Of a stretch of DNA of 64,000 bases, positions 1 to 64,000 are shown one piece after another. The stretch is from positions 1,178,001 through 1,242,000 of the forward strand of contig JADJBR010000007.1 in NCBI GenBank assembly GCA_016703645.1, given 5' to 3'. Both the position numbers and the translations under genes were made by a program. Source of the DNA: Zoogloea sp. GTDB taxonomy: Bacteria; Pseudomonadota; Gammaproteobacteria; Burkholderiales; Rhodocyclaceae. Each line of letters opens with the position of its first letter. Within the stretch, counting starts at the first letter, position 1. The notes beneath the pieces were generated by a model that saw only the letters and a program-made list of their open reading frames with translations, ran no database searches and was not told the origin of the DNA.

Positions 1-848
1 TTGGCCGACACCGACAGGCGTGAGGGAAAGACCGCCCAGACATCGGCCTGCTGGAAATACCCGGGCAGTACCGGCACCAGCACGCCGGTGTCGATCTCGT
101 CGCAGATGTCCCAGGTAGAGCGCAGGATGATGCCGTGGCCGTCGATGGCCCACTGGCGGACGATCTCGCCGTTGTTGGCCGAGAGCGGGCCGCTGACCTT
201 GATGGCGATACGCCCCTCCGGGCCGTCCAGCTCCCAGCGCCCGAAATCCTGGTCGCGCTCGCGGATGGGGATGCAACGATGGGCGTGGAGATCATCCAGG
301 GCGGCAGGCGTGCCGAAGCGCGCCAGATAGGCCGGCGCGGCGCACAGCACGCGGCGGTTGCGGGCGATGCGACGGGCGATGACATTGCTCTCATGGACCC
401 GGCCGATGCGGATGTCGAGCTGGAAGCCCTCCTCCACCAGATCCACCAGCCGGTCATACAGCTCCAACTGGATCTCCAGCTGGGGGTGGTGCCCGGCCAG
501 GGCCGACAGGGCCGGGGCCAGGCGGCTGCGCCCGAATCCGGTGCTGCTGCAGATGCGCAGGAGCCCGCGCGGGGCCGCCTTCTCCCGGGAGAGGGCCTCA
601 CCCATCAGATCTACATCCTCGAGAATGCGCAGCGCCCACTGGTGCACGATCTCGCCCTGGCCGGTGAGCGTCACCTTGCGCGTCGTGCGGTGAAACAGCT
701 TCTCGTGCACAGCGGCCTCGAGCAGGGCGATGCGCTTGCTTACCACGGCCTTGGAGACGCCCAGTTCCCGGGCGGTTTCGGCAAAGCTGCGGTGGCGAGC
801 CACCACGCAGAACAGGCGGAGATCATCGAGCTGGGGATTGATGTTCAC
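1..848 (-). CDS. LysR-family transcriptional regulator (3' end outside window)
   Basis: Reading the minus strand from a GTG at 848 gives a protein that opens with NINPQLDDLRLFCVVARHRS and continues through a winged helix-turn-helix (SFAETARELGVSKAVVSKRI) typical of LysR regulators. A substrate-binding domain of the periplasmic-binding fold follows (RIGRVHESNVIARRIARNRR). No ATG lies upstream before an in-frame stop at 867-869, which supports the GTG start. The gene is divergent from the TauE/SafE exporter at 966, and LysR regulators commonly control the divergent neighbour, so it probably senses that exporter's substrate. The carboxyl end is cut by the window edge. Family assignment is firm; the effector is unknown. 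Confidence 0.9.
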   Translation of the reverse strand, partial: MNINPQLDDLRLFCVVARHRSFAETARELGVSKAVVSKRIALLEAAVHEKLFHRTTRKVTLTGQGEIVHQWALRILEDVDLMGEALSREKAAPRGLLRICSSTGFGRSRLAPALSALAGHHPQLEIQLELYDRLVDLVEEGFQLDIRIGRVHESNVIARRIARNRRVLCAAPAYLARFGTPAALDDLHAHRCIPIRERDQDFGRWELDGPEGRIAIKVSGPLSANNGEIVRQWAIDGHGIILRSTWDICDEIDTGVLVPVLPGYFQQADVWAVFPSRLSVSA

Positions 849-849
849 G

Positions 850-882
850 ATTCGTGTCCACTGAATTCACATCTGGACGAAT
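850..882. promoter_or_regulatory. Candidate LysR operator dyad
   Basis: An imperfect dyad, ATTCGTGTCCA (850-860) and TGGACGAAT (874-882), lies between the divergent LysR and exporter genes. It has the spacing of a LysR-type T-N11-A site. An AT-rich stretch that could hold the promoters follows at 881-895. The operator role is inferred from position and symmetry. Confidence 0.4.
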
Positions 883-965
883 TGTAAATATCTTCGTGGT
901 CTCTAAGCTAGGCGGACAAGATGGTCGCACCCGCGCCATCCCGACCCCCCGGAAGACCCTGTTCC

Positions 966-1748
966 ATGCACGCACTGGCCATCACCGACATCCTCTCCAT
1001 CCTGACCCTGGGTGCCGCCCTGGGCTTTTTCGGCGGCCTCTTCGGCATCGGAGGCGGGATCATCGCCATCCCCTTCCTGGCCCTGGCCTTCGGCATGGAA
1101 CAAGCCCTGGCCCAAGGCACCTCCCTGGCCATGATGCTGCCCATCCTGATCGTCGGCTGGTGGCGCTACACCCGCCAGCACCCGGTGGCTCTGGGCACCG
1201 CCCTGCCCCTCGCCGTGCTGGCATCGGCCGCCACCTATGGCGTGGCCCAGGTGGCAACGGGGCTGGATTCCGGCCTGCTGCGCAGCCTGTTCGGCGTCTT
1301 CCTGGTCCTGATCGCCCTGCGCATGCTCACCGGCCGACGCCCGGCCGGCAACGCGGACGGGGCCGGCGTGTTCGATCGCCGATGGCAGCCCCTGGTGGGC
1401 ATTCCGGGGGGCGCCTGCATGGGGCTGCTCGGCGTGGGCGGCGGGCTGCTGGCCACCCCCATCTTCACCCAGGTCTTCGGCCAGCGTCAGACAGTGGCCC
1501 AGAGCCTGTCCCTGGTCCTTGTCACCCCCTGCTCGGCGGTGGCCCTGCTTACCTACGGCCGTGCCCACCAGGTGGACTGGTCGATTGGCCTGCCCATGGC
1601 CATCGGCGGCCTGCTCACCGTGTCCGCCGGGGTGTCGGTGGCCCACCGCCTGCCCGAACGCAGCATGCGCCTGGCCTTTGCCTGGATGATCCTGGCCACC
1701 GCCCTGTGGATGCTGCTCAAGCCGCTGATCCTTCAAGGGCCTTGGTGA
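966..1748 (+). CDS. TauE/SafE-family membrane exporter
   Basis: This 260-residue protein has about eight hydrophobic segments. It carries the duplicated Gly-rich signature of the TauE/SafE (DUF81) family: GLFGIGGGIIAIPF in the first half and LLGVGGGLLATPIF in the second. Members export small anions such as sulfite, sulfoacetate or other organosulfur compounds across the inner membrane; the substrate here cannot be told. The ATG at 966 is preferred over one 45 bases upstream because it leads directly into the first membrane segment. The divergent LysR gene is the likely regulator. Confidence 0.9.
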   Translation: MHALAITDILSILTLGAALGFFGGLFGIGGGIIAIPFLALAFGMEQALAQGTSLAMMLPILIVGWWRYTRQHPVALGTALPLAVLASAATYGVAQVATGLDSGLLRSLFGVFLVLIALRMLTGRRPAGNADGAGVFDRRWQPLVGIPGGACMGLLGVGGGLLATPIFTQVFGQRQTVAQSLSLVLVTPCSAVALLTYGRAHQVDWSIGLPMAIGGLLTVSAGVSVAHRLPERSMRLAFAWMILATALWMLLKPLILQGPW

Positions 1749-1819
1749 CGCCAGCTACCGCCACCAGATACCGCCGGGGACACTGATAGCTGTTCGTTCC
1801 GACAAGGCATTGAGACGGC

Positions 1820-1846
1820 AAAAAGCCCCGGCGGACGGGGCTTTCC
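1820..1846 (-). terminator. Rho-independent terminator of the phasin gene
   Basis: A perfect 9-bp stem AAAGCCCCG/CGGGGCTTT (1822-1830 and 1836-1844) has a 5-base loop. On the minus strand it is followed by a T run (AAAAA at 1820-1824 of the plus strand). It lies about 50 bases past the phasin stop codon. The exporter gene ends on the other side, so it may work in both directions. Confidence 0.8.
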
Positions 1847-1892
1847 GGTCATCATCTCACGACGAAAACCGCTCTCTTGGCATGCGTGCAGC

Positions 1893-2366
1893 TTAGCTGG
1901 CCTTGCGACCCTGCGAGCTCTTCTCCATCGCCTTGTTGGTGGCTTCGGCCATGTTGCGAACATTGGCCTTGGTCATGTCACTGGTCTGCTGAGCCATGCT
2001 TTCAAGCACCTGCATCCCGGGGAATGACGTCCGACCGTTATGGCTGAACGACGACATCTGGGCTCCGATCAGCTGGGCAAACTCGGACTGGGCCTCCATG
2101 ACGATATTCTGAACATCGCGCACATAGGTTGTCAGGCGCTCGACGCCCGCCCCGCTGAAGCGGGTTTGGGCCTCGTCCTGATCCTTGTCGCCCTGAGCCC
2201 GGCAGACCGACATTGAAGCCGAGAGGGCTTGCTGAAGCGACTCACGGGCCATGTTGAGGTTCCGTGCGGTCAAACGCTCCATGCTCGAAAAAGCGACTTC
2301 GGACATTCGGCTGAACGTATCGACCGTGTTGCGGGTGACTTCTTGCTGCTCGGTGCTGGTGTTCAT
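1893..2366 (-). CDS. Phasin family protein
   Basis: This 157-residue protein is rich in Ala, Met, Ser and Gln and predicted to be all helical. Its pattern fits the phasin family: an N-terminal part with SRMSEVAFSSMERLTARNLN, a central VERLTTYVRDVQNIVMEAQ, and a C-terminal MTKANVRNMAEATNKAMEKS. Phasins coat polyhydroxyalkanoate granules and control their number and size. AGGAGA lies about ten bases before the ATG, and a clear terminator follows the gene. It appears monocistronic. The granule role comes from the family; no PHA synthesis gene lies in the window. Confidence 0.88.
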   Translation of the reverse strand: MNTSTEQQEVTRNTVDTFSRMSEVAFSSMERLTARNLNMARESLQQALSASMSVCRAQGDKDQDEAQTRFSGAGVERLTTYVRDVQNIVMEAQSEFAQLIGAQMSSFSHNGRTSFPGMQVLESMAQQTSDMTKANVRNMAEATNKAMEKSSQGRKAS

Positions 2367-3136
2367 GTTGAATGATCTCCTGAGTCCATTTGCTGCGTTG
2401 GACGGCGTAGGGTGCTTTGCACAACAAAAAACCTTGTGCTCAGAAAGCGCCCTGCCGATTTAATTTTGCGTCGCAGCACGCAGAGCACAGTCTGGCCTCA
2501 TGAGATTCTCAGTCAAGGCATACCGGCTCTTTAAGGAGTCTCATCTGTATCGGGAAGTAATGATTGACATTATGTTTGCAGGCAGACAGACACCCGTGCT
2601 GCTTTGCTGCTATGGAAACGCTGAACAAATCGCCCTTCAGTCGTAAGCGGTAACATCCCAGCGTTCTTGCCTACCCCGACACCACAAAGAGATCGGATCG
2701 CAAGGGATTGTCCGCGAAGTGGAGCGTCCGCAGCCTTGGGATGAGCTGTACCACGTCGGCAGCCGGGTGTTGGCCAACGCGCTGGAGGACGTCGACCATC
2801 GGTGGTTATACCGTGGTCTGTCCCCTGATTCCTGTCCCCTGATTCCATGTCCCCTGATTCCATGGCTTTCTTGTAGCCGAACGGCTGTGTCACAAAGACA
2901 CCAAAAAAACGCCTTATTCGGCCCGCAACCTGCCTTACCCGAAAATTACATGCCGCGGGGCAGTTCGACGCGCCCAGCGGCACGTTCCAAATTCGATCTC
3001 GACATTACGGTGGATCATCGCTCAGACGCTGGCCAATAGCCTTCAGCGATGCCCATGCTGCGCACAGAAAAGAGCGGGAAATTGACCCTTCATTTTAGTG
3101 ACACAGTAAGATTAGGCATCAACGCGGGCTTCCAGT
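2367..3136. other. Intergenic stretch without a convincing gene
   Basis: The first part is the phasin leader. From about 2590 to 3120 the sequence has no frame with a recognisable protein. Three near-identical tandem copies of TGTCCCCTGATTCC occur at 2819-2862, a motif often met as scattered repeats in betaproteobacterial genomes. The rest may be mobile-element debris at the edge of the accessory patch. Confidence 0.5.
2819..2862. repeat. Three tandem copies of a short repeat (TGTCCCCTGATTCC)
   Basis: Copies begin at about 2819, 2833 and 2848 with almost no spacing. The motif resembles short intergenic repeats associated with REP transposases, but no such transposase can be read nearby. Confidence 0.6.
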
Positions 3137-3708
3137 TTAGGGTTGCAATTGGTTTTGCACTACCAACGATCTCAGTCGCGCCGCACGTTCAGTACTGTTC
3201 GTTGCGTCAAAGGTATCCGCTGAATCATCAATTTCAACAAGAATGTCAAGAGCTAGTAAGATTTCAATCAAATCATTTATTTTTTGATCTTGCGGTGCCT
3301 CCATAGGGTTCTGAAAATGACCTCGGCTAATGATTCGTCGGCCATAGATGTCTGGCGGAATATTCTCGACTTTCTGTAGGGCTGCAAAGAATTCCTTTGA
3401 AAGTGCAATATCCTTGAAGCCCTCTTCTATCTTTCTGTGATCTCCCAGCTCACTAAAGGAGCCGTGATCTTGCATTAGTGGAAAATCAATATTAGTTGGC
3501 GTGAGGTAGGTAGAGCCGCAAAATGCGAGCCGTGTTTGACGTTTAAGTCTTTGCTTTAAAGCCGCAATTTTCGCAAATGATGACTTACGTTCAGAATCGC
3601 GCGCATCGAGAATGCTTTGAAGGTATTTCTGTTTAGATTCAAGTTGAGCGTCGAATTTTGAGAAATAATCGTTTGTGAGGTCTCTATCAATCGGCTTTTT
3701 ACGCCTAG
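3137..3708 (-). pseudogene. 3' part of an AT-rich gene interrupted by the IS5 element
   Basis: This minus-strand frame, much richer in AT than the surroundings, encodes the C-terminal part of a hydrophilic, partly coiled-coil protein (KFDAQLESKQKYLQSILDAR, later DLIEILLALDILVEIDDSAD). It has no start of its own: upstream of 3708 the frame runs into the IS5 left end. Removing the IS and one copy of the target repeat joins it in frame to the piece at 5094-5416, giving one 296-residue protein. I do not recognise the family. The two-membrane-helix N-terminus followed by a coiled coil resembles uncharacterised bacterial membrane proteins. Confidence 0.8.
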
Positions 3709-5093
3709 CAGGGTGTTGATTTACCCCAGAGCCAAGGACGGCAAGGGTTTCGGGCTTGTTATAATTCCATTCAAATTGGCGAACCAGTAATACTCCGATG
3801 CGCGGCCCCGACCACAAACAGAACGCCTTGTTTAGCTACGTCAATATTGAGGAGCGCATTCCGACCGAGCATCCGCTGCGTCGGGTGAAAGTGCTGGCCG
3901 ATTTGGTACTCCGTTCGATGTCGCCGACTTTCGACTCTCTGTATGCCGAAGGTGGCCGTCCGTCGATTGCGCCGGAGCGTCTTCTGCGCGCCTCGTTGTT
4001 GCAATGTCTATTCTCGATTCGTTCAGAGCGGGCGTTGGTCGAGCATATCGATTTCAACATGATGTATCGCTGGTTCGTGGGCCTGACGCTGGACGAGGCG
4101 GTGTGGGACCACTCAAGCTTCTCAGCTAATCGGGAGCGACTGCTCAAGGAAAGCGTGATGCGCGAGTTCTTCACGGGCGTGGTGGCGATCGGGCAGTGGG
4201 CCGGAGCTGGTCTCGGACGAACATTTCAGCGTTGACGGTTCGCTGCTGCGGGCTTGGGCTTCACACAAGAGTCTGGCTGCACGCGACGGCTCGGATGAGC
4301 CGCCCGGGCCGGATCAAGGCCGTAACGCCGAGGTGGACTTCCGGGGCCAGAAGCGCTCGAACGCAACGCACGTCTCACGCACCGACCCGGAAGCCTTGCC
4401 AGCAAAGGCGGCGCAGGCGCCTATCTGAGCTTCACGACCCATGCTCTGGCGGAGAACCGGCACGGTCTGATCGTCGATGTGCATACCACGCAGGCCACCG
4501 GCACCGCCGAGCGCGAGGCCGCACTGGTGATGGTCAAACGCACCGTCAAGCCGGCCGATGCGACGCGCCAGCCGACACTGGCGGCCCGACCGGGGTTACG
4601 ACACGGCTGATTTCATCGCTGCGCTCGGGCCATTGGGGTGCTGCCGCATGTGGCTGCCAAGACCAAGGGCAGTGCCGTGCCTTCGGAGATAAAGGTCACC
4701 GAAGCGTATGCAGTCAGCCTGCGTCGTCGCAAGATGATCGAAGAGGCGTTTGGCTGGGCGAAGGACATCGGTACATTGCGTCGTTTGATGGCACGCGGCC
4801 TGGAGACGATTCGCGCTCACGCCCTGCTGAATTTCGCCGCCTACAACCTGACTCGGCTGGGCAATTTGCTGGCATCGTGATTGAGAGGTGCCATTGCTGC
4901 ACGGGCATTGCGGAAATCGTTATTGAATAGGTGGTACTTGCTGCGACGCCCGCGCCGCTCAATTACCCTTGCACCATCGGCGGGAAACACGGTCCGAATC
5001 GTCATTGAGACGGATCTACTCGGGTTTGCTCCAGCGTAATTTTTTCCAGGCCGCTGGAAGACCGAAGGTGAGGCGGAGATTTTCAACACCCTG
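3709..5093 (+). mobile_element. IS5-family insertion sequence, 1385 bp, decayed
   Basis: The ends are 11-bp perfect inverted repeats, CAGGGTGTTGA at 3709 and TCAACACCCTG ending at 5093. The flanks are CTAG (3705-3708) and CTAA (5094-5097), which fit the 4-bp CTAR target duplication of IS5 elements with one base changed. Inside is a transposase of the DUF772/DDE type, broken by several frameshifts. A TATAAT at 3760-3765 could be its promoter. Deleting the element plus one target copy restores an uninterrupted host gene, which confirms the boundaries. Confidence 0.88.
3798..4880 (+). pseudogene. IS5-family transposase, multiple frameshifts
   Basis: The N-terminal part (3798-about 4200) is intact, with the DUF772 region (SYVNIEERIPTEHPLRRVKV). 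The frame then changes near 4200, returns near 4410, changes again near 4580 and returns near 4630. The DDE residues can be found across the frames: VDG near 4230, DRGYD near 4595, and EEAFGWAKDIGT in the last piece (4638-4880). The intact protein would be about 360 residues. At least four shifts mean the element cannot transpose by itself. Confidence 0.85.
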
Positions 5094-5416
5094 CTAACGA
5101 ATAGTATTGCTCGTTCCTTTAGATTGTCGATGACCTCGCGGATCGAAGCAAGACCTATGTCAATCAGCGGATAGACGACTGTATAAAATAGCCCGAATGA
5201 GATTGGGTATAATACGCCGAGCTTTAATTTTATCTCTGGGGTTGGATAAAGAATGCTCTCGATGTAATCAAATTTCTTTCGGAAGTCATCCGCACTCAAG
5301 ACAACTAGTAGGAATTTATAGTTAACCGCCGCCCAGGCCACTGCTGTCGAGGAGAGCATTGGGCTACTGATGCGCTCATTAACGGTCTCAAGAGTTTTGC
5401 GTAAGAGGTCTTTCAT
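5094..5416 (-). pseudogene. 5' part of the AT-rich membrane-protein gene interrupted by the IS5 element
   Basis: From the ATG at 5416 the minus strand encodes MKDLLRKTLETVNERISSPM, then two hydrophobic segments (STAVAWAAVNYKFLLVVLS and PISFGLFYTVVYPLIDIGLA). At 5094 the frame enters the IS5 right end and continues as nonsense to 4841. Joined to 3137-3704 after removal of the IS, the frame continues as ILFV-RRKKPIDRDL with no stop for 296 residues. Codon use is AT-rich compared with the neighbours, which suggests acquisition by transfer. The function is unknown. Confidence 0.8.
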
Positions 5417-5757
5417 GAATTCCTATGGTGCAAGCGCCGTGAGAAGTTTGTCTTTGATGCCTAACGAATAGGGTTTATCCCTCGCGGCACGCAACTGAGT
5501 TCGAAGTGAGTGCGCATGTCGCGAGGGATAAGCCTTGTTGAACTGAACCGCCGGGAAAGAGGTAACACTGGGGATTCTACGCCCGGGAAATGCCCCTTGG
5601 GTAGATCGGGTCGAGGAGTGTCCAGGCGTGGAGGACGAAACCACGGCCGGAAAGCGGCAGAGGGGGAGCATGCCGCGTTCGGTGCGAGGCGCGTGAGGTG
5701 GCAACGGAGGTGTTCTCGGAGCAGTACGGGATGCGGGCGCATGGGACTTCCCCTAGG
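5417..5757. other. GC-rich segment with hairpin, no gene recognised
   Basis: This 340-base stretch lies between the disrupted gene and the IS3 left end. It begins with a strong hairpin (5472-5534). The rest is GC-rich with many short runs of G and C but no supported coding frame. A GTGCG at 5510 recalls the 5' end of group II introns, but I cannot follow the domain structure. It may be a structured RNA or a mobile-element remnant. Confidence 0.35.
5472..5534. repeat. Long inverted repeat/hairpin
   Basis: TTATCCCTCGCG at 5475-5486 is exactly complementary to CGCGAGGGATAA at 5520-5531. The pairing extends imperfectly inward (GCACGC against GTGCGCATG) and outward (GGG against GCC). The result is a stem of more than 20 bp with a short loop near 5500. 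It is not followed by a T run on either strand. Confidence 0.75.
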
Positions 5758-5827
5758 TGTCAGGATAGATGTCCTCTGATCCCGATCTAAAATCGGGTCT
5801 TGAATCTGGGGTGAAGAAGAGGACGCA

Positions 5828-6317
5828 GTGGGGTATCCCAAAGAACTGAAGGCGATGGTGCTGCAACGCATGATGGCGCCCGGAAATGAAACCATCGGTA
5901 TGCTGGCCAAAAGAGTTCAACGTGACCGAGGCGACGCTGTACGCGTGGCGGCGTGAGGCCTTGAAGGCAGGCGCAGTGGTGGGCGGGACGGGTGCCGTTC
6001 CTGAGCAGTGGTCGGGGGCGGTGAAATTTGCGGTCGTGCTGGAGACGGCCTCGTTGCCGCAAGCCGAATTGGCGGAGTACTGCCGGCGCAAGGGCCTGTA
6101 TATCGAGCAGGTACAGGCGTGGCGCTCGCAGTGCGAAGGGGCGTTTGAGCCGGCTGCAGCCGGCTCAAACGCGGCGGCGGTGAAGGTGGAGCGCAAGCGG
6201 ATACGGGAGCTTGAGAAGGAGCTCCACCGCAAGGAGAAGGCACTGGCGGAAGCCGCGGCGTTGCTGATACTCCGAAAAAAAGCGGCAGCGATCTGGGGGG
6301 AGAAAGAGGAAGAATGA
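5828..6317 (+). pseudogene. IS3 transposase orfA, frameshifted
   Basis: The protein begins at a GTG (5828) with GYPKELKAMVLQRMMAPGNE, then shifts frame at an A run (5909-5912). It continues as EFNVTEATLYAWRREALKAG, the helix-turn-helix typical of IS3 orfA. The C-terminal part is a heptad-rich helix (RIRELEKELHRKEKALAEAA) that would mediate multimerisation. One extra A explains the break. The stop overlaps the orfB start (ATGA at 6314). It could be a real mutation or a homopolymer sequencing error. Confidence 0.82.
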
Positions 6318-7368
6318 TCAGCACCCAAGATCGCCAGGACGCCATTGAACTGATCGATGAGGCGGTAAAGGCCGGAGCCCGACGTGCGCGGGCATGCCAG
6401 GAACTGGGTGTCTGCGAACGGACCTACCGTCGGTGGCAGCAAGGCGGCGCCCTTCAGTCGGATCGGCGCCCTGACGCTGCGCGTCCGACGCCTGCCAATG
6501 CGTTGAGCGAGGCCGAGCGCAAACGCGTGCTCGACCTTGTCTGCCGACCTGAATTTGCCAGCCTGCCGCCCTCGCAGATCGTCCCGGCGCTCGCGGATCA
6601 GGGAACATATCTGGCCAGTGAGTCGAGCTTCTACCGCATTCTGCGCGCCCATGGCCTGCAGCATCGCCGTGGGCGGGCCGCCGCCCCGAGCAAACGCGAG
6701 CCACGCCGTCACCAGGCGCATGGGCCCAATCAGATTTGGGTATGGGATATCACCTGGTTGCCCGGACCGGTGGCAGGCACCTACTACTACCTCTACCTGA
6801 TGCTGGATCTGTTCTCGCGCAAGGTGGTCGGCTGGGAAATCTTCGCCAAGGAGAACTCGGCCTGCGCGGCCCAAGTGTTACGCAAGGCGAGCCTGGCCGA
6901 GAGGCGGGGTCTCGAGCCGCTGGTCCTGCATTCGGATAACGGTAGCCCGATGAAGGGGCCACGATGTTGGCGACGCTCCAGAAACTGGGCATTGCCTCGT
7001 CGTTCAGCCGCCCGGGTGTCAGCGACGACAATGCCCAGGCCGAGGCCTTCTTCCGCACCCTGAAGTACCGTCCGGGCTACCCGACCAAGGGCTTCCTGAC
7101 GCTGGATGCGGCTCGCCAATGGGTGTGCAAATTCGTGTCCTGGTACAACTTCGAGCATCGTCATTCAGCGATCAAGTTCGTGACGCCCGCCCAACGACAC
7201 GGGGGAGAGGACGTTGCCGTCCTGCTCGCCCGGGACGGTCTCTATCAGCAGGCCAAGGCGGCTCGACCTGAGCGCTGGCGAGGCCCGACGAGGGACTGGT
7301 CCAGACCCGGAGTCGTCTGGCTCAATCCCGCGCCTGACAGGCCGAAAGAGACCGAGACCGCTGTTTGA
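6314..7368 (+). pseudogene. IS3 transposase orfB (integrase core), frameshifted
   Basis: The first part encodes an HTH_21-like region and the first DDE residues: IWVWDITWLPG (Asp) and LVLHSDNGSPMKG (Asp). At 6955-6958 one G is missing from a G run. The frame resumes at 6964 with MLATLQKLGIASSFSRPGVS, then DDNAQAEAFFRTLKYRPGYP with the catalytic Glu, and ends at 7368. The complete product would be about 350 residues. As written the catalytic triad is split between two frames, so the gene is inactive unless the shift is a sequencing error. Confidence 0.85.
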
Positions 7369-7579
7369 AGACCGTGACATCTTCCTTGACAAATAACGCT
7401 TCCGACAGGCCCGTTGGTGCAGCCGCCTCAAGCAGGCTCGGCGTTGATCCGAGCATGACTCTTGAACCCGTGGCAGCTCGGCTGCCATCGGGGAAGATGC
7501 CCGCAGCGCACGATCGGCCAACCTCCACCGCTCGATACGCAAGGGTTTGCACCTCTTGGTCCCTGCGATGGGTTCCACC

Positions 7580-7608
7580 TTGCTTGAGTGTATCCATCTG
7601 GGTACAAT
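7580..7608 (+). promoter_or_regulatory. Sigma-70-type promoter of the toxin-antitoxin pair
   Basis: TTGCTT (7580-7585) and TACAAT (7603-7608) are spaced by exactly 17 bases. The toxin ATG is at 7615, seven bases after the -10 box, so the transcript may start at or next to the start codon. The second gene would then be translated from a coupled, SD-led start. Confidence 0.6.
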
Positions 7609-7614
7609 ACTGCT

Positions 7615-7914
7615 ATGAACACTTTCCTGCGCACGGACGAGTTCGACGCCTGGCTTGCCGGCTTGAACGACAACGTGGCTCGAGCCCGTATCGTCCACCG
7701 CATCCGCTCTGCTCAACACGGTAATTTTGGTGACTGTGAGCCGGTCGGCGAGGGCGTTTCGGAAATGCGCATCCACGTCGGCCCTGGGTATCGCGCTTAC
7801 TACACACGACGTGGGGCGGTGATCTATCTGCTCCTGCTCGGAGGGGATAAGTCGTCGCAAAAGCGCGACATTAAGCGCGCCATCGAGATGGCGCGGCTCT
7901 TGGACAAGGAGTGA
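7615..7914 (+). CDS. RelE/HigB-type toxin (addiction module killer protein)
   Basis: This 99-residue basic protein has the RelE/ParE-superfamily fold pattern of the killer-protein subfamily: an N-terminal FDAWLAGLNDNVARARIVHR helix, the core GVSEMRIHVGPGYRAYYTRRG strand pair, and a C-terminal DKSSQKRDIKRAIEMARLL. Such toxins are usually mRNA interferases. The ATG at 7615 is preferred over one at 7588 because the promoter overlaps the latter. The antitoxin starts three bases after the stop, so the order is toxin first, as in higBA-type loci. It lies directly beside IS remnants, consistent with an accessory patch. Confidence 0.88.
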   Translation: MNTFLRTDEFDAWLAGLNDNVARARIVHRIRSAQHGNFGDCEPVGEGVSEMRIHVGPGYRAYYTRRGAVIYLLLLGGDKSSQKRDIKRAIEMARLLDKE

Positions 7915-7917
7915 ACG

Positions 7918-8205
7918 ATGCTTGAGACCACCGCCTTTGACGCTGCAGACTACCTGAGCGATGAGGAAACCATCGCGGAGTACCTGACAGCCGCCCTGGA
8001 CGATCCCAACCCGGATGTGTTCCTCGCTGCCATTCGTGACGTTGCGCGTGCCCGAGGTATGGCGCAACTGGCCAAAGATGCGGGGCTTGGCCGTGAGAGC
8101 CTTTACAAAGCGCTCACGCCCGGTGCGAAGCCACGCTATGACACGGTGCTCAAGCTGCTTCATGCCTTGGGCGTCAAAATTTCCGCGACACCAGTCCATT
8201 CGTAA
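7918..8205 (+). CDS. Antitoxin, HigA-like addiction module antidote
   Basis: This 95-residue protein contains a helix-turn-helix (MAQLAKDAGLGRESLYKALT) and the C-terminal GAKPRYDTVLKLLHALGVKI of the HI1420-type antidote family. The N-terminal FDAADYLSDEETIAEYLTAA is the usual segment that pairs with this toxin subfamily. It would neutralise the upstream toxin and repress the shared promoter. Spacing to the toxin gene is three bases. Confidence 0.9.
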   Translation: MLETTAFDAADYLSDEETIAEYLTAALDDPNPDVFLAAIRDVARARGMAQLAKDAGLGRESLYKALTPGAKPRYDTVLKLLHALGVKISATPVHS

Positions 8206-8387
8206 GCGTTGCAGCGGCGCGACCGCGGGGACTCGGCCATCAATCGACACCACCGCCCGCCGGCGACATCCCGACTTCGATCTTTGGCGGTCGACGGCAG
8301 GTGAAATTGCCTTTACCGCAGCGCGTAAGTCCATGACGAGCCCCCGGCGGCCGGGGAAGCGGACGCATGTCGGTGGGAAACTTGGCG

Positions 8388-9812
8388 TCAGTCCTTTCGG
8401 GATGTAACCGTCGCCAGATCCGTCGGAGAAAAACTCCCGCCGGCATTCTTTGCCAGCAGCACCGCCGCCACCAGGCGCCGGGCGGCCAGATCGTTGGCGC
8501 TGCGCTGGGCGCTGAGGTGGGCCGCCTGCAGGACGATCACATTGAGGTAAGCGACGGTGCCGGCCCGGTACTGGTTGAGGGCGATGGCCTCGGCCTCGGC
8601 GGCCGCTGCTACGGCCGCCGACTGTTCGGCCGCGGCCTCTTCCAGCAGGCGGGCGGCGGCCAGGTTGTCTTCCACTTCCTGGAAGGCCACCAGCACGGTC
8701 TGGCGGTAGGTGGCGACGGCCTGCTCCCAAGTTGCCCGGGACTGGCTCACCGCCGCCTTGCGGGCGCCGGCATCGAAGAGGGAGGCGGCCAGGGTCGGTC
8801 CGAGGGACCAGTAACGGCTCGGCACGGTGAGCAGATCCTCGATCTGGGAGCGGCGGAAGCCCGCCGAGGCGGACAGGCCCAGCACCGGGAAGCGGGCGGC
8901 TTCGGCCGCGCCGATGGCGGCGTTGGCGGCGGCTACCCGGCGCTCGGCGGCGGCAATGTCGGGGCGGCGTTCCAGCAGGGTGGAGGGCAGGGTCACGGCC
9001 ACCGGGGCGGTGGGCAGCGGGCCTGCGCTCACCGGCAGGGAGAAGTTCGCCGGCGCCTGCCCCAGCAGCACGGCGATGGCGTGTTCATACTGGCTGCGGG
9101 ACAGGCGGGCCTCGACGGCCGCCGCACGGGCACTGCGCAGCTGGCTCTCGCCCTGCACCACGTCGGCCTTGCCGGCCACACCGGCGGCGTAGCGGTTGCG
9201 GGTGAGCTCAAGGGATCGCGCGTAGGCGGCCACGGCGGCCTCCAGAAGCTGCTGCTGGCGTTCGGCGGCGCGGAGCTGGAAGTAGGTCTGGGCCAGGGTG
9301 GCGTGGGCCGACAGGCGTGCGGCGGCCAGGTCGGCCTCGCTGGCCTGGATGCGGGCATCGGCGGCCTCCACGTTGCGGGCGATGCGGCCCCACACGTCCA
9401 GCTCCCAGCTGGCGGTGGCGCCCAGGCTGAAGCTGTTGCGCGGCGGGGCGCTGCCGGCGCTGTCGGTGGCCGCCGACGTGGCCGAGCGGGTCGCCCCGGC
9501 GGTGGCATTGACGGCCGGCAGCCACGACGCCCGGGCCGCATCGGCCAGGGCCCGGGCCTGGCGGTACTGGGCTTCGGCGATGCGCAGGTTCTGGTTGGAG
9601 ACCTCCACCTTGTCCTGCAGGGCATCCAGCACCGGGTCGCCAAAGGCCTTCCACCAGGTATCGGCGGCCAGCGGGTCGCGAGGCTCGGCGGCCTTCCACT
9701 CGCCGGCTTCCTTGAAGGCGGCGGGCGTCTCCACCGCGGGGCGGACGTGATCGGGGCCGAGGGTGCAGGCGGCGAGGCTCAGGGCGCAGAGCGCCGCAAA
9801 CAGCGCATTCAC
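8388..9812 (-). CDS. RND efflux outer-membrane channel lipoprotein (NodT/OprM family)
   Basis: This 474-residue protein belongs to the TolC-like outer-membrane factor family. It has a lipoprotein signal ending LSLAAC, then TLGPDHVRP, the long helices with FSLGATASWELDVWGRIARN, and a second repeat with RYWSLGPTLAASLFDAGARK. The GTG at 9812 is the likely start: it leads straight into the lipoprotein signal, and the longer ATG frame from 9953 would translate a REP-like repeat. It is the last gene of the efflux operon and would connect the two RND pumps to the outside. Confidence 0.92.
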   Translation of the reverse strand: MNALFAALCALSLAACTLGPDHVRPAVETPAAFKEAGEWKAAEPRDPLAADTWWKAFGDPVLDALQDKVEVSNQNLRIAEAQYRQARALADAARASWLPAVNATAGATRSATSAATDSAGSAPPRNSFSLGATASWELDVWGRIARNVEAADARIQASEADLAAARLSAHATLAQTYFQLRAAERQQQLLEAAVAAYARSLELTRNRYAAGVAGKADVVQGESQLRSARAAAVEARLSRSQYEHAIAVLLGQAPANFSLPVSAGPLPTAPVAVTLPSTLLERRPDIAAAERRVAAANAAIGAAEAARFPVLGLSASAGFRRSQIEDLLTVPSRYWSLGPTLAASLFDAGARKAAVSQSRATWEQAVATYRQTVLVAFQEVEDNLAAARLLEEAAAEQSAAVAAAAEAEAIALNQYRAGTVAYLNVIVLQAAHLSAQRSANDLAARRLVAAVLLAKNAGGSFSPTDLATVTSRKD

Positions 9813-9828
9813 GGCGCTAGGGGCGACT

Positions 9829-9913
9829 GTAGGGGCGACTTCAGTCGCCCATGGACTTCGATCCAAGGCATTGCGGTGATCAACGCACGATGGGCGACTG
9901 AAGTCGCCCCTAC
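9829..9913. repeat. REP/BIME-like dyad of two palindromic units
   Basis: A 24-bp unit containing GGGCGACTTCAGTCGCCC (arms of 8 bp around TC) at 9829-9852 is repeated in perfect inverse orientation at 9890-9913. A truncated direct copy of the unit lies at 9819-9827. Each unit is itself a palindrome, the form of a bacterial interspersed mosaic element. It separates the second RND pump gene from the outer-membrane channel gene and may stabilise or attenuate the transcript. Confidence 0.85.
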
Positions 9914-9945
9914 AAGCTGCCCCGACAGGGACAGGGTGATTCCGG

Positions 9946-12900
9946 TCATTCATGGGCAGGCAGGCTCCGCTTGCGGCGCAACCGGTCGAGCATCACGAAG
10001 ACGACCGGCGTGGTGTAGAGGGTGAGGATCTGGCTGAGGATCAGGCCACCGACGATGGCGATGCCCAGGGGCTGGCGCAGCTCGGCGCCGTCGCCGCTGC
10101 CGATGGCCAGCGGAATCGCCCCGAACAGGGCTGCCAGGGTGGTCATCAGGATGGGCCGGAAGCGCAGCAGGCAGGCGTGGTGGATGGCGTCGCGGGCGTT
10201 CTCGCCCTGGTGGCGCATGCGCGCGATGGCCACGTCGATCATCATGATGGCGTTCTTCTTGACGATGCCGATGAGCAGGATCACCCCGATCATGGCGATC
10301 AGGCCAAATTCGGTGTCCCGGGCCATCAGGGCCAGCAAGGCCCCCACCCCCGCCGAGGGCAGCGTTGAGAGGATGGTGATGGGGTGGATCAGGCTCTCGT
10401 AGAGCATGCCCAGCACGATGTAGATGGTGATAATGGCGGCCAGGATCAGCAGCGGCTGGCTGCTCATGGATTTCTGGAAGGCCCCGGCCGAGCCCTCGAA
10501 GCTGGTGCGGATGCTCACCGGTACGCCGATGCCCGCCAGCGCCGCGTCGATGGCCTCGGTCGCCTCGCCGAGAGAGCGCCCCTCGGGCAGGGCAAAGCTG
10601 ATGGTGGATGCCGCCGAGCCGCCCTGGTGGCTGACCGAAAGGGGCGCCAGGGTGGATTCAAAGCGGGCCACCGCCGACAGGGGCACCTTGGCGCCGCCCG
10701 GCGCGATCAGGGTCAGGCGGGAGAGGGATTCGGGGCCCTGCAGGTATTCCGGCGCGGCCTCCAGCACCACCCGGTACTGGTTGAGGGGGTTGTAGATGGT
10801 GGACACCTGGCGCTGGCCGTAGGCGTTGTTGAGGGCTGTCGTGGCGGCCCGCATGGTGATGCCGTAGCGGGCCAGGGCGTCCCGGTCGAACAGCACGCTG
10901 GTCTGCGGCCCCCGGTCCTGCTGGTCGCTGCTCACGTCGGTGATCTGGTCGAGGCGGCTCAGGGCGTTGCGGATGCGCGGCTCCCACAGGCGCAGCTCTT
11001 CCAGGCTGTCGGACTGGAGGGTGAACTGGAAGCTCGAATTGCCCGAGCGCCCGCCAATCCGGATGTCCTGGGTGGCGCTGAGGTAGAGGTTGGCACCGGG
11101 CACTTTGGCGAGCTTCTTGCGCAGTCGGCCGATCACCGCCTCGGCCGACTCCTTGCGCTCGCCGATGGGCTTGAGGGTGACGAACATGGAGCCGTAGTTG
11201 CGCTGGGAACCGCCGGTGAAGCCGGTCACCGTGGCCACCGCCGGGTCGGCACCGACGATGGTCAGAAACTGATCCATCTTCTCCTTCATGGCCTGGAAGG
11301 AGATGGCCTGGTCGGCCTCCACAAAGCCGCGCAGGCGGCCGGTGTCCTGCTGGGGGAAGAAGCCCTTGGGGATGGTCTGGTAGAGATGCACGTTGAGGCC
11401 GACGGTGGCGGCCAGCACCAGCAGCACGATCCAGCGATGGGCCAGGGCCCAGCCCAGGGTGCGCCGGTAGCCCTCCAGCAGTGCCGCCAGGGCACGCCCG
11501 ATGGCCCGGTCCACCCGCCCCCGCTCGGCCTCCGGCGGGCGTGGGCGGAGCAGCCGGGCGCACATCATCGGCGTGGTGGTGAGGGACACCACCAGGGACA
11601 CCAGGATGGCCGCCGACAGCACCACCGCAAACTCCCGGAACAGCCGCCCGACAATGCCGCCCATGGCCAGGATGGGGATGAACACGGCGATCAGCGACAG
11701 GCTCATGGACAGCACGGTAAAGCCGATCTCCCGCGCCCCGCGCAGGGCCGCCTGACGGGGAGGCATGCCCTCGTCCACGTGGCGGGAGATGTTCTCCAGC
11801 ACCACGATGGCGTCGTCCACCACGAAGCCGGTGGCGATGGTGAGGGCCATCAGGGACAGGTTGTCGAGGCTGAAGCCGGCCAGATACATGATGGAGAAGG
11901 TGCCCACCAGGGACACCGGCACCACCACGCTGGGGATGAGGGTGGCGCGCCAGTTGCGCAGGAACAGGAAGACCACCATCACCACCAGGGCCACCGAGAT
12001 CACCAGGGTGCGCTCCACCTCGCGCAGGGAGCCGCGGATGGTGGGGGTGCGGTCCATCACCACATCCAGATCCACCGCCGGCGACACGCTGGCGCGCAGC
12101 AGGGGCAACAGGGCGGTAACCCGATCAACCGTCTCGATGATGTTGGCGCCGGGCTGGCGATTGACCATCAGCAGCACTGCCGGGCGGCCATTGGCGTAAC
12201 CGTAGTTGCGGTCGTTCTCGACCCCGTCGCGCACCCGCGCCACGTCCCCCAGGCGCACCGCCGCGCCACTCTTCCAGGACACGATCAGCGGGCGGTAGTC
12301 GGCGGCCGTGCGGGCCTGGTCGTTGGCCCCCACCTGCCAGGCATTGTCACCATCCTCCAGCACGCCCTTGGGCCGGTTGGCATTGGTGCCGACAATGGCG
12401 CTGCGCACGTCATCCAGGTTGAGGCCGGCGGCGGCCAGTCGGTCAGGCTCCACCTCGACCCGCACCGCCGGCAGGGAGGCGCCGCCGATGGACACCTGCC
12501 CCACCCCGTCCACCTGGGCCAGGCGCTGGGCCAGCACGGTGGAGGCTGCGTCGTAGAGCTGGCCCTGGGTCAGGGTGGCGGAGGTGAGCGCCAGGATGAT
12601 GATGGGCGTCTCGGCCGGGTTCACCTTGCGATAGGTGGGGTTGTTGGGCAGGCTCGACGGCAGCTGGCTGCGGGCGGCGTTGATGGCCGCCTGCACGTCC
12701 CGGGCAGCACCGTCGATGTCCCGGGAGAGGTCGAACTGCAGGGTCACCCGGGTGGAACCGAGGGAGCTGCTGGACGTCATCTCGGTGACGCCGGCGATCT
12801 GCCCGAGGATGCGCTCCAGCGGCCCGGCCACCGTGGCCGACATGATCTCCGGGCTGGCCCCGGGGAGGTTGGCCGAGACGGAGATGGTGGGGTAATCCAC

Positions 12901-13017
12901 CTGGGGCAGGGGCGACACCGGCAGCAGCCGGAAGGCAATCGCCCCCGCCAGCACCACGGCCAGCGTCAGCAGGGTGGTGGCCACCGGGCGAAAAATGAAC
13001 AGCCGCGAGAGGTTCAT
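9946..13017 (-). CDS. mdtC: RND multidrug pump subunit, MdtC-like
   Basis: This 1023-residue HAE1-type resistance-nodulation-division transporter begins [20 protein letters not shown]. It has twelve membrane segments and two large periplasmic loops. The family's TM4 proton-relay Asp pair is in [13 protein letters not shown], and the conserved [15 protein letters not shown] follows in the second half. It lies after an MdtB-like pump and before the outer-membrane channel. MdtB and MdtC form a mixed trimer exporting bile salts, novobiocin and other drugs in enterobacteria; the substrate here is unknown. A gap of 235 bases separates it from the preceding gene. Confidence 0.92.
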
Positions 13018-13252
13018 TGCACCGGACGCCCCCGGCCATCAATCCGGAGCGCCCCCCATCGCTTACCCACGCGGATCAGCCGACCGCCCCCCTGGGCCCT
13101 TGTGGGGGAGAGCCCCGGCCAACACAACGCGAAACACCGTAAAGGCCGCCGGCAAAAGCGCAACCCGTTCAAGCCGAATCCCGGCACACGGGCGCCGATC
13201 CGGATATCCGCATCGATGGGGAGACACCTGCTGTGCATGGCACGCCCCACCC

Positions 13253-16200
13253 TCACGCCGACCTCCGGGCCAGGCGGTCGAAGGCCAGGTAGATCACCGG
13301 GGTGGTGAACAGCGTGAGCACCTGGCTCACCAGCAGGCCACCGACCAGGGTGATGCCCAGGGGCTGGCGCAGCTCGGAGCCGACACCATTGCCCAGCATC
13401 AGCGGCAGCGCCCCCAGCAGCGCCGCCAGGGTGGTCATCAGGATGGGCCGGAAGCGCAGCAGGCAGGCCTGGAAGATGGCCTCCCGGGGCGCGAGGCCCT
13501 GGTTGCGTTCGGCGTCCAGGGCGAAGTCGATCATCATGATGGCGTTCTTCTTGACGATGCCGATCAGCAGCACGATGCCGATGATGCCGACAATGCCCAG
13601 CTCGGCACGCGCCATCAGCAGGGCCAGCAGCGCCCCCACCCCGGCGGACGGCAGGGTGGACAGGATGGTCACCGGGTGGATGTAGCTCTCGTAGAGCACG
13701 CCCAGCACGATGTACATGGTCACCACCGCCGCCAGGATCAGCAGCAGGGTGTTGGTCAGGGACGCCTGGAAGGCCAGGGCCGCGCCGCGGAAGCGCGTCT
13801 CGATGCTGGCCGGCATCTCCAGCTCCGCCTCGGCCTGGCGGATCGCCTCCACCGCTGCCCCCAGGGCCACGCCCGCGGCGAGGTTGAAGGACACCGTGAC
13901 CGCCGGAAACTGGCCGATGTGATTGACCGCCAGCATGGCCGGCCGCTCCACCACCCGGGCCACCGCCGACAGGGGCACCTGCACCCCGCCGCTGCCGGGC
14001 ACGTACAGGTTGGCCATGGCCGCCGGACCGCTGCGGAACTGCGGCTGCACCTCCAGCACCACCCGGTACTGGGTGGCCTGGGTGAAGATGGTGGAGATCA
14101 GGCGTTGGCCATAGGCGTTGTAGAGGGCGTTGTCGATGGCGGCGACGCTCACCCCCAGGCGGCTGGCGGCATTGCGGTCGATCTCCACCCAGGCCTGCAG
14201 GCCCTTGTCCTGCAGGTCGCTGGCCACGTCGGCCAGTTCCGGGCGGGCCTGAAGGCGCTCCACCAGGCGCGGCACCCATTCGGCCAGGGCCTCGCCATCG
14301 GGCGACTGCAGGGAGAACTGGTACTGGGTGCGGGCCACCCGGTCTTCGATGGACAGGTCCTGCACCGGCTGCATGTAGAGGGTGATGCCGGCCACCTTCT
14401 GCAGCTCGGGGCCAAGGCGGCGGATCACCTCACTGGCGCTGGCGTCCCGCTCGGCCAGGGGCTTCAGGCTGATCATCATGCGCCCGCTGTTGAGGGTGGC
14501 GTTGGTGCCATCCACCCCGATGAAGGACGACAGGCTGGCCACCGCCGGGTCTTTCAGCACCACCTCGGCCACCGCCTGCTGGCGCTCGGACATGGCCGGG
14601 AAGGAGATGGACTGGCCGGCCTCGGTCACCCCCTGGATCGCCCCGGTGTCCTGCACCGGGAAGAAGCCCTTGGGCACCAGGATGTAGAGCAGCACGGTGA
14701 GGGCCAGGGTGCCCGCCGCCACCAGCAGGGTCAGGCCCTGGCGCTGCAGCACCCACTCCAGCATCACCCCGTAGCGGGCGATGACCCGGTCGAAGAAATC
14801 GCCGGTCACCCGGTAGAAGCGGCTCTGCTCCGCCTCGGGCACGTGCTTGAGCAGGCGCGCGCACATCATCGGGGTCAGGGTCAGGGAGACGACCGCCGAG
14901 ATCAGGATGGCGATGGCCAAGGTGATGGCGAACTCGCGGAACAGCCGCCCCACCACGTCACCCATGAACAGCAGCGGAATCAGCACCGCGATCAGGGACA
15001 CGGTGAGGGAGATGATGGTGAAGCCGATCTGCTTCGCCCCCTTCAGCGCCGCCTGCATGGGGGATTCGCCCTCCTCCACGTAGCGGGCGATGTTCTCGAT
15101 CATCACGATGGCGTCGTCCACCACGAAACCGGTTGAGATGGTGAGGGCCATCAGGGTGAGGTTGTTGAGGCTGAAGCCCGCCAGATACATGACCCCGAAG
15201 GTGCCCACCAGGGACAGGGGCACCGCCACGCTGGGTATGAGGGTGGCCGGCACGCTGCGCAGGAACAGGAAGATCACCATCACCACCAGGGCCACGGCCA
15301 GCATCAGCTCCACCTGCACGTCGTGCACCGAGGCGCGGATGGTGGTGGTGCGATCCGAGAGCACCCGGACGTCCACCGAGGCCGGCAGGCTGGCGGTCAT
15401 CTGGGGCAGCAGGGCGGTCACCCGGTCGGCCACCTCGATCACGTTGGCGCCGGGCTGACGCTGCACGTTGATGATCACCGCCGCCTCCCGGTCGGCCCAG
15501 GCGGCGAGGCGGATGTTCTCGGCGTCATCCACCAGGGTGGCCAGATCGGACAGGCGCACCGGGCTGCCGTTGCGATAGGCGACGATGAGGCCGCGGTATT
15601 CGTCGGCGGAACGCAACTGGTCGTTGGCGTCGAGGGTGGAGGCGCGCTGGGGGCCGTCGAAGCTGCCCTTGGCCTGGGTCACGTTGGCGTTGGCGATGGC
15701 CGTGCGCAGGTCCTCCAGGCCCAGCCCGTAGGCCGCCGCCGCGGTGGGGTTGACCTGCACCCGCACCGCCGGGCGGCGCCCGCCGGCAATGCTCACCAGC
15801 CCCACCCCCGCCACCTGGGAGATCTTCATGGCGAGGCGGCTTTCCACCAGGTCGTGGATGCGGGTGATGGGGAGGCTGGGGGACGAGATGGCCAGGGTGA
15901 GGATGGGCGCATCGGCCGGATTCACCTTGCTGTAGGTGGGTGGCGCCGGCAGATCGGACGGGAGCAGGCTGGAGGCGGCATTGATGGCCGCCTGCACCTG
16001 CTGCTCGGCCACGTCCAGCCCCATCGCCAGGCTGAAGCGCAGGGTGACCACCGACGCCCCGCCGGAGCTGGTGGACGACATCTCGTCCAGCCCCGGCATC
16101 TGCCCGAACTGGCGCTCCAGCGGCGCGGTGACGGCGGAGGTCATCACGTCCGGGCTGGCGCCGGGGTAGAGGGTTTTGACCTGGATGGTGGGGTAATCCA

Positions 16201-16318
16201 CCTCGGGCAGGGCCGAGATGGGCAGCAGGCGGTAGGCCACGAAGCCCACCAGCAGGATGGCCACCATCAGCAGCGAGGTGGCCACCGGCCGCAGGATGAA
16301 CAGGCGGGAGGGGTTCAT
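13253..16318 (-). CDS. mdtB: RND multidrug pump subunit, MdtB-like
   Basis: This 1021-residue transporter of the same family begins [20 protein letters not shown]. It carries [20 protein letters not shown] in TM4 and [20 protein letters not shown] in the second half. It is clearly a paralogue of the pump at 9946-13017. Its place directly behind the membrane-fusion protein and before the second pump is the mdtABC order. It would assemble with the partner pump in the inner membrane and use the proton gradient. Confidence 0.92.
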
Positions 16319-16379
16319 GCCGGCCCCCCGATGGCATGTCGATGCCCGCGGGCACTTTCAGCGAAGGCTGCGGCCACGG

Positions 16380-17627
16380 TCAGCGCCCCGGCCGGCCGGA
16401 GCCATTGCGCCGGCTCTCCCGGCCGGGGGCGTCCACGGCCTTCGGGTCGATGGCCTCCACCTTAGCCCCGTCCTTGAGCTTGTCGAGCCCGTCCACCACC
16501 ACCCGGTCACCGACGGCCAGGCCCTCCTCCACCGCGGCCTTGCCCCCATCGACGGGGCCGAGGCGCACCGGCACGGCGGCCACCTTGCCGTCGGCGGTCA
16601 GGCGATACACAAAGCTGCCCTTGCTGCCCTGCTGCACCGCCGCCGTGGGCACGGTGACCACGCCGCTGAGGGTGTCCAGCAGCAGGCGCACATTGACGAA
16701 CTGGTTGGGAAACAGGCTGCCGTCCTTGTTGGCAAAGTCGGCCTTGAGCTTCACCGTGCCGGTGGTCGAATCGATCTGGGCATCCACCGCCAGCAGGCTG
16801 CCTTCGGCCAGACGGGTCTTCATCTCCCGGTCCCAGGCCTCCACCTTCAGCCCGCGCCCCTCGCGCACCCGCTTCATGATTGCGGGCAGACGCTCTTCCG
16901 GCACCGGGAAGACCGCGGTGATCGGGCTCACCTGGGCAATCGTCACCAGCCCGGCCGCATCGGAGGCCTTGACGATGTTGCCCGGGTCCACCGCCCGCAG
17001 GCCGACCCGGCCGCTGATGGGCGCCTTGATGGTGGTGTAGGAGAGTTGCAGCTCGGCGCTGCGCAGATTGCCTTCGTCGGTCTGCACGGTGCCCTGGTAC
17101 TGGCGCACCAGCGCCTCCTGGGTGTCCACCTGCTGTTTCGCGATGGAATCCTGGGCCAGCAGACCGCGGTAGCGCTCCAGGTCGATGCGGGCGTTCCTGA
17201 GCAGGGCCTGGTCGCGGGCGAGCTGGCCGCGGGCCTGCTCCAGGGCCGCGCGGAAGGGCTCGGGATCAATCAGCGCCAGCACCTCGCCGGCCTTCACCGG
17301 CTGACCCTCGACAAACTTCAACGTCAGCAGCGGGCCATCCACCCGGCTGCGCACCGTGACCAGATTGCGCGGTACCACGGTGCCGAGGGCAGGCACGGTG
17401 ACGCGGACCTCCCCGGTCCCGATGGTGGCAAGGGTGACCGGTACCGGCCGATCACCACGCGGACCACCCCCGCGCGGACCGGCGGCCTCCGTGCCGCGCC
17501 CCTCCTCCGCGCCCCCCCGGTACGCGTACCAGGTGCCGCCGCCGGCCAGCACGGCGAGACCGACAATCCAGGGCAGATAGGAACGTTTGGGGCTTTGCGG
17601 TGACGCAGCGGAAGACGGGCTGGACAT
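16380..17627 (-). CDS. mdtA: RND efflux membrane-fusion protein, MdtA-like
   Basis: This 415-residue periplasmic adaptor has an N-terminal membrane anchor (YLPWIVGLAVLAGGGTWYAY). A lipoyl-like half follows (VTVRSRVDGPLLTLKFVEGQ), then a helical hairpin (ALLRNARIDLERYRGLLAQD), the second lipoyl half (YTTIKAPISGRVGLRAVDPG) and a beta-barrel domain. The start at 17627 is chosen because it gives a normal short cytosolic tail. It is the first gene of the operon. The C-terminal tail is Arg- and Gly-rich. It would link the MdtBC-type pump to the outer-membrane channel. Confidence 0.92.
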   Translation of the reverse strand: MSSPSSAASPQSPKRSYLPWIVGLAVLAGGGTWYAYRGGAEEGRGTEAAGPRGGGPRGDRPVPVTLATIGTGEVRVTVPALGTVVPRNLVTVRSRVDGPLLTLKFVEGQPVKAGEVLALIDPEPFRAALEQARGQLARDQALLRNARIDLERYRGLLAQDSIAKQQVDTQEALVRQYQGTVQTDEGNLRSAELQLSYTTIKAPISGRVGLRAVDPGNIVKASDAAGLVTIAQVSPITAVFPVPEERLPAIMKRVREGRGLKVEAWDREMKTRLAEGSLLAVDAQIDSTTGTVKLKADFANKDGSLFPNQFVNVRLLLDTLSGVVTVPTAAVQQGSKGSFVYRLTADGKVAAVPVRLGPVDGGKAAVEEGLAVGDRVVVDGLDKLKDGAKVEAIDPKAVDAPGRESRRNGSGRPGR

Positions 17628-17872
17628 GGATGAACTTTCACGGAAGCGCCGGCGCGTCGGCCGGATGGGAAGGACTCGAATGCTACACGATGGAACTTGA
17701 AGACTGCCCAATAGACCCGGCAGACCCGGAATCGATCCCGACATTCACACGCATCAGCCGGCCCCAAAAAGGAAAGCCGCTTACGTAACACTTTTTAAAC
17801 ATCTGCCACACCCCAGCCTATGTGAATTGAATCACACTGAACACGCGAAACGGATCACACACTGGAGCCCCC

Positions 17873-18907
17873 ATGACACATCCATCCGGCCCCCAGCTTC
17901 CCGGCACTGACGATCTGCTGTCCATCATTCGCGTACAAACCGAGATCGCCCGCCTGGGGCTCGACCTGGATGCCGTCATGGCACTGGCTGCGGAGGCCAG
18001 CATGAAGCTCACCGGCGCCGACGGCGCTGCAGTGGAGATTGCCGAAGGGCCGCTACTGGTCTATCGGGCCACAGCGGGATCAGCCGCGGCACAGGTCGGC
18101 CGAAGCGTTGATGCGGAACACAGCCTTTCCGGCCTGTGCCTGCGCAGCGGGACGGCCCTGACCAGTGACAATGTCGAAGGCGACCCGCGGGTCGATTTGA
18201 CCTCCTGCCATCAGATCGGCCTGCGCTCCATGGCCGTGGTGCCCCTGTGTCACGACATCGAGAACGTGGGCGTCCTCAAGGTACTGTCGTCCAGGCAGGC
18301 GGCTTTCGGCACCCGCCAGGTCGAAATCATGAAGCTCATGGCGGATCTGCTTGCCGCGTCCATGTACTTCGCCACCCGTTGCGGCCGGGATGCGCTCTTC
18401 CACCAGGCAACCCATGATCTGCTCACCGGCCTGGCCAACCGCGCCCTTTTTCTGGATCGCCTGCGCAACGCCTTGTTGCAGGCGGATCGGGAGCGCAATC
18501 AGGCGGGCGTGCTCATGGTGGACATGGACGAACTGAAGCGGATCAACGACAACCATGGCCATCGGGTGGGCGACTTGGCAATCCGCGAGTTTGCCCAGCG
18601 TCTGTCCAGCGGGGCACGACGCTCGGACACGGTGGCACGTCTGGGTGGCGACGAGTTCGGCGTGGTACTCCGCCCGACCGCCAGCACGGACGGACTGCGC
18701 GCCAGCACCGAGCGACTGATCCGACAGGTCCAGGGCCCCCTCGTGGTGGACGGGCAACGGATCAATCTCGGTGCCAGCTTCGGCGCGGCCCTTTACCCGG
18801 ACGACGCCAGGGACATCAATGGCCTGCTGGAGGTGGCCGACCAGGCCATGTATGCCGCCAAACGCGAACGCAAGGGCCAAGCGGTCACGGGCTTGACCAA
18901 CGAATGA
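17873..18907 (+). CDS. Diguanylate cyclase with GAF sensor domain
   Basis: This 344-residue cytosolic protein has an N-terminal GAF domain (about residues 15-165) and a C-terminal GGDEF domain. The catalytic motif GGDEF is intact (RLGGDEFGVVL). RRSD sits exactly five residues upstream, forming the RxxD inhibitory site for product feedback. It should make cyclic di-GMP in response to a ligand or redox signal bound by the GAF domain. It stands alone, divergent from the efflux operon, with no partner gene visible. Confidence 0.93.
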   Translation: MTHPSGPQLPGTDDLLSIIRVQTEIARLGLDLDAVMALAAEASMKLTGADGAAVEIAEGPLLVYRATAGSAAAQVGRSVDAEHSLSGLCLRSGTALTSDNVEGDPRVDLTSCHQIGLRSMAVVPLCHDIENVGVLKVLSSRQAAFGTRQVEIMKLMADLLAASMYFATRCGRDALFHQATHDLLTGLANRALFLDRLRNALLQADRERNQAGVLMVDMDELKRINDNHGHRVGDLAIREFAQRLSSGARRSDTVARLGGDEFGVVLRPTASTDGLRASTERLIRQVQGPLVVDGQRINLGASFGAALYPDDARDINGLLEVADQAMYAAKRERKGQAVTGLTNE

Positions 18908-19099
18908 ATGACGGCACCTCAGGCGGTGGGCGGGGGGGCACATCGATCACCTTCCCCGCCCGGGACGATGGCGCAGAGCGTGTGAAGAAATCGTAGCGAG
19001 CGGTTCGAGTCCGCGCCGCGGCGCGCAGCCGTACAGGGCGTACGGTGAGCATCACCGGGGCGAAATCGAGCCGCGTGGTAGATGACTCACACCACCCGC

Positions 19100-21133
19100 T
19101 CAGAACTTCACGGCCACGCTGCCATACACGCTGCGCGGGGTGCCCGGCGCATGCAGGGACTGGGCACCGTCCCACCACACATACTCGCTGTAGCGGTCGA
19201 ACAGGTTGCGCACCTGAAGCTCCACACTCACCGCCGGGGTCACCCGGTAGGCGGCGGACAGGTTGGCATGGGCGTAGCCGCCGAACTTGCCGGTGGCGTT
19301 GGTGCGCTCAAGGTAGTAGCTGGTCTGCCCATTGACCCAGGCGGACAGGCGCAGGGCGTCGTTGGCCTGGTAGTCGGCACCGGCGGTGTACAGCAGCTGC
19401 GGTACGTGGTCGATCTCCTTGCCCATGCTGGCTGCCGACGAGGCATCGGCCTGCAGGATCTTCGAGCGCTGGATGGCGGTGGACATCCACAGCCCGAGCT
19501 GGCGGGTGGGCCGGGCGTTGAGCTGCAGGTCGATGCCCTGGCGGCGGGTCTGGCCGATGTTCTCGGCGTCGTTGGCCGGGTCGTTGAGCTTGCGGCGGGC
19601 CTCGTTGGAGGCCGTCTGACGCCAGGCGGAGAGGCGCCCGTCGAGCCAGCTCAGGGGGCGGAACTTGACGCCCGCCTCCCAGCCCTCATTGATGGAGGGA
19701 GACAGGTCGGCCGTCTGGTTCACCTTGTAGGAGGCCGTGCCCACGCCCACCTGGAAGCTGCGCCCCCAGTTGCCGTACACCGAAAGCGCCTCCGACACCG
19801 CATAGACGGCCGAGAACTTGGGCTGCTTGATGGTGCCGTAGTCGTTCACGTCATAGACGCGGCCGTTGAGCTGGTTGGTGTAGCTGCCGGTCACCCGGTC
19901 GGCGCGGAAGGCCGGGGTCAGCGTCAGGCCGGCAAGGGGCTTGATGACGGCCTGCACGAAGGCGCCAGTGGTGTTGAAGTCGAACTGCTGGTTGCGGGTC
20001 TGGCTCTGGCGCACCTGGGCGACGGTGTTGAAACGCTGGCTGCGGTTGTCCTGGCGCTCCACATCCACGCCGCCCATCACCGACACATCGCCGATCACGG
20101 TCTTGCCGGCCCGCCACGTGAGGGTGGTGGCGGCGCCGGTGTGGGTCTCGGCCACCAGACGCTCCTGCTGGGAGGCGCCCGCCGAGAACTTCACGAAACG
20201 CCGGTCATCCAGGTTGTTGAGATACACCTGCCCGGTCCAGAACAGGCGCTCGGCCAGCTCGGATTCGCCTTGCAGGGCAAACTGGCTGACCTGGCGGCGG
20301 TCCTCGTCGGTGGCGTTGTGGGCCGGCGATTGGTCCGGGTTGGCGCGGGCCTGGGCGCGGGTCAGGTAGCCCGCCTCATCTGCCGTGGCCGTGTGATGAC
20401 GGGCGATCAGGCCGAAACGGCTGGTGCCGCCGGCGGGCGTGAAGAACCACTTGCCGGAGAAGCTGCCGCTCTCGGCGTTGGCGTGGTCCCGGTAGCCGTC
20501 GCTGCGGTTGAGGGAGACGGCGTAGTTCTGGGCCAGGCCGTCCTTCTCAAAGCCCGCAGCGGCCTGAAGTTCGCGGGTGGCGAAGCTGCCGACGGTGGCC
20601 CGCCCAAGCAGGTAGTTGCCACCGCTCTTGGTGCTGATGTTGGCATTGCCGGCGATGTTGTGCAGGCCGTAGCGCGGATCGTTGGTGCCCCGCACCACTT
20701 CGATGGATTCGATGTCCAGGCGCGGCGCCAGGTCGATGTAGGGCATGTTGCCGTCGTTGCTGTTGGACGGCACGCCGTCGATCAGCAGCTTGACCGCATT
20801 GATCTCGCCTTCGCCGTTGAAGGCGCGCATGGAGAACTTGCCGGAGGTGGTGCCTTGTCCGAACTGGGTCAGCATGACCCCGGGCACCTGGCCGAAGAGC
20901 TCCCAGTTGTTGTTCACCACCTGGCTCTCGATGCGCTCGATGGGCAGGATGTCCACCGAGGTCAGCACCCGGCGCGCCTCCAGCGGCCCGCCGGCGCTAC
21001 CGCTGACGACGACCTGGCCAAGGGTCAGGGCGGTATCGGTGGCCGACACCGCCAACTGAGCGTGGGCGTGACCACAAAAGGCCGCAAGAACGGCGGCAAA
21101 GACGGGACGGGGAGCAAAGCGGAGGGGAGGCAT
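19100..21133 (-). CDS. TonB-dependent outer-membrane receptor
   Basis: This 677-residue receptor has a signal peptide (MPPLRFAPRP to AHA) and a plug domain with LFGQVPGVMLTQFGQGTTSG, KLLIDGVPSN and IEVVRGTNDPRYGLHNIAGN. A 22-strand-type barrel ends VYGSVAVKF, with a terminal Phe as in outer-membrane proteins. No N-terminal signalling extension is present, so it is a transporter and not a transducer. The ATG at 21133 is preferred over upstream ones because the signal peptide follows directly. The ligand is not evident; siderophores, metal complexes or cofactors are possible. No exbBD or ABC permease adjoins it. Confidence 0.9.
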   Translation of the reverse strand: MPPLRFAPRPVFAAVLAAFCGHAHAQLAVSATDTALTLGQVVVSGSAGGPLEARRVLTSVDILPIERIESQVVNNNWELFGQVPGVMLTQFGQGTTSGKFSMRAFNGEGEINAVKLLIDGVPSNSNDGNMPYIDLAPRLDIESIEVVRGTNDPRYGLHNIAGNANISTKSGGNYLLGRATVGSFATRELQAAAGFEKDGLAQNYAVSLNRSDGYRDHANAESGSFSGKWFFTPAGGTSRFGLIARHHTATADEAGYLTRAQARANPDQSPAHNATDEDRRQVSQFALQGESELAERLFWTGQVYLNNLDDRRFVKFSAGASQQERLVAETHTGAATTLTWRAGKTVIGDVSVMGGVDVERQDNRSQRFNTVAQVRQSQTRNQQFDFNTTGAFVQAVIKPLAGLTLTPAFRADRVTGSYTNQLNGRVYDVNDYGTIKQPKFSAVYAVSEALSVYGNWGRSFQVGVGTASYKVNQTADLSPSINEGWEAGVKFRPLSWLDGRLSAWRQTASNEARRKLNDPANDAENIGQTRRQGIDLQLNARPTRQLGLWMSTAIQRSKILQADASSAASMGKEIDHVPQLLYTAGADYQANDALRLSAWVNGQTSYYLERTNATGKFGGYAHANLSAAYRVTPAVSVELQVRNLFDRYSEYVWWDGAQSLHAPGTPRSVYGSVAVKF

Positions 21134-21343
21134 GGCAATCCTTGCAGGTCGGCGATGGGGCCGAACTGTAGCAAGGGAACACGCCCGAAATACTTGATCC
21201 ATGCTGGCTGGCAGCCTGGTGCGACACCATGTCGCAGGCCCGGGGATTGTTCCGGTGACGGACACGCGCCATGGCGCTCCAGGTTGACGGCCGGACTGAA
21301 ACTGTTCTAACAGTCAAGACTCTGAATTCCCTGTCGCTACAGC

Positions 21344-22069
21344 ATGTCCCTACTCTCCGAAGCCTTCCTCAAAGCCGGCCACACACTGGCGAATGTCCGA
21401 CGCGACTTCCCTGAATGGCACCTCGGGCGGCCGGACTATGCCCTGTGGGCCCTGGACGTGGACACGCAGGCAGTCAGCCAGGCAGTGGCTGTCGCCGCCC
21501 ATCACCTGGACGGCCTCCTGCTCGACGGCTACCGCCGGCAACCCCACATCACCCTGGCCCTGGGTGGCTTTCCGACCGCTACGCCGACCCACGCCGACGA
21601 CTACGGCCCGGCAGCCTTCGACGCTCACCTGCGGGCACTGCGGAGCCTCGGGCTTGCTCCTTTCGAGATCGACATCGGCGGCCTGGCGAGCTTCACGTCC
21701 GCCCCCTTCCTGAGTGTCGGCGACCCCGATGGCGGCATTCAACGCCTGCATCAGACCCTGGGCGGCGAGCGCCCCGAGGGCCGCTACATTCCCCACGTCA
21801 CCGTCGGCCTCTTTTCAGGTGCATGGCCCACTGCCGAGGTACTGCCACGCCTCGAAGCGCTGGCGGACCTGCTTCCAATTCGCTGCCGCATTGAACGCGT
21901 AAGCCTCATGCGCTACGCAGCCACCGAGATTGGTGGTCCCCTTGCACGCCTTGCCGACCACGACCTGAGCAGCGGCCGCCTGGTATGGCGAGAGACGCCA
22001 CCTTTCCCCTCCGCAGCAGGTTCAGACATTCCCCCGCCAGGCAGAAAGGAATTCATCCGCCCCTTGTAA
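21344..22069 (+). CDS. 2H phosphoesterase / 2'-5' RNA ligase family protein
   Basis: This 241-residue protein has the two His-x-Thr signatures of the 2H superfamily, QPHITLALGG near residue 67 and IPHVTVGLFS near residue 150, spaced as in RNA 2'-5' ligase/cyclic phosphodiesterase enzymes. These act on 2',3'-cyclic phosphates or 2'-5' linkages in RNA or nucleotides. The start at 21344 is the first ATG after the divergent receptor promoter. The physiological substrate cannot be told; the gene stands alone. Confidence 0.82.
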   Translation: MSLLSEAFLKAGHTLANVRRDFPEWHLGRPDYALWALDVDTQAVSQAVAVAAHHLDGLLLDGYRRQPHITLALGGFPTATPTHADDYGPAAFDAHLRALRSLGLAPFEIDIGGLASFTSAPFLSVGDPDGGIQRLHQTLGGERPEGRYIPHVTVGLFSGAWPTAEVLPRLEALADLLPIRCRIERVSLMRYAATEIGGPLARLADHDLSSGRLVWRETPPFPSAAGSDIPPPGRKEFIRPL

Positions 22070-22154
22070 GAAAGAGGCGTCCCGGCCCGACAAAGGAGCA
22101 GATACCCCTGCAGCACGCAAGCCTGCAGCCCCTGCCACCCACCCGGAGCCTCCC

Positions 22155-22538
22155 ATGAAAACCCTGACCCGCCTGCTCGCCACCGCCACCCTGACCCTTG
22201 CCGCCAGCGCCGCCAGCGCCCTCGACATCCAGCCCTACACCCCGCAGGCCCTGGCCGCTGCCCAGCAAGCCGGCAAACCGGTGGCCCTGCACTTCCATGC
22301 CGACTGGTGCCCCACCTGCCGCGCCCAGGAGAAGGTTTTCAACAGCTTCAAGGCCGAACCCGGCCTCGACCTGCCCTTGCTGGTGGTGGACTACGACAAG
22401 GAACGGGCCCTCAAGCAAAGCCTCAAGGTGCGCACCCAGTCCACGGTGATCATCTACCGGGGCACCCGGGAAACCGCCCGGGTCGCTGGCGAGACGGACG
22501 AAGCCCGCCTGCGCGCCGCCCTCAAAAGCGCCCTTTGA
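22155..22538 (+). CDS. Periplasmic thioredoxin-like protein
   Basis: This 127-residue protein has a cleavable signal peptide (about residues 1-22, ending ASA) and a thioredoxin fold with the active site DWCPTCRAQEK. The CPTC motif indicates a redox-active dithiol. The next gene, 11 bases downstream, is a CcdA/DsbD-like electron carrier, so the two likely form a periplasmic reducing pair: CcdA passes electrons from cytosolic thioredoxin and this protein reduces periplasmic substrates. The start has a GGAG sequence upstream. Confidence 0.9.
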   Translation: MKTLTRLLATATLTLAASAASALDIQPYTPQALAAAQQAGKPVALHFHADWCPTCRAQEKVFNSFKAEPGLDLPLLVVDYDKERALKQSLKVRTQSTVIIYRGTRETARVAGETDEARLRAALKSAL

Positions 22539-22549
22539 GCGCCGCCGCC

Positions 22550-23296
22550 ATGGGTGATCCTCTGACGACGTCCCTGTCTCTCTCCCACCTGGGCCTCAGC
22601 CTGCTGGCCGGCAGCCTCACCACCCTGTCGCCCTGCGTGTTTCCTATCCTGCCCCTGGTGGTCGGCGGCGCAGTGCAGACCAACCGCCTGGCGCCCGTGG
22701 CAATGGGTGTCGGCATGGCCGCCTCCTTCGCCCTGATCGGCCTGCTGCTCGGGGCCGCCGGCCCGGCCCTGGGTATCGACGGCGACAGCGTGCGCACCTT
22801 CGGCGGCATCATGCTGGTGGCCTTTGCGGCGGTAATGCTGATTCCGGCCCTGAGCCGGCGCTTCACCGAACTGATGCTGCCCATCGCGTCGTCCGCCAAC
22901 AACGCCTCCAGCCGCCTGGACAGCGGCTCACTGACCGGCGCGTTCCTGCTGGGTGGCCTGCTCGGCCTGGTATGGAGCCCCTGCTCCGGCCCCCTGCTGG
23001 CCTCGGCCCTGACCCTGGTGGCCAGCGACGGCGGTGCTGGCCGCGGCGCCCTGATTCTCGGCCTGTTCGGCACTGGCGCCGCGATCCCGCTGGTGGCCGT
23101 CGCCTACGCCTCGCGCAGCGGCTTCAACAAGGCCCGCGGCTGGGTGATGGCGCGGGTCGAAACGGTGAAGAAGGCCTTCGGCATCCTTATCGGCCTAACC
23201 GGCATCGCCATCCTCAGCGGCGCCGACAAGTGGCTGGAGGCGCGGGTGGTCAGCGTGCTGCCCGACAGCTGGGTGAATTTGACGACGCTGTTCTGA
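22550..23296 (+). CDS. CcdA/DsbD-like transmembrane thiol-disulfide carrier
   Basis: This 248-residue protein has six to seven membrane segments. The two conserved membrane cysteines are in TTLSPCVFPILPLVVGG and LVWSPCSGPLLASALTL. These carry reducing equivalents across the inner membrane in the CcdA and DsbD families. The ATG at 22550 lies 11 bases after the thioredoxin-like gene. The substrate could be cytochrome c maturation or oxidised periplasmic proteins. It is convergent with purT, with only four bases between the ends. Confidence 0.9.
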   Translation: MGDPLTTSLSLSHLGLSLLAGSLTTLSPCVFPILPLVVGGAVQTNRLAPVAMGVGMAASFALIGLLLGAAGPALGIDGDSVRTFGGIMLVAFAAVMLIPALSRRFTELMLPIASSANNASSRLDSGSLTGAFLLGGLLGLVWSPCSGPLLASALTLVASDGGAGRGALILGLFGTGAAIPLVAVAYASRSGFNKARGWVMARVETVKKAFGILIGLTGIAILSGADKWLEARVVSVLPDSWVNLTTLF

Positions 23297-23300
23297 ACCC

Positions 23301-24515
23301 TCAGCCCGCCACCGGCCTGACCTTCCCTGCAGCCAGTTTGGCCCGGCTGCGGGCCTCGTCCACATCCGCCCCATTGGCCACTGCCACGCCCATGCGGCGC
23401 TTGGCAAAAGCTTCCGGTTTGCCGAAGAGTCGGAGGTCGGTGCCCGGCACCGCCAGGGCCTCGGCCACACCTTCAAAGGCGATGCCGGCGGCTTCCATGC
23501 CCCCGTAGATCACCGCAGAAGCACCCGGCTCGCGCAGGCTCACGTCCACCGGCAGGCCGAGGATGGCGCGGGCGTGCAGTTCAAACTCGGAGAAGCGCTG
23601 GGAGCACAGGGTGACCAGACCGGTATCGTGGGGCCGCGGGCTGACCTCCGAGAACCACACCCTGTCGCCCTTCACGAACAGCTCCACGCCGAACAGCCCG
23701 CGCCCACCCAGGTTGGCAGTGACGGCGCCGGCGATCTCCCGCGAGCGCGCCAGGGCCGCCGGGCTCATGGCCTGGGGCTGCCAGGATTCCACGTAGTCGC
23801 CCGACACCTGCACATGGCCGATGGGGTCGCAGAAATAGGTCTGCACCGTGCCGCCGGCATCGCAGGCGCGCACGGTGAGCTGGGTGATCTCGTAGTCGAA
23901 ATCGATGAAGCCCTCGACGATCACCCGACCCTGGTTCACCCGCCCGCCGGCGGCGGCATAGTCCCAGGCGGTCTGCACGTCGTCCGGCCCCTTGAGCAAA
24001 GACTGGCCCTTGCCCGACGAGGACATCACCGGCTTGACGATGCACGGGTAACCAATGGCCGGCTGGCCGTCGCTGCCGTCGATGGCAGCCTGCAGCTCGG
24101 CCAGGGAATCGGCAAAGCGATAGGGCGAGGTGGGCAGTCCCAGCTCCTCGGCGGCCAGGCGGCGGATGCCCTCCCGGTTCATGGTCAGCTGGGCGGCCCG
24201 GGCGGTGGGGATCACCTCGGCCAGGCCCTCGGCCTCGATCTGCACCAGCATGTCGGTGGCGATGGCCTCGATCTCCGGCACGATCAGATGGGGCTTCTCC
24301 TGCTCGATCAGGGCACGCAGCGCAGCGCCGTCGGTCATCGGGATCACATGGGCCCGGTGGGCCACCTGGTGGCCGGGGGCGTTGGGGTAGCGATCCACGG
24401 CAATCGTCTCGACACCCAAGCGCTGCAGCGCGATCAGGACTTCCTTACCCAACTCGCCGGAGCCGAGAAGCATCACGCGCAGGGCGCTGGGGGAAAGAGG
24501 GGTGCCGAATTTCAT
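23301..24515 (-). CDS. purT: Formate-dependent phosphoribosylglycinamide formyltransferase PurT
   Basis: This 404-residue protein of the ATP-grasp superfamily starts [20 protein letters not shown] and shows [20 protein letters not shown]. The ATP-binding [20 protein letters not shown] and [14 protein letters not shown] of PurT follow. It makes formyl-GAR from GAR, formate and ATP in purine synthesis, replacing folate-dependent PurN. Length and order agree with the E. coli enzyme (392 residues). The start at 24515 is chosen by alignment with the family. It stands alone. Confidence 0.96.
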
Positions 24516-24588
24516 GGAATCGCTCCGGGAGGGGGTGGGAACGGGATTATACGGAGGGAGTGGGGTGGCGTAGGCCACAGCCAGGGGT

Positions 24589-27405
24589 TTAGGTGGGGCA
24601 GTTTCCGCTATCCCCGGGAATCAGCGCGGTAAGTTCATGCTCAATTTCGTCGTCAGTCCTGCCCAAAGCCTCCAAGAGTTCAATGTAATTGCGATGGACT
24701 GTGCGAGTCGACGGGTGATCGATACCGGAGCTCTTGACGCTAATGATGAGCGCCCGTCGTAACAACGATTCGGCTTCGATCCAGCGATTGGTTTTCTTCA
24801 ACAGTGCACCTAGGTTGTTAAGCTGTATAGCGACCCGCGGGTGACTGGAACCGAAGGTCTCTTCGACAATCACTAATGCCTCACGCATCAAGGGCTCAGC
24901 ATCCGTTAGCTGGTTTGTATCCATCAACAGATCGGCCAAATTGTTTAGCAATATGGCGACGCGATGATGACTCGCACCCAATTTCTCCTTAAAAATCGCC
25001 AGCGCCCGGTGCATTAGTGGTCCGGCCTCATCCAATCGGTGACTGGCATGAAGAATGGAGGCAAGGTTACTGAGGCGGTTTGCAACCAAGGGGTGCTCGG
25101 GACCGAAATGGGCTTCGTCTAACTCCAGAGCCTCACGCATCAACGATTCTGCCTCGCCAGTCCGACGCGTTTCGAAGAGCAGGACGGCAAGGTTGCTGAG
25201 GTAGCCAGAGATGACTGGCGGATGCCCAGTACCAAAGGACGCCGCCTCATCAATCACCCGCGCAATCACCAGCGCCCGGCGCATTAGCAACTCGGCCTCG
25301 GCAAGCTCGTTCCTGTCCTTGAGCAGTTGGGCCAGGTTGTTGAGATCAACGGCAACCTCCCGATGCCCAGAACCCAATCTCGCCTCGTCAATCTTCAACG
25401 CCCGGCGCATAAGCGGCTCAGCCTCATCCAACCGATTCGTCGCTTTCAGCAGCTGTGCCAGATTATTGAGGTGAATGGCGAACTCCGGCTTCTCTGTGCC
25501 AAAGCTTGCCTCACCTATCGCGAGAGCTCGCCGCAAGAGCGGTTCAGCCTCAGCATAAGCAGCCTTCTCGAGAAGCAGCAAACTCACTTGGTTCATGAGA
25601 TGCGCCGTGGGATCAGTAATCCCAGCCAGATCAGCATGCACAGCAACGGCCCGAGCATGTAACACCAGAGGCTCCAACACGGTCCAACTATGCACATCCA
25701 CCGGATCACCCACAAAGGCAGCATTCACCCAACGCAGGGCCTCGACCAGCACTGAGTGTTCGTCCCCTTGCCGCAGGTCGCTCCGCGTTACCTCCTGCAC
25801 CAAGCGATGAACCTCGAAGAAAGGCGCATCCGTAGCCCTCATCACCAACGAAAAAGCGTCCAGCTCTACCATCGCACCGTGAAGGTCGGCGACAAGCCCA
25901 CTCTGTCCCAGCGAGGGGATATCCAGCAGTGTTTCGGGAATCGGCTCAGGAGCAAACCAAGCGAGGTGCTGCAACAATCGGCGGGCGGGCGACCCCAGTT
26001 GATCAAAGGAAGTTTGCCAAGTGATAGCAATGCTGCGGGGATACTGCATCAGCCGTTCGTCGAACCAGCTCAGCACTTCATCCCGGTGGCACTGCCACTG
26101 GGCCAAGTATTGGCCGAAAGTGCTGCGCCGCTGGGCGATGTAAGCGCCGGCCTGTTCAAGACCGAGGGCGAGGCAGCCCAGCTCCTCGGTGAGTCGAGCT
26201 GCCACGAGGGGATCGTCAGCCTGCTGACGGCGGCGCCCGGAGGTACGTGAGAGCAGGAACTCAACAGAGGCATCAGGCGACAACAAGTCCACGGGTACTG
26301 CCTTAATGCCAGCACTCCAGTTCGGCAGCCGACTGGTCATCAGAACATGTCCACCGCTAAGCCTCGGCAGCAGGGCCTCAACGGCGACGGCTGCAGCTTC
26401 GGTATCGATGTTGTCGAGGATCAGCAACCAGCCGACATGCTGGTTGAGCCAGCGGAGTACGGCATCGTTCTGTTTTCCCTCGTCTGTCTCGGCTTGCTCG
26501 GGGAGATCGAGAATCGTCTCGGAGCAAAGGGCTGCCAGGTTGCGGCTGAGCGCGTCCGCACTGTCGGCACCAACGAGCAACCGCACCGGGCAGGCGTCCG
26601 CCTGCCGCCAAGCGTATTCGAGCGCCAGCCGCGTCTTGCCAACCCCACCCATCCCTGTGAGCGCCACCACCTTGGTCGGTTGCGCTTGGCCTTGTGGTAC
26701 CGGTCCAAGGTATAGCGCTAGATCTTCAAACAATACATCGCGGCCTTTGAACAGGGTTCCCAGGCTCTTGTAAGGCAGATGCACGATCCTCCGGACCAGC
26801 CCGGCCCCAATCAGGATATCGAGCAGACCCGAGCGCCAGACCTCGGCAGCAAAGTGAATGGGCGAACGGAAGCGGATTCCGGGGTAACGCTCAATCAATT
26901 CCAAGCGCGCAAGGTGCGCCTGCTGGGCGGGGTCCGGCATGCGGCCCTCATCCCGCTCATCATCATCATCCGCTGGAGTGGCGATGATTAGACGCCTACC
27001 GTGATAGAGGGCCAACCAAGCCTCCCACTGAGTGTAGGAGAGAGGCGGTCCCGCCTCTCCCAGAAATTCCTCCAACGGCAGTCGTTCTCCAAAGTCGGGA
27101 TAGCGCGCATGGATCGCCGCGACTGACGGTGCCTGCGCCATGGCCCCAGTCGAGTTACCAACCAAATGGATCACAACATCGCAGCGCCGGATGTAATCGT
27201 CGAGCATCTCCAGGGTTTCGCCGCCAGTGACTATGAAGTCTTCCTGCACTTTCACAGCGACATTGGGCCGACTGAGGTAGCGGCGTAGCTCCTCACGATA
27301 AAGCCGGAACTCCGCACTCACGCAGGACAGGAAGATGCAGACGTCGGACAAGCTCGGCTCCTTAAGCAGCCCACTCGAGCCGGGCAGGGTATTGATCATA
27401 AGCAT
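24589..27405 (-). CDS. STAND NTPase with DUF4062, NB-ARC and TPR domains
   Basis: This protein of about 938 residues has three parts. The N-terminus (about 20-140) is a DUF4062/TIR-like domain with [20 protein letters not shown] and [15 protein letters not shown]. Next is an NB-ARC STAND ATPase with Walker A GMGGVGKT at 251-258 and Walker [10 protein letters not shown]. The last third is at least seven tetratricopeptide repeats of about 42 residues ([18 protein letters not shown] and variants), ending near 930. This domain order is known from bacterial immune-type STAND proteins, where the repeats sense and the N-terminal domain acts. The start is one of two nearby ATGs (27405 or 27399). It lies alone between purT and mutL. 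Confidence 0.88.
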
Positions 27406-27587
27406 CCAGCGCGGTGATGCGCATCTCAACGGCATTCTAACGGCGCCACGAGGCTCAGGATGGGCCCGAAACCCCCTCAGCCAAATTGTGAGACAACACA
27501 CCACCTCGCCACTAAGGGCTAAGTACGCCATCCTTTCGGCGCCCCTCCGGCATTACAATGCGCCCCCTGCCGACCGGGAACGCCGCC

Positions 27588-29444
27588 ATGCCCATCCACC
27601 TGCTGCCCGACCACCTGATCAACCAGATCGCCGCCGGCGAGGTGGTGGAGCGCCCTGCCTCGGTGCTCAAGGAAGTGCTGGAAAACGCCATGGACGCCGG
27701 CTCCACCGCGGTCGAAGTGCAGCTGGAACAAGGCGGCGTAAGGCGCATCCGGGTGGCCGATGATGGCTGTGGCATCCCCAAGGACGAGCTGCCCCTGGCC
27801 CTGGAGCGCCACGCCACCAGCAAGATCGCCAGCCTCGACGACCTGGAGCGGGTCGGCACCATGGGTTTTCGGGGTGAGGCCCTGGCTGCCATCGCCGCCG
27901 TGTCGCGCATGAGCATCACCAGCCGCGCCGACGGTGCCCCCCACGCCTGGCGCATCGATGCCGACCCCCGCGAGCTGGCCCCCGCTGCCCTCAACCACGG
28001 CAGCGTGGTGGACGTGGCCGACCTGTATTTCAACACCCCGGCCCGGCGCAAGTTTCTGAAGAGCGAGGGCACCGAGTTTGCCCACTGCGACGATGTCTTC
28101 CGGCGGGTGGCCCTGGCCCGCCCGGACGTGGCCCTGCAGTTGAGCCACAACGGGCGGGTCAGCCACCGCCTGCCCTCGGGGACCCGCGAAGCCCGGGTGC
28201 GCGCCCTGCTCGGTGACGACTTCCTGGCCTCGGCCCGCGCGGTGGAGGCCGAATCCGGCCTGCTCCGGGTGCACGGCTTCGCCTCCCTGCCGGCTTACTC
28301 GCGCAGCAACCGGGACGCCCAGTTCTTTTACGTGAACGGCCGCTTCGTGCGCGACAAGCTGGTCACCCACGCCATCCGCGAGGCCTACGCCGACATCCTC
28401 CACGGCAGCCGTCACCCGGCCTATGTGCTGTTCCTGGAGCTCGACCCCTTCGGCGTGGATGTGAATGTGCACCCGGCCAAGATCGAGGTGCGCTTCCGGG
28501 ACTCCCGCGCGGTGCATCAGTTCGTCTATCACGCCCTGCAGCGCACCCTCGCCGCCTCCGGCGCAGGGGCCGGTGTTGCCGCCGGGGGGCCGTCGGCCGG
28601 GAGTGCCGACGACCCGGCCCCGGCGCCCGCCACCAGTGCCTCGCCCTACCCCCACGCGCCCCAGCCCTATCAGTCGCGGCTGGCCATGGAGCCGGTGACC
28701 CGGGCCTACTACGACTTCGCCGCCTCGGCCCGCCCCGAGCCCGTCGCCGGCGAGTCCATGCCGGGCCGCAGCGATGGTTTTGTGCCAACCGCCTTCGCAC
28801 CCCGCCCTGCCCCGTCCAGCCCGCCGCCCGGCACCGCCCCGGCCATGCCCGCCGGCGATCTGGCGCCGCCCCTGGGCTATGCCCTGGCCCAGCTACATGG
28901 CGTTTACATCCTGGCCCAGAACGAGGGCGGGCTGATCCTGGTGGACATGCACGCCGCCCACGAGCGCATCCTCTACGAACGCCTCAAGACCCTGCTGGAC
29001 GGCACCCCCGGCGTGCAGCGCCTGCTCATCCCCGCCGTCTTCGGTGTGGGCCAGAAGGACATGCTCACCGCCGAGGAGCACGGCGAGCTGCTTGAACGCA
29101 TGGGCTTCGAGATCGGCCCGGCCGGCCCCCAGGAGCTGGCCGTGCGCAGTGTGCCGGCCCTCCTCGCCAGTGCCCCGGTGAGCGAACTGGTGCGCGCCCT
29201 GCTGGCCGAGCTGCGCGACTTCCCCAGCACGGAAGTGATCACAGCCCGCCGCAACGAACTGCTCGCCACCATGGCCTGCCACGGCGCCGTGCGCGCCAAC
29301 CGCAGCCTGACCCTGCCCGAGATGAACGCCCTGCTGCGGGAGATGGAAGCCACCGACCGGGCCGACCAGTGCAACCACGGCCGCCCCACCTGGACCGCCC
29401 TCAGCATGGCCGACCTGGACCGCCTGTTCCTGCGCGGTCGGTGA
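27588..29444 (+). CDS. mutL: DNA mismatch repair protein MutL
   Basis: This 618-residue protein starts MPIHLLPDHLINQIAAGEVV. It has the GHKL ATPase motifs ENAMDAGST, RVADDGCGIP and GTMGFRGEAL. A Pro/Ala-rich linker (about 335-420) leads to the C-terminal dimerisation domain, which ends with MACHGAVRANRSLT and DQCNHGRPTW. The carboxyl part lacks the DQHAxxExxxE endonuclease motif at its usual place: there is MHAAHERILYERL. Whether it can nick DNA is open, since that first motif is close to the consensus. It is coordinated with MutS in mismatch repair. The start at 27588 fits the family. Confidence 0.95.
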   Translation: MPIHLLPDHLINQIAAGEVVERPASVLKEVLENAMDAGSTAVEVQLEQGGVRRIRVADDGCGIPKDELPLALERHATSKIASLDDLERVGTMGFRGEALAAIAAVSRMSITSRADGAPHAWRIDADPRELAPAALNHGSVVDVADLYFNTPARRKFLKSEGTEFAHCDDVFRRVALARPDVALQLSHNGRVSHRLPSGTREARVRALLGDDFLASARAVEAESGLLRVHGFASLPAYSRSNRDAQFFYVNGRFVRDKLVTHAIREAYADILHGSRHPAYVLFLELDPFGVDVNVHPAKIEVRFRDSRAVHQFVYHALQRTLAASGAGAGVAAGGPSAGSADDPAPAPATSASPYPHAPQPYQSRLAMEPVTRAYYDFAASARPEPVAGESMPGRSDGFVPTAFAPRPAPSSPPPGTAPAMPAGDLAPPLGYALAQLHGVYILAQNEGGLILVDMHAAHERILYERLKTLLDGTPGVQRLLIPAVFGVGQKDMLTAEEHGELLERMGFEIGPAGPQELAVRSVPALLASAPVSELVRALLAELRDFPSTEVITARRNELLATMACHGAVRANRSLTLPEMNALLREMEATDRADQCNHGRPTWTALSMADLDRLFLRGR

Positions 29445-29568
29445 GACTTTCGACACGGCCGGTGCCCCACCCACACGGCACAGCCGAGCCCGCCGCCGGT
29501 CGGGCGTAGTTGCCGTCAAGGCGCTTCCGCGGAGACAATAGCGGGTTGATCCGCGCAATACGTCATCC

Positions 29569-30288
29569 GTGAAACTCGAACGCATCCTCCAGAATCAGGG
29601 TTTCGGCAGCCGTCGCCAGTGCCGGCAGCTTGTCGAACTCGGTGAAGTCCGCATCGGCGGCGAAATCATCGACAACCCGGGCGCCGAAATCGCCACCGCC
29701 GGCCTCGTCTTCGAAGTCGAGGGCGAAGCCTGGACCTACCGGGACAAGACCTACCTCGCCCTGTACAAGCCGTCCGGCTACGAATGCTCCCACGAGCCCA
29801 AGCACCACCGGGGCGTCTACAGCCTGCTGCCCCACCAGCTCGTCGCCCGCAATGTGCAGAGCGTCGGGCGGCTTGATGTGGACACCACCGGCCTGCTGCT
29901 TTTCTCCGACGACGGCGCTTTCATCCACAACCTGTCCTCGCCCAAGAAGCACGTCCCCAAGATCTACCGCGCCGAACTGGCCGAGGACGGCAGCGACATC
30001 CTCATCAAGCGCCTGCTCGCCGGTGTCGACCTGATCGACGAGCCCCTGCCGGTGCCGGCGCTCACCGCCCGTCTGCTGGGCCCGCGCACCCTGGAGATGA
30101 GTGTCGATCTGGGCAAGTACCACGTGGTCAAGCGCATGATCGCCGCCGCCGGCAACCACGTGGAGCAGTTGCACCGCAGCGGCTTCGGTGGACTCAATCT
30201 CGGCGAGGGCTGCCTTGCCGGCCTGGCCGAAGGCGAATGGGTCTACCTCGAAGCGGCCGACCTCCAACAACTGCATCCCGCCGCCTGA
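29569..30288 (+). CDS. rsuA: 16S rRNA pseudouridine synthase RsuA
   Basis: This 239-residue protein has an N-terminal S4 RNA-binding domain ([20 protein letters not shown]) and the catalytic motif [17 protein letters not shown] with the conserved Asp. A KxYRAEL segment ([10 protein letters not shown]) and the C-terminal [20 protein letters not shown] typical of RsuA follow. It would modify U516 of 16S rRNA. The start is a GTG at 29569. The next gene is a second pseudouridine synthase twelve bases downstream, so the two are probably cotranscribed. Confidence 0.93.
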
Positions 30289-30299
30289 AAGGGCCGACC

Positions 30300-31571
30300 A
30301 TGACCGACACGCCCCGCCGCCGCCCGCCCGCCCCCACCCGGGCCGGCACCCTGAGCCTCAAGCCCCGCGCCGCGGCCCCCGCCAACGTGGCGCCCGCCGA
30401 CGCCGCACCGGCCACTCCTTCCGAAAAGGCCCGCGACTGGCGCAAGCCCGCCACCGGTGCCGGCCGCAACCGGGGCAAGGCATCCTTCCCCGAGCAAGCC
30501 AACACCGAACCCGTCCGTCGCACCACCGACGCCGGCGGCGACCGTTCGCCGCGCCAGGAGGGCGACCGCCCTGCCCGCCCCTTCGGAGATCGCCCGCCCC
30601 GTCAGGACGGCGAGCGCCCGGCGCGCCCTTACGGTGATCGCCCGCCCCGCGCTGCCGGCGACCGCCCCCGCGATGAGCGCCCCCGTGGCGACCGCCCACC
30701 GCGCCAGGATGGCGAGCGTCCCGCCCGCCCCCAGGGAGATCGCCCCGCCCGTCCCGACGGCGAGCGCCCGCCCCGCCATGAGCGCAAGGCCTGGAGTGGC
30801 GAGCCGCGTCCGGCACCGGCGCCGTCCCCCCTGCGGGACGACGGCTCCATCCGCCTCTCCAAGCGCATGACCGAGCTGGGCCTGTGCTCCCGCCGGGAAG
30901 CGGACGAGTACATCGAGAAGGGCTGGGTGCGCGTGGATGGCCGGGTGGTCAGCGAACTGGGCTCCCGGGTCAAGCCGGGCCAGCAGGTGGAGCTCGACCG
31001 ACGGGGCCAGACAGTGCAGGACCGCCGCGTCACCATCCTGCTCAACAAGCCGGTGGGCTACGTATCGGGTCAGGCCGAGGACGGGTACCAGCCCGCCAGC
31101 GTGCTGATCACCGCCGACAACCGCTGGGCCGAAGACCCCTCTGAAACCCGCTACCTGCGCACCCACCAGAACGGCCTGGCACCCGCCGGACGACTCGACA
31201 TCGACTCCGTCGGCCTGCTCGTGTTCACCCAGGACGGGCGTATCGCCCGGGCGCTGATCGGTGACGACTCCACCATCGAGAAGGAGTACCACGTGCGCGT
31301 CGAAGGCACGCTTGACGCGGCGGGACTGAAGCTGCTCAACCACGGCCTGTCCCTCGACGGCGTGGCCCTGCGCCCGGCCAAGGTCAGCTGGCTCAACGAA
31401 GACCAGCTACGCTTCGTGCTGCGGGAAGGCAAGAAACGCCAGATCCGGCGCATGTGCGAGCTGGTGGGGCTGAAGGTGGTGGGCCTCAAGCGGGTGCGCA
31501 TCGGCCGCGTCATGCTCGGCCACCTGCCGCCGGGCCAGTGGCGCTACCTGGGGCCCAACGAGGCATTCTGA
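30300..31571 (+). CDS. rluF: 23S rRNA pseudouridine synthase, RluF-like, with long disordered N-terminus
   Basis: This 423-residue protein has a roughly 180-residue N-terminus of Arg, Pro, Asp and Gly with a repeating GDRPARP/GERPPR unit, predicted disordered. A normal RluB/RluF core follows: S4 domain [20 protein letters not shown], catalytic [20 protein letters not shown], and [20 protein letters not shown]. RluF modifies position 2604 of 23S rRNA. The core is RluF-like from the S4 and GRLD motifs. The repeat-rich tail is basic and could bind rRNA. The start at 30300 is twelve bases after rsuA. Confidence 0.88.
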
Positions 31572-31647
31572 TAGTGTGTGAATGAACCTGCGGCCCGACC
31601 CGACCCTCACCCCTGCTGTGCTTGCCCCGACCACGCCTGCCCACGCC

Positions 31648-32289
31648 ATGACCCTCCTGTCAGCCCTGCGCATACTCCTCCTCGGTCTTGCCGGAATTCT
31701 CCTTGGGTCGGCGGCCGGGGCTGCCCCGCTGGAAGCCGTCTATGAGGGCTACCTGGTACCGGAGTCCTTCGACGCGCCCATCCCCATCACGGTCGAGGTT
31801 CGCGAGCTGCACGGCGTACTCGTCGGCCATATCAAGACCGGGCCACCCCAGGCCGGCTCGGCGCCCATCGCATCCGGGGAAAATGAGTCCGGCCACTGCA
31901 CGCTGCGTGCCCCGATCAACGCAGGCAACGTGCTGCGCCTCACGGGCACCTGCCATCCGCGCCTTTTTGAAGGCAACTACGCCATCACATCCACCCGCAA
32001 GGACACCAATTCGGCGGGCACCTTCCGGCTCATGCCCAAGGCGAACAAGGTGAAGCCGGGCGAGGAAGGCGGCGGTCGTCGGCCATCGACACCGCTCACC
32101 ACACTGACCGAGTGCATCAATGCCAACACCCGTTGCCTGATCGGCTGCCCGAAGGGTGACTACAACACCGAGTTCCTGTGCGCCAATCGCTGCCGGCAAC
32201 GCCACCTGGCCTGCAAGGGCAAGGCGTCGGCGTCGCTTCTCCCGCCCGCGCCAGTGCGGAACGCGCAACCCGAAGCAGAGGAACGCTGA
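31648..32289 (+). CDS. Exported Cys-rich protein of unknown function
   Basis: This 213-residue protein has a clear signal peptide (MTLLSALRILLLGLAGILLG, cut after about AGA). The mature part has a beta-rich middle (VEVRELHGVLVGHIKTG) and a C-terminal segment with six cysteines (CINANTRCLIGCPKG, FLCANRCRQRHLACKG). These suggest a disulfide-bonded cap. No family is recognised. The start at 31648 is preferred over an ATG 66 bases upstream because the signal peptide follows at once. It is convergent with the chemoreceptor gene, with a hairpin between. Confidence 0.7.
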   Translation: MTLLSALRILLLGLAGILLGSAAGAAPLEAVYEGYLVPESFDAPIPITVEVRELHGVLVGHIKTGPPQAGSAPIASGENESGHCTLRAPINAGNVLRLTGTCHPRLFEGNYAITSTRKDTNSAGTFRLMPKANKVKPGEEGGGRRPSTPLTTLTECINANTRCLIGCPKGDYNTEFLCANRCRQRHLACKGKASASLLPPAPVRNAQPEAEER

Positions 32290-32303
32290 CGCAACCAGGC
32301 TGC

Positions 32304-32326
32304 GCCCCCGTTCTCCGAACCGGGGC
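32304..32326. terminator. Hairpin between convergent genes
   Basis: GCCCCCGTTC and GAACCGGGGC pair with one mismatch over a TCC loop. The site lies between the stops of the exported protein and the chemoreceptor. There is no clear T run on either side, so its strength as a terminator is uncertain. Confidence 0.5.
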
Positions 32327-32344
32327 CATCGCACCGGTTTCGCG

Positions 32345-34450
32345 TCAGGCGACTTGAAAGTGTGACGTGAGATTGCGCAGTTCGTCGGAGAGCTGCGCGG
32401 TGTTGCTCGTCACGTTGCGGATTTCGGCGGCAAGGGCGGCGTTCTCACCGGAATGGGAGGCGATCTCCTTCACACGCCTGGCGATTCCCTGGGCCGCGGC
32501 TGACTGCTCGCCAAGGCCGAGGGAGATGCCATCCACCGCCTCCAGGGCTGCACCGGAGCTGGCGGCAATCCGACCGATGGACTCTCCGGCCGCGCGGGCG
32601 CTCTGCACACTGTCCTGGACGCGATGGATGCTTGCGGCCATTTCACCCGAAACGCTGCGGGTGCTTTGCTGGACTTTGGCGATCATCAGCGTGATTTCCC
32701 GGGTGGAAGCCGCAGTGCGCTCGGCGAGCTTGCGCACCTCGTCGGCCACCACCGCAAAACCACGGCCGGTTTCCCCCGCCCGGGCCGCCTCGATGGCCGC
32801 ATTGAGGGCCAGCAGATTGGTCTGATCGGCGATCTCGCTGATCACCTGCACCACCTTGCCGATCTCGGTGGAGAAGCTCTCGAGCTGCCCCACCGTGTGT
32901 GTCGTCGTCTCGACACAACGCGCAACCCCTTCGATCTCCCCGGATACCGCCTCGATCACCCGCTCACCGTCCGCCGAGCGCTCCCGTGCCTCGGATGACA
33001 GGGCATGGGCTTCGCCCGCATGCAGGCTGATGCGGTCAATGGACAGGGAGAGCTCTTCGATCGCCGTTGCCAGGGAGGTGGCAAAGCCCGACTGCTGCTC
33101 CGCCGCGTCCGCGCTGCTTTGGGCGGTCCGCTCCATGTTGCGGAGATTCCGCGTGATGAGGGAAGACTCCTGGCGGATCGCGGCCGCAATCTCGTGCAGC
33201 GTGTTGCGCATCATCGAAAGGCGGACCACAAGCCCCCCGATCTCGTCATGGCCGGCCCGGGGCATGGTGCACAGGAGGTTGCCTGCGGCGATGGCCTCGG
33301 CGGCCTTGCCCGCGGCATCCAGGGGACGACGGATCGAACGGGCGACCACGAGCGAGACCGCCACGCACGCCAGGGTAGCCAGCAGCACCGTGGCAAGCAG
33401 CGTCAGGCGGGCATCGGCGACGTGCTCCCGCGACTCGCCAACCAGGGCCTCGTTCCATGCATTGGTTCGCGACACGACCCGGTCAATGCTCTCCCGGTGT
33501 GTCTGGTACAGGCTACGCAAGCGGCCCAGCACCTGGGTTGCCTGCGCAAGGTCGCCGCTGCGCAACGCCTCGAAGTAAGGGCCGGTGGCGAGTCTGAAGT
33601 ATTCGTCGATCGGCCGCTTCGAATGATCCAGAAGTTCGGCCCGCAGATCTTCGGGCAGCGCGCTGGCGCTCCAGAACGCGTAGCGCTTGTCGAATTCCCC
33701 CTTGAGCGCCACAAGGCGGGCACGACTGGCATCAAGGTCGGAACCCCGCTGGTCACGCATCTCATGGGCGACCAGGTGGCTTTCGACGATATAGCTGGGC
33801 GGCGGCAGGATGTCGGCCAGGAGATCCTTGCTCTGCACGATGCGGTTGAAACGTTCGCCGTCCACACCGCTGTCGTGGATGGCATTGGCGGCACCCCAGG
33901 CGGTGACGGCAAGAATGGCCACGGCAAGGACACCGCCGGACAGCACCCGGAAGGTCACCGAATTGCGCCACGGCCCGGTGATCGCACAGGCCGCCTTGCG
34001 CAATGCGCCACGCCTGTGCACCACCTCACCCTCGTCCAGGCTGATGCGGGTCTCCCCTTGCATGCGGGCATACAGGGACTCGGCGGCGGCGATCTCATCG
34101 CGGCTTGCCTGGACGCGCACCGACATATAGCCCGAGTCGTCGGAAAGGGGGGTGACGGTGGCCTTCACCCAGTAGTAGCCACCATTCTTGCGCCGGTTCT
34201 TGACGATGCCGCTCCACGGACGCCGGGACACGATGGTCTGCCACAGATCCCGGAACGCCTCTTCCGGCATGTCGGGATGACGCACGATATTGTGGGGCTG
34301 ACCGATCAGCTCAGCGCGCTCGAAACCACTGGCAAGCACAAACTCATCATTGCACGAAACGATACGGCCCTTGAGGTCGGTCCGGCTGATGATGGCCGCC
34401 CCCGGTTCGAGGGAGTATTCCTGCTGAATGACGGGCAAGTTCTTTCGCAT
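32345..34450 (-). CDS. Methyl-accepting chemotaxis protein with PAS domain (Aer-like)
   Basis: This 701-residue receptor has an N-terminal PAS domain ([20 protein letters not shown] to [18 protein letters not shown]). Two membrane segments frame a four-helix periplasmic domain (about 180-360), and a HAMP domain follows. The MCP signalling hairpin is [20 protein letters not shown] with [20 protein letters not shown]. The PAS domain resembles energy-taxis receptors such as Aer, which may bind FAD. The ATG at 34450 is chosen because AAGGAAAAAAAG precedes it; a longer frame to 34642 has no homology. It stands alone, away from che genes. Confidence 0.92.
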
Positions 34451-34659
34451 CTTTTTTTCCTTATGGCATTCCGGGAAGACTGTGACATTCTCGACACCAA
34501 GTCTGTGACCTTTAACCAGATGCATACGCAGAATCGCTTTTTTACAAACAGATTGCAGACTGCCGGAGCAGCAATCACCGCCCATTTCAGCAACGGATGC
34601 GCCCAGCGGCGGTTTCCGGGATAATGTCGGGTTTTCCCGCATCAGCCAGGGCCCCGATC

Positions 34660-35764
34660 ATGGAAGCAGAACGCCTCAATGCCATCTCCAACAAGCTCGC
34701 CGACCTGAAGGCCCGGGAGCTCGAACTGCGGAGGTATCTTTGACTACGATACCAAGGCAGAAAAGCTGATCGAAGTCAGCAAGCAGCTCGAAGACCCGAA
34801 CATCTGGAACGACGCCGCCCAGGCCCAGGAGCTTGGCAAGGAAAAGAAAACCCTTGAAGGCGTGGTCGTAACCCTGCAGGAAATCGAACAGGGCCTCGCC
34901 GACGGCAAGGACCTCTTCGAACTCGCCTCCATGGAAGAGGACGAGGACACCATGCAGGCCGTCGAGGCCGACGTGGCCAGCCTCGAAGCCCGTGTCGGCG
35001 AGCTCGAGTTCCGCCGCATGTTCAACAACCCGATGGACGGCAACGCCTGCTTCATCGAAATCCAGTCCGGCGCCGGCGGCACCGAGGCCCAGGACTGGGC
35101 CGGCATGCTTGAGCGCATGTATCTGCGCTATTGCGAGCGCAAGGGTTTCAACGTCGAGTTGCTGGAAGAATCCGAAGGCGAAGTGGCCGGCATCAAGAGC
35201 GCCACCATCAAGGTCGGCGGCGAATACGCCTATGGCTTCCTGCGCACCGAGACCGGCATCCACCGCCTGGTCCGCAAGAGCCCCTTCGACTCCAACGCCC
35301 GTCGCCACACCAGCTTCTGCTCGGTCTTCGTGTTCCCCGAGGTGGACGACTCCATCGAGATCGACATCAACCCGGCCGACGTGCGCACCGACACCTACCG
35401 GGCCTCCGGCGCCGGCGGTCAGCACATCAACAAGACCGACTCCGCAGTGCGTCTCACCCACATCCCCACCGGCATCGTCGTGCAGTGCCAGAACGACCGC
35501 TCCCAGCACCGCAACAAGGACGAAGCCTGGTCGATGCTGCGTGCCCGACTGTATGAAGCCGAGCTGCGCAAGCGTCAGAGCGAGCAACAGAAGCTCGAAG
35601 ACGCCAAGAGCGACATCGGCTGGGGCCACCAGATCCGCTCCTATGTGCTCGACCAGTCGCGCATCAAGGATCTGCGCACCAGCTATGAAGTCGGCAACAC
35701 CCAGGCCGTGCTCGACGGCGACCTGGACGGCTTCATCCAGGCCAGCCTGAAGCAGGGCGTCTGA
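34660..35764 (+). CDS. prfB: Peptide chain release factor 2 (programmed +1 frameshift)
   Basis: The frame opens at 34660 and stops at TGA 34741 after 27 codons, at GGAGGTATCTTTGAC. That is the internal Shine-Dalgarno, CUU slip codon and UGA of the RF2 autoregulatory site. Shifting by one base gives an open frame from 34742 to 35764, about 367 residues in all. The anticodon-like SPF ([12 protein letters not shown]) and the GGQ of peptidyl hydrolysis ([12 protein letters not shown]) are both present. Low RF2 lets ribosomes slip and make more RF2. The gene is therefore functional and not broken. Confidence 0.97.
34733..34744 (+). promoter_or_regulatory. RF2 programmed frameshift site
   Basis: Within prfB, GGAGGT, then TATCTTTGAC, places an SD-like sequence three bases before the slippery CTT-TGA. 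This is the classical autoregulatory +1 frameshift signal, where RF2 scarcity favours the shift. Confidence 0.93.
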
Positions 35765-35793
35765 GCCCGAGCACAGCGTAGGGGGAAAGCCCG

Positions 35794-37017
35794 ATGAGAC
35801 TGACTGAACTCAACATCAGCCATTACAAGAGCGTTGAGAGCGTCGACCTGCAGGACATTTCCCCCATCACTGTGCTGGTGGGCTGCAACGGAGCGGGCAA
35901 GAGCAATGTCGTCGATGTGCTGCGCTTCCTCCGTGATGCCGTCACCCAGGGACTTGATCACGCGGTTAGCAAGCGGGGCGGTATTGGTCTGATTCGGCAA
36001 TATTCACCGAGCAAGCCTTACCGAGTTACGCTCGAATTCCATTTTCATGACGAGGAGTTCGCTGCGCCAGTCAGCTATCAGATCGTCCTGACCAGCCTGC
36101 GCGAAGGCGATTTCCGCGTCGAGCGTGAAACAGGTCGTTGGGTTGCGCATACCGACTTCGCGTTCACCGATGAAGGTGAGCTCGTTGAGGCCATGCCAAG
36201 CCTCATGAGTTTCGAGCGTAACGCGGCAGGCAAATTTGAACTGCGGCTGGATGGTCGTGAAATCAAGTCGGACAGCCCACGGACCTTTCCCCCTGACGGT
36301 TTGGCGCTCGGCCATCGCTTCATCACGGACCGTGTGCCCGTCGGTGGCGTGCTTGGCGGCTCATCGCTGATTGACTTCATCAGCAACATCCGCTTCTCCT
36401 CCATCTACCCCAACACCTTACGCCAGCCTGCACATCCCGATACCGATCTGGTGCTGAAGGAAAACGGCGCCAACTGGTCCTCCATCCTGCGCCACCTGCG
36501 CAAGACGGCACGGGGGCGCCAGGCTCTTGATCAGATCAAGGAGATGATGCAGGTCGTGATGCCCCAGCTTGAGGACATCTCGACACAAGCTGTTGGTGGC
36601 TTCATCCATCCCCGCTTCAAGGTCAGAGAGGCAAACGGCAAGGTCCATTACTTCGACCCCTCCCAGATCTCCGACGGCACCCTGCGCATCCTTGGCATCC
36701 TTCTGGCGCTGTACAACACGCCTCACCCCAGCCTGATGGTCATTGAGGAACCGGAGCAGACGGTCAATCCCGCGCTCCTCGCGCTGCTCGTCGACGCCTT
36801 CCGCGAATCATCGGAGCGGACGCAGCTTTTCATCACCAGCCACAGCCCCCACCTGGTGGATCTCTTTCCGGCTGAAGCCATCCGCGTCGTGGACATGCGG
36901 GATGGGCAGACACGGGTCAGCCCGATCCGGGCCAGCCAGCAGGCTGCCATCAAGGAACACCTGCTCAGCGTGGAACAGATCATGTCGACCGACGGACTGT
37001 TGCCGGAGGACGCCTAG
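35794..37017 (+). CDS. AAA ATPase (RecF/OLD-like AAA_21), first gene of a two-gene module
   Basis: This 407-residue protein has Walker A GCNGAGKS (residues 30-37) right after the N-terminal beta-strand (MRLTELNISHYKSVESVDL). The Walker B region LMVIEEPEQTVNPALLALLV and TSHSPHLVDLFPAEAIRVVD are typical of the AAA_21/OLD-type ABC-like ATPases. The stop overlaps the next gene by a single base (TAGTG), so the two are translationally coupled. Similar ATPase/TOPRIM pairs act in phage defence (for example PARIS AriA/AriB and AbiL). The function here is inferred. Confidence 0.85.
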   Translation: MRLTELNISHYKSVESVDLQDISPITVLVGCNGAGKSNVVDVLRFLRDAVTQGLDHAVSKRGGIGLIRQYSPSKPYRVTLEFHFHDEEFAAPVSYQIVLTSLREGDFRVERETGRWVAHTDFAFTDEGELVEAMPSLMSFERNAAGKFELRLDGREIKSDSPRTFPPDGLALGHRFITDRVPVGGVLGGSSLIDFISNIRFSSIYPNTLRQPAHPDTDLVLKENGANWSSILRHLRKTARGRQALDQIKEMMQVVMPQLEDISTQAVGGFIHPRFKVREANGKVHYFDPSQISDGTLRILGILLALYNTPHPSLMVIEEPEQTVNPALLALLVDAFRESSERTQLFITSHSPHLVDLFPAEAIRVVDMRDGQTRVSPIRASQQAAIKEHLLSVEQIMSTDGLLPEDA

Positions 37018-37589
37018 TGCGCCGATTGCTCATGATCGTGGAGGGGCACGGGGACGTCCGGGCCGTCCCTGTGCTGGTCCGTCGCATCCTGGAGAGTCAT
37101 GGCATATACGACGTTCAACTGCTCCCGCCCCAGCGTCGCGGCGAACACCCTTCGGTCAAGAGGCTGTTTGACAACTACTTTTTGGCTGCGATCAAGGACA
37201 ACGCAGCCATCCTCTGGATCATGGACTTTGACTCGAAAGAGTACGAATGTCCCTATATTGAAAGCAATGAGCTCCTGGCGCGTGCGCATGCGCTGCGTCC
37301 CGGCTGGCCGCTGAAGGTAGCCTTCCTGGTCAAGGAGTACGAGGCGCTGTTCCTGCACGATGAACAGGCGACCCGCGCGGTTTTCACGGACATTCCAAAG
37401 CAAGCGGAGTTTCCCGCAGTCCCGGAGGAGATCCGTGGTGCCAAGGAGTGGTTGAGTCACCTGCGGCCGTCCGGCATGGCCTACAAGGAATCCGTCCACC
37501 AGGAGAAAATCACTGCCCGCCTCGACCTCCATTTGTTACGGAGCGTTCCAAAGATTTCGCCCACCTGGAACGTGCTGTTCTACATCTGA
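37017..37589 (+). CDS. TOPRIM-fold protein, DUF4276-like, second gene of the module
   Basis: From a GTG at 37017 that overlaps the previous stop, the 190-residue protein begins MRRLLMIVEGHGDVRAVPVL, with the Glu of a TOPRIM fold. A hydrophobic strand ends in an acidic pair (AAILWIMDFDSKEYECPYIE), followed by FLVKEYEALFLHDEQA. This pattern fits the DUF4276 family, whose members pair with AAA ATPases in putative defence modules. The TOPRIM residues suggest a nuclease or primase-like activity. It is likely made in step with the ATPase. Confidence 0.8.
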   Translation: MRRLLMIVEGHGDVRAVPVLVRRILESHGIYDVQLLPPQRRGEHPSVKRLFDNYFLAAIKDNAAILWIMDFDSKEYECPYIESNELLARAHALRPGWPLKVAFLVKEYEALFLHDEQATRAVFTDIPKQAEFPAVPEEIRGAKEWLSHLRPSGMAYKESVHQEKITARLDLHLLRSVPKISPTWNVLFYI

Positions 37590-37648
37590 TCAACTCTCCG
37601 GTACCGGACTGATATGGTTCGCACCACACGCCCAGCGCGGGACCAGCT

Positions 37649-38887
37649 ATGAAGCGTCTTCTCGTCGGCCTGCTGGCCGGCCTCCTGCTCCTGCTGACTG
37701 CGGCTGTCCTGCTGGCCTTCCGGGCCATCCAGGACGAGCCGCTGGTCACCGGCGACGCCCCCGTATCGGCCGAAGACCTGAGCCGCGCCAAGGACCTGAT
37801 CCGGCGCAACGATCCGCGTCGCCTGAAGCGCGACGAATTCCGGGAAACCCGGGTGGCCGCCCGCGACCTGGAAACCCTGGTCAATCTCGCCGTGCGCCGG
37901 GGCCGCGCCACCGTCAATCTCGAGGAGGGTGCCGCAGAACTGCGCTACACCGCCGCCCTTCCCCCCACGCCGCTGGGGCGCTACCTCAACCTGCGCACCC
38001 GCGTGGTCACCGGCGCCGACGGTCCGGAGTTCCAGAAGGTTCGGGTCGGCTCCATCCCGGTACCCGGCAGCCTCTTCAGCGCCGCACTGCTCTATGCCTC
38101 ACGCCATTCCAGCCTGGCACCCGACCTGGAAATCCTGCGTAAGACCATCGACCAGGTGGCCATCACCCCGGGCGAACTGCGCCTGCGCTACACCTGGCAA
38201 CCGGAGCTTCTCGACTCGGCCCGCACCTACGCCCTCTCGCCGGAAGAGCGTGAGCGGCTGGCCGTCGCCCATGGGCGCCTGGTCGCCCGGATGGACAGCG
38301 CAGGGCAAGGGCGCCGCCAGATCCCCATTGCCGAAGTGCTCGGCCCCCTGCTCCAGGAAGCCGGCGGCATCGACAAGGATAGCGGCCGCCACTACCGGGA
38401 CACCTTGCTGGTCCTTGCCTTCCAGCTATCCGGACGCAACATCGCCCACCTGATCCCCGAGGCCCGCCAGTGGCCGCAGCCCCGCCCGCTGACCCTGACC
38501 CTGCGCGGGCGGCCCGATCTGGCCCAGCACTTCGTGGTCTCGGCGGCCCTCGCCGCCTGGGCGGGCGAACCCCTGGCCAGCGCCATCGGCCTGGGCAAGG
38601 AGGTGGACGATGCCCGTGGTGGCAGCGGCTTCTCGTTTGCCGATCTGGCCGCCGATCGGGCCGGCACGCGCCTGGGCGAGCTCGCCGTCGACAACCCCCG
38701 GCGGCTGGCCGCAGCCGTCAGCGGCGGGCTCACCGACGCCGGCTTGCTCCCCCCCATCACCGGCCTGCCCGAAGCCATGATGAGCAGCGAGTTCCAGCGT
38801 CGCTTCGGCGGTGTCGGCGCCCCTGCCTACCAGCGCATGAGTGACGAGATCGACCGGCGCATCGCCGCCCTCGCCCTGTTCCGCTGA
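37649..38887 (+). CDS. Membrane-anchored protein of unknown function
   Basis: This 412-residue protein has one N-terminal membrane helix (LLVGLLAGLLLLLTAAVLLA), then a long hydrophilic periplasmic part. It includes VRVGSIPVPGSLFSAALLYA and a C-terminal MMSSEFQRRFGGVGAPAYQR. Similar single-pass proteins of unknown role exist in betaproteobacteria, but I cannot name a family. It ends seven bases before the first Wadjet-type gene, so it could be cotranscribed with it. Nothing in it resembles a Wadjet component. Confidence 0.7.
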   Translation: MKRLLVGLLAGLLLLLTAAVLLAFRAIQDEPLVTGDAPVSAEDLSRAKDLIRRNDPRRLKRDEFRETRVAARDLETLVNLAVRRGRATVNLEEGAAELRYTAALPPTPLGRYLNLRTRVVTGADGPEFQKVRVGSIPVPGSLFSAALLYASRHSSLAPDLEILRKTIDQVAITPGELRLRYTWQPELLDSARTYALSPEERERLAVAHGRLVARMDSAGQGRRQIPIAEVLGPLLQEAGGIDKDSGRHYRDTLLVLAFQLSGRNIAHLIPEARQWPQPRPLTLTLRGRPDLAQHFVVSAALAAWAGEPLASAIGLGKEVDDARGGSGFSFADLAADRAGTRLGELAVDNPRRLAAAVSGGLTDAGLLPPITGLPEAMMSSEFQRRFGGVGAPAYQRMSDEIDRRIAALALFR

Positions 38888-38894
38888 GCCTCCC

Positions 38895-40238
38895 ATGACC
38901 GAAGTCCGTCTGGAAGAGCTGCTGGCCCCGGGCGTCGTCGCCGACGACGTGCCCGAACTCGCCCCCCTGCTCAAGGCCCGGCCATTGCTGTCCGCCTTCA
39001 GCACCCTGTTCCACGGCAGTGAGGCCGAGGTGCTGATGCGCCTCCTGGTGCTGCGGGAAATCGGCCGCGAGACCGACTCGCCACGCTGGGGTCCGGAGCA
39101 ACTGCGCCAGCGCTTCGCCTTCCTCGACCCGGTCAAGCTCGAGACAGTGCTGCGCAGGCTGCGCGGCAACGGCCTGCTGGAGATCGGCGACGACAGCCTC
39201 TATGCCCTGTCCGACCTGGGCCGCAACGCCGTCGCCGCCATCGGCATGCTGGTCAGCTTCAGCACCGAGGACGATCTGGAGCTGGGCTTCCTCACCGCCC
39301 AGCTGGCCGGCCTGCAGGCCGTGGGCAGCGTCACCCCGGAGGCCCTGGGCCATCTGCTCGGCAAACTCAACGACCTGGCCTGGCATTTCGAGGATGCCAT
39401 CGCCTCGGGCTCCGAGTTCCGCATCGCCGACGCCCGCCGGCGCCTCTCCGCCAATACCCGCTGGATCGAGCGCGGCACCGAAGTCATGGCCGGGCTGCTG
39501 GCTGATCCGGAGGTGCCCTTCGACCTGGCCCGGGTCGCCCAGCGCATCGGCCTGGCCCAGTCCCGCCTGGCCCGGGTGGACGCCGCCTTCCAGCGCGCCC
39601 TCAACAAGATCGAGGCCCAGCGGGTCACCCTGGGCGGCTCGGGTATCTCCTCCAGCGACGTGGCCGGCTGGCTGCGCCGCCTGGATGGCCCGGCCCTGGC
39701 CGAACTCGCCACCGGCGCCCTTTCCATGGCGCCGGAGCTGACCCTGCTGGCGGGCGGCCACGAACTCCTCGACCGGGCCGAGCTGGCCCTCTCCGACGAA
39801 GCCCGCCGGATCGAGGCCGACACCGCCCTGCCCCCCGCCGAGGACGCCCCCAGCAACCGCGCCCCCGAGCAGGAAGATCTGCGCCTGCTGCAACACTTCA
39901 GTCAACGCCTGGCCCGTCTGGCCGAGCCGGGCAGCACCCCGGCGCCCCTGGCCAGCCTGGTGGCCGGCAGCGGCTTCCCGGCGGCGTCCTACCGCCTGTC
40001 CCTCCTTGCCCTGCTGGCCGACGGTGGCGACGAAGGCGGCGCCACCCCCGCCGACGGCCCCATTGGCGAATTCATGCGCCTGCCCCTCGACGTGCTGTTC
40101 GAGGCGGGCACCGTCAAGGTCGGTGAGGACGAGATCGCCGCCATGTCCACGGGTCTGGTGGGCGCCAAGGGCAGCCTGCCGGCCGCCGAAGTCGTCCCCA
40201 TCCTCGACGCCACCGACTCCTTCTCGGACCCCGCCTGA
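38895..40238 (+). CDS. jetA: Wadjet-type JetA-like (MksF/kleisin-like) protein
   Basis: This 447-residue, largely helical protein has an N-terminal winged-helix-like part (WGPEQLRQRFAFLDPVKLET, then VLRRLRGNGLLEIGDDSLYA). Long helices follow (HLLGKLNDLAWHFEDAIASG). It holds the JetA/MksF position: directly before a short JetB-like gene whose ATG overlaps its stop (TGATG), then an SMC-type ATPase and a TOPRIM gene. JetA is the kleisin that closes the SMC ring. The sequence itself gave no strong motif, so the name rests on order, size and composition. Confidence 0.75.
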   Translation: MTEVRLEELLAPGVVADDVPELAPLLKARPLLSAFSTLFHGSEAEVLMRLLVLREIGRETDSPRWGPEQLRQRFAFLDPVKLETVLRRLRGNGLLEIGDDSLYALSDLGRNAVAAIGMLVSFSTEDDLELGFLTAQLAGLQAVGSVTPEALGHLLGKLNDLAWHFEDAIASGSEFRIADARRRLSANTRWIERGTEVMAGLLADPEVPFDLARVAQRIGLAQSRLARVDAAFQRALNKIEAQRVTLGGSGISSSDVAGWLRRLDGPALAELATGALSMAPELTLLAGGHELLDRAELALSDEARRIEADTALPPAEDAPSNRAPEQEDLRLLQHFSQRLARLAEPGSTPAPLASLVAGSGFPAASYRLSLLALLADGGDEGGATPADGPIGEFMRLPLDVLFEAGTVKVGEDEIAAMSTGLVGAKGSLPAAEVVPILDATDSFSDPA

Positions 40239-40927
40239 TGGAACAACAGATCCGGACCCTCACCGCCCGCCTGCTGGCCAACCGCAGCCTGCCCCGCAGC
40301 GACGCCCTGGTACGCCGCGCCTTGGTGGACGAAGCCTTCCGCGTTGATCTCGACGCCCGCCTTGGCGCCGTCGGGCTTCAACTCATCGACAACCCCTACG
40401 CCGAGCACGTCGCCGTGGCCCTGGCCGAGGACGTCCACGAACCGGTGTTCGGCGCCAGCCGCGAATACGCCGCCAGCAATGCCGGCCTGACCCGCGACCA
40501 GCTCGCCCTGCTGGTGGTGATCTGGGCCCTGATCATCCTGCCCAAGCGCGAACGTCAGGTGAATCGCCAACGCCTCGCCGATGACGGCCAGGAAGACATG
40601 TTCGGCAAGGATGGCCCCCTGGAACACGGTGAGGGCGTCTCCGGCGCCCTGTCCGAGGCATCCCTGCTGGCCGACTTTGCCCCCGTGCTCGGCCACAAGA
40701 CCTACGTGCAGGGCAAGCTCCTGTCGCGCCTGGCCCAGCTCGGCTTCATCGAACGCAAGGGCGGCATGATCCACGAAGGCCCGCTCCTCGACGTGCTCCT
40801 CGACTACCGCCTGCTGGCCGACCGCATCATCTACGGCACCCTTGGCGAAGTTCTCACCCGGGCCGGCCATCCGCCCCCCGCCGGTGATGCCTTCACGCCC
40901 CCCGAAGACACCGCCGAGGACGACTGA
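40238..40927 (+). CDS. jetB: Wadjet-type JetB-like (MksE/KITE, DUF4194-like) protein
   Basis: This 229-residue protein has two winged-helix-like regions (RDQLALLVVIWALIILPKRE, then VQGKLLSRLAQLGFIERKGG). The second half fits the KITE subunit of bacterial condensins. Its ATG overlaps the JetA-like stop, and JetC follows after two bases. The DUF4194 family of Wadjet is the best match in pattern and size. It would bind the kleisin and help ring closure. Confidence 0.8.
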   Translation: MEQQIRTLTARLLANRSLPRSDALVRRALVDEAFRVDLDARLGAVGLQLIDNPYAEHVAVALAEDVHEPVFGASREYAASNAGLTRDQLALLVVIWALIILPKRERQVNRQRLADDGQEDMFGKDGPLEHGEGVSGALSEASLLADFAPVLGHKTYVQGKLLSRLAQLGFIERKGGMIHEGPLLDVLLDYRLLADRIIYGTLGEVLTRAGHPPPAGDAFTPPEDTAEDD

Positions 40928-40929
40928 GC

Positions 40930-43731
40930 ATGTTCCACATCAAGCAACTCGAACTGGTCCACTGGGACTACTGGCGGCGCTTCAACCTGCCCCTGGACGC
41001 CCAGATCATCACCATCGTCGGCCCCAACGGCTCCGGCAAGACCACCCTGCTCGATGCCCTGCGCACCCTCTTTGGCCTGCGCTGCTCGGGCAAGCGCGAC
41101 TTCCGCCGCTACGTGCGCCGGGCCAACCGCAGCTTCGCGTGGATCCGTGCGGTGGTGGCCAACCGCCCCGGCAGCACCGGCAAACGCCCCTTCTTTCCGT
41201 GCCTGAAGGACGAAGTCACCCTGGCCTGCCGCATCCGCCGCGCCGGTGGCGACTGGACCCGGGACTACGCCATCGCCGACGGCGACCTGCCCATCGAGGC
41301 CCTGGAGGCCAACGAGGACAAGGCCGTGGAATGGGTCGGCTACCGGGACTACCAGAGCCGCCTGGCCTGGGGCGGCCTCACCCCCGCCATCGCCAAGGTG
41401 CTGGCCCTGGAACAGGGCGACACGGACAAGCTCTGCGAATACTCCCCCAAGGCCCTGCTGGAGCTGGTCTTTGACGTCTTCGGGGACAAGGAGGTGCTGG
41501 ACAACTACGCCGCCGCGCGGGAAGAACAGAACAACGCCGAGAAGGAGCTGGCCGCCCTTGGCCTCGACCTGGACCGCCTGCGCGCCCAGGCGGAAACCAA
41601 GCGCCTGGAGGCCGACCGCTACCTGGAATGGAAGCAGCTCGACGACGAAGCCCGTGCCCTCGCCGCCGAGATCGTGCCGCGACTGGAAGTCGCCGAACTC
41701 CTCCGCGACATCGCCCAGGCCCGGGACGACATCGCCCGCGGGCGCAGCGAGCGCCAGAAAAGCGAGGACGAACTGAACGCCCAGCGCGCACGCAGCGCCG
41801 GTGTGGAAGCCGAAAAGGCCACCGCCGAAGCCGAACGCAAGGCCGCCCGCAGCCGCGACCTGGAGGCCGAAGAGCAACATCGCAATGCCCTGATTCAGGT
41901 GCATGACTGCGACAAACTCCTGGCCGAGCGCACCGCCCTGCGCGCCCGCCTGGCCCGCGAGGCCGGCGACGCCGCCGTGGACCTGGAAGCCGACTACGCC
42001 AGGGCAGATGCCCGCCTGGTCCACCTGCAGCGCCAGGAACGCGAAGCCATCGCCGCCTTCGAAGAGCGGACCGCCCAGCTACGCGCCACCCGCGATCACC
42101 GTGGCCCGCCCGCCGACGGCGAAGTGAGCCGCTTCCGCAACCGTCTGAGAGAAGCCGGCATTGCCCATCGGGCCCTCGCCGAGATCGTCGAAGTCACCGA
42201 CCCCGACTGGCAGGGCGCCGTCGAGGCCGTGCTGCGGCCCTACCGCCACGTGATCCTGCTGGAACGGGAGCAGGACCGCCACGCCGCCTGGGGCCTGGGC
42301 GAGCAGGAACGCTTCCGCCACTTCATCGTGCCCGAACTCGAAACGGCGCCCCCTGCCACCCGCGGATCCCTGGCCGAGGTCATCCGCTTTGCCGACGCCG
42401 TGCCCCGCTGGCTCGCCGACCTCCTCAACCGCATCCAGCGGGTCGAAGACGCCGACGCCGCCCGCCAGCTCCCCCGGGAAACCGAGTGGATCACCCGCGA
42501 CGGCTACCACCGGGAACGCCGGGGCGCCCGCCACCTGGGCAAGCCCGCCGAGTTCCACTTTGGCGAACTGGCCCGCAAGGCACGCCTCAAGCAATGTGAA
42601 GCCGACATGCACAGCATCGACGCCCGCCTGCGGGAGATCCGCCCCCAACTCGACGCGGCCAAGGAAGAAGCCGACGCCCTGCGCGCCCGCCTCCACGGCA
42701 TCGAGGCCGCCCAGCTTCTGGCCGCCCGGGCAACCGACTTCGAGGCTGCCGAGAACACCCTGCCCGCCGCCCGCGCCCGCCTGACCCAGGCCATTGCCGA
42801 CCGGGCCGACGCCAAGGGCGACGTGGACCGCATCGACCAATCCCTGCGCGGCATCGAAATCGAACTGGATCGCCGCCGCCGGGACATGGCCGGCCTCGCC
42901 GCACGGGTCAATCAACTGACCGCCGAAGCCGCCCCCCGTCGCCACGACCAGGCCAATCGCATCCAGCGCCTGCGTCGCGTGCGCCGGGGCATGCCTGCCG
43001 ACTGGCGCGACCCCGCCGCCAATGCCCTGCTGGCCGACAAGTACGACGGCGCCCGCGGTGCCCGCGCCGAGCTGGAACGCCTGCGCCAGCGCCTGGCCAA
43101 CGGCGACTGGGTGACTGACGACACGGTGCTCACCCTGGCTGGCCGCCTCAAGGCCGATGTGCTCGACCGGGAAAGCCAATACGCCGAACGGGAGCGCCAC
43201 TGCAATGCCGCCCGACGCATCACCGGTGAAGCCCGCGCCGCCTACATCGCCAAACTCCGCGCCACCGTGCGCCAGTACGGCAAGAACCTGCGCGCCCTCG
43301 GCGATCTGGCCAACGTGGACGTGGACTGCCCGGTTCCCCTGCTCGACAACGACGACCGGGCGCTCGCCGCCGCCGGCCTGGAAGTGCGCTTCGACTTTGA
43401 CCGCAAGGGCGCCGTGGGCCTCAACGACGGCGAAGCCTCGGGCGGCCAGCAGGTCATGAAATCCCTGATCCTGCTCATCGCCCTGCTGATGGACGAGGCC
43501 CGCCCCGGCGGTTTCGTCTTCATCGACGAGCCCTTCGCCCACCTGGACATCGCCAACATCGACCGGGTCGGCACCTTCCTGCGCGCCACCCGCGCCCAGT
43601 ACCTGATCACCACCCCGGTCACCCACAACGCCAACGTCTTCGCCCCGGCCCAGCTCACCCTGGTCACCCGCAAGAAGAAACCCGGCGACGACTGGGCCCC
43701 GCCCATCGGGCTGATCCAGCGCAGCCTCTAG
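40930..43731 (+). CDS. jetC: Wadjet-type JetC-like SMC ATPase
   Basis: This 933-residue SMC-like ATPase has Walker A GPNGSGKT at 31-38. Two long coiled-coil arms surround a hinge-like insert near 415-560 (IVEVTDPDWQGAVEAVLRPY). The ABC signature is GEASGGQQVMKSLIL near 835-845, and Walker B is FVFIDEPFAHLD near 862-873. It is the motor of the Wadjet/MksB condensin, which extrudes DNA loops. The protein is somewhat shorter than typical JetC (about 1100). It is the third of four tightly packed genes. Confidence 0.9.
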   Translation: MFHIKQLELVHWDYWRRFNLPLDAQIITIVGPNGSGKTTLLDALRTLFGLRCSGKRDFRRYVRRANRSFAWIRAVVANRPGSTGKRPFFPCLKDEVTLACRIRRAGGDWTRDYAIADGDLPIEALEANEDKAVEWVGYRDYQSRLAWGGLTPAIAKVLALEQGDTDKLCEYSPKALLELVFDVFGDKEVLDNYAAAREEQNNAEKELAALGLDLDRLRAQAETKRLEADRYLEWKQLDDEARALAAEIVPRLEVAELLRDIAQARDDIARGRSERQKSEDELNAQRARSAGVEAEKATAEAERKAARSRDLEAEEQHRNALIQVHDCDKLLAERTALRARLAREAGDAAVDLEADYARADARLVHLQRQEREAIAAFEERTAQLRATRDHRGPPADGEVSRFRNRLREAGIAHRALAEIVEVTDPDWQGAVEAVLRPYRHVILLEREQDRHAAWGLGEQERFRHFIVPELETAPPATRGSLAEVIRFADAVPRWLADLLNRIQRVEDADAARQLPRETEWITRDGYHRERRGARHLGKPAEFHFGELARKARLKQCEADMHSIDARLREIRPQLDAAKEEADALRARLHGIEAAQLLAARATDFEAAENTLPAARARLTQAIADRADAKGDVDRIDQSLRGIEIELDRRRRDMAGLAARVNQLTAEAAPRRHDQANRIQRLRRVRRGMPADWRDPAANALLADKYDGARGARAELERLRQRLANGDWVTDDTVLTLAGRLKADVLDRESQYAERERHCNAARRITGEARAAYIAKLRATVRQYGKNLRALGDLANVDVDCPVPLLDNDDRALAAAGLEVRFDFDRKGAVGLNDGEASGGQQVMKSLILLIALLMDEARPGGFVFIDEPFAHLDIANIDRVGTFLRATRAQYLITTPVTHNANVFAPAQLTLVTRKKKPGDDWAPPIGLIQRSL

Positions 43732-43744
43732 CGCATCACCGCCC

Positions 43745-44956
43745 ATGGACTGGAGCCCTCCCGATGGCGACGGTGTGTGCACCCTGCGGCTGGACGACCC
43801 GCTGCGCGCCAGCCTGAAGGGCCAGCGTCGCCTCCGGCGGGGAGCACCGCAGCCACTGGACCTGGACGCCTGGCCCACGGACGAACGGCAGCTCCTGGCG
43901 GGCTGGGTGAAGCGCGCATCCGACAAGGCGGTGCGTCACGACACCCTGCTGCGCGCCGCAGGCCCCCATCGGGCCATGCTCGCGGATCGCCTGCTTGACC
44001 TCCTGCTGCACGCCGGGGCCATCGAGATCGAGGAATGCCATGAGCGCGGGCACTGGTGGCCCCGGCAACTCCGCTTTCTCGACCCGGCCGCCTTGCGCCG
44101 CGTGCTCGGCGTCCCCGAACCCGATGCCGACAAGAACCGATGGGATCAGGCGCGCCAGCGGTGCTTCACCCACCCGGAACTCGATCTGGCGGCCCAAGCC
44201 CTCGACGCCCTGCCGCCGGCCCGCGCCCTGGCACGCCATGGGCTGCTGGTCGCCCTGGAAGCCTGGCAGGAGCAGCAGCGCAGCGGTACCTGGCGCGATT
44301 TCTCCCACTTCGCCCGGGGTGACACCAAGCAGATCAGTGATACCGAGAAGACCTGGCTGAGCAGCGCCCTCAGCCTGGACGATTTCGGCATCAGCGACCA
44401 TACCCCCTTGCTGCTGGTGCGCCTTCCCACGTCTGTCGCCCTCTCTGGCGGAACATGGCCCCTGGGGCTTGTGCCCGACTTCGTCGCCCTGACGCCGGCG
44501 ACGATCAATGCCATGAGCGCCGCCACCGGGGCGCCAAGCGCCTGGAGGCTGGTGGAAAATCGCACCAGCTTCGAGCGGGTCGCCCGCGCCTGCGGGCCTG
44601 CCGAGGCGGTCCTGTGGCTGCCCGGCTATCCTCCATCCTGGTGGCGCCGCAGCGTTACCCGACTGCTCGACCTTCTACCGGCCCCCGCATGGATCGCCTG
44701 CGACCCGGACCCCGACGGCATCGCCATCGCATTGCAGGCGGGCCAGCTATGGACCGCAGCGGGGCTGGTGTGGCAGCCCTGGCGGATGGACCCGGCCGAT
44801 TTCGATTCGCTCCCGGCGAAGCGGCCCCTGTCCGGACGCGATCAGTCCCTGCTCGACCGGCTCGAAGTCGAGGCCCCTCTCCCGCCGATGCTCGCCGCAC
44901 TGGCCCGGACGCTGCGCATCCAACAGCTGAAAGGCGAGCAGGAGGGCTATCTCTGA
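43745..44956 (+). CDS. jetD: Wadjet-type JetD-like TOPRIM nuclease (DUF3322/DUF2220)
   Basis: This 403-residue protein has an N-terminal DUF3322-like arm. The C-terminal TOPRIM-type domain shows a catalytic Glu in WRLVENRTSFERVAR (Glu271) and the Asp triad CDPDPDG (Asp320, 322, 324). Such a domain, shared with topoisomerase VI and known from JetD, cleaves DNA after the condensin has extruded a small circle. It follows JetC by 13 bases. It supports assigning the operon as a Wadjet-like plasmid-defence system. Confidence 0.9.
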   Translation: MDWSPPDGDGVCTLRLDDPLRASLKGQRRLRRGAPQPLDLDAWPTDERQLLAGWVKRASDKAVRHDTLLRAAGPHRAMLADRLLDLLLHAGAIEIEECHERGHWWPRQLRFLDPAALRRVLGVPEPDADKNRWDQARQRCFTHPELDLAAQALDALPPARALARHGLLVALEAWQEQQRSGTWRDFSHFARGDTKQISDTEKTWLSSALSLDDFGISDHTPLLLVRLPTSVALSGGTWPLGLVPDFVALTPATINAMSAATGAPSAWRLVENRTSFERVARACGPAEAVLWLPGYPPSWWRRSVTRLLDLLPAPAWIACDPDPDGIAIALQAGQLWTAAGLVWQPWRMDPADFDSLPAKRPLSGRDQSLLDRLEVEAPLPPMLAALARTLRIQQLKGEQEGYL

Positions 44957-45007
44957 TCGGCCTGCGGCGTGGCAGCTGAATCCGGCCGACTCGCTTCAGA
45001 TTTCACA

Positions 45008-46156
45008 ATGTCTGACGTTATTGGCTCCATCCAGCCACGGCCCGCCCCCTCCACCATGCGCCTTGCCCCGGCGTCCGACACCGCAAACTCGCGCCAGATG
45101 CCTCTTCTCCGGGGTGCGGAGGTTCTGTCACGCACCCGCGACCTGCGCGAGATCTTCCGGATAGCCGCCGAAACCGCCATGGATTTCCTCAATGGCAGCT
45201 TCTGCCTGATGTTCGCCGTGCGCTTCTCGCCCCCCGACCTCACCGTCGGCCTGCTCGGCTGCTGCGTGTCCGACGGCGCCGACACCTACTGGGACGACGT
45301 CTGCGATGGCCAGTCCTGGCTCCCGGTGGACCCGCTCCTGGCCGACTGCCTGCACACCGACTACGGCCACGCGATCGCCCACGAGGGCGACACCTGGCGC
45401 CTCGCCTTTGCCGTTGGCGCCCTGGGCGAAGCCCGCTGGGTGCTGGAAATCCATAGCCCCCTCAAGCCCCGCACCGCGGATTGCCAGGCCCTCTCCCTAT
45501 TCCTGCGCTGCTTCGAGAACCAGCACCAGGCCTGGGAGTACGCCAACCTGGACACCCTGACCCGGCTGCTCAACCGCAAGACCTTCGACGACGACTTCGA
45601 ACGCCTGATCGCCGCCGCAGAGCTGGCCGAGCAGGCCCGCCAGCAATCGGACGAACGCCGCACCTTCAGTGCCACCATCACCCAACCGTGCTGGCTTGCC
45701 GTCGCGGACATCGACCACTTCAAGAAGATCAACGACAACTACGGTCACCTTTTCGGTGACGAGGTGCTGCTGCGCATCGCCGACCTGATGCGCCAGAGCT
45801 TCCGCAGCCACGACAAACTCTTTCGTTTCGGTGGCGAGGAATTCGTGGTGATGTTGCGCAACGTGAGCGAAGACAACGTCCAGACCATCTTCGACCGCTT
45901 CCGGATGGCGGTGGAAGTCCACGATTTTCCCCGCGTCGGTCAGGTGCGCTGCTCGGTGGGTTACGCCCGCATCGACCCGCGCATGTCCCCGGCCGAGCTG
46001 CTGGGGCGTGCCGACGAGGCCCTCTACTACTCCAAGCAACACGGCCGCAATCAGGTCAATGGTTTCGACGAACTGATCATGAGCGGCAAGCTGCGCATCA
46101 CTACCCCGGCCGGACAGGCCCAGATCCAGTCCGATATCGACGAGATCTTCCTCTGA
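45008..46156 (+). CDS. Diguanylate cyclase (GGEEF)
   Basis: This 382-residue cytosolic protein has an N-terminal GAF-like region (about 50-190) and a C-terminal GGDEF domain with [20 protein letters not shown] and the active GGEEF motif ([11 protein letters not shown]). The upstream residues SHDKLF do not show the RxxD inhibitory site. It would make cyclic di-GMP. The ATG at 45008 is one of two candidates; another frame start lies 39 bases upstream. It is 52 bases after the Wadjet operon and could be read through from it, but probably has its own promoter. Confidence 0.9.
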
Positions 46157-46271
46157 CCACGCCCATGGCGGCGGGCGGGCCGCGACGGGCGCCCCGGAGT
46201 GTGTCAAAATTGGGAGCTTTGCGGCGATTTGCGCGTGCCGCACCCTGATTCCGTTGATTGAAGAGCCCATC

Positions 46272-47780
<1,509 letters not shown>

Positions 47781-47841
47781 GGAAATCACGCGGGCCGCTC
47801 CGGCGGCCTGCCCTTCCCGCCCGAGCACAACCGAAGCATCC

Positions 47842-48318
47842 ATGACAGACCTGAAGTCCTACGAACTCCCCGAGCTGGAAGCCCTGGCCGAACAGATCAC
47901 TGCCGAGATCGCCAAACGGGAGCAGGAAGAAGCCGACCGGGAGCGTGCGGCACTCGAGGCCGCCGCCGAAGCCGAACGGCGCACCATCGCCGAGGCTGAG
48001 GCAGCCCGACGGGCGGCCGAAGCGGAAGCCGCACGCAAGGCGGCTGAAGCCACGGCCCGCGCCGAGGCCAAGGCCGCCGAAGCCGCGCAAAAGGAAGCCG
48101 CCGCCCAGTCTGCTGCCGCAAAGGTCGCCGAACCTCCGGCTCCGGGTCACATCCGTTACATGCACCCCTCCAACCGCGCCCTGACCTGGGACGGCAAGGG
48201 CGCCACCCCGGACTGGGTCCAGGCCTGGCTGACCACCGGCGGCACCCTCTATGCCCTGGAGACCACCGCCGAGAAACTCGCGCCGCGGCCGATTCCGGCG
48301 AGTTTTCTGAAGCGCTGA
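47842..48318 (+). CDS. H-NS-like DNA-binding protein with long coiled coil
   Basis: This 158-residue protein ends in the H-NS DNA-binding domain (RYMHPSNRALTWDGKGATPD, then WVQAWLTTGGTLYALETTAE). The H-NS core YxHPxNxxLTWxGxGxxPxW is nearly intact. Between an N-terminal helix and this domain is an unusually long Ala/Glu/Lys/Arg stretch (about residues 25-105), predicted to be a continuous helix. Such proteins silence AT-rich foreign genes. The start at 47842 is preferred by the family and by its spacing after lysS. Confidence 0.85.
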   Translation: MTDLKSYELPELEALAEQITAEIAKREQEEADRERAALEAAAEAERRTIAEAEAARRAAEAEAARKAAEATARAEAKAAEAAQKEAAAQSAAAKVAEPPAPGHIRYMHPSNRALTWDGKGATPDWVQAWLTTGGTLYALETTAEKLAPRPIPASFLKR

Positions 48319-48364
48319 GCGAGCAGCGGACACCCTCCACCGTTCATATCGCGGAGAGACTGCC

Positions 48365-48469
48365 ATTCACGCCGATATCCGCTGGAAACAGCGTTTCGAC
48401 AACTTCGGCAAGGTGTTTCTGGAACTCCAGGAGGCGGTCGATCTGGCCAGCACACGCCCCCTTTCTAAT
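48365..48469 (+). pseudogene. Remnant of HEPN-domain partner (HI0074-like) N-terminus
   Basis: The frame reads ADIRWKQRFDNFGKVFLELQ, then EAVDLAST, the first 35 residues of the nucleotidyltransferase-substrate-binding (HEPN, HI0074) family. It has no start codon of its own and ends inside the next fragment. It looks like the head of a HEPN toxin gene joined by deletion to the tail of its MNT partner. Confidence 0.7.
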
Positions 48470-48611
48470 GTCCATCAGCACCGCCCTGGAGGAGTCGGAC
48501 ATTCCCTACACCGTCGATCTGTCGCTGTTTGACCAGATCGAAACACCGACCTTGCGCGAGCATATCGAACGGGTGGGGCAGGTGTTTTATGTGAGGGGCC
48601 GCATCCGTTAA
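48468..48611 (+). pseudogene. Remnant of MNT nucleotidyltransferase C-terminus
   Basis: An ATG at 48468 opens a 47-codon frame, DIPYTVDLSLFDQIETPTLR, then EHIERVGQVFYVRGRIR. This matches the end of minimal nucleotidyltransferases that serve as antitoxins to HEPN toxins. The catalytic GSX10DxD part is missing. The preceding HEPN fragment overlaps by two bases, so an internal deletion of both genes is likely. Confidence 0.7.
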
Positions 48612-48725
48612 TGAAAGGGTCACGAGCCCATCACCGGCCCGTCACCTCTGCGCCTCACCCTACTGGCGATCAACGTTCGCCCCGCCTGCCGGGGCATCCT
48701 TTTTTGCCACGCCGGGATTCCAGCC

Positions 48726-49676
48726 ATGAAACTCCGCCTCGCCGCCGCCATCGCCCTGTCCATGGGCATGAGCCCGGCCTTCGCCCTGAACATCCTCCTG
48801 TCCAACGACGACGGTCTGACCAGCAACATCAAGGCGCTCTACGATGCCCTCAAGGCCAACGGCCACGACGTGATCGTCTCGGTACCGTGCTCGGGCCAGA
48901 GCGGCCGCGGCGCGGCCATTGTGATGTACAGCACCGCCACCATCATTGCCGACAACGACAAGACCCAGATCGAGGCCGAGGGTGGCTGCCACAATGGCGC
49001 GGCGGCCATCGGAGCACCGGCCGTGGGCCCCTTCACCAAGGCCGGCTACACCGGCGGTGACTTTCACTACGTCCACGGCACCCCGGTGATGGCCACCATG
49101 TACGGCCTCGACGTGCTCGCCCCGGCGCGCTGGAACAAGGCCCCCGACCTGGTGCTGTCGGGCCCCAACGAAGGTTAGAACGTGGGTTGCGTGGTAGTCA
49201 GCTCCGGCACCATCGGCAACGCCCAGTTCGCCGCCGGACGCGGCGTCCCCGCCATCGCCCTGAGCGCCGGCACCGACACGGTGGACAACACCGGTCTGGC
49301 CAATCCCAACTCGGCCATCGTCGCCCAGCTCAGCGTCAAGCTCCTCAAGGCGCTCCAGGCCAAGGCCGGCAGTGGCGCCCTGCTGCCCGCCGGCGTGGCC
49401 CTCAACGTGAACTTCCCCAATGCCCCGACGGCCAATGTGGGCTGGGCCTTCTCGCGCCACGGCAGCTACGATCTCTACAACCTGAAGTTCAAGAACACCG
49501 TGCCCTACGGCATCGGTGCCGGTCTGCCGGCCACGGCAAGCGCCGAGCAGTCCGAGGACGAGGCCGTGGTCTTCAAGACCAAGGTGGCCGTCACCGCCAT
49601 GCAGGTCGGCTTCGACCACCGCCCGGCAGGGCAGCAATGGCTGCGCCTGCGCCTGCGCGATCTGCTGAACCAATAA
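48726..49676 (+). pseudogene. SurE-like 5'/3'-nucleotidase with in-frame amber codon
   Basis: From 48726 the frame encodes a signal peptide (MKLRLAAAIALSMGMSPAFA), then ILLSNDDGLTSNIKALYDAL, the SurE metal-binding start. GPNEG is followed by TAG at 49176-49178. Immediately past it the same frame continues as NVGCVVVSSGTIGNAQFAAG to 49676, so TAG replaces CAG (Gln) of the usual GPNEGQN. The full product would be about 316 residues. Either a recent nonsense mutation or a sequencing error has stopped it at codon 151. Confidence 0.85.
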
Positions 49677-49686
49677 GGGGTCGGGC

Positions 49687-50328
49687 ATGAACCGCTTCTT
49701 CAAGAGATGGGCGCCGGTCGCCCTGGGCCTCTCCCTGGCAGCCTGTGGCAGCAACGACGACGATGCCCCCAAGATCAGCGTCGACGACCTGAGCGAAGGC
49801 GCCTATACGGTCAGCACCGGCAACCAGGACACCCCCACCGTCGGGCGCTATCTGGCCGCCGCCGACGGCAGCCGCCTGCTCATCGTCGGCGACGACAACG
49901 GTGTGGCCCGCAGCCTGTACCGCAAGACCGGCAATGGCGACTGGGTGGCCGTTCCGCCGGTGGACAAGGACACCCAGGTCTCCCTCCTGCGCAAGGATCC
50001 GGTCGTGATCTCCACCACGCCGACCGTGGCCGGTCTCGCCGGGCACTACGTCACCACGTCCCCCGCCGGGGCTGCGGCAGGCTTCTCGATCACCGCTGAT
50101 GGCAACATCGTGGCCGACGCCACGTCAGCCTGTCGCCTGACGGGCAAGCTCGGCAGTGGCGTGCTGCCCGGCACCCTCAAGCTCGAATTGTCCACCGCCG
50201 GCTGCGGCGAGCTGCCCGCCTCGAGCACCGGTGTACTGAGCACGGACCCCGACTTGGCGCCTGCCCGCTTCCGGTTGGTTGCCGATGACCGCAACAAGGT
50301 GATCGATCTCCGCGCCTTCGCCGAATGA
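49687..50328 (+). CDS. Putative lipoprotein of unknown function
   Basis: This 213-residue protein has a lipoprotein signal with lipobox LSLAAC (Cys20). The mature part starts GSNDDDAPKISVDDLSEGAY and looks beta-rich with no recognised family. It starts ten bases after the surE-like stop, so it was probably cotranscribed with it. A strong GC-rich hairpin follows its stop. Its role may be tied to the exported SurE-like enzyme. Confidence 0.75.
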   Translation: MNRFFKRWAPVALGLSLAACGSNDDDAPKISVDDLSEGAYTVSTGNQDTPTVGRYLAAADGSRLLIVGDDNGVARSLYRKTGNGDWVAVPPVDKDTQVSLLRKDPVVISTTPTVAGLAGHYVTTSPAGAAAGFSITADGNIVADATSACRLTGKLGSGVLPGTLKLELSTAGCGELPASSTGVLSTDPDLAPARFRLVADDRNKVIDLRAFAE

Positions 50329-50333
50329 ACCCC

Positions 50334-50374
50334 GCCGGCCGCGCTGGATCCGGTCGGGATCCAGCACGGCCGGC
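50334..50374 (+). terminator. Strong GC-rich hairpin after the lipoprotein gene
   Basis: An 18-bp stem (50334-50351 and 50357-50374) with one mismatch and a 5-base loop follows the lipoprotein stop. There is no T run, so termination may be Rho-assisted, or the hairpin may simply stabilise the 3' end. Confidence 0.6.
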
Positions 50375-50569
50375 AGGGCGCAAGCTGTTCGGACCGGATC
50401 TCGGCGGCATCGCAAACGGCCGGGATTCGGTCACCTCACATGTCCGACTGCCGGTCCTTCCGGGGCCAACACCGTGGCCGGCGTGAATTCGTCCCTTCCG
50501 TGATGCCCACACCCGCCAAGATGAATAGAATGCAGGACACACCGATGTCATCCAATCCGGGACGCCTCC

Positions 50570-52555
50570 ATGAAACTCCATGCCTTCGTGGCAATGCCCT
50601 TCGGCACCAAGCCGAACGACAAGGGTGAGCAGGTCGACTTCAACCGCATCTTCGATGAACTGATCAAGCCGGCCCTGGAGGATGCGGGGCTGGAGGTGCT
50701 GCGGGCCGACAAGGAGCAGCGGGCCGGCGACATCCGCCTGGACATGTTCCAGGAGCTGCTGATGGCCGATCTGGTGGTGGCCGACCTGAGCATCGACAAC
50801 CCCAACGTGTGGTACGAACTGGGCGTGCGCCATGCCCTGCGCGCCCGCGGGGTGGTCCTCGTCCAGGGGCCGCGCAGCACCAAGCCCTTCGACATCTATA
50901 CCGACCGCAAGCTGACCTACCACCTGAAGGACGGCGCACCCGACCCGGCCCATCTGGCCGCCGACCGCAAGGCCATCGCGGAGATGACCATCGCCACCCT
51001 GGCGGCCTGGCACGAACGCCCGGTGAGCCCGGTGTATGGCCTGCTCCCCAACCTGCTTGAGCCCGACTGGAAGCGCTTGCGCATCGGCGCCGTGCGGGAG
51101 TACTGGCATCGCCACGACGCCTGGGCTGCGCTTATCGAAAAAGCCCGCAAGGCCGGCCGGCCCGAGGATGTGCTGGTGCTGGCCGACGAGGCGCCGGTCA
51201 CCGCCCTGCGGGTGGAGGCCCGGCTCAAGGCCGGAACGGCCCTGCTCAAGGGCAGGCACTACAACTATGCCCTGGAGCAGTTCGAGCTGGCCCTCGGCTT
51301 CGACCCCGCCAACCTGGAGGCCGCCCGTCAGCGGGGCATCTGCCTGCAGCGCCTGAAGCGGCCGGACGATGCCCGGAGTGCCTACGAGGCCATCCTGGCC
51401 GAACACCCAGGTGATGTGGAAACCCTGTCGCTCCTTGCCCGCCTCGACAAGGACGCCTGGATGGACGCCTGGAACCACCCGGAGCACAGCCCGGCAAAGA
51501 AGTACGAAGACGCCACCTACGAAGAGGCCCTGCTGAAGGCTGCCATCGCCGGCTACGCCCGGGCTTTCCGCGCCGCACCGGGCCACTACTACTCGGGCAT
51601 CAATGCCGTCACCCTGATGCACCTCCACGGCCACCTCACCCATGAGGGCGAATTCGACGCCGAGGCCCGGGCCATGGCCGGCGGCGTGGCCTGGGCCGCA
51701 GCCTGCGAGCAGGCCCCGGCACAGCGTTTCTGGGCGGCTGCCACCCTGGGTGATCTGGCCGTGCTTCAGGGCAACGCCGAGGCGGTGAAGGATGCCTACC
51801 AGGCCGCCATCGCCCTGGCCGACAAGGACTGGTTTGCCCTGGACGCCTGCCTTGGCCAACTGCGCCTGCTGGCCAGCCTGGGCTTCCGGCCCGATGAAAC
51901 GGGCGTCGGCATCGCCACCTTCGAACGCGCCCTCACGCGGCTCAAGCCCCCCACCGAAAAGGGCTGGCAGCCACGCAAGGTGTTCCTGTTCTCCGGGCAC
52001 ATGATCGACAGCCCCACCCGCCCCACGCCCCGCTTCCCGGCCGACAAGGCGCCCCTTGCAGCCAAGGCCATTGCCGAGGCCCTGGCGCGACTCGACGCGG
52101 GCAAGGACGATCTCGCCATCACCCAGGGCGCTTCCGGTGGTGACCTGCTCTTTGCCGAAGCCTGCCTCGCCCTGGGCATGCATGTGCAGCTCCTGCTGCC
52201 CCTGCCCGAGGCCGACTTCATCGAGCAGTCCATCCTCCCGGCCGCCGATGGTGACGCCTGGCGCGACCGCTATTTCGCCGTGCGGGACCACGCCCTGACC
52301 CTTCCCAACCGGGTCATGCCGGAGGCGCTCGGCCCCCTTCCCACCAACGGCGAAGGCCAGCCGATGAGCGCCTTCGAGCGCTGCAACCTGTGGCTGCTGC
52401 ACAGCACCCTGTCCCTCGGCATCAAGCGCAGCCACCTGATATGCCTGTGGAACGGCGGCGGCGGTGACGGGCCCGGCGGCACCGAACACATGGTTCGTGA
52501 AGTGAAGAAACGCACCGGCCAGGTCATCTGGCTCGACACCCGCAAACTCTGGTAG
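50570..52555 (+). CDS. Nucleoside-deoxyribosyltransferase-like/TPR/SLOG-like multidomain protein
   Basis: This 661-residue protein has three parts. The N-terminus (about 1-110) opens MKLHAFVAMPFG and includes DLVVADLSIDNPNVWYELGV; this is the nucleoside 2-deoxyribosyltransferase/TIR-like fold, with a candidate catalytic Glu at 83. A TPR-like middle (about 215-430) resembles TRAFs-binding repeats. The C-terminal part (about 463-560) has RKVFLFSGHMIDSPTRPTPR and LAITQGASGGDLLFAEACLA, typical of SLOG-type nucleotide-binding Rossmann domains. A patatin phospholipase gene follows by 26 bases. Comparable domains act as makers or sensors of nucleotide signals in bacterial immunity. Function inferred. 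Confidence 0.82.
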   Translation: MKLHAFVAMPFGTKPNDKGEQVDFNRIFDELIKPALEDAGLEVLRADKEQRAGDIRLDMFQELLMADLVVADLSIDNPNVWYELGVRHALRARGVVLVQGPRSTKPFDIYTDRKLTYHLKDGAPDPAHLAADRKAIAEMTIATLAAWHERPVSPVYGLLPNLLEPDWKRLRIGAVREYWHRHDAWAALIEKARKAGRPEDVLVLADEAPVTALRVEARLKAGTALLKGRHYNYALEQFELALGFDPANLEAARQRGICLQRLKRPDDARSAYEAILAEHPGDVETLSLLARLDKDAWMDAWNHPEHSPAKKYEDATYEEALLKAAIAGYARAFRAAPGHYYSGINAVTLMHLHGHLTHEGEFDAEARAMAGGVAWAAACEQAPAQRFWAAATLGDLAVLQGNAEAVKDAYQAAIALADKDWFALDACLGQLRLLASLGFRPDETGVGIATFERALTRLKPPTEKGWQPRKVFLFSGHMIDSPTRPTPRFPADKAPLAAKAIAEALARLDAGKDDLAITQGASGGDLLFAEACLALGMHVQLLLPLPEADFIEQSILPAADGDAWRDRYFAVRDHALTLPNRVMPEALGPLPTNGEGQPMSAFERCNLWLLHSTLSLGIKRSHLICLWNGGGGDGPGGTEHMVREVKKRTGQVIWLDTRKLW

Positions 52556-52581
52556 CCCTTCCCCTCCGAAAGGACACATCC

Positions 52582-54012
52582 ATGCCCCTGTCCATCGCCG
52601 AACGCATCAAAGCCCCCGGCCCCAAGAAGATCCTCTCCTGCGACGGCGGAGGCATACTGGGCCTCATGAGTGTCGAGATCCTGGCCAGACTGGAAGCCGA
52701 CCTCCGCGCCGAACAGGGGAATCCGGATCTCCTGCTCTGCGACTATTTCGACCTTGTCTGCGGCACCAGCACCGGCGCCATCATGGCCGCCTGCATTTCG
52801 GCCGGCATGAGCACGGACCAGCTACGCACCTTCTACAGGAACAGCGGCAGGCAGATGTTCGACAAGGCCTCCCTGTTCAAGCGCCTGCACTATTCCTACA
52901 ACAAGGAGCCCCTGGCCAGGAAACTGCAGGCGGAGTTCAGCGCTGCCCTGGGCGCCGACACCACCCTGGGCAGCCCGGGCCTGCGCTCGGTGCTGATGAT
53001 GGTGATGCGCAACGCCACCACCGACTCCCCCTGGCCGGTGAGCAACAACCCTTTTGCCAAGTACAACCAGCGCGACCGGGACGACTGCAACCTGGAGCTG
53101 CCCCTGTGGCAACTGGTGCGGGCCAGCACCGCCGCACCCACCTTCTTTCCGCCCGAAGTGGTGACCCTCGGCAAGGGAAAGAAGGCTTACACCTTCGTCT
53201 TCGTGGATGGGGGCATCACCACCTACAACAACGCCGCCTTCCTGGCCTACCAGATGGCCACCGCCGCGCCCTATCACATCAACTGGAAGACCGGCACCGA
53301 TCAGCTTCTGATCGTCTCGGTGGGCACGGGAAGTGCCCCTGCAGCCCGACCCGACCTGCAGCCGGGTGACATGTGGCTGGTGGATAACGCCAAGACCCTG
53401 CCCGGCGCCCTGATGAATGCCGCCAGCGCCGGATGGGACATGGCCTGTCGGCTGGTGGGCGAGTGCCGCTTCGGTCGCCCCATCGACCGGGAGATCGGTG
53501 ACATGATCGGTGCTGCCACCTCAACCGGCGCCAAGCAATTCGCCTATGTGCGCTACGACCCGGACGTCAGCCAGGCCGGCCTCGACACCCTGGGCCTGCC
53601 CCATGTCAAATCGGCGGATGTCCAGACGCTGGACTCCATCGACTTCATCCCGCAGATCCAGGCCGTGGGCGTGGCCTACGCGGCAGCGCACGTGAAAACG
53701 GCGGAGCACCTGCGCGGCTTCCTTTCAAGTCGTGGGATGCGTGCCCTCGGCAGGCAAGGGGGCGAACGTGGTAGATCACGCAGGTTCCACGGGCAATGTA
53801 GGGGCACATCAGGCGCAAGCGCCGTCCGGCCAGCCCCGGGGCCACCGCGCGCAACAGGCGGGCCACCAGCAGGACCTCAGGTGCCGTCGTCACCGCAGTG
53901 CACAGCAGCTTGCGCATCCCCGGGTGCACGCCAGGGGCGGCTCGTCCTCGCACTGGATGGCCACGTTGCCATGAAAACAATCAAAGGCCTGCCCGAGCAG
54001 GGAATCCACTAG
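52582..54012 (+). CDS. Patatin-like phospholipase, CapV-like
   Basis: The protein carries the oxyanion motif DGGGILG (21-27), the nucleophile GTSTGA (Ser63) and the catalytic Asp in VDGGITTYNN (Asp209). This is the full patatin dyad, and the layout is that of CapV-type phospholipases. It probably degrades membrane lipid. The recognisable domain ends near residue 380. From about 53727 to the stop at 54012 the translation is antisense to a broken YkgJ-like gene, so the true C-terminus seems replaced. It follows the NDT/SLOG-like gene by 26 bases, which suggests a shared operon and function. Confidence 0.87.
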   Translation: MPLSIAERIKAPGPKKILSCDGGGILGLMSVEILARLEADLRAEQGNPDLLLCDYFDLVCGTSTGAIMAACISAGMSTDQLRTFYRNSGRQMFDKASLFKRLHYSYNKEPLARKLQAEFSAALGADTTLGSPGLRSVLMMVMRNATTDSPWPVSNNPFAKYNQRDRDDCNLELPLWQLVRASTAAPTFFPPEVVTLGKGKKAYTFVFVDGGITTYNNAAFLAYQMATAAPYHINWKTGTDQLLIVSVGTGSAPAARPDLQPGDMWLVDNAKTLPGALMNAASAGWDMACRLVGECRFGRPIDREIGDMIGAATSTGAKQFAYVRYDPDVSQAGLDTLGLPHVKSADVQTLDSIDFIPQIQAVGVAYAAAHVKTAEHLRGFLSSRGMRALGRQGGERGRSRRFHGQCRGTSGASAVRPAPGPPRATGGPPAGPQVPSSPQCTAACASPGARQGRLVLALDGHVAMKTIKGLPEQGIH

Positions 54013-54093
54013 CTGCGGCGAAGCGCGATGTGCTGAAAGAGTGGCGTCAAAGGCGTGATGCAGCGCCTGGAAGAAGTCTCGAGGAGTGGACAT
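53728..54093 (-). pseudogene. YkgJ-like Cys-cluster protein, frameshifted and truncated
   Basis: From an ATG at 54093 the minus strand reads MSTPRDFFQALHHAFDATLS, then the zinc/iron-chelating start CTRGCASCCALR. A one-base loss near 53892 ends the frame. In another frame it continues with TAPEVLLVARLLRAV and CPYIARGTCVIYHVRPLACR, the conserved YkgJ core. The sequence stops being recognisable near 53728, where the patatin gene begins on the other strand. Both genes appear to have been joined by a rearrangement. Confidence 0.78.
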
Positions 54094-54162
54094 GGGGAAT
54101 CTCCGGGGACGGGCACGGCGAGTATAAAACAGCAGGGGTCGCGACCCCCGGGCCTCGTCCGG

Positions 54163-54198
54163 AAAAAAGGCACGGCCGCCTTCGCGCCGTGCCCTTTT
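54163..54198 (-). terminator. Rho-independent terminator of the PQQ dehydrogenase gene
   Basis: GGCACGGC (54169-54176) pairs with GCCGTGCC (54186-54193). The plus strand shows AAAAAA before it and TTTT after it, so on the minus strand a T run follows the stem. It lies 45 bases past the dehydrogenase stop and may work in both directions. Confidence 0.8.
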
Positions 54199-54242
54199 CA
54201 CCCGATGCTGCCCGGACAACCGGACAGCACCGCGACCCGCAA

Positions 54243-56009
54243 TTACTTGCTGTTGTGCAGCTTGAACACCCACACGGAACCGCCCTGCTCCAGGAAGTTC
54301 ACGCGACGGGCCACGTCGCCGCCCCACAGGGGAACAGCGCCGCCCCAGCCGGACACCACGGCGACGTACTGCTCGCCGCCTTCCATCCAGGTAACCGGGG
54401 GCGCCACCACGCCGGAGCCGGTCTGGAAGGACCAGACTTCCTTGCCGGTCTTGGCATCCAGCGCCTTCAGGTAGCCCTCGGGGGTACCGTAGAAGGTCAG
54501 GTTGCCGCCGGTGGTCAGGACACCGCCCCACAGGGGAGCGAAGTTCTTGTTTTCCCAGACGATCTTGCCAGTGGTCGGATCAACGGCGCGCAGGGAGCCG
54601 ATGTAGTCGTCGTGCAGGGCCTTGATGGTGAAGCCGGCACCCAGGTAGGCCGCACCGCGCTTGTAGGAGACGGGCTCGTTCCAGATGTCCATGCCCCACT
54701 CGTTGGCCGGCACGTAGAACAGGCCGGTCTGCGGGTTGTAGGCGATCTGCTGCTGGTTCTTGCCACCCAGGAAGGACGGCGCGGCGAAGACGCTCTTGCC
54801 CTTCTTGCCATCGGCGCTGCCGGACGGATCGCCCGGACGGCTTTCATCCACATAGTTGGGACGGCCGGTGCTCATGTCGAAACCGGTGGCCCAGGTGATC
54901 TGCTTGACGAAGGGGAAGATGTTCAGCGGCTTGCCGTTGGTACGGTCGAGCACGAAGAAGAAGCCGTTGCGGTCGGCCTTGCCACCGGCCTTGATGACCT
55001 TGCCGGTCTTCGGATCCTTGTAGTCGAAGGAAACGAATTCGTTCACACCGTCGAAGTCCCAGCCGTCGTGGGGAGTGGTCTGGTAGTGCCAGACAATCTT
55101 GCCGGTGTCCGGGTCGATGGCCACGGTGGCGGAGGAGAACAGGTTGTCGCCGGGGCGCAGGTGGCTGTTCCAGGGAGCCGGGTTGCCGGTGCCGGCAAAG
55201 ACCAGGTTGGTGTCCGGATCGTAGGTGGCGCCGTTCCAGGTGGCCGCGCCGCCGGTCTTCCACAGGTCGCCGGTCCAGGTGGCGTTGGTGGTGCCGGAGA
55301 TGCCGTTCTCGACCTTCTCGCCATTCACCCACTTGTAACCCATGTGGCCTTCAACGGTCGGACGCATCCACACCATCTTGCCGGTCTTGGCATCGCGGGC
55401 TTCCATGCGGCCCTGCACGCCGAACTCGCCACCGGACACGCCGGTGATGACCAGGCCCTTGACGATCAGCGGAGCAGCCGTGGCGGAGTAGCCGGCGGCG
55501 TAGTCGTCGATCTTGTCCTTCCACACGACCTTGCCGGTGTCCTTGTTCAGGGCCACGAGCTGGGCGTCGAGGGTGGCGAAGATCACCAGGTTGTCGTAAA
55601 GGGCAGCGCCACGGTTGATCACGTCACAGCAGGGCATGATGCCTTCGGGGAGACGATGCTCGTACTTCCACAGCTTCTTGCCGGTCTTGGCGTCGAGGGC
55701 GAACAGGCGGCTGTAGGAAGCCGTCACGAACATCTTGCCATCGTGGATCAGGGGCTGGGACTCCTGGCCGCGCTGCTTCTCGCCACCGAAGGAGAAGGAC
55801 CACACCGGAACCAGATTCTTGACGGTCTTGACGTTGACCTTGTCCAGCGGGCTGTAGCGCTGACCTTGCTGGCCCAGACCGAAGTGGGTGACATCACCGG
55901 TAGTCTTGGCGTCATTGGCAATGTCAGCGTCCGTCACTTCCTTGGCATGGGCGGCACCGGCAACCATCAGGGCGGCCGCGATCAGGGTCATCGCAAACGG
56001 CTTTTTCAT
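54243..56009 (-). CDS. PQQ-dependent alcohol dehydrogenase, lanthanide type (ExaF/PedH/XoxF-like)
   Basis: This 588-residue periplasmic quinoprotein has a signal peptide ([20 protein letters not shown], ending HA). It also has the adjacent cysteines MPCCDV (127-128) of the PQQ-binding ring, metal ligands Glu195 (SGGEFG) and Asn276 (GTGNPAP), and the catalytic Asp318. Two residues on, WDFDGVN adds Asp320, the extra acidic ligand that marks lanthanide-dependent enzymes. Eight W-motif-like repeats ([14 protein letters not shown] and similar) form the propeller. It oxidises methanol or other alcohols and passes electrons to a carrier. GGAGC precedes the ATG. Divergent genes downstream supply accessory functions. 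Confidence 0.92.
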
Positions 56010-56115
56010 TGTTTTGCTCCTTTGGATCATTGAATGTCTCCTTTGAGAAGGTACTGAAGCGCGATCCGGGGCAGCCACCTCCCGGCCCAGCCAGACCACG
56101 CAGCACTGTCCTTGC

Positions 56116-56130
56116 GCAAGAGCTGTGCCA
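56116..56130 (-). promoter_or_regulatory. 15-bp element TGGCACAGCTCTTGC, upstream of the dehydrogenase
   Basis: Reads TGGCACAGCTCTTGC on the minus strand, 106 bases before the dehydrogenase ATG. An identical copy faces the divergent operon at 56440-56454. Confidence 0.6.
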
Positions 56131-56280
56131 AAGGCCCGGCAGCCCGTCTGAAAAATGCCAACCCGGGAAGAATTCCCGATAGAAAACGGGAAGTTGGCTC
56201 TGGCCGAAAAGGCGTCGGGATGGAAAAAATAGCGATCGTCCTCAGTGCCCGGTGCACATCCTGCTTCATTCCACACCAAC

Positions 56281-56297
56281 TGCTCCAAGCTGGAGCA
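56281..56297. promoter_or_regulatory. Dyad TGCTCCA-AGC-TGGAGCA
   Basis: A perfect 7-bp inverted repeat with a 3-base spacer in the middle of the divergent region; it may be an operator. It is not related to the 15-bp elements. Confidence 0.4.
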
Positions 56298-56439
56298 CCC
56301 CGAAGCAGGACAGGGCGACAGATGTCTCGCCCGGAACAGGCGGCCTCGCCGGGCGCGATACCCGCCACGTGTCTGCCACTGAAACGAAACCCTTGCCGGC
56401 AAGGCTCCGGATGCTTCGATTCGGGCCAGTGCAAACTGG

Positions 56440-56454
56440 TGGCACAGCTCTTGC
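56440..56454 (+). promoter_or_regulatory. 15-bp element TGGCACAGCTCTTGC, upstream of the accessory operon
   Basis: Reads TGGCACAGCTCTTGC on the plus strand, 61 bases before the ATG of the SoxYZ-like carrier. It matches the copy at 56116-56130 in all 15 positions and has the same orientation relative to its gene. Confidence 0.6.
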
Positions 56455-56515
56455 AGCGCCTCTCCCACCACAAACAGAGCGAACCGCCACCGGCAGGTCG
56501 CCGTCAGGAGACAGA

Positions 56516-57286
56516 ATGATCAAGACCGCCCTCGTGGCCCTGCTGCTGGCATGCACCACCATTGTGGGTCAGGCCGCCGAGCGTGGCACGGACCCCCTCG
56601 ATTCGCCCCGCTGGTCCGACATGCGCAAGGAGATGTTCCCGGCCTCCGCCAAGGTGGTGTTCGATGAGAGGGTCAAGGTGACGGCCCCCCTCACCGCCGA
56701 GAACGCCATGAACGTCCCGGTGAGCGTCGATGCCAGCGCACTCCCGGGCGTTCGTGAAGTACTCGTCTTCGCCGATTTCAACCCCATCGTGCGCATTGTC
56801 CGCTTCGAGCCCACGGGTGCTCAGCCCAGCCTCGGCTTTCGCATCAAACTGCAGCAGTCCACCCCGGTCCGCGCCGCGGTGCGGACCAGCGATGGTAGCT
56901 GGCATGTGGGCGGCACCTGGGTGAACACGGCGGGAGGCGGCTGCACCCTGCCTTCGACCGGCAGTGCCTCGCCCGAGTGGCAGAAGCGCCTGGGAGAGGT
57001 CAGCAGCCGCGTGTGGGCACGCAAGGAAGGGGGCGAACGCATCCGCCTGCGCATCATCCACCCCATCGACACCGGCCTCGCCGCGGGCATTCCGGCCTTC
57101 TTCCTGCAGGACCTGGACCTCACCGACGACAAGGGCAAAGCCCTGATGCACATCGAGGGCTTCGAGCCCATCGCCGAGAACCCAGTGTTCACCGTAGACA
57201 TTCCCGTCGCCCGGGCTTCGGCGGGCTACCGGGTGAGCGGCCGTGACAACAACGGCAATGCCATCTCGGCGGTAATCGACAAATGA
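56516..57286 (+). CDS. Quinoprotein-dehydrogenase-associated SoxYZ-like carrier
   Basis: This 256-residue exported protein has a signal peptide (about 1-21) and a SoxY-like part ending with the Cys-bearing [12 protein letters not shown] (Cys143). A SoxZ-like C-terminal domain follows ([20 protein letters not shown]). SoxYZ-like fusions of this kind occur beside PQQ dehydrogenases and are thought to carry a substrate or intermediate on the Cys, by analogy with SoxY. An AGGAGACAG site precedes the ATG at 56516. The stop overlaps the start of the next gene (ATGA). Confidence 0.88.
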
Positions 57287-58239
57287 ACGCCCTGCCACGC
57301 TCCGCCCGCGCGTTGATCGCCCTCTTTGCCCTCGGCTGGACGCTGCTCCTCGCCGCCGCCGACCGGGACTATGGCCTCAGCCCCGTGCGCATCGCCGATG
57401 ACACCTGGGCACTGGTCGGCCGCAGCGAGGACTTCAGCCTTTCCAACGGGGGCAACATCGTCAATACCGCCTTCATCGTCACCCGTGACGGCGTGGTGGT
57501 GATCGACAGCGGCCCGTCCCGGGTCTATGGCGAGCAGCTCAAGCGTGCCATCGCCCGCATCACCGACAAACCCGTGAGCCTGGTGCTCAACACCCATCAC
57601 CACCCGGACCACTTCCTCGGCAACCAGGCCTTCGCCCCGGAAACCCTGGCGGCCCTGCCCGCCACCATCAAGGGCATCCACAGCGAAGGCGGCAGCTTCA
57701 ACGAAAACATGTACCGCCTGGCAGGTGACTGGATGGCCGGCACGGAGCCCGTCGCCCCGACCCGCCAGCTTGCCGCCGGCCCGCTGGCGATGGGCGATCA
57801 CCGCCTTGAGCTGATCGCCCTGGACGGCCACACCGAAGCCGACCTGGTGATCCTCGACCGCAGCACCGGCGTGCTCTTTGCCGGCGATCTGGTCTTCAAC
57901 GGACGCACGCCCACCACGCCCCATGCCGATCTGCCCCGCTGGCAAGCCGCCCTCGACCGCCTGGAGAAGACGCCCTTCACCACCCTCGTTCCCGGCCATG
58001 GCCCGGTCGCCGGAGACGCCGGCCCGATCCGCCAGACCCGGGCCTGGCTGGCCTGGCTGGACCGCCAACTGCGCCAGGCCGCCGAGGACGGCCTCGACAT
58101 GACCGAAGTCCTGGCCCAGCCGCTGCCGGCGGAATTCCGTGGTCTGGCCGTGGTCAACGCCGAATACCGCCGTTCCGTGGGCCAGCTCTACCCCGCCTAC
58201 GAGCAGCGCGCCCTTTCCGGCGAACGCCGCAAGCCATGA
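57283..58239 (+). CDS. Quinoprotein relay system zinc metallohydrolase
   Basis: This 318-residue exported beta-lactamase-fold metallohydrolase has the zinc motif HxHxDH in VLNTHHHPDHFLGN (His105, His107, Asp109, His110), then GHTEADLVILD and LVPGHGPVAGD. Such enzymes are associated with SoxYZ-like carriers beside PQQ dehydrogenases. The gene overlaps its neighbours at both ends by four bases (ATGA), so the operon is translationally coupled. It may hydrolyse a carrier-bound thioester; the reaction is not known. Confidence 0.87.
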   Translation: MNALPRSARALIALFALGWTLLLAAADRDYGLSPVRIADDTWALVGRSEDFSLSNGGNIVNTAFIVTRDGVVVIDSGPSRVYGEQLKRAIARITDKPVSLVLNTHHHPDHFLGNQAFAPETLAALPATIKGIHSEGGSFNENMYRLAGDWMAGTEPVAPTRQLAAGPLAMGDHRLELIALDGHTEADLVILDRSTGVLFAGDLVFNGRTPTTPHADLPRWQAALDRLEKTPFTTLVPGHGPVAGDAGPIRQTRAWLAWLDRQLRQAAEDGLDMTEVLAQPLPAEFRGLAVVNAEYRRSVGQLYPAYEQRALSGERRKP

Positions 58240-59051
58240 ACCTCGCCCTGCCCCTGCACGCCCCCGCCTGGCCCCGCCCCGCGGCCCTGCCAGGGCCACT
58301 GCGGCTGGCCATCGGCGTATCGATCGGCATCCACGCCCTGGCCCTGCTGGTGCAGGGCAAAGGCCTGCCTTCCGTCCCGGAGGCGCCGCCAGCCCCCCTG
58401 GAAGTCGTGTTGCGCATGGCTGCCCCGCTCCCCGTTCCCCTGCAGCCGGCCAGCTTGCCACCGCCCTCCGCCAACCCGGTACCGGCGACGCTCCCCCGGG
58501 TCGAGACCCCGCCCCGCCCTGCCCGGCCCGAGCCACGCTCCACCCCGGTGATGACCCGTCCGGCCGCACAGGCACCCGACACCACGCCGACCCTGCGCGT
58601 CGAGCCGGCCCCGGTGGCCCCCGTGGCGCCCGTCGCCGCCGATGCTGCGCCCCCCCAGGCCCAGGCCACCCCATCCCGTCAGGTGCATGTCGAATCCGCC
58701 CCTGCCACCGCCGCGACCGCCCCCCCCGTGGCCGACGAAGCCCTTGATCCGGCCCTGCTGGAGCGCTACGGACGCAGTCTCTCGGCCCTTCTGGCGCGCC
58801 AGCAGAACTACCCCCGGCTGGCCGCTCTGCGGGGCTGGGAGGGCGAGGTACAGGTGCGGGTAACCATTGCCCGCAAGGGCAATATCGTGGCTACCCAGGT
58901 GGTGCGCTCAAGTGGTTTTGAAGTCCTCGACCAGAGCGCCATCCAGCTGGTCTCGGGTGCCGGCCCCTTGCCACGCCCACCTGAAGCCCTGCAGAACCGG
59001 GAGCTTCAGATCATCGTCCCCGTGCTCTTCAAACTGGACAAACCGGCATGA
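58236..59051 (+). CDS. TonB-type energy transducer
   Basis: This 271-residue protein has an N-terminal membrane segment (LRLAIGVSIGIHALALLVQG) and a long Pro/Ala-rich periplasmic spacer (about 50-165). The TonB C-terminal domain is NYPRLAALRGWEGEVQVRVT, then KGNIVATQVVRSSGFEVLDQ. It would energise an outer-membrane receptor. Its place inside the dehydrogenase operon, with four-base overlaps on both sides, suggests a dedicated role, perhaps uptake of a cofactor, a lanthanide complex or a substrate. No exbBD genes adjoin it. Confidence 0.85.
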   Translation: MNLALPLHAPAWPRPAALPGPLRLAIGVSIGIHALALLVQGKGLPSVPEAPPAPLEVVLRMAAPLPVPLQPASLPPPSANPVPATLPRVETPPRPARPEPRSTPVMTRPAAQAPDTTPTLRVEPAPVAPVAPVAADAAPPQAQATPSRQVHVESAPATAATAPPVADEALDPALLERYGRSLSALLARQQNYPRLAALRGWEGEVQVRVTIARKGNIVATQVVRSSGFEVLDQSAIQLVSGAGPLPRPPEALQNRELQIIVPVLFKLDKPA

Positions 59052-60496
59052 ACGCCGCTGCCTTCACCCTTAGCCCCGGCCCCGACGCGGAAGACACACC
59101 CGGCGAAGCGGTCAAGAGCCCGTCCCTGCGGCTGCGCGTGAGTCTGGTGCTCACCGCCCTGGCGGCTGCCTTTGTGATCGCGGGCGCCGCCCTGTGGGTG
59201 CGCGACGCCCGCACCGCCATCGCCGAAGAGATCACCGCCGCCCACCGGGTGGCTGCCCAATGGCTGGCCGTATCGGCCCAGGGCACCGCCTCCGGCGACC
59301 CGGCATGGACAGAGACACGCCTTCTCGCCCACCTCAACGCCGTCGGCCGCATCCGCGCCCACCAGCTCGAAGCCCGTGACGACAGCGGCCGCCTGCTCTA
59401 CGCCTCACCGCCCTCCGCCTACAAGGCGGGCCGGGATGCCCCCGCCTGGTTCACCCGCTGGATGGAACCCGGCATCCCGGCCATGACATTGCACGCCGGC
59501 AGCCTCACCCTGCGCCTGCAACCCGACCCTTCGCGGGCACTCGTGGACCTGTGGGACGACCTCAGCGCCGCGGCCGCCCGCGCCTTGCTGGCCCTCGCCG
59601 GGCTGTTCATGGGTAGCTGGTTTGCCCTCCATCACGCCCTCAAACCCCTCGAAAGCGTGATGATCGCCCTCGACCGCACCGGCCAGGGCAGGTTCGACAC
59701 CCGTCTGCCCACCGACGGCCCGGCCGAACTGGCCCGCCTCGGCCACGCCTTCAACGGGATGGCCAGGCGCCTCAACGAGGCCGTCAGCGAGAACGTCCGC
59801 CTGACCCATGAACAGGCGGTGGCCCGGGCCATCACCGAGCGCCTGGAGGCCGACCGACTGGCCATCGCCCGGGATCTCCACGATGAACTCGGCCAGAGCA
59901 TCACCGCCGTGGCCGCCCTTGCCGGCGCCATCGTTCAGCGCAGCACCGACACACCCCAGATCCGGCAAAGCGCCGAGGTGATTCGCGACGTGGCCTCGCG
60001 CATGCAGGGCGACGTGCGCGCCCTGCTCAGCCGCCTGCGCCCCCCCGGCGCCGGCCCCCGCGAAACCCTCGACGATGCGGTGCGCAGCTACCTCGCTAGC
60101 TGGAGTGAGCGCCACACCGACATCGAGCTCTCCACCGAGCTCTTTGCCGGCCCCCACCCCCTGCCCGACGAGGTCACCCTGGCCACCCTGCGCATCGTCC
60201 AGGAGTCGTGCACCAATATCGTCCGGCACGCCCTGGCCAGCCGCGCCCGGGTGCGCCTGCTGCGCGAAGGCGGCACCCTGACCGTCGAGATCAGCGACAA
60301 CGGCCGCGGTATCCTGCCCGCCCCGGGCCAGCCGGGCTTCGGCCTTGCCGGCATGCGCGAGCGGGTGGTCGGCCTTGCCGGCAGTCTCGATGTCAGCAGC
60401 CCACCCGGGGGTGGCACACGCATTCGCGCCCGCCTGCCCCTCACCCGGCCGGAAGCCGTCAGCCCCGAACCCAGCCCTGAAGACCGCCAGCCATGA
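59048..60496 (+). CDS. Sensor histidine kinase, MoxY-like
   Basis: This 482-residue HPK7/NarX-type kinase has two membrane segments (about 30-50 and 180-198) framing a periplasmic domain of the LapD/MoxY type. HAMP, HisKA_3 with ARDLHDELGQSITAVAAL (His278) and a HATPase end (EISDNGRGILPAPGQPGFGL) follow. MoxY-type kinases act in methanol dehydrogenase control. It overlaps the tonB-like gene and the response regulator (ATGA at both ends). It probably senses a signal in the periplasm linked to alcohol or metal. Confidence 0.88.
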   Translation: MNAAAFTLSPGPDAEDTPGEAVKSPSLRLRVSLVLTALAAAFVIAGAALWVRDARTAIAEEITAAHRVAAQWLAVSAQGTASGDPAWTETRLLAHLNAVGRIRAHQLEARDDSGRLLYASPPSAYKAGRDAPAWFTRWMEPGIPAMTLHAGSLTLRLQPDPSRALVDLWDDLSAAAARALLALAGLFMGSWFALHHALKPLESVMIALDRTGQGRFDTRLPTDGPAELARLGHAFNGMARRLNEAVSENVRLTHEQAVARAITERLEADRLAIARDLHDELGQSITAVAALAGAIVQRSTDTPQIRQSAEVIRDVASRMQGDVRALLSRLRPPGAGPRETLDDAVRSYLASWSERHTDIELSTELFAGPHPLPDEVTLATLRIVQESCTNIVRHALASRARVRLLREGGTLTVEISDNGRGILPAPGQPGFGLAGMRERVVGLAGSLDVSSPPGGGTRIRARLPLTRPEAVSPEPSPEDRQP

Positions 60497-61134
60497 CCCT
60501 GCCCGACGCCCCACTGACGCTCATCCTGGCCGACGACCATGCCATCGTGCGCATGGGCTTCCGCCTGCTCCTTGAAGGGGTCGGCGCCCACGTGCTGGCC
60601 GAAGCCGACTGTGGCGAGAAGGCCCAGCAACTGATGTCCGAACTCAACCCCGACGTGCTGGTGATGGATCTGTCCATGCCGGGCTGCGGCGGGCTCACCG
60701 CGCTGGAGCGTATCCTCGCCCGCAAGCCCGGCCAGAAGGTGCTGATCGCCTCGGCCCACGCCGACGCCATCATTGCCGAACGGGCCCTCAAGGCCGGCGC
60801 GGCGGGCTACCTGTGCAAGCGCAGCCCCCCCGACGAACTGCTCAAGGCGGTGAACCAGGTGGCCGCCGGCCAGCGCTACATCGACCCGGAGATCGCCGCC
60901 GCCCTGCGCCGGGCCGACCGCCCGGAACACCCCGCCGAAGCCCTGACCGACAAGGAATTCAACGTCTTCCTGCAGCTGGCCCAGGGCCGCTCGGTGGCCG
61001 AAGTGGCCGAGACCTTCCACCTCAGCCCCAACACCGTCGGCACCCACCTCTATCACATCAAACAGAAGCTCGGCGTGCAGAACATGGCCGAGCTGGCCAT
61101 GGCCGCCGTACGCTCGGGCCTGATCGAGGTATAG
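60493..61134 (+). CDS. LuxR-type response regulator, MoxX-like
   Basis: This 213-residue NarL/FixJ-type regulator has a receiver domain with Asp14, Asp15 and the phosphoacceptor Asp59 (VLVMDLSMPG), then KAGAAGYLCKRS. The LuxR-type helix-turn-helix is SVAEVAETFHLSPNTVGTHLY. It overlaps the kinase gene by four bases (ATGA) and so is its cognate partner. It probably binds near the divergent promoters; the 15-bp elements at 56116 and 56440 are candidates. Confidence 0.9.
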   Translation: MTLPDAPLTLILADDHAIVRMGFRLLLEGVGAHVLAEADCGEKAQQLMSELNPDVLVMDLSMPGCGGLTALERILARKPGQKVLIASAHADAIIAERALKAGAAGYLCKRSPPDELLKAVNQVAAGQRYIDPEIAAALRRADRPEHPAEALTDKEFNVFLQLAQGRSVAEVAETFHLSPNTVGTHLYHIKQKLGVQNMAELAMAAVRSGLIEV

Positions 61135-61186
61135 ATTTCAACCGCCCCCACGGCCCAACCCACCTTTCCCCACCTGAGAGCACCCC

Positions 61187-61705
61187 ATGAACAACAAAGC
61201 AGCCATCCTCATCGCCACCCTTGCCCTCGCCGCGGCCACCCCGGCCCTGGCCGCCCGCCAGCCCCTCAAGGTCACCGAGCACATCGACATCTCCGCCCCC
61301 CCGGCCAAGGTTTGGGAGGCCGTGCGCGACTTCGGCAACCTGGCCTGGCACCCCGCCGTCGGCAGTACCACCCTGGACAAGGGCACGAAGGACAAGCGCG
61401 GCGCTGTGCGCACCATCACCACCAAGGACGGCGCCAAGCTGGTCGAAGAGCTGCTCAGCCACCAGGACTCCACCCGCAGCCTCAAGTACCGCATCATCGA
61501 CTCGCCGCTGCCGGTGAGCGATTACGTGTCCACCCTGAAGGTCAAGGCCGCCAAGGGTGGCAGCCGCGTGGAGTGGTCCTCCACCTTCAAGCGCAAGGAC
61601 GAAAAGCCCGCCGAAGGGGCCGACAACGTCGGCGCCAAGAAGGCGGTGGCCGGCATCTACACCAGCGGCCTCGGCGCCCTCAAGCAACAGCTCGAAGCCA
61701 AGTAA
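61187..61705 (+). CDS. Exported SRPBCC-family protein
   Basis: This 172-residue protein has a signal peptide (about 1-22) and a START/Bet v 1-like fold (VTEHIDISAPPAKVWEAVRD, GGSRVEWSSTFKR). The family binds lipids or other hydrophobic ligands, or acts as a cyclase. Homologues occur beside PQQ dehydrogenases and may serve in their maturation. It follows the response regulator by 52 bases and precedes the NosR-like gene by 15. Confidence 0.82.
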   Translation: MNNKAAILIATLALAAATPALAARQPLKVTEHIDISAPPAKVWEAVRDFGNLAWHPAVGSTTLDKGTKDKRGAVRTITTKDGAKLVEELLSHQDSTRSLKYRIIDSPLPVSDYVSTLKVKAAKGGSRVEWSSTFKRKDEKPAEGADNVGAKKAVAGIYTSGLGALKQQLEAK

Positions 61706-61720
61706 GCCGCAACGACGCCC

Positions 61721-63820
61721 ATGGATGCACGCCGCCTCCTGCGCCGCGTTGCATCTGGCGTCGCTCTCCTCCTCGCCAGCCTGGGCCTGCCGGTACAGGC
61801 CGGCGATCTGAGCCACGCCGACATCGCCCGGCGTTTCCAGCCGCCCCTGCACGTGGGCGACAAGCTGCGCGACATTCCCGCCTGGCCCATCACCAGCGAG
61901 CTGGAACCCGAAGCCGGCCCGGTGGCCTATGCCTTCGAGTCCATCGACCTCGCCCCCATCCCGGGCTTCGAGGGCACCCCCATGAACCTGCTGGTCAGCA
62001 TCGACCGCAAGGGCAACTTCATGGATGTGGCGCTGCTGCGCCAGCATGAGCCGGTGTTCCTGTCCGGCCTGGGCGAAGGCCCCCTGCGCGACTTCCTGGC
62101 CCAGTACGCCAACAAGAGCCTGAAACAGGAGATCACCGTCTCTAGCCTGTACGGCAACACCCGCGCCGGCGCCGGCGGCAACCGGGTGGTGCTGGACGGG
62201 GTCAGCAAGGCCACCGCCTCGGTACGCATCGTCAACCAGACCGTCCTCACCTCGGCCCTCGCCGTGGCCCGGGCCCGCCTGGGCTTTGCCACACCGGCCG
62301 AGAAAGGCCCGCTGGCCGAGGTGAAGGCCGACGTCTTCGAGCGACGCAGCTTCGCCGAGCTGCTGGCCTCGGGCGCCATCGGTCGCCTGCACCTGAGCCA
62401 TGCCGATGTGGAGCAGCGCTTTGCCGGCAGCGACGGTGCCGGGGTGGATGCCGAGGCCCTGGCCCGGCCCGACGAGACCTTCATCGACCTGTATGTGGCC
62501 TACCTCAACGCCCCCACCATCGGCCGCGCCCTACTCGGCGACACCGGCCACGCTGACCTGATGCGCCGCCTCGAGCCCGGCCAGCATGCCTGGTGGGTGG
62601 CCAGCGCCGGGCGCGACGCCTACATCGACGAGGACTTCACCCGCGGCACCGTGCCTGCCCGCCTTGCCTTCAGCCAGGGCGGTGCGCCCGTCGAGCTGCG
62701 CGACCTGGACCTGTCGCCCCGCCCGCCGGAGGGTGCACCGCCCCTCAACGCGGCCCTGGTGCTGCGCGTGCCCCCCATGTCGGGCATCGACCCGGCCAGC
62801 CCGGTGCGTTTCGAGCTGACCCTTACCCGGGCCAGGGGCTCGATGCTACCCGTGCTCACCCAGCGCAGCGTCAGCCTCGATTACCAGGCACCGGAGGCCC
62901 TGTTCTTCCGCCCCCCGGCCCCCCTGCCCGACTGGCTGATCGCCTGGAAGGAGCGTGGTGTGGAGCTGGGCATCATCGCCGCCGCGCTGGCCCTGCTGTC
63001 GGTGGTGCTCGCCCGGCCACGCTGGATCTCCGTGTCGGCGCGTCGGTTGAAGGTCTTCCGTCTCGCCTTTCTGGCCTTCACCCTGGGCTACATCGGCTGG
63101 TACGCCCAGGGGCAGCTATCCATCGTGCAGATCACCGGGGCCATCAAATCCCTGGTGGCGGGTGCCGGTCTGAAAAGCTTTCTCTACGACCCGGTGAGCC
63201 TGCTGCTGATCGCCTTCACCCTGGTCAGCTTCGTGGTGTGGGGCCGCGGCACCTTCTGCGGCTGGCTGTGCCCCTTCGGCGCGCTGCAGGAGTTCGCCGC
63301 CCTCCTCGCCCGCGCCCTGCGCCTGCCCGAACGCAAACTGCCCGCCCGGCTGGCCGGCGTGCTCGACCGGGGCCGCTTCGTCATCCTGGCCGCCCTCGCC
63401 GCGCTGGCCGCCCTCGCCCCCCAGTGGGCCGAGAAGGGCGTGGAGGTGGAACCCTTCAAGACCGCCATCACCGTGGGCTTCGACCGCAGCGCACCCTTCG
63501 TGGCCTATGCGCTGATACTGCTGGTGCTGGGCGGCCTGTACTACAAGTTCTTCTGCCGCTACCTGTGCCCCCTGGGCGCCGCCATGGCCCTGGGTGGCAA
63601 GCTGCGCCTGCTCGACTGGCTGCCCCGCCGCAGCGAATGCGGCCAACCCTGCCAGACCTGCCGCCACCGCTGCGCCTACGACGCCATCGAGAAAAGTGGC
63701 GCGATCCGTTACGAGCGCTGCTTCCAGTGCCTCGACTGCGTCGGCATCTACCACGACCCCGGTCGGTGTGCGCCAATCATGCTGATGTACAAGAAAGGCA
63801 AAGCCCGAAACGCAGGCTGA
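61721..63820 (+). CDS. NosR/NirI-like flavo-iron-sulfur membrane protein
   Basis: This 699-residue protein has a signal peptide and a periplasmic FMN-binding domain with DGVSKATASVRIVNQ (covalent flavin on Thr165). About six membrane segments follow. Cytosolic Cys clusters are FCGWLCPFGALQE (Cys513, Cys517), FCRYLCPLGAA, CGQPCQTCRHRC and CFQCLDCVGIYHDPGRC. This is the NosR/NirI layout, which moves electrons across the membrane. It ends the PQQ gene cluster, so it may accept or donate electrons for the alcohol oxidation system. No nos genes are present, so it is not the usual N2O regulator. Confidence 0.88.
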   Translation: MDARRLLRRVASGVALLLASLGLPVQAGDLSHADIARRFQPPLHVGDKLRDIPAWPITSELEPEAGPVAYAFESIDLAPIPGFEGTPMNLLVSIDRKGNFMDVALLRQHEPVFLSGLGEGPLRDFLAQYANKSLKQEITVSSLYGNTRAGAGGNRVVLDGVSKATASVRIVNQTVLTSALAVARARLGFATPAEKGPLAEVKADVFERRSFAELLASGAIGRLHLSHADVEQRFAGSDGAGVDAEALARPDETFIDLYVAYLNAPTIGRALLGDTGHADLMRRLEPGQHAWWVASAGRDAYIDEDFTRGTVPARLAFSQGGAPVELRDLDLSPRPPEGAPPLNAALVLRVPPMSGIDPASPVRFELTLTRARGSMLPVLTQRSVSLDYQAPEALFFRPPAPLPDWLIAWKERGVELGIIAAALALLSVVLARPRWISVSARRLKVFRLAFLAFTLGYIGWYAQGQLSIVQITGAIKSLVAGAGLKSFLYDPVSLLLIAFTLVSFVVWGRGTFCGWLCPFGALQEFAALLARALRLPERKLPARLAGVLDRGRFVILAALAALAALAPQWAEKGVEVEPFKTAITVGFDRSAPFVAYALILLVLGGLYYKFFCRYLCPLGAAMALGGKLRLLDWLPRRSECGQPCQTCRHRCAYDAIEKSGAIRYERCFQCLDCVGIYHDPGRCAPIMLMYKKGKARNAG

Positions 63821-63980
63821 GAGGGCACGGCCTGATGGGGTCGAGTCCGTTCTCCATACCTTGGCAAGGGGAATTTCCGCTACACCTATCAAGAACTGAT
63901 CTTCCTGGCCGACATATAAGGGAATTCTCATTTTCCTTGGGGTGGCTGGCTACGGGCCGACGCCGCCCTTGGAGGCCAGC
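63821..63980. other. Intergenic stretch before the right edge
   Basis: A short stretch with no supported gene. One frame reads KGNFRYTYQELIFLADI before a stop near 63920, which may be a remnant, but I do not recognise it. GGAGG at 63971-63975 precedes the next start. Confidence 0.4.
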
Positions 63981-64000
63981 ATGCGCAACAATCAGCCTGT
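63981..64000 (+). CDS. Start of a probable Aer-like PAS chemoreceptor (cut by window edge)
   Basis: The last 20 bases encode MRNNQP and the start of a Val codon, after a GGAGG site. Aer-type redox chemoreceptors in betaproteobacteria often begin MRNNQPVT. The call rests on seven residues only. Confidence 0.4.

Follow-up and report, generated by a model that had tools for sequence, protein, structure and literature searches.

A DRHyd, TPR-S and SLOG protein encoded beside a CapV-like patatin in Zoogloea suggests a modular, immune-like circuit with exchangeable effectors

In a 64,000-nucleotide stretch of a Zoogloea sp. genome (the window), we found two genes on the forward strand, separated by a spacer of 26 bases (52556-52581), that encode a three-domain protein (gene 1) and a patatin phospholipase (gene 2). 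Both open reading frames were confirmed, in the layout that an earlier note on this DNA had given, and both genes are under purifying selection. The features are listed by position in the window.

50570..52555, forward strand: gene 1, 661 aa; DRHyd/NDT-like domain, then TPR-S scaffold, then SLOG domain
50570..51004, forward strand: DRHyd (NDT/TIR-like) domain, residues 1-145 (profile A5 to DNPH1/Rcl, E 0.015)
50816..50818, forward strand: codon of Glu83, the predicted catalytic glutamate (conservation; alignment with the DNPH1 YELG Glu)
51197..51889, forward strand: TPR-S / TRAFs-binding helical region, approximately residues 210-440 (Pfam; all-helical in the AlphaFold2 model)
51965..52552, forward strand: SLOG domain, residues 466-661, motifs GGD (523-525) and GGT (636-638) (motif conservation, hhalign, DprA-like fold match)
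52582..53724, forward strand: conserved part of gene 2, patatin phospholipase, 381 aa (Pfam patatin, 6.4e-23)
52768..52770, forward strand: codon of Ser63, the GxSxG nucleophile, kept in 31/31 rows of alignment A3
53206..53208, forward strand: codon of Asp209, the DGG catalytic aspartate, kept in 31/31 rows of A3
53725..54012, forward strand: 95 codons that extend the gene 2 frame without conservation, outside the family (A3 and DNA comparison)

The pair lies between ordinary genes (by Pfam, SurE-like and PQQ dehydrogenase), and a first guess that a complete Wadjet system adjoins it was not borne out. Searches of viral contigs and of plasmid and phage records do not support a phage-borne origin: viral contigs hold 67 relatives of the patatin, the best at 30% identity (42% over about 70 residues only), and one relative of gene 1, with a match confined to residues 2-120, and among plasmid and phage records none reaches 80% coverage of gene 1.

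The AlphaFold2 model of gene 1 has a mean pLDDT of 88.4 and a pTM of 0.84. From the N-terminal domain, profile A5 reaches DNPH1/Rcl deoxynucleotide N-hydrolases at E 0.015 only, a marginal match in which the YELG glutamate, the DNPH1 nucleophile, aligns with Glu83. Pfam matches here are weak: Nuc_deoxyrib_tr scores 0.2 on the window copy, and TIR_2 is found in 10/27 members of the N-terminal-domain set (best 0.0027). Gene 1 does have the conserved glutamate in a YELG-type motif that marks NDT/DRHyd N-glycosidases; Glu83 is present in 52/52 full-length relatives in alignment A2 and in 26/27 members of the wider set (A5), while L101, a full-length relative, lacks it. The N-terminus is thus NDT/TIR-like with a catalytic-type Glu83, as the earlier note had proposed. 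Such a glutamate is also what one would expect if the DRHyd domain were itself the killing NADase, with SLOG sensing a nucleotide made elsewhere and the patatin acting as a parallel second effector. According to PMC13174449, Swarozyc DUF4062 TIR-like NADases have a conserved Glu and act as executioners, and gene 1 likewise has an NDT/TIR-like domain with a conserved Glu; in contrast, gene 1 carries TPR-S and SLOG and comes with a separate lipase. Pfam DUF4062 had no match in gene 1 at E 0.1, and because residues 49-55 have pLDDT below 50, the model does not settle the substrate of the domain.

The helical middle of gene 1, described earlier as TPR-like repeats, proved to be TPR-S: Pfam PF20308 matches residues 231-350 at E 1.2e-15, with 58.3 bits against a curated cut-off of 27.6. 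When gene 1 was compared with PDB by Foldseek, TPR proteins crowded out other matches. The MAP3K TRAFs-binding domain (PF13281) also matches, at 3.7e-9, which likens this region to the N-terminal region of animal ASK (MAP3K5); however, the kinase is absent from the bacterial protein, which has SLOG instead. In animal ASK kinases the related TRAFs-binding region serves as a protein scaffold. This use favors a purely protein-contact role in which TPR-S would recognize a phage or host protein and recruit or cluster the adjacent effector with no small molecule involved. At locus L013, the hydrolase-CHAT protein likewise has a TPR-S domain at its end (Pfam, residues 1576-1693, E 3.4e-11), suggesting a shared assembly platform; the gene-1 TPR-S profile had no match in CHAT proteins, so that TPR-S there is a Pfam match in L013 only.

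Pfam finds only weak YAcAr matches (6/25) in the C-terminal region, which has no sequence relative in PDB. When we searched with the whole gene 1 model, we found a DprA-like phage protein (BFVD, E 3.8e-3, TMt 0.68), and this match (its aligned range was not printed) probably falls on the C-terminal domain. The SLOG profile matches a neighbor gene in L122 with an hhalign probability of 95.9; that gene encodes a SLOG-SLATT protein in which Pfam finds SLATT_1 (3.7e-10) and a weak YpsA-type SLOG (0.0066). A candidate match to L142, a single YAcAr protein, was set aside because it covers the last 30 columns only (82.6%). In A2, GGD is kept in 52/52 rows, and G636, G637 and T638 in 52, 51 and 50 of 52. 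Fold match, L122 profile match and pocket motifs of the GG type together identify the DprA/LOG-like Rossmann fold of SLOG, and the SLOG-like C-terminus claimed before stands. Profile comparison of the DRHyd and SLOG domains found no link between the two. That gene 1 holds two nucleotide-type domains, with Glu83 and GGD both in 52/52, argues against a scaffold that works by protein contact alone.

Gene 2 matches the PADLOC CBASS phospholipase profile at 2.1e-39, and its fold matches AbCapV and patatin-17 (AbCapV filament structure 8zr9, Foldseek E 2.6e-17); at the sequence level, only the catalytic core aligns with CapV. CapV is a ligand-gated phospholipase. The intact dyad and the CapV-like fold suggest that gene 2 is an active lipase, and its dN/dS against L004 is 0.08. 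The earlier note was right about a patatin with intact Ser63 and Asp209, but the last 95 codons of gene 2 lie outside the family: none of the other 30 rows of A3 has anything that matches them, the L004 copy (98% identical to gene 2) ends at residue 381, where DNA homology stops, and the extension has no DNA homology in L004, L005, L006 or L009.

Gene 2 resembles the CBASS effectors CapV and CapE in its patatin fold and Ser-Asp dyad, and a nucleotide-gated lipase is the working idea. However, CBASS has a CD-NTase, and the SMODS profile gave 0 matches in the window genome; the claim that no CD-NTase is present is borne out for the SMODS type, and CBASS membership was rejected on this ground. 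Among the 15 patatin genomes searched (of 21 in total), one has SMODS matches, on other contigs. The likeness to Thoeris is a TIR/NDT-class enzyme with a SLOG sensor that switches an effector; the differences are that the Thoeris effector is SIR2 rather than a lipase and that DRHyd and SLOG share one chain in gene 1, in which Pfam finds no SIR2. Where Thoeris has a ThsB-type TIR, gene 1 has the DRHyd/NDT-like domain, with weak TIR_2 matches. Profile A6 had no match to one STALD-type SLOG protein (0.2%), STALD was not found in the window genome, and we rejected the gene 1 SLOG as a ThsA-type STALD SLOG for want of a sequence match. Since its SLOG lacks a STALD match, the sequence does not point to a ligand of the cADPR type. 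In our reading, the module would operate in the manner of Thoeris or CBASS while belonging to neither.

Burroughs and Aravind reportedly predicted the TPR-S architecture as an immune component in 2020 (J Bacteriol), and TPR-S systems are predicted to sense an NAD+-derived signal. Gene 1 shares with these predicted components PF20308, nucleotide domains of the TIR/DRHyd/SLOG type and variable effectors. We found no named defense system with the gene 1-patatin pair in the literature searched, as the earlier note had stated, although the TPR-S architecture had reportedly been predicted before. SLOG-patatin gating with effector exchange looks new.

To describe how tightly the two genes go together, we counted from both sides. 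A same-strand patatin lies within 150 bp of gene 1 in 29/81 gene-1 loci, which is above chance. At class level both families occur in 5/369 genomes, with the patatin in 10 and a gene-1 match in 8, some of these covering SLOG only (Fisher p = 2.5e-7, or 5.7e-6 when the window genome is left out); the association is thus conserved. Of 12 family-level patatin genomes, 10 have a DRHyd, TPR-S or SLOG gene no more than 1 kb from the patatin, and one more has it at 4.2 kb; at class level the figure is 6/10, and two patatins there (G280, G345) have no such neighbor in the DNA examined around them. From the gene 1 side, the patatin is absent in 41/81 loci within the DNA examined, some contigs being short, and it is cleanly absent from the site in the close Zoogloea relatives L005 and L006; together these rule out an obligate two-gene system. 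The earlier note had counted regular occurrence of gene-1 homologs without the patatin against its idea, and this occurrence is what we found; the functional link nevertheless survives because it is tight from the patatin side and a SLOG-patatin fusion exists. Gene 1 dN/dS is 0.15 between L005 and L006 and 0.17 between the patatin-bearing L010 and L011, so relaxed selection after patatin absence is not seen. As purifying selection persists, gene 1 appears to act without the patatin in L005 and L006, unless a patatin lies elsewhere in the genome, and this persistence is in keeping with a DRHyd domain that kills by itself. Distances between gene 1 and patatin sequences correlate only moderately (Mantel r 0.35, omitting 5/40 patatin-bearing loci in which the match is short or far: L007, L013, L037, L049 and L080).

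In other loci, a caspase, a hydrolase-CHAT protein or TIR-STAND-WD40 proteins replace the patatin or stand beside it, so that linkage to effector genes varies between genomes, as expected of the TPR-S family. Caspase/CHAT genes with neither patatin nor TIR/STAND are present in 17 of the 62 loci that have at least 5 kb downstream. Loci tallied as having no partner number 19/81, a count that overstates absence because of short contigs and because the TIR and STAND profiles, built from a small number of seeds, overlook neighbors such as the cluster-3 (WD40-type) one in L008. On the gene-1 tree, built by a quick method, the patatin-only label changes 15 times, with at least 13 changes forced by well-supported branches. 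Gene 1 neighbors a TOTE primase-helicase in L080 and SLATT in L084. Gene 1 relatives are spread over several phyla. Among 150 family-level genomes, 19 have a match at E 1e-50, and in 8 of these it is confined to SLOG. This patchiness and spread, the swapping of partners among caspase, CHAT and TIR-STAND, and neighbors that include TOTE and SLATT speak against housekeeping turnover of lipids or nucleotides with no immune role, which would suit the ordinary flanks of the window pair; we think such a role highly improbable.

Fission and fusion bear more directly on what SLOG controls. In G086 and G026, SLOG, patatin and DRHyd-TPR-S are three adjacent genes. In G215, SLOG, patatin and TIR genes are adjacent, with no TPR-S or DRHyd match within the 18 kb examined, which counts against a TPR-S contact scaffold; that the partner enzymes belong to families unrelated to each other fits such a scaffold, and overall we consider it quite unlikely. 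In one record, a plasmid of Rhodococcus sp. JS3073, SLOG and then patatin are fused in a single 560-aa ORF, with the patatin 42% identical to that of the window over 380 aa; the ORF overlaps the end of a DRHyd-TPR-S gene, and a TIR-STAND-WD40 gene lies upstream. This fusion resembles ThsA of Thoeris, in which SLOG is fused to the effector (PMC11204291). Because SLOG is fused to the patatin and DRHyd is in a separate protein, the output of the Rhodococcus SLOG would be the lipase, which counts against DRHyd as the killing NADase. In contrast, TIR genes adjoin the patatins of G426 and G503, where the gene-1 match lies 14 kb off or on another contig, so that TIR could supply the signal, as that reading would have it. 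On balance, we regard a killing DRHyd domain as unlikely.

Taken together, these data are best explained, with a probability of roughly one half, by a modular, immune-like TPR-S conflict module in which SLOG is a ligand-sensing phospholipase switch, probably fed by the DRHyd glycosidase. Gene 1 would detect an insult through its TPR-S scaffold; DRHyd, as its family and residue conservation suggest, would then use Glu83 to split NAD+ or a (deoxy)nucleotide at its glycosidic bond, setting free the base together with a product of ribosyl or ADP-ribosyl type. SLOG may bind this product or a related nucleotide and change conformation or oligomer state; the observed basis for such a switch is the match in fold together with the conserved motifs GGD and GGT. 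SLOG would directly gate the patatin, a coupling for which adjacency, the split gene arrangements and a single natural fusion speak, and the patatin would hydrolyze membrane phospholipids and halt the cell. Elsewhere the same sensor may drive caspase, hydrolase-CHAT or TIR-STAND proteins instead of or besides the patatin. Of the earlier proposal, the coupling of a CapV-like patatin to a protein that senses or makes a nucleotide-type signal is supported, with a conserved association; the obligate pair is not.

A bolder form is possible but somewhat doubtful: a single protein would produce a nucleotide signal with its DRHyd domain and sense it with its SLOG domain. By way of exchangeable gene order and of gene fusions, it would command executioners of unrelated kinds, namely patatin lipase, caspase, CHAT-hydrolase and TIR-STAND, sometimes several per cell. 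This would be a new class of second-messenger immunity, a bacterial multi-effector signalosome predating the animal ASK scaffold, and its SLOG-gated phospholipase would be the equivalent of CapV in a system that has no CD-NTase.

A likely nucleotide-sensing alarm protein beside differing killer enzymes suggests a modular self-sacrifice immune circuit with parts common to animal cell-death proteins. In the Rhodococcus fusion, the claim that SLOG switches the lipase can be addressed in one protein. If the reading is true, there is a lipase branch of NAD/nucleotide-signal immunity that needs no cyclic-dinucleotide synthase, one sensor scaffold can be connected to killers as different as lipase, caspase, CHAT or TIR-STAND proteins, and the animal ASK/TRAFs-binding region would have a small ancestor-like system in bacteria.

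The adjacent gene pair described in an earlier note is real and consists of two ORFs in the window:

50570-52555, + strand: gene 1, 661 aa, with DRHyd, TPR-S and SLOG domains
52582-54012, + strand: gene 2, patatin, 26 bases after gene 1

In gene 1, we found Pfam matches to TPR-S (PF20308; 1.2e-15) and to the MAP3K TRAFs-binding domain (3.7e-9), and PADLOC reads residues 22-117 as a TIR effector (7.6e-8). The AlphaFold2 model is confident (mean pLDDT 88.4, pTM 0.84; residues 49-55 below 50) and shows alpha/beta domains at the N- and C-termini on either side of an all-helical middle. A fold search with the whole model gave many TPR proteins, and in the same listing stood a DprA-like protein from a phage at E 3.8e-3 (TMt 0.68), a nucleoside deoxyribosyltransferase of viral origin at E 1.1e-2 (TMt 0.54) and a hydrolase of CMP/hydroxymethyl-CMP at 2.4e-4 (TMt 0.39); the listing carries no match ranges, and we infer which domain each match belongs to. 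A profile of 27 gene-1-type N-domains matched the DNPH1/Rcl 2'-deoxynucleotide N-hydrolases marginally (E 0.015), with NVWYELG aligned to VGYELG; the Glu of this YELG-type motif is the nucleophile of DNPH1. Glu83, which the earlier note had picked out as a catalytic-type residue, is conserved in 52 of 52 sequences in one alignment and in 26 of 27 in the wider N-domain set, the exception being the relative at locus L101.

The C-domain profile found no sequence relative in the PDB and did not match the one ThsA-type STALD protein compared. Pfam YAcAr (YpsA-related SLOG) matched weakly in 6 of 25 C-domain members, and there was a good profile match (95.9%) to the gene upstream of the patatin in genome G502, which by Pfam carries SLATT_1 and a weak YAcAr. 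The SLOG GGD motif is kept in 52/52 sequences and the GGT positions in 52/52, 51/52 and 50/52. LOG enzymes have a glutamate in a PGGxGTxxE motif; at the corresponding place, gene-1 SLOG domains have M641 in 49/52, and because the LOG-type glutamate is missing there, the sequence favours a sensor rather than a hydrolase. Stand-alone SLOG genes close to that of gene 1 occur at five loci (L089, L090, L091, L092 and L094), where the partner profiles had no match in the DNA examined per locus.

Gene 2 is a patatin by Pfam (6.4e-23) and a CBASS-type phospholipase by PADLOC (2.1e-39), and Ser63 and Asp209, noted earlier as intact, are unchanged in all 31 rows of the patatin alignment. Its model (pLDDT 81.6) matched patatin-17 (6.0e-18) and the cGAMP-bound AbCapV filament (2.6e-17, TM 0.66/0.73), and CapV sequence matches span the catalytic core. 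The ORF's final 95 codons (53725-54012) lie beyond the conserved family end and are unconserved; the near-identical patatin at the related locus L004 ends at residue 381. Between the window and L004, patatin dN/dS is 0.08, and the gene is therefore under constraint. Patatins usually have a DGGGxRG loop with Arg; at this site (residue 26, 52657-52659) we saw Leu in 17/31 rows, including the window, and Arg in 14/31.

Two other features were seen in the window. An in-frame stop divides the SurE-family gene at 48726-49676 into the ORFs 48726-49178 and 49182-49676, and the L004 counterpart of this gene is a single 316-aa ORF by our gene call. A possible second conflict locus, Wadjet-like, lies at 35794-44956. 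It opens with DUF4276 and an AAA_21 ATPase that matches the HEC-01A profile (3e-86), followed by three ORFs that matched nothing in Pfam or PADLOC, an SMC-like ATPase matching JetC (2e-29) and a protein resembling DUF2399/JetD; JetA and JetB were not recognised in this locus.

To describe gene-1 neighbourhoods, we took the best 80 of 245 relatives from one scan of genome contigs, which with the window make 81 loci; the phyla named on the gene-1 tree are Pseudomonadota, Nitrospirota, Cyanobacteriota, Chlorobiota, Acidobacteriota, Ignavibacteriota, Myxococcota and Thermodesulfobacteriota. Within the DNA examined per locus, 40/81 have a patatin. The earlier note treated the two genes as coupled: their linkage is conserved, with a same-strand patatin within 150 bp of gene 1 at 29/81 loci (27/75 where the downstream DNA reaches 1,300 bases or more), but the partners vary and the module is more modular than that note supposed. 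At the 62 loci with at least 5 kb downstream, same-strand partners within 6.5 kb either side were patatin only (18), caspase/CHAT only (17), TIR/STAND only (3), patatin and TIR/STAND (8), patatin and caspase/CHAT (2), caspase/CHAT and TIR/STAND (1), all three (1) or none (12). Pfam on representatives identified a caspase-fold peptidase (1.4e-24) at locus L013, together with a 1,821-aa protein having hydrolase-type regions, CHAT and its own C-terminal TPR-S domain (3.4e-11); at locus L026 it identified two proteins, SIR2-TIR and nSTAND1-WD40. Caspase motifs are intact (His 17/18, Cys 18/18), and strict CHAT motifs are present in 11/16 for each. The cluster of ~1,800-aa hydrolase-CHAT proteins (L013:10930-16395 and the rest, 22 loci) often adjoins a caspase gene, with the C-terminal TPR-S seen in L013; these proteins may be a large, uncharacterised effector.

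Viewed from the patatin, 12 of 150 family genomes have one at E 1e-50 or better, and 10 of these have a DRHyd, TPR-S or SLOG gene no more than 1 kb away from it (the window genome G000, G133, G012, G018, G024, G026, G028, G049, G086 and G091). The G093 patatin is 4.2 kb from such a gene, and in G140 a gene ~1 kb from the patatin carries another kind of SLOG (cluster 2, 1.5e-44), with a TIR gene after it. The earlier note had proposed a search for co-occurrence in other genomes: among 369 class genomes, 10 have a patatin, 8 a gene-1 match (in 3, G177, G215 and G398, spanning SLOG only) and 5 both (Fisher p 2.5e-7 including the window genome, 5.7e-6 without it). Linkage within 1 kb holds for 6 of the 10 (G000, G396, G215, G312, G363 and G502, the last counted via its divergent SLOG-SLATT gene). 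The G426 and G503 patatins have a TIR gene adjoining or near, with the gene-1 relative 14 kb away or on another contig; for G280 and G345, neither a DRHyd/TPR-S/SLOG gene nor a TIR neighbour was found in the DNA examined around them. At L121:6550-8113 and L123:2214-3987, related patatins are followed by a small conserved gene in place of SLOG (weak PGDYG match in L121), which may be another pairing.

Partners have been exchanged and probably also lost. On the gene-1 tree, built by a quick method, the patatin-only label must change 15 times, with starred branches forcing at least 13 of these, and the caspase/CHAT label 9 times; all eight labels together need 35 changes, compared with 47.5 for shuffles. 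Gene-1 and patatin distances at 35 of the 40 patatin-bearing loci are only moderately correlated (Mantel r 0.35, a value reached in 1 of 9,999 permutations). In the Zoogloea relatives L005 and L006 (88% and 86% identity), the patatin is missing at the same site and the flanks align on both sides; since the more distant L009 has it, it was probably lost, and gene 1 there has a dN/dS of 0.15.

The module is also found split and fused. In G086 (TPR-S confirmed by Pfam) and G026, it is three genes, SLOG, patatin and DRHyd-TPR-S. The order is SLOG, patatin, TIR in G215 and DRHyd-TPR-S-SLOG, patatin, caspase, hydrolase-CHAT in G028, and on a Rhizobium leguminosarum plasmid a single stretch holds genes for SLOG, DRHyd-TPR-S, SLATT, muramidase, patatin, DRHyd-TPR-S and TIR. 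In Rhodococcus sp. JS3073 (NZ_CP113952.1), a TIR-nSTAND1-WD40 gene precedes a DRHyd-TPR-S gene, whose end is overlapped by 11 bases by a 560-aa SLOG-patatin fusion ORF; the TIR-STAND-WD40 order was confirmed here by Pfam and profile and read by eye in locus L007. Relative to the window, the N-terminal SLOG has 36% identity over 99 residues and the patatin behind it 42% over 380. Thus the SLOG boundary shifts from sensor protein to lipase. The whole-length fusion is in 1 of 7 matching plasmid-collection records, the Rhodococcus record itself, and the fusion is an unusually testable hinge of the module.

What was observed is the domain architecture, the conservation of residues of active-site type and of the linkage, splitting of the module, one fusion and the exchange of partners. 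We infer a mechanism in which the DRHyd domain would make a nucleotide-derived signal, SLOG would read it and switch the patatin lipase, and the lipase would damage the membrane, halting infection. The earlier note saw no CD-NTase, and of the 21 genomes with the patatin 15 were searched with SMODS, which had no match in 14. The main rival is that the DRHyd domain acts first as an NADase, given that killing by DUF4062 proteins bearing a conserved Glu works through depletion of NAD+ (PMC13174449). For the signal-and-switch mechanism that we propose, CapV is taken as the analogue of lipase switching, and Thoeris is alike in placing a SLOG ligand pocket on the effector, as in the Rhodococcus SLOG-patatin; passages on Thoeris describe the effector-fused SLOG as a 3'cADPR pocket that activates the effector (PMC11204291). 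Aravind and colleagues place TIR, DrHyd and SLOG in a single class of domains that bind or process nucleotides, many of which belong to immunity (PMC9503650; PMC7159879 and PMC8195603 have related passages). In the literature searched, no paper combined TPR-S, patatin and SLOG, and none combined SLOG, patatin, TIR and defense. The TPR-S kind of system was reportedly predicted computationally, and, judged by its sequence, the module is a new variant of that kind, with a putative function in phage defence.
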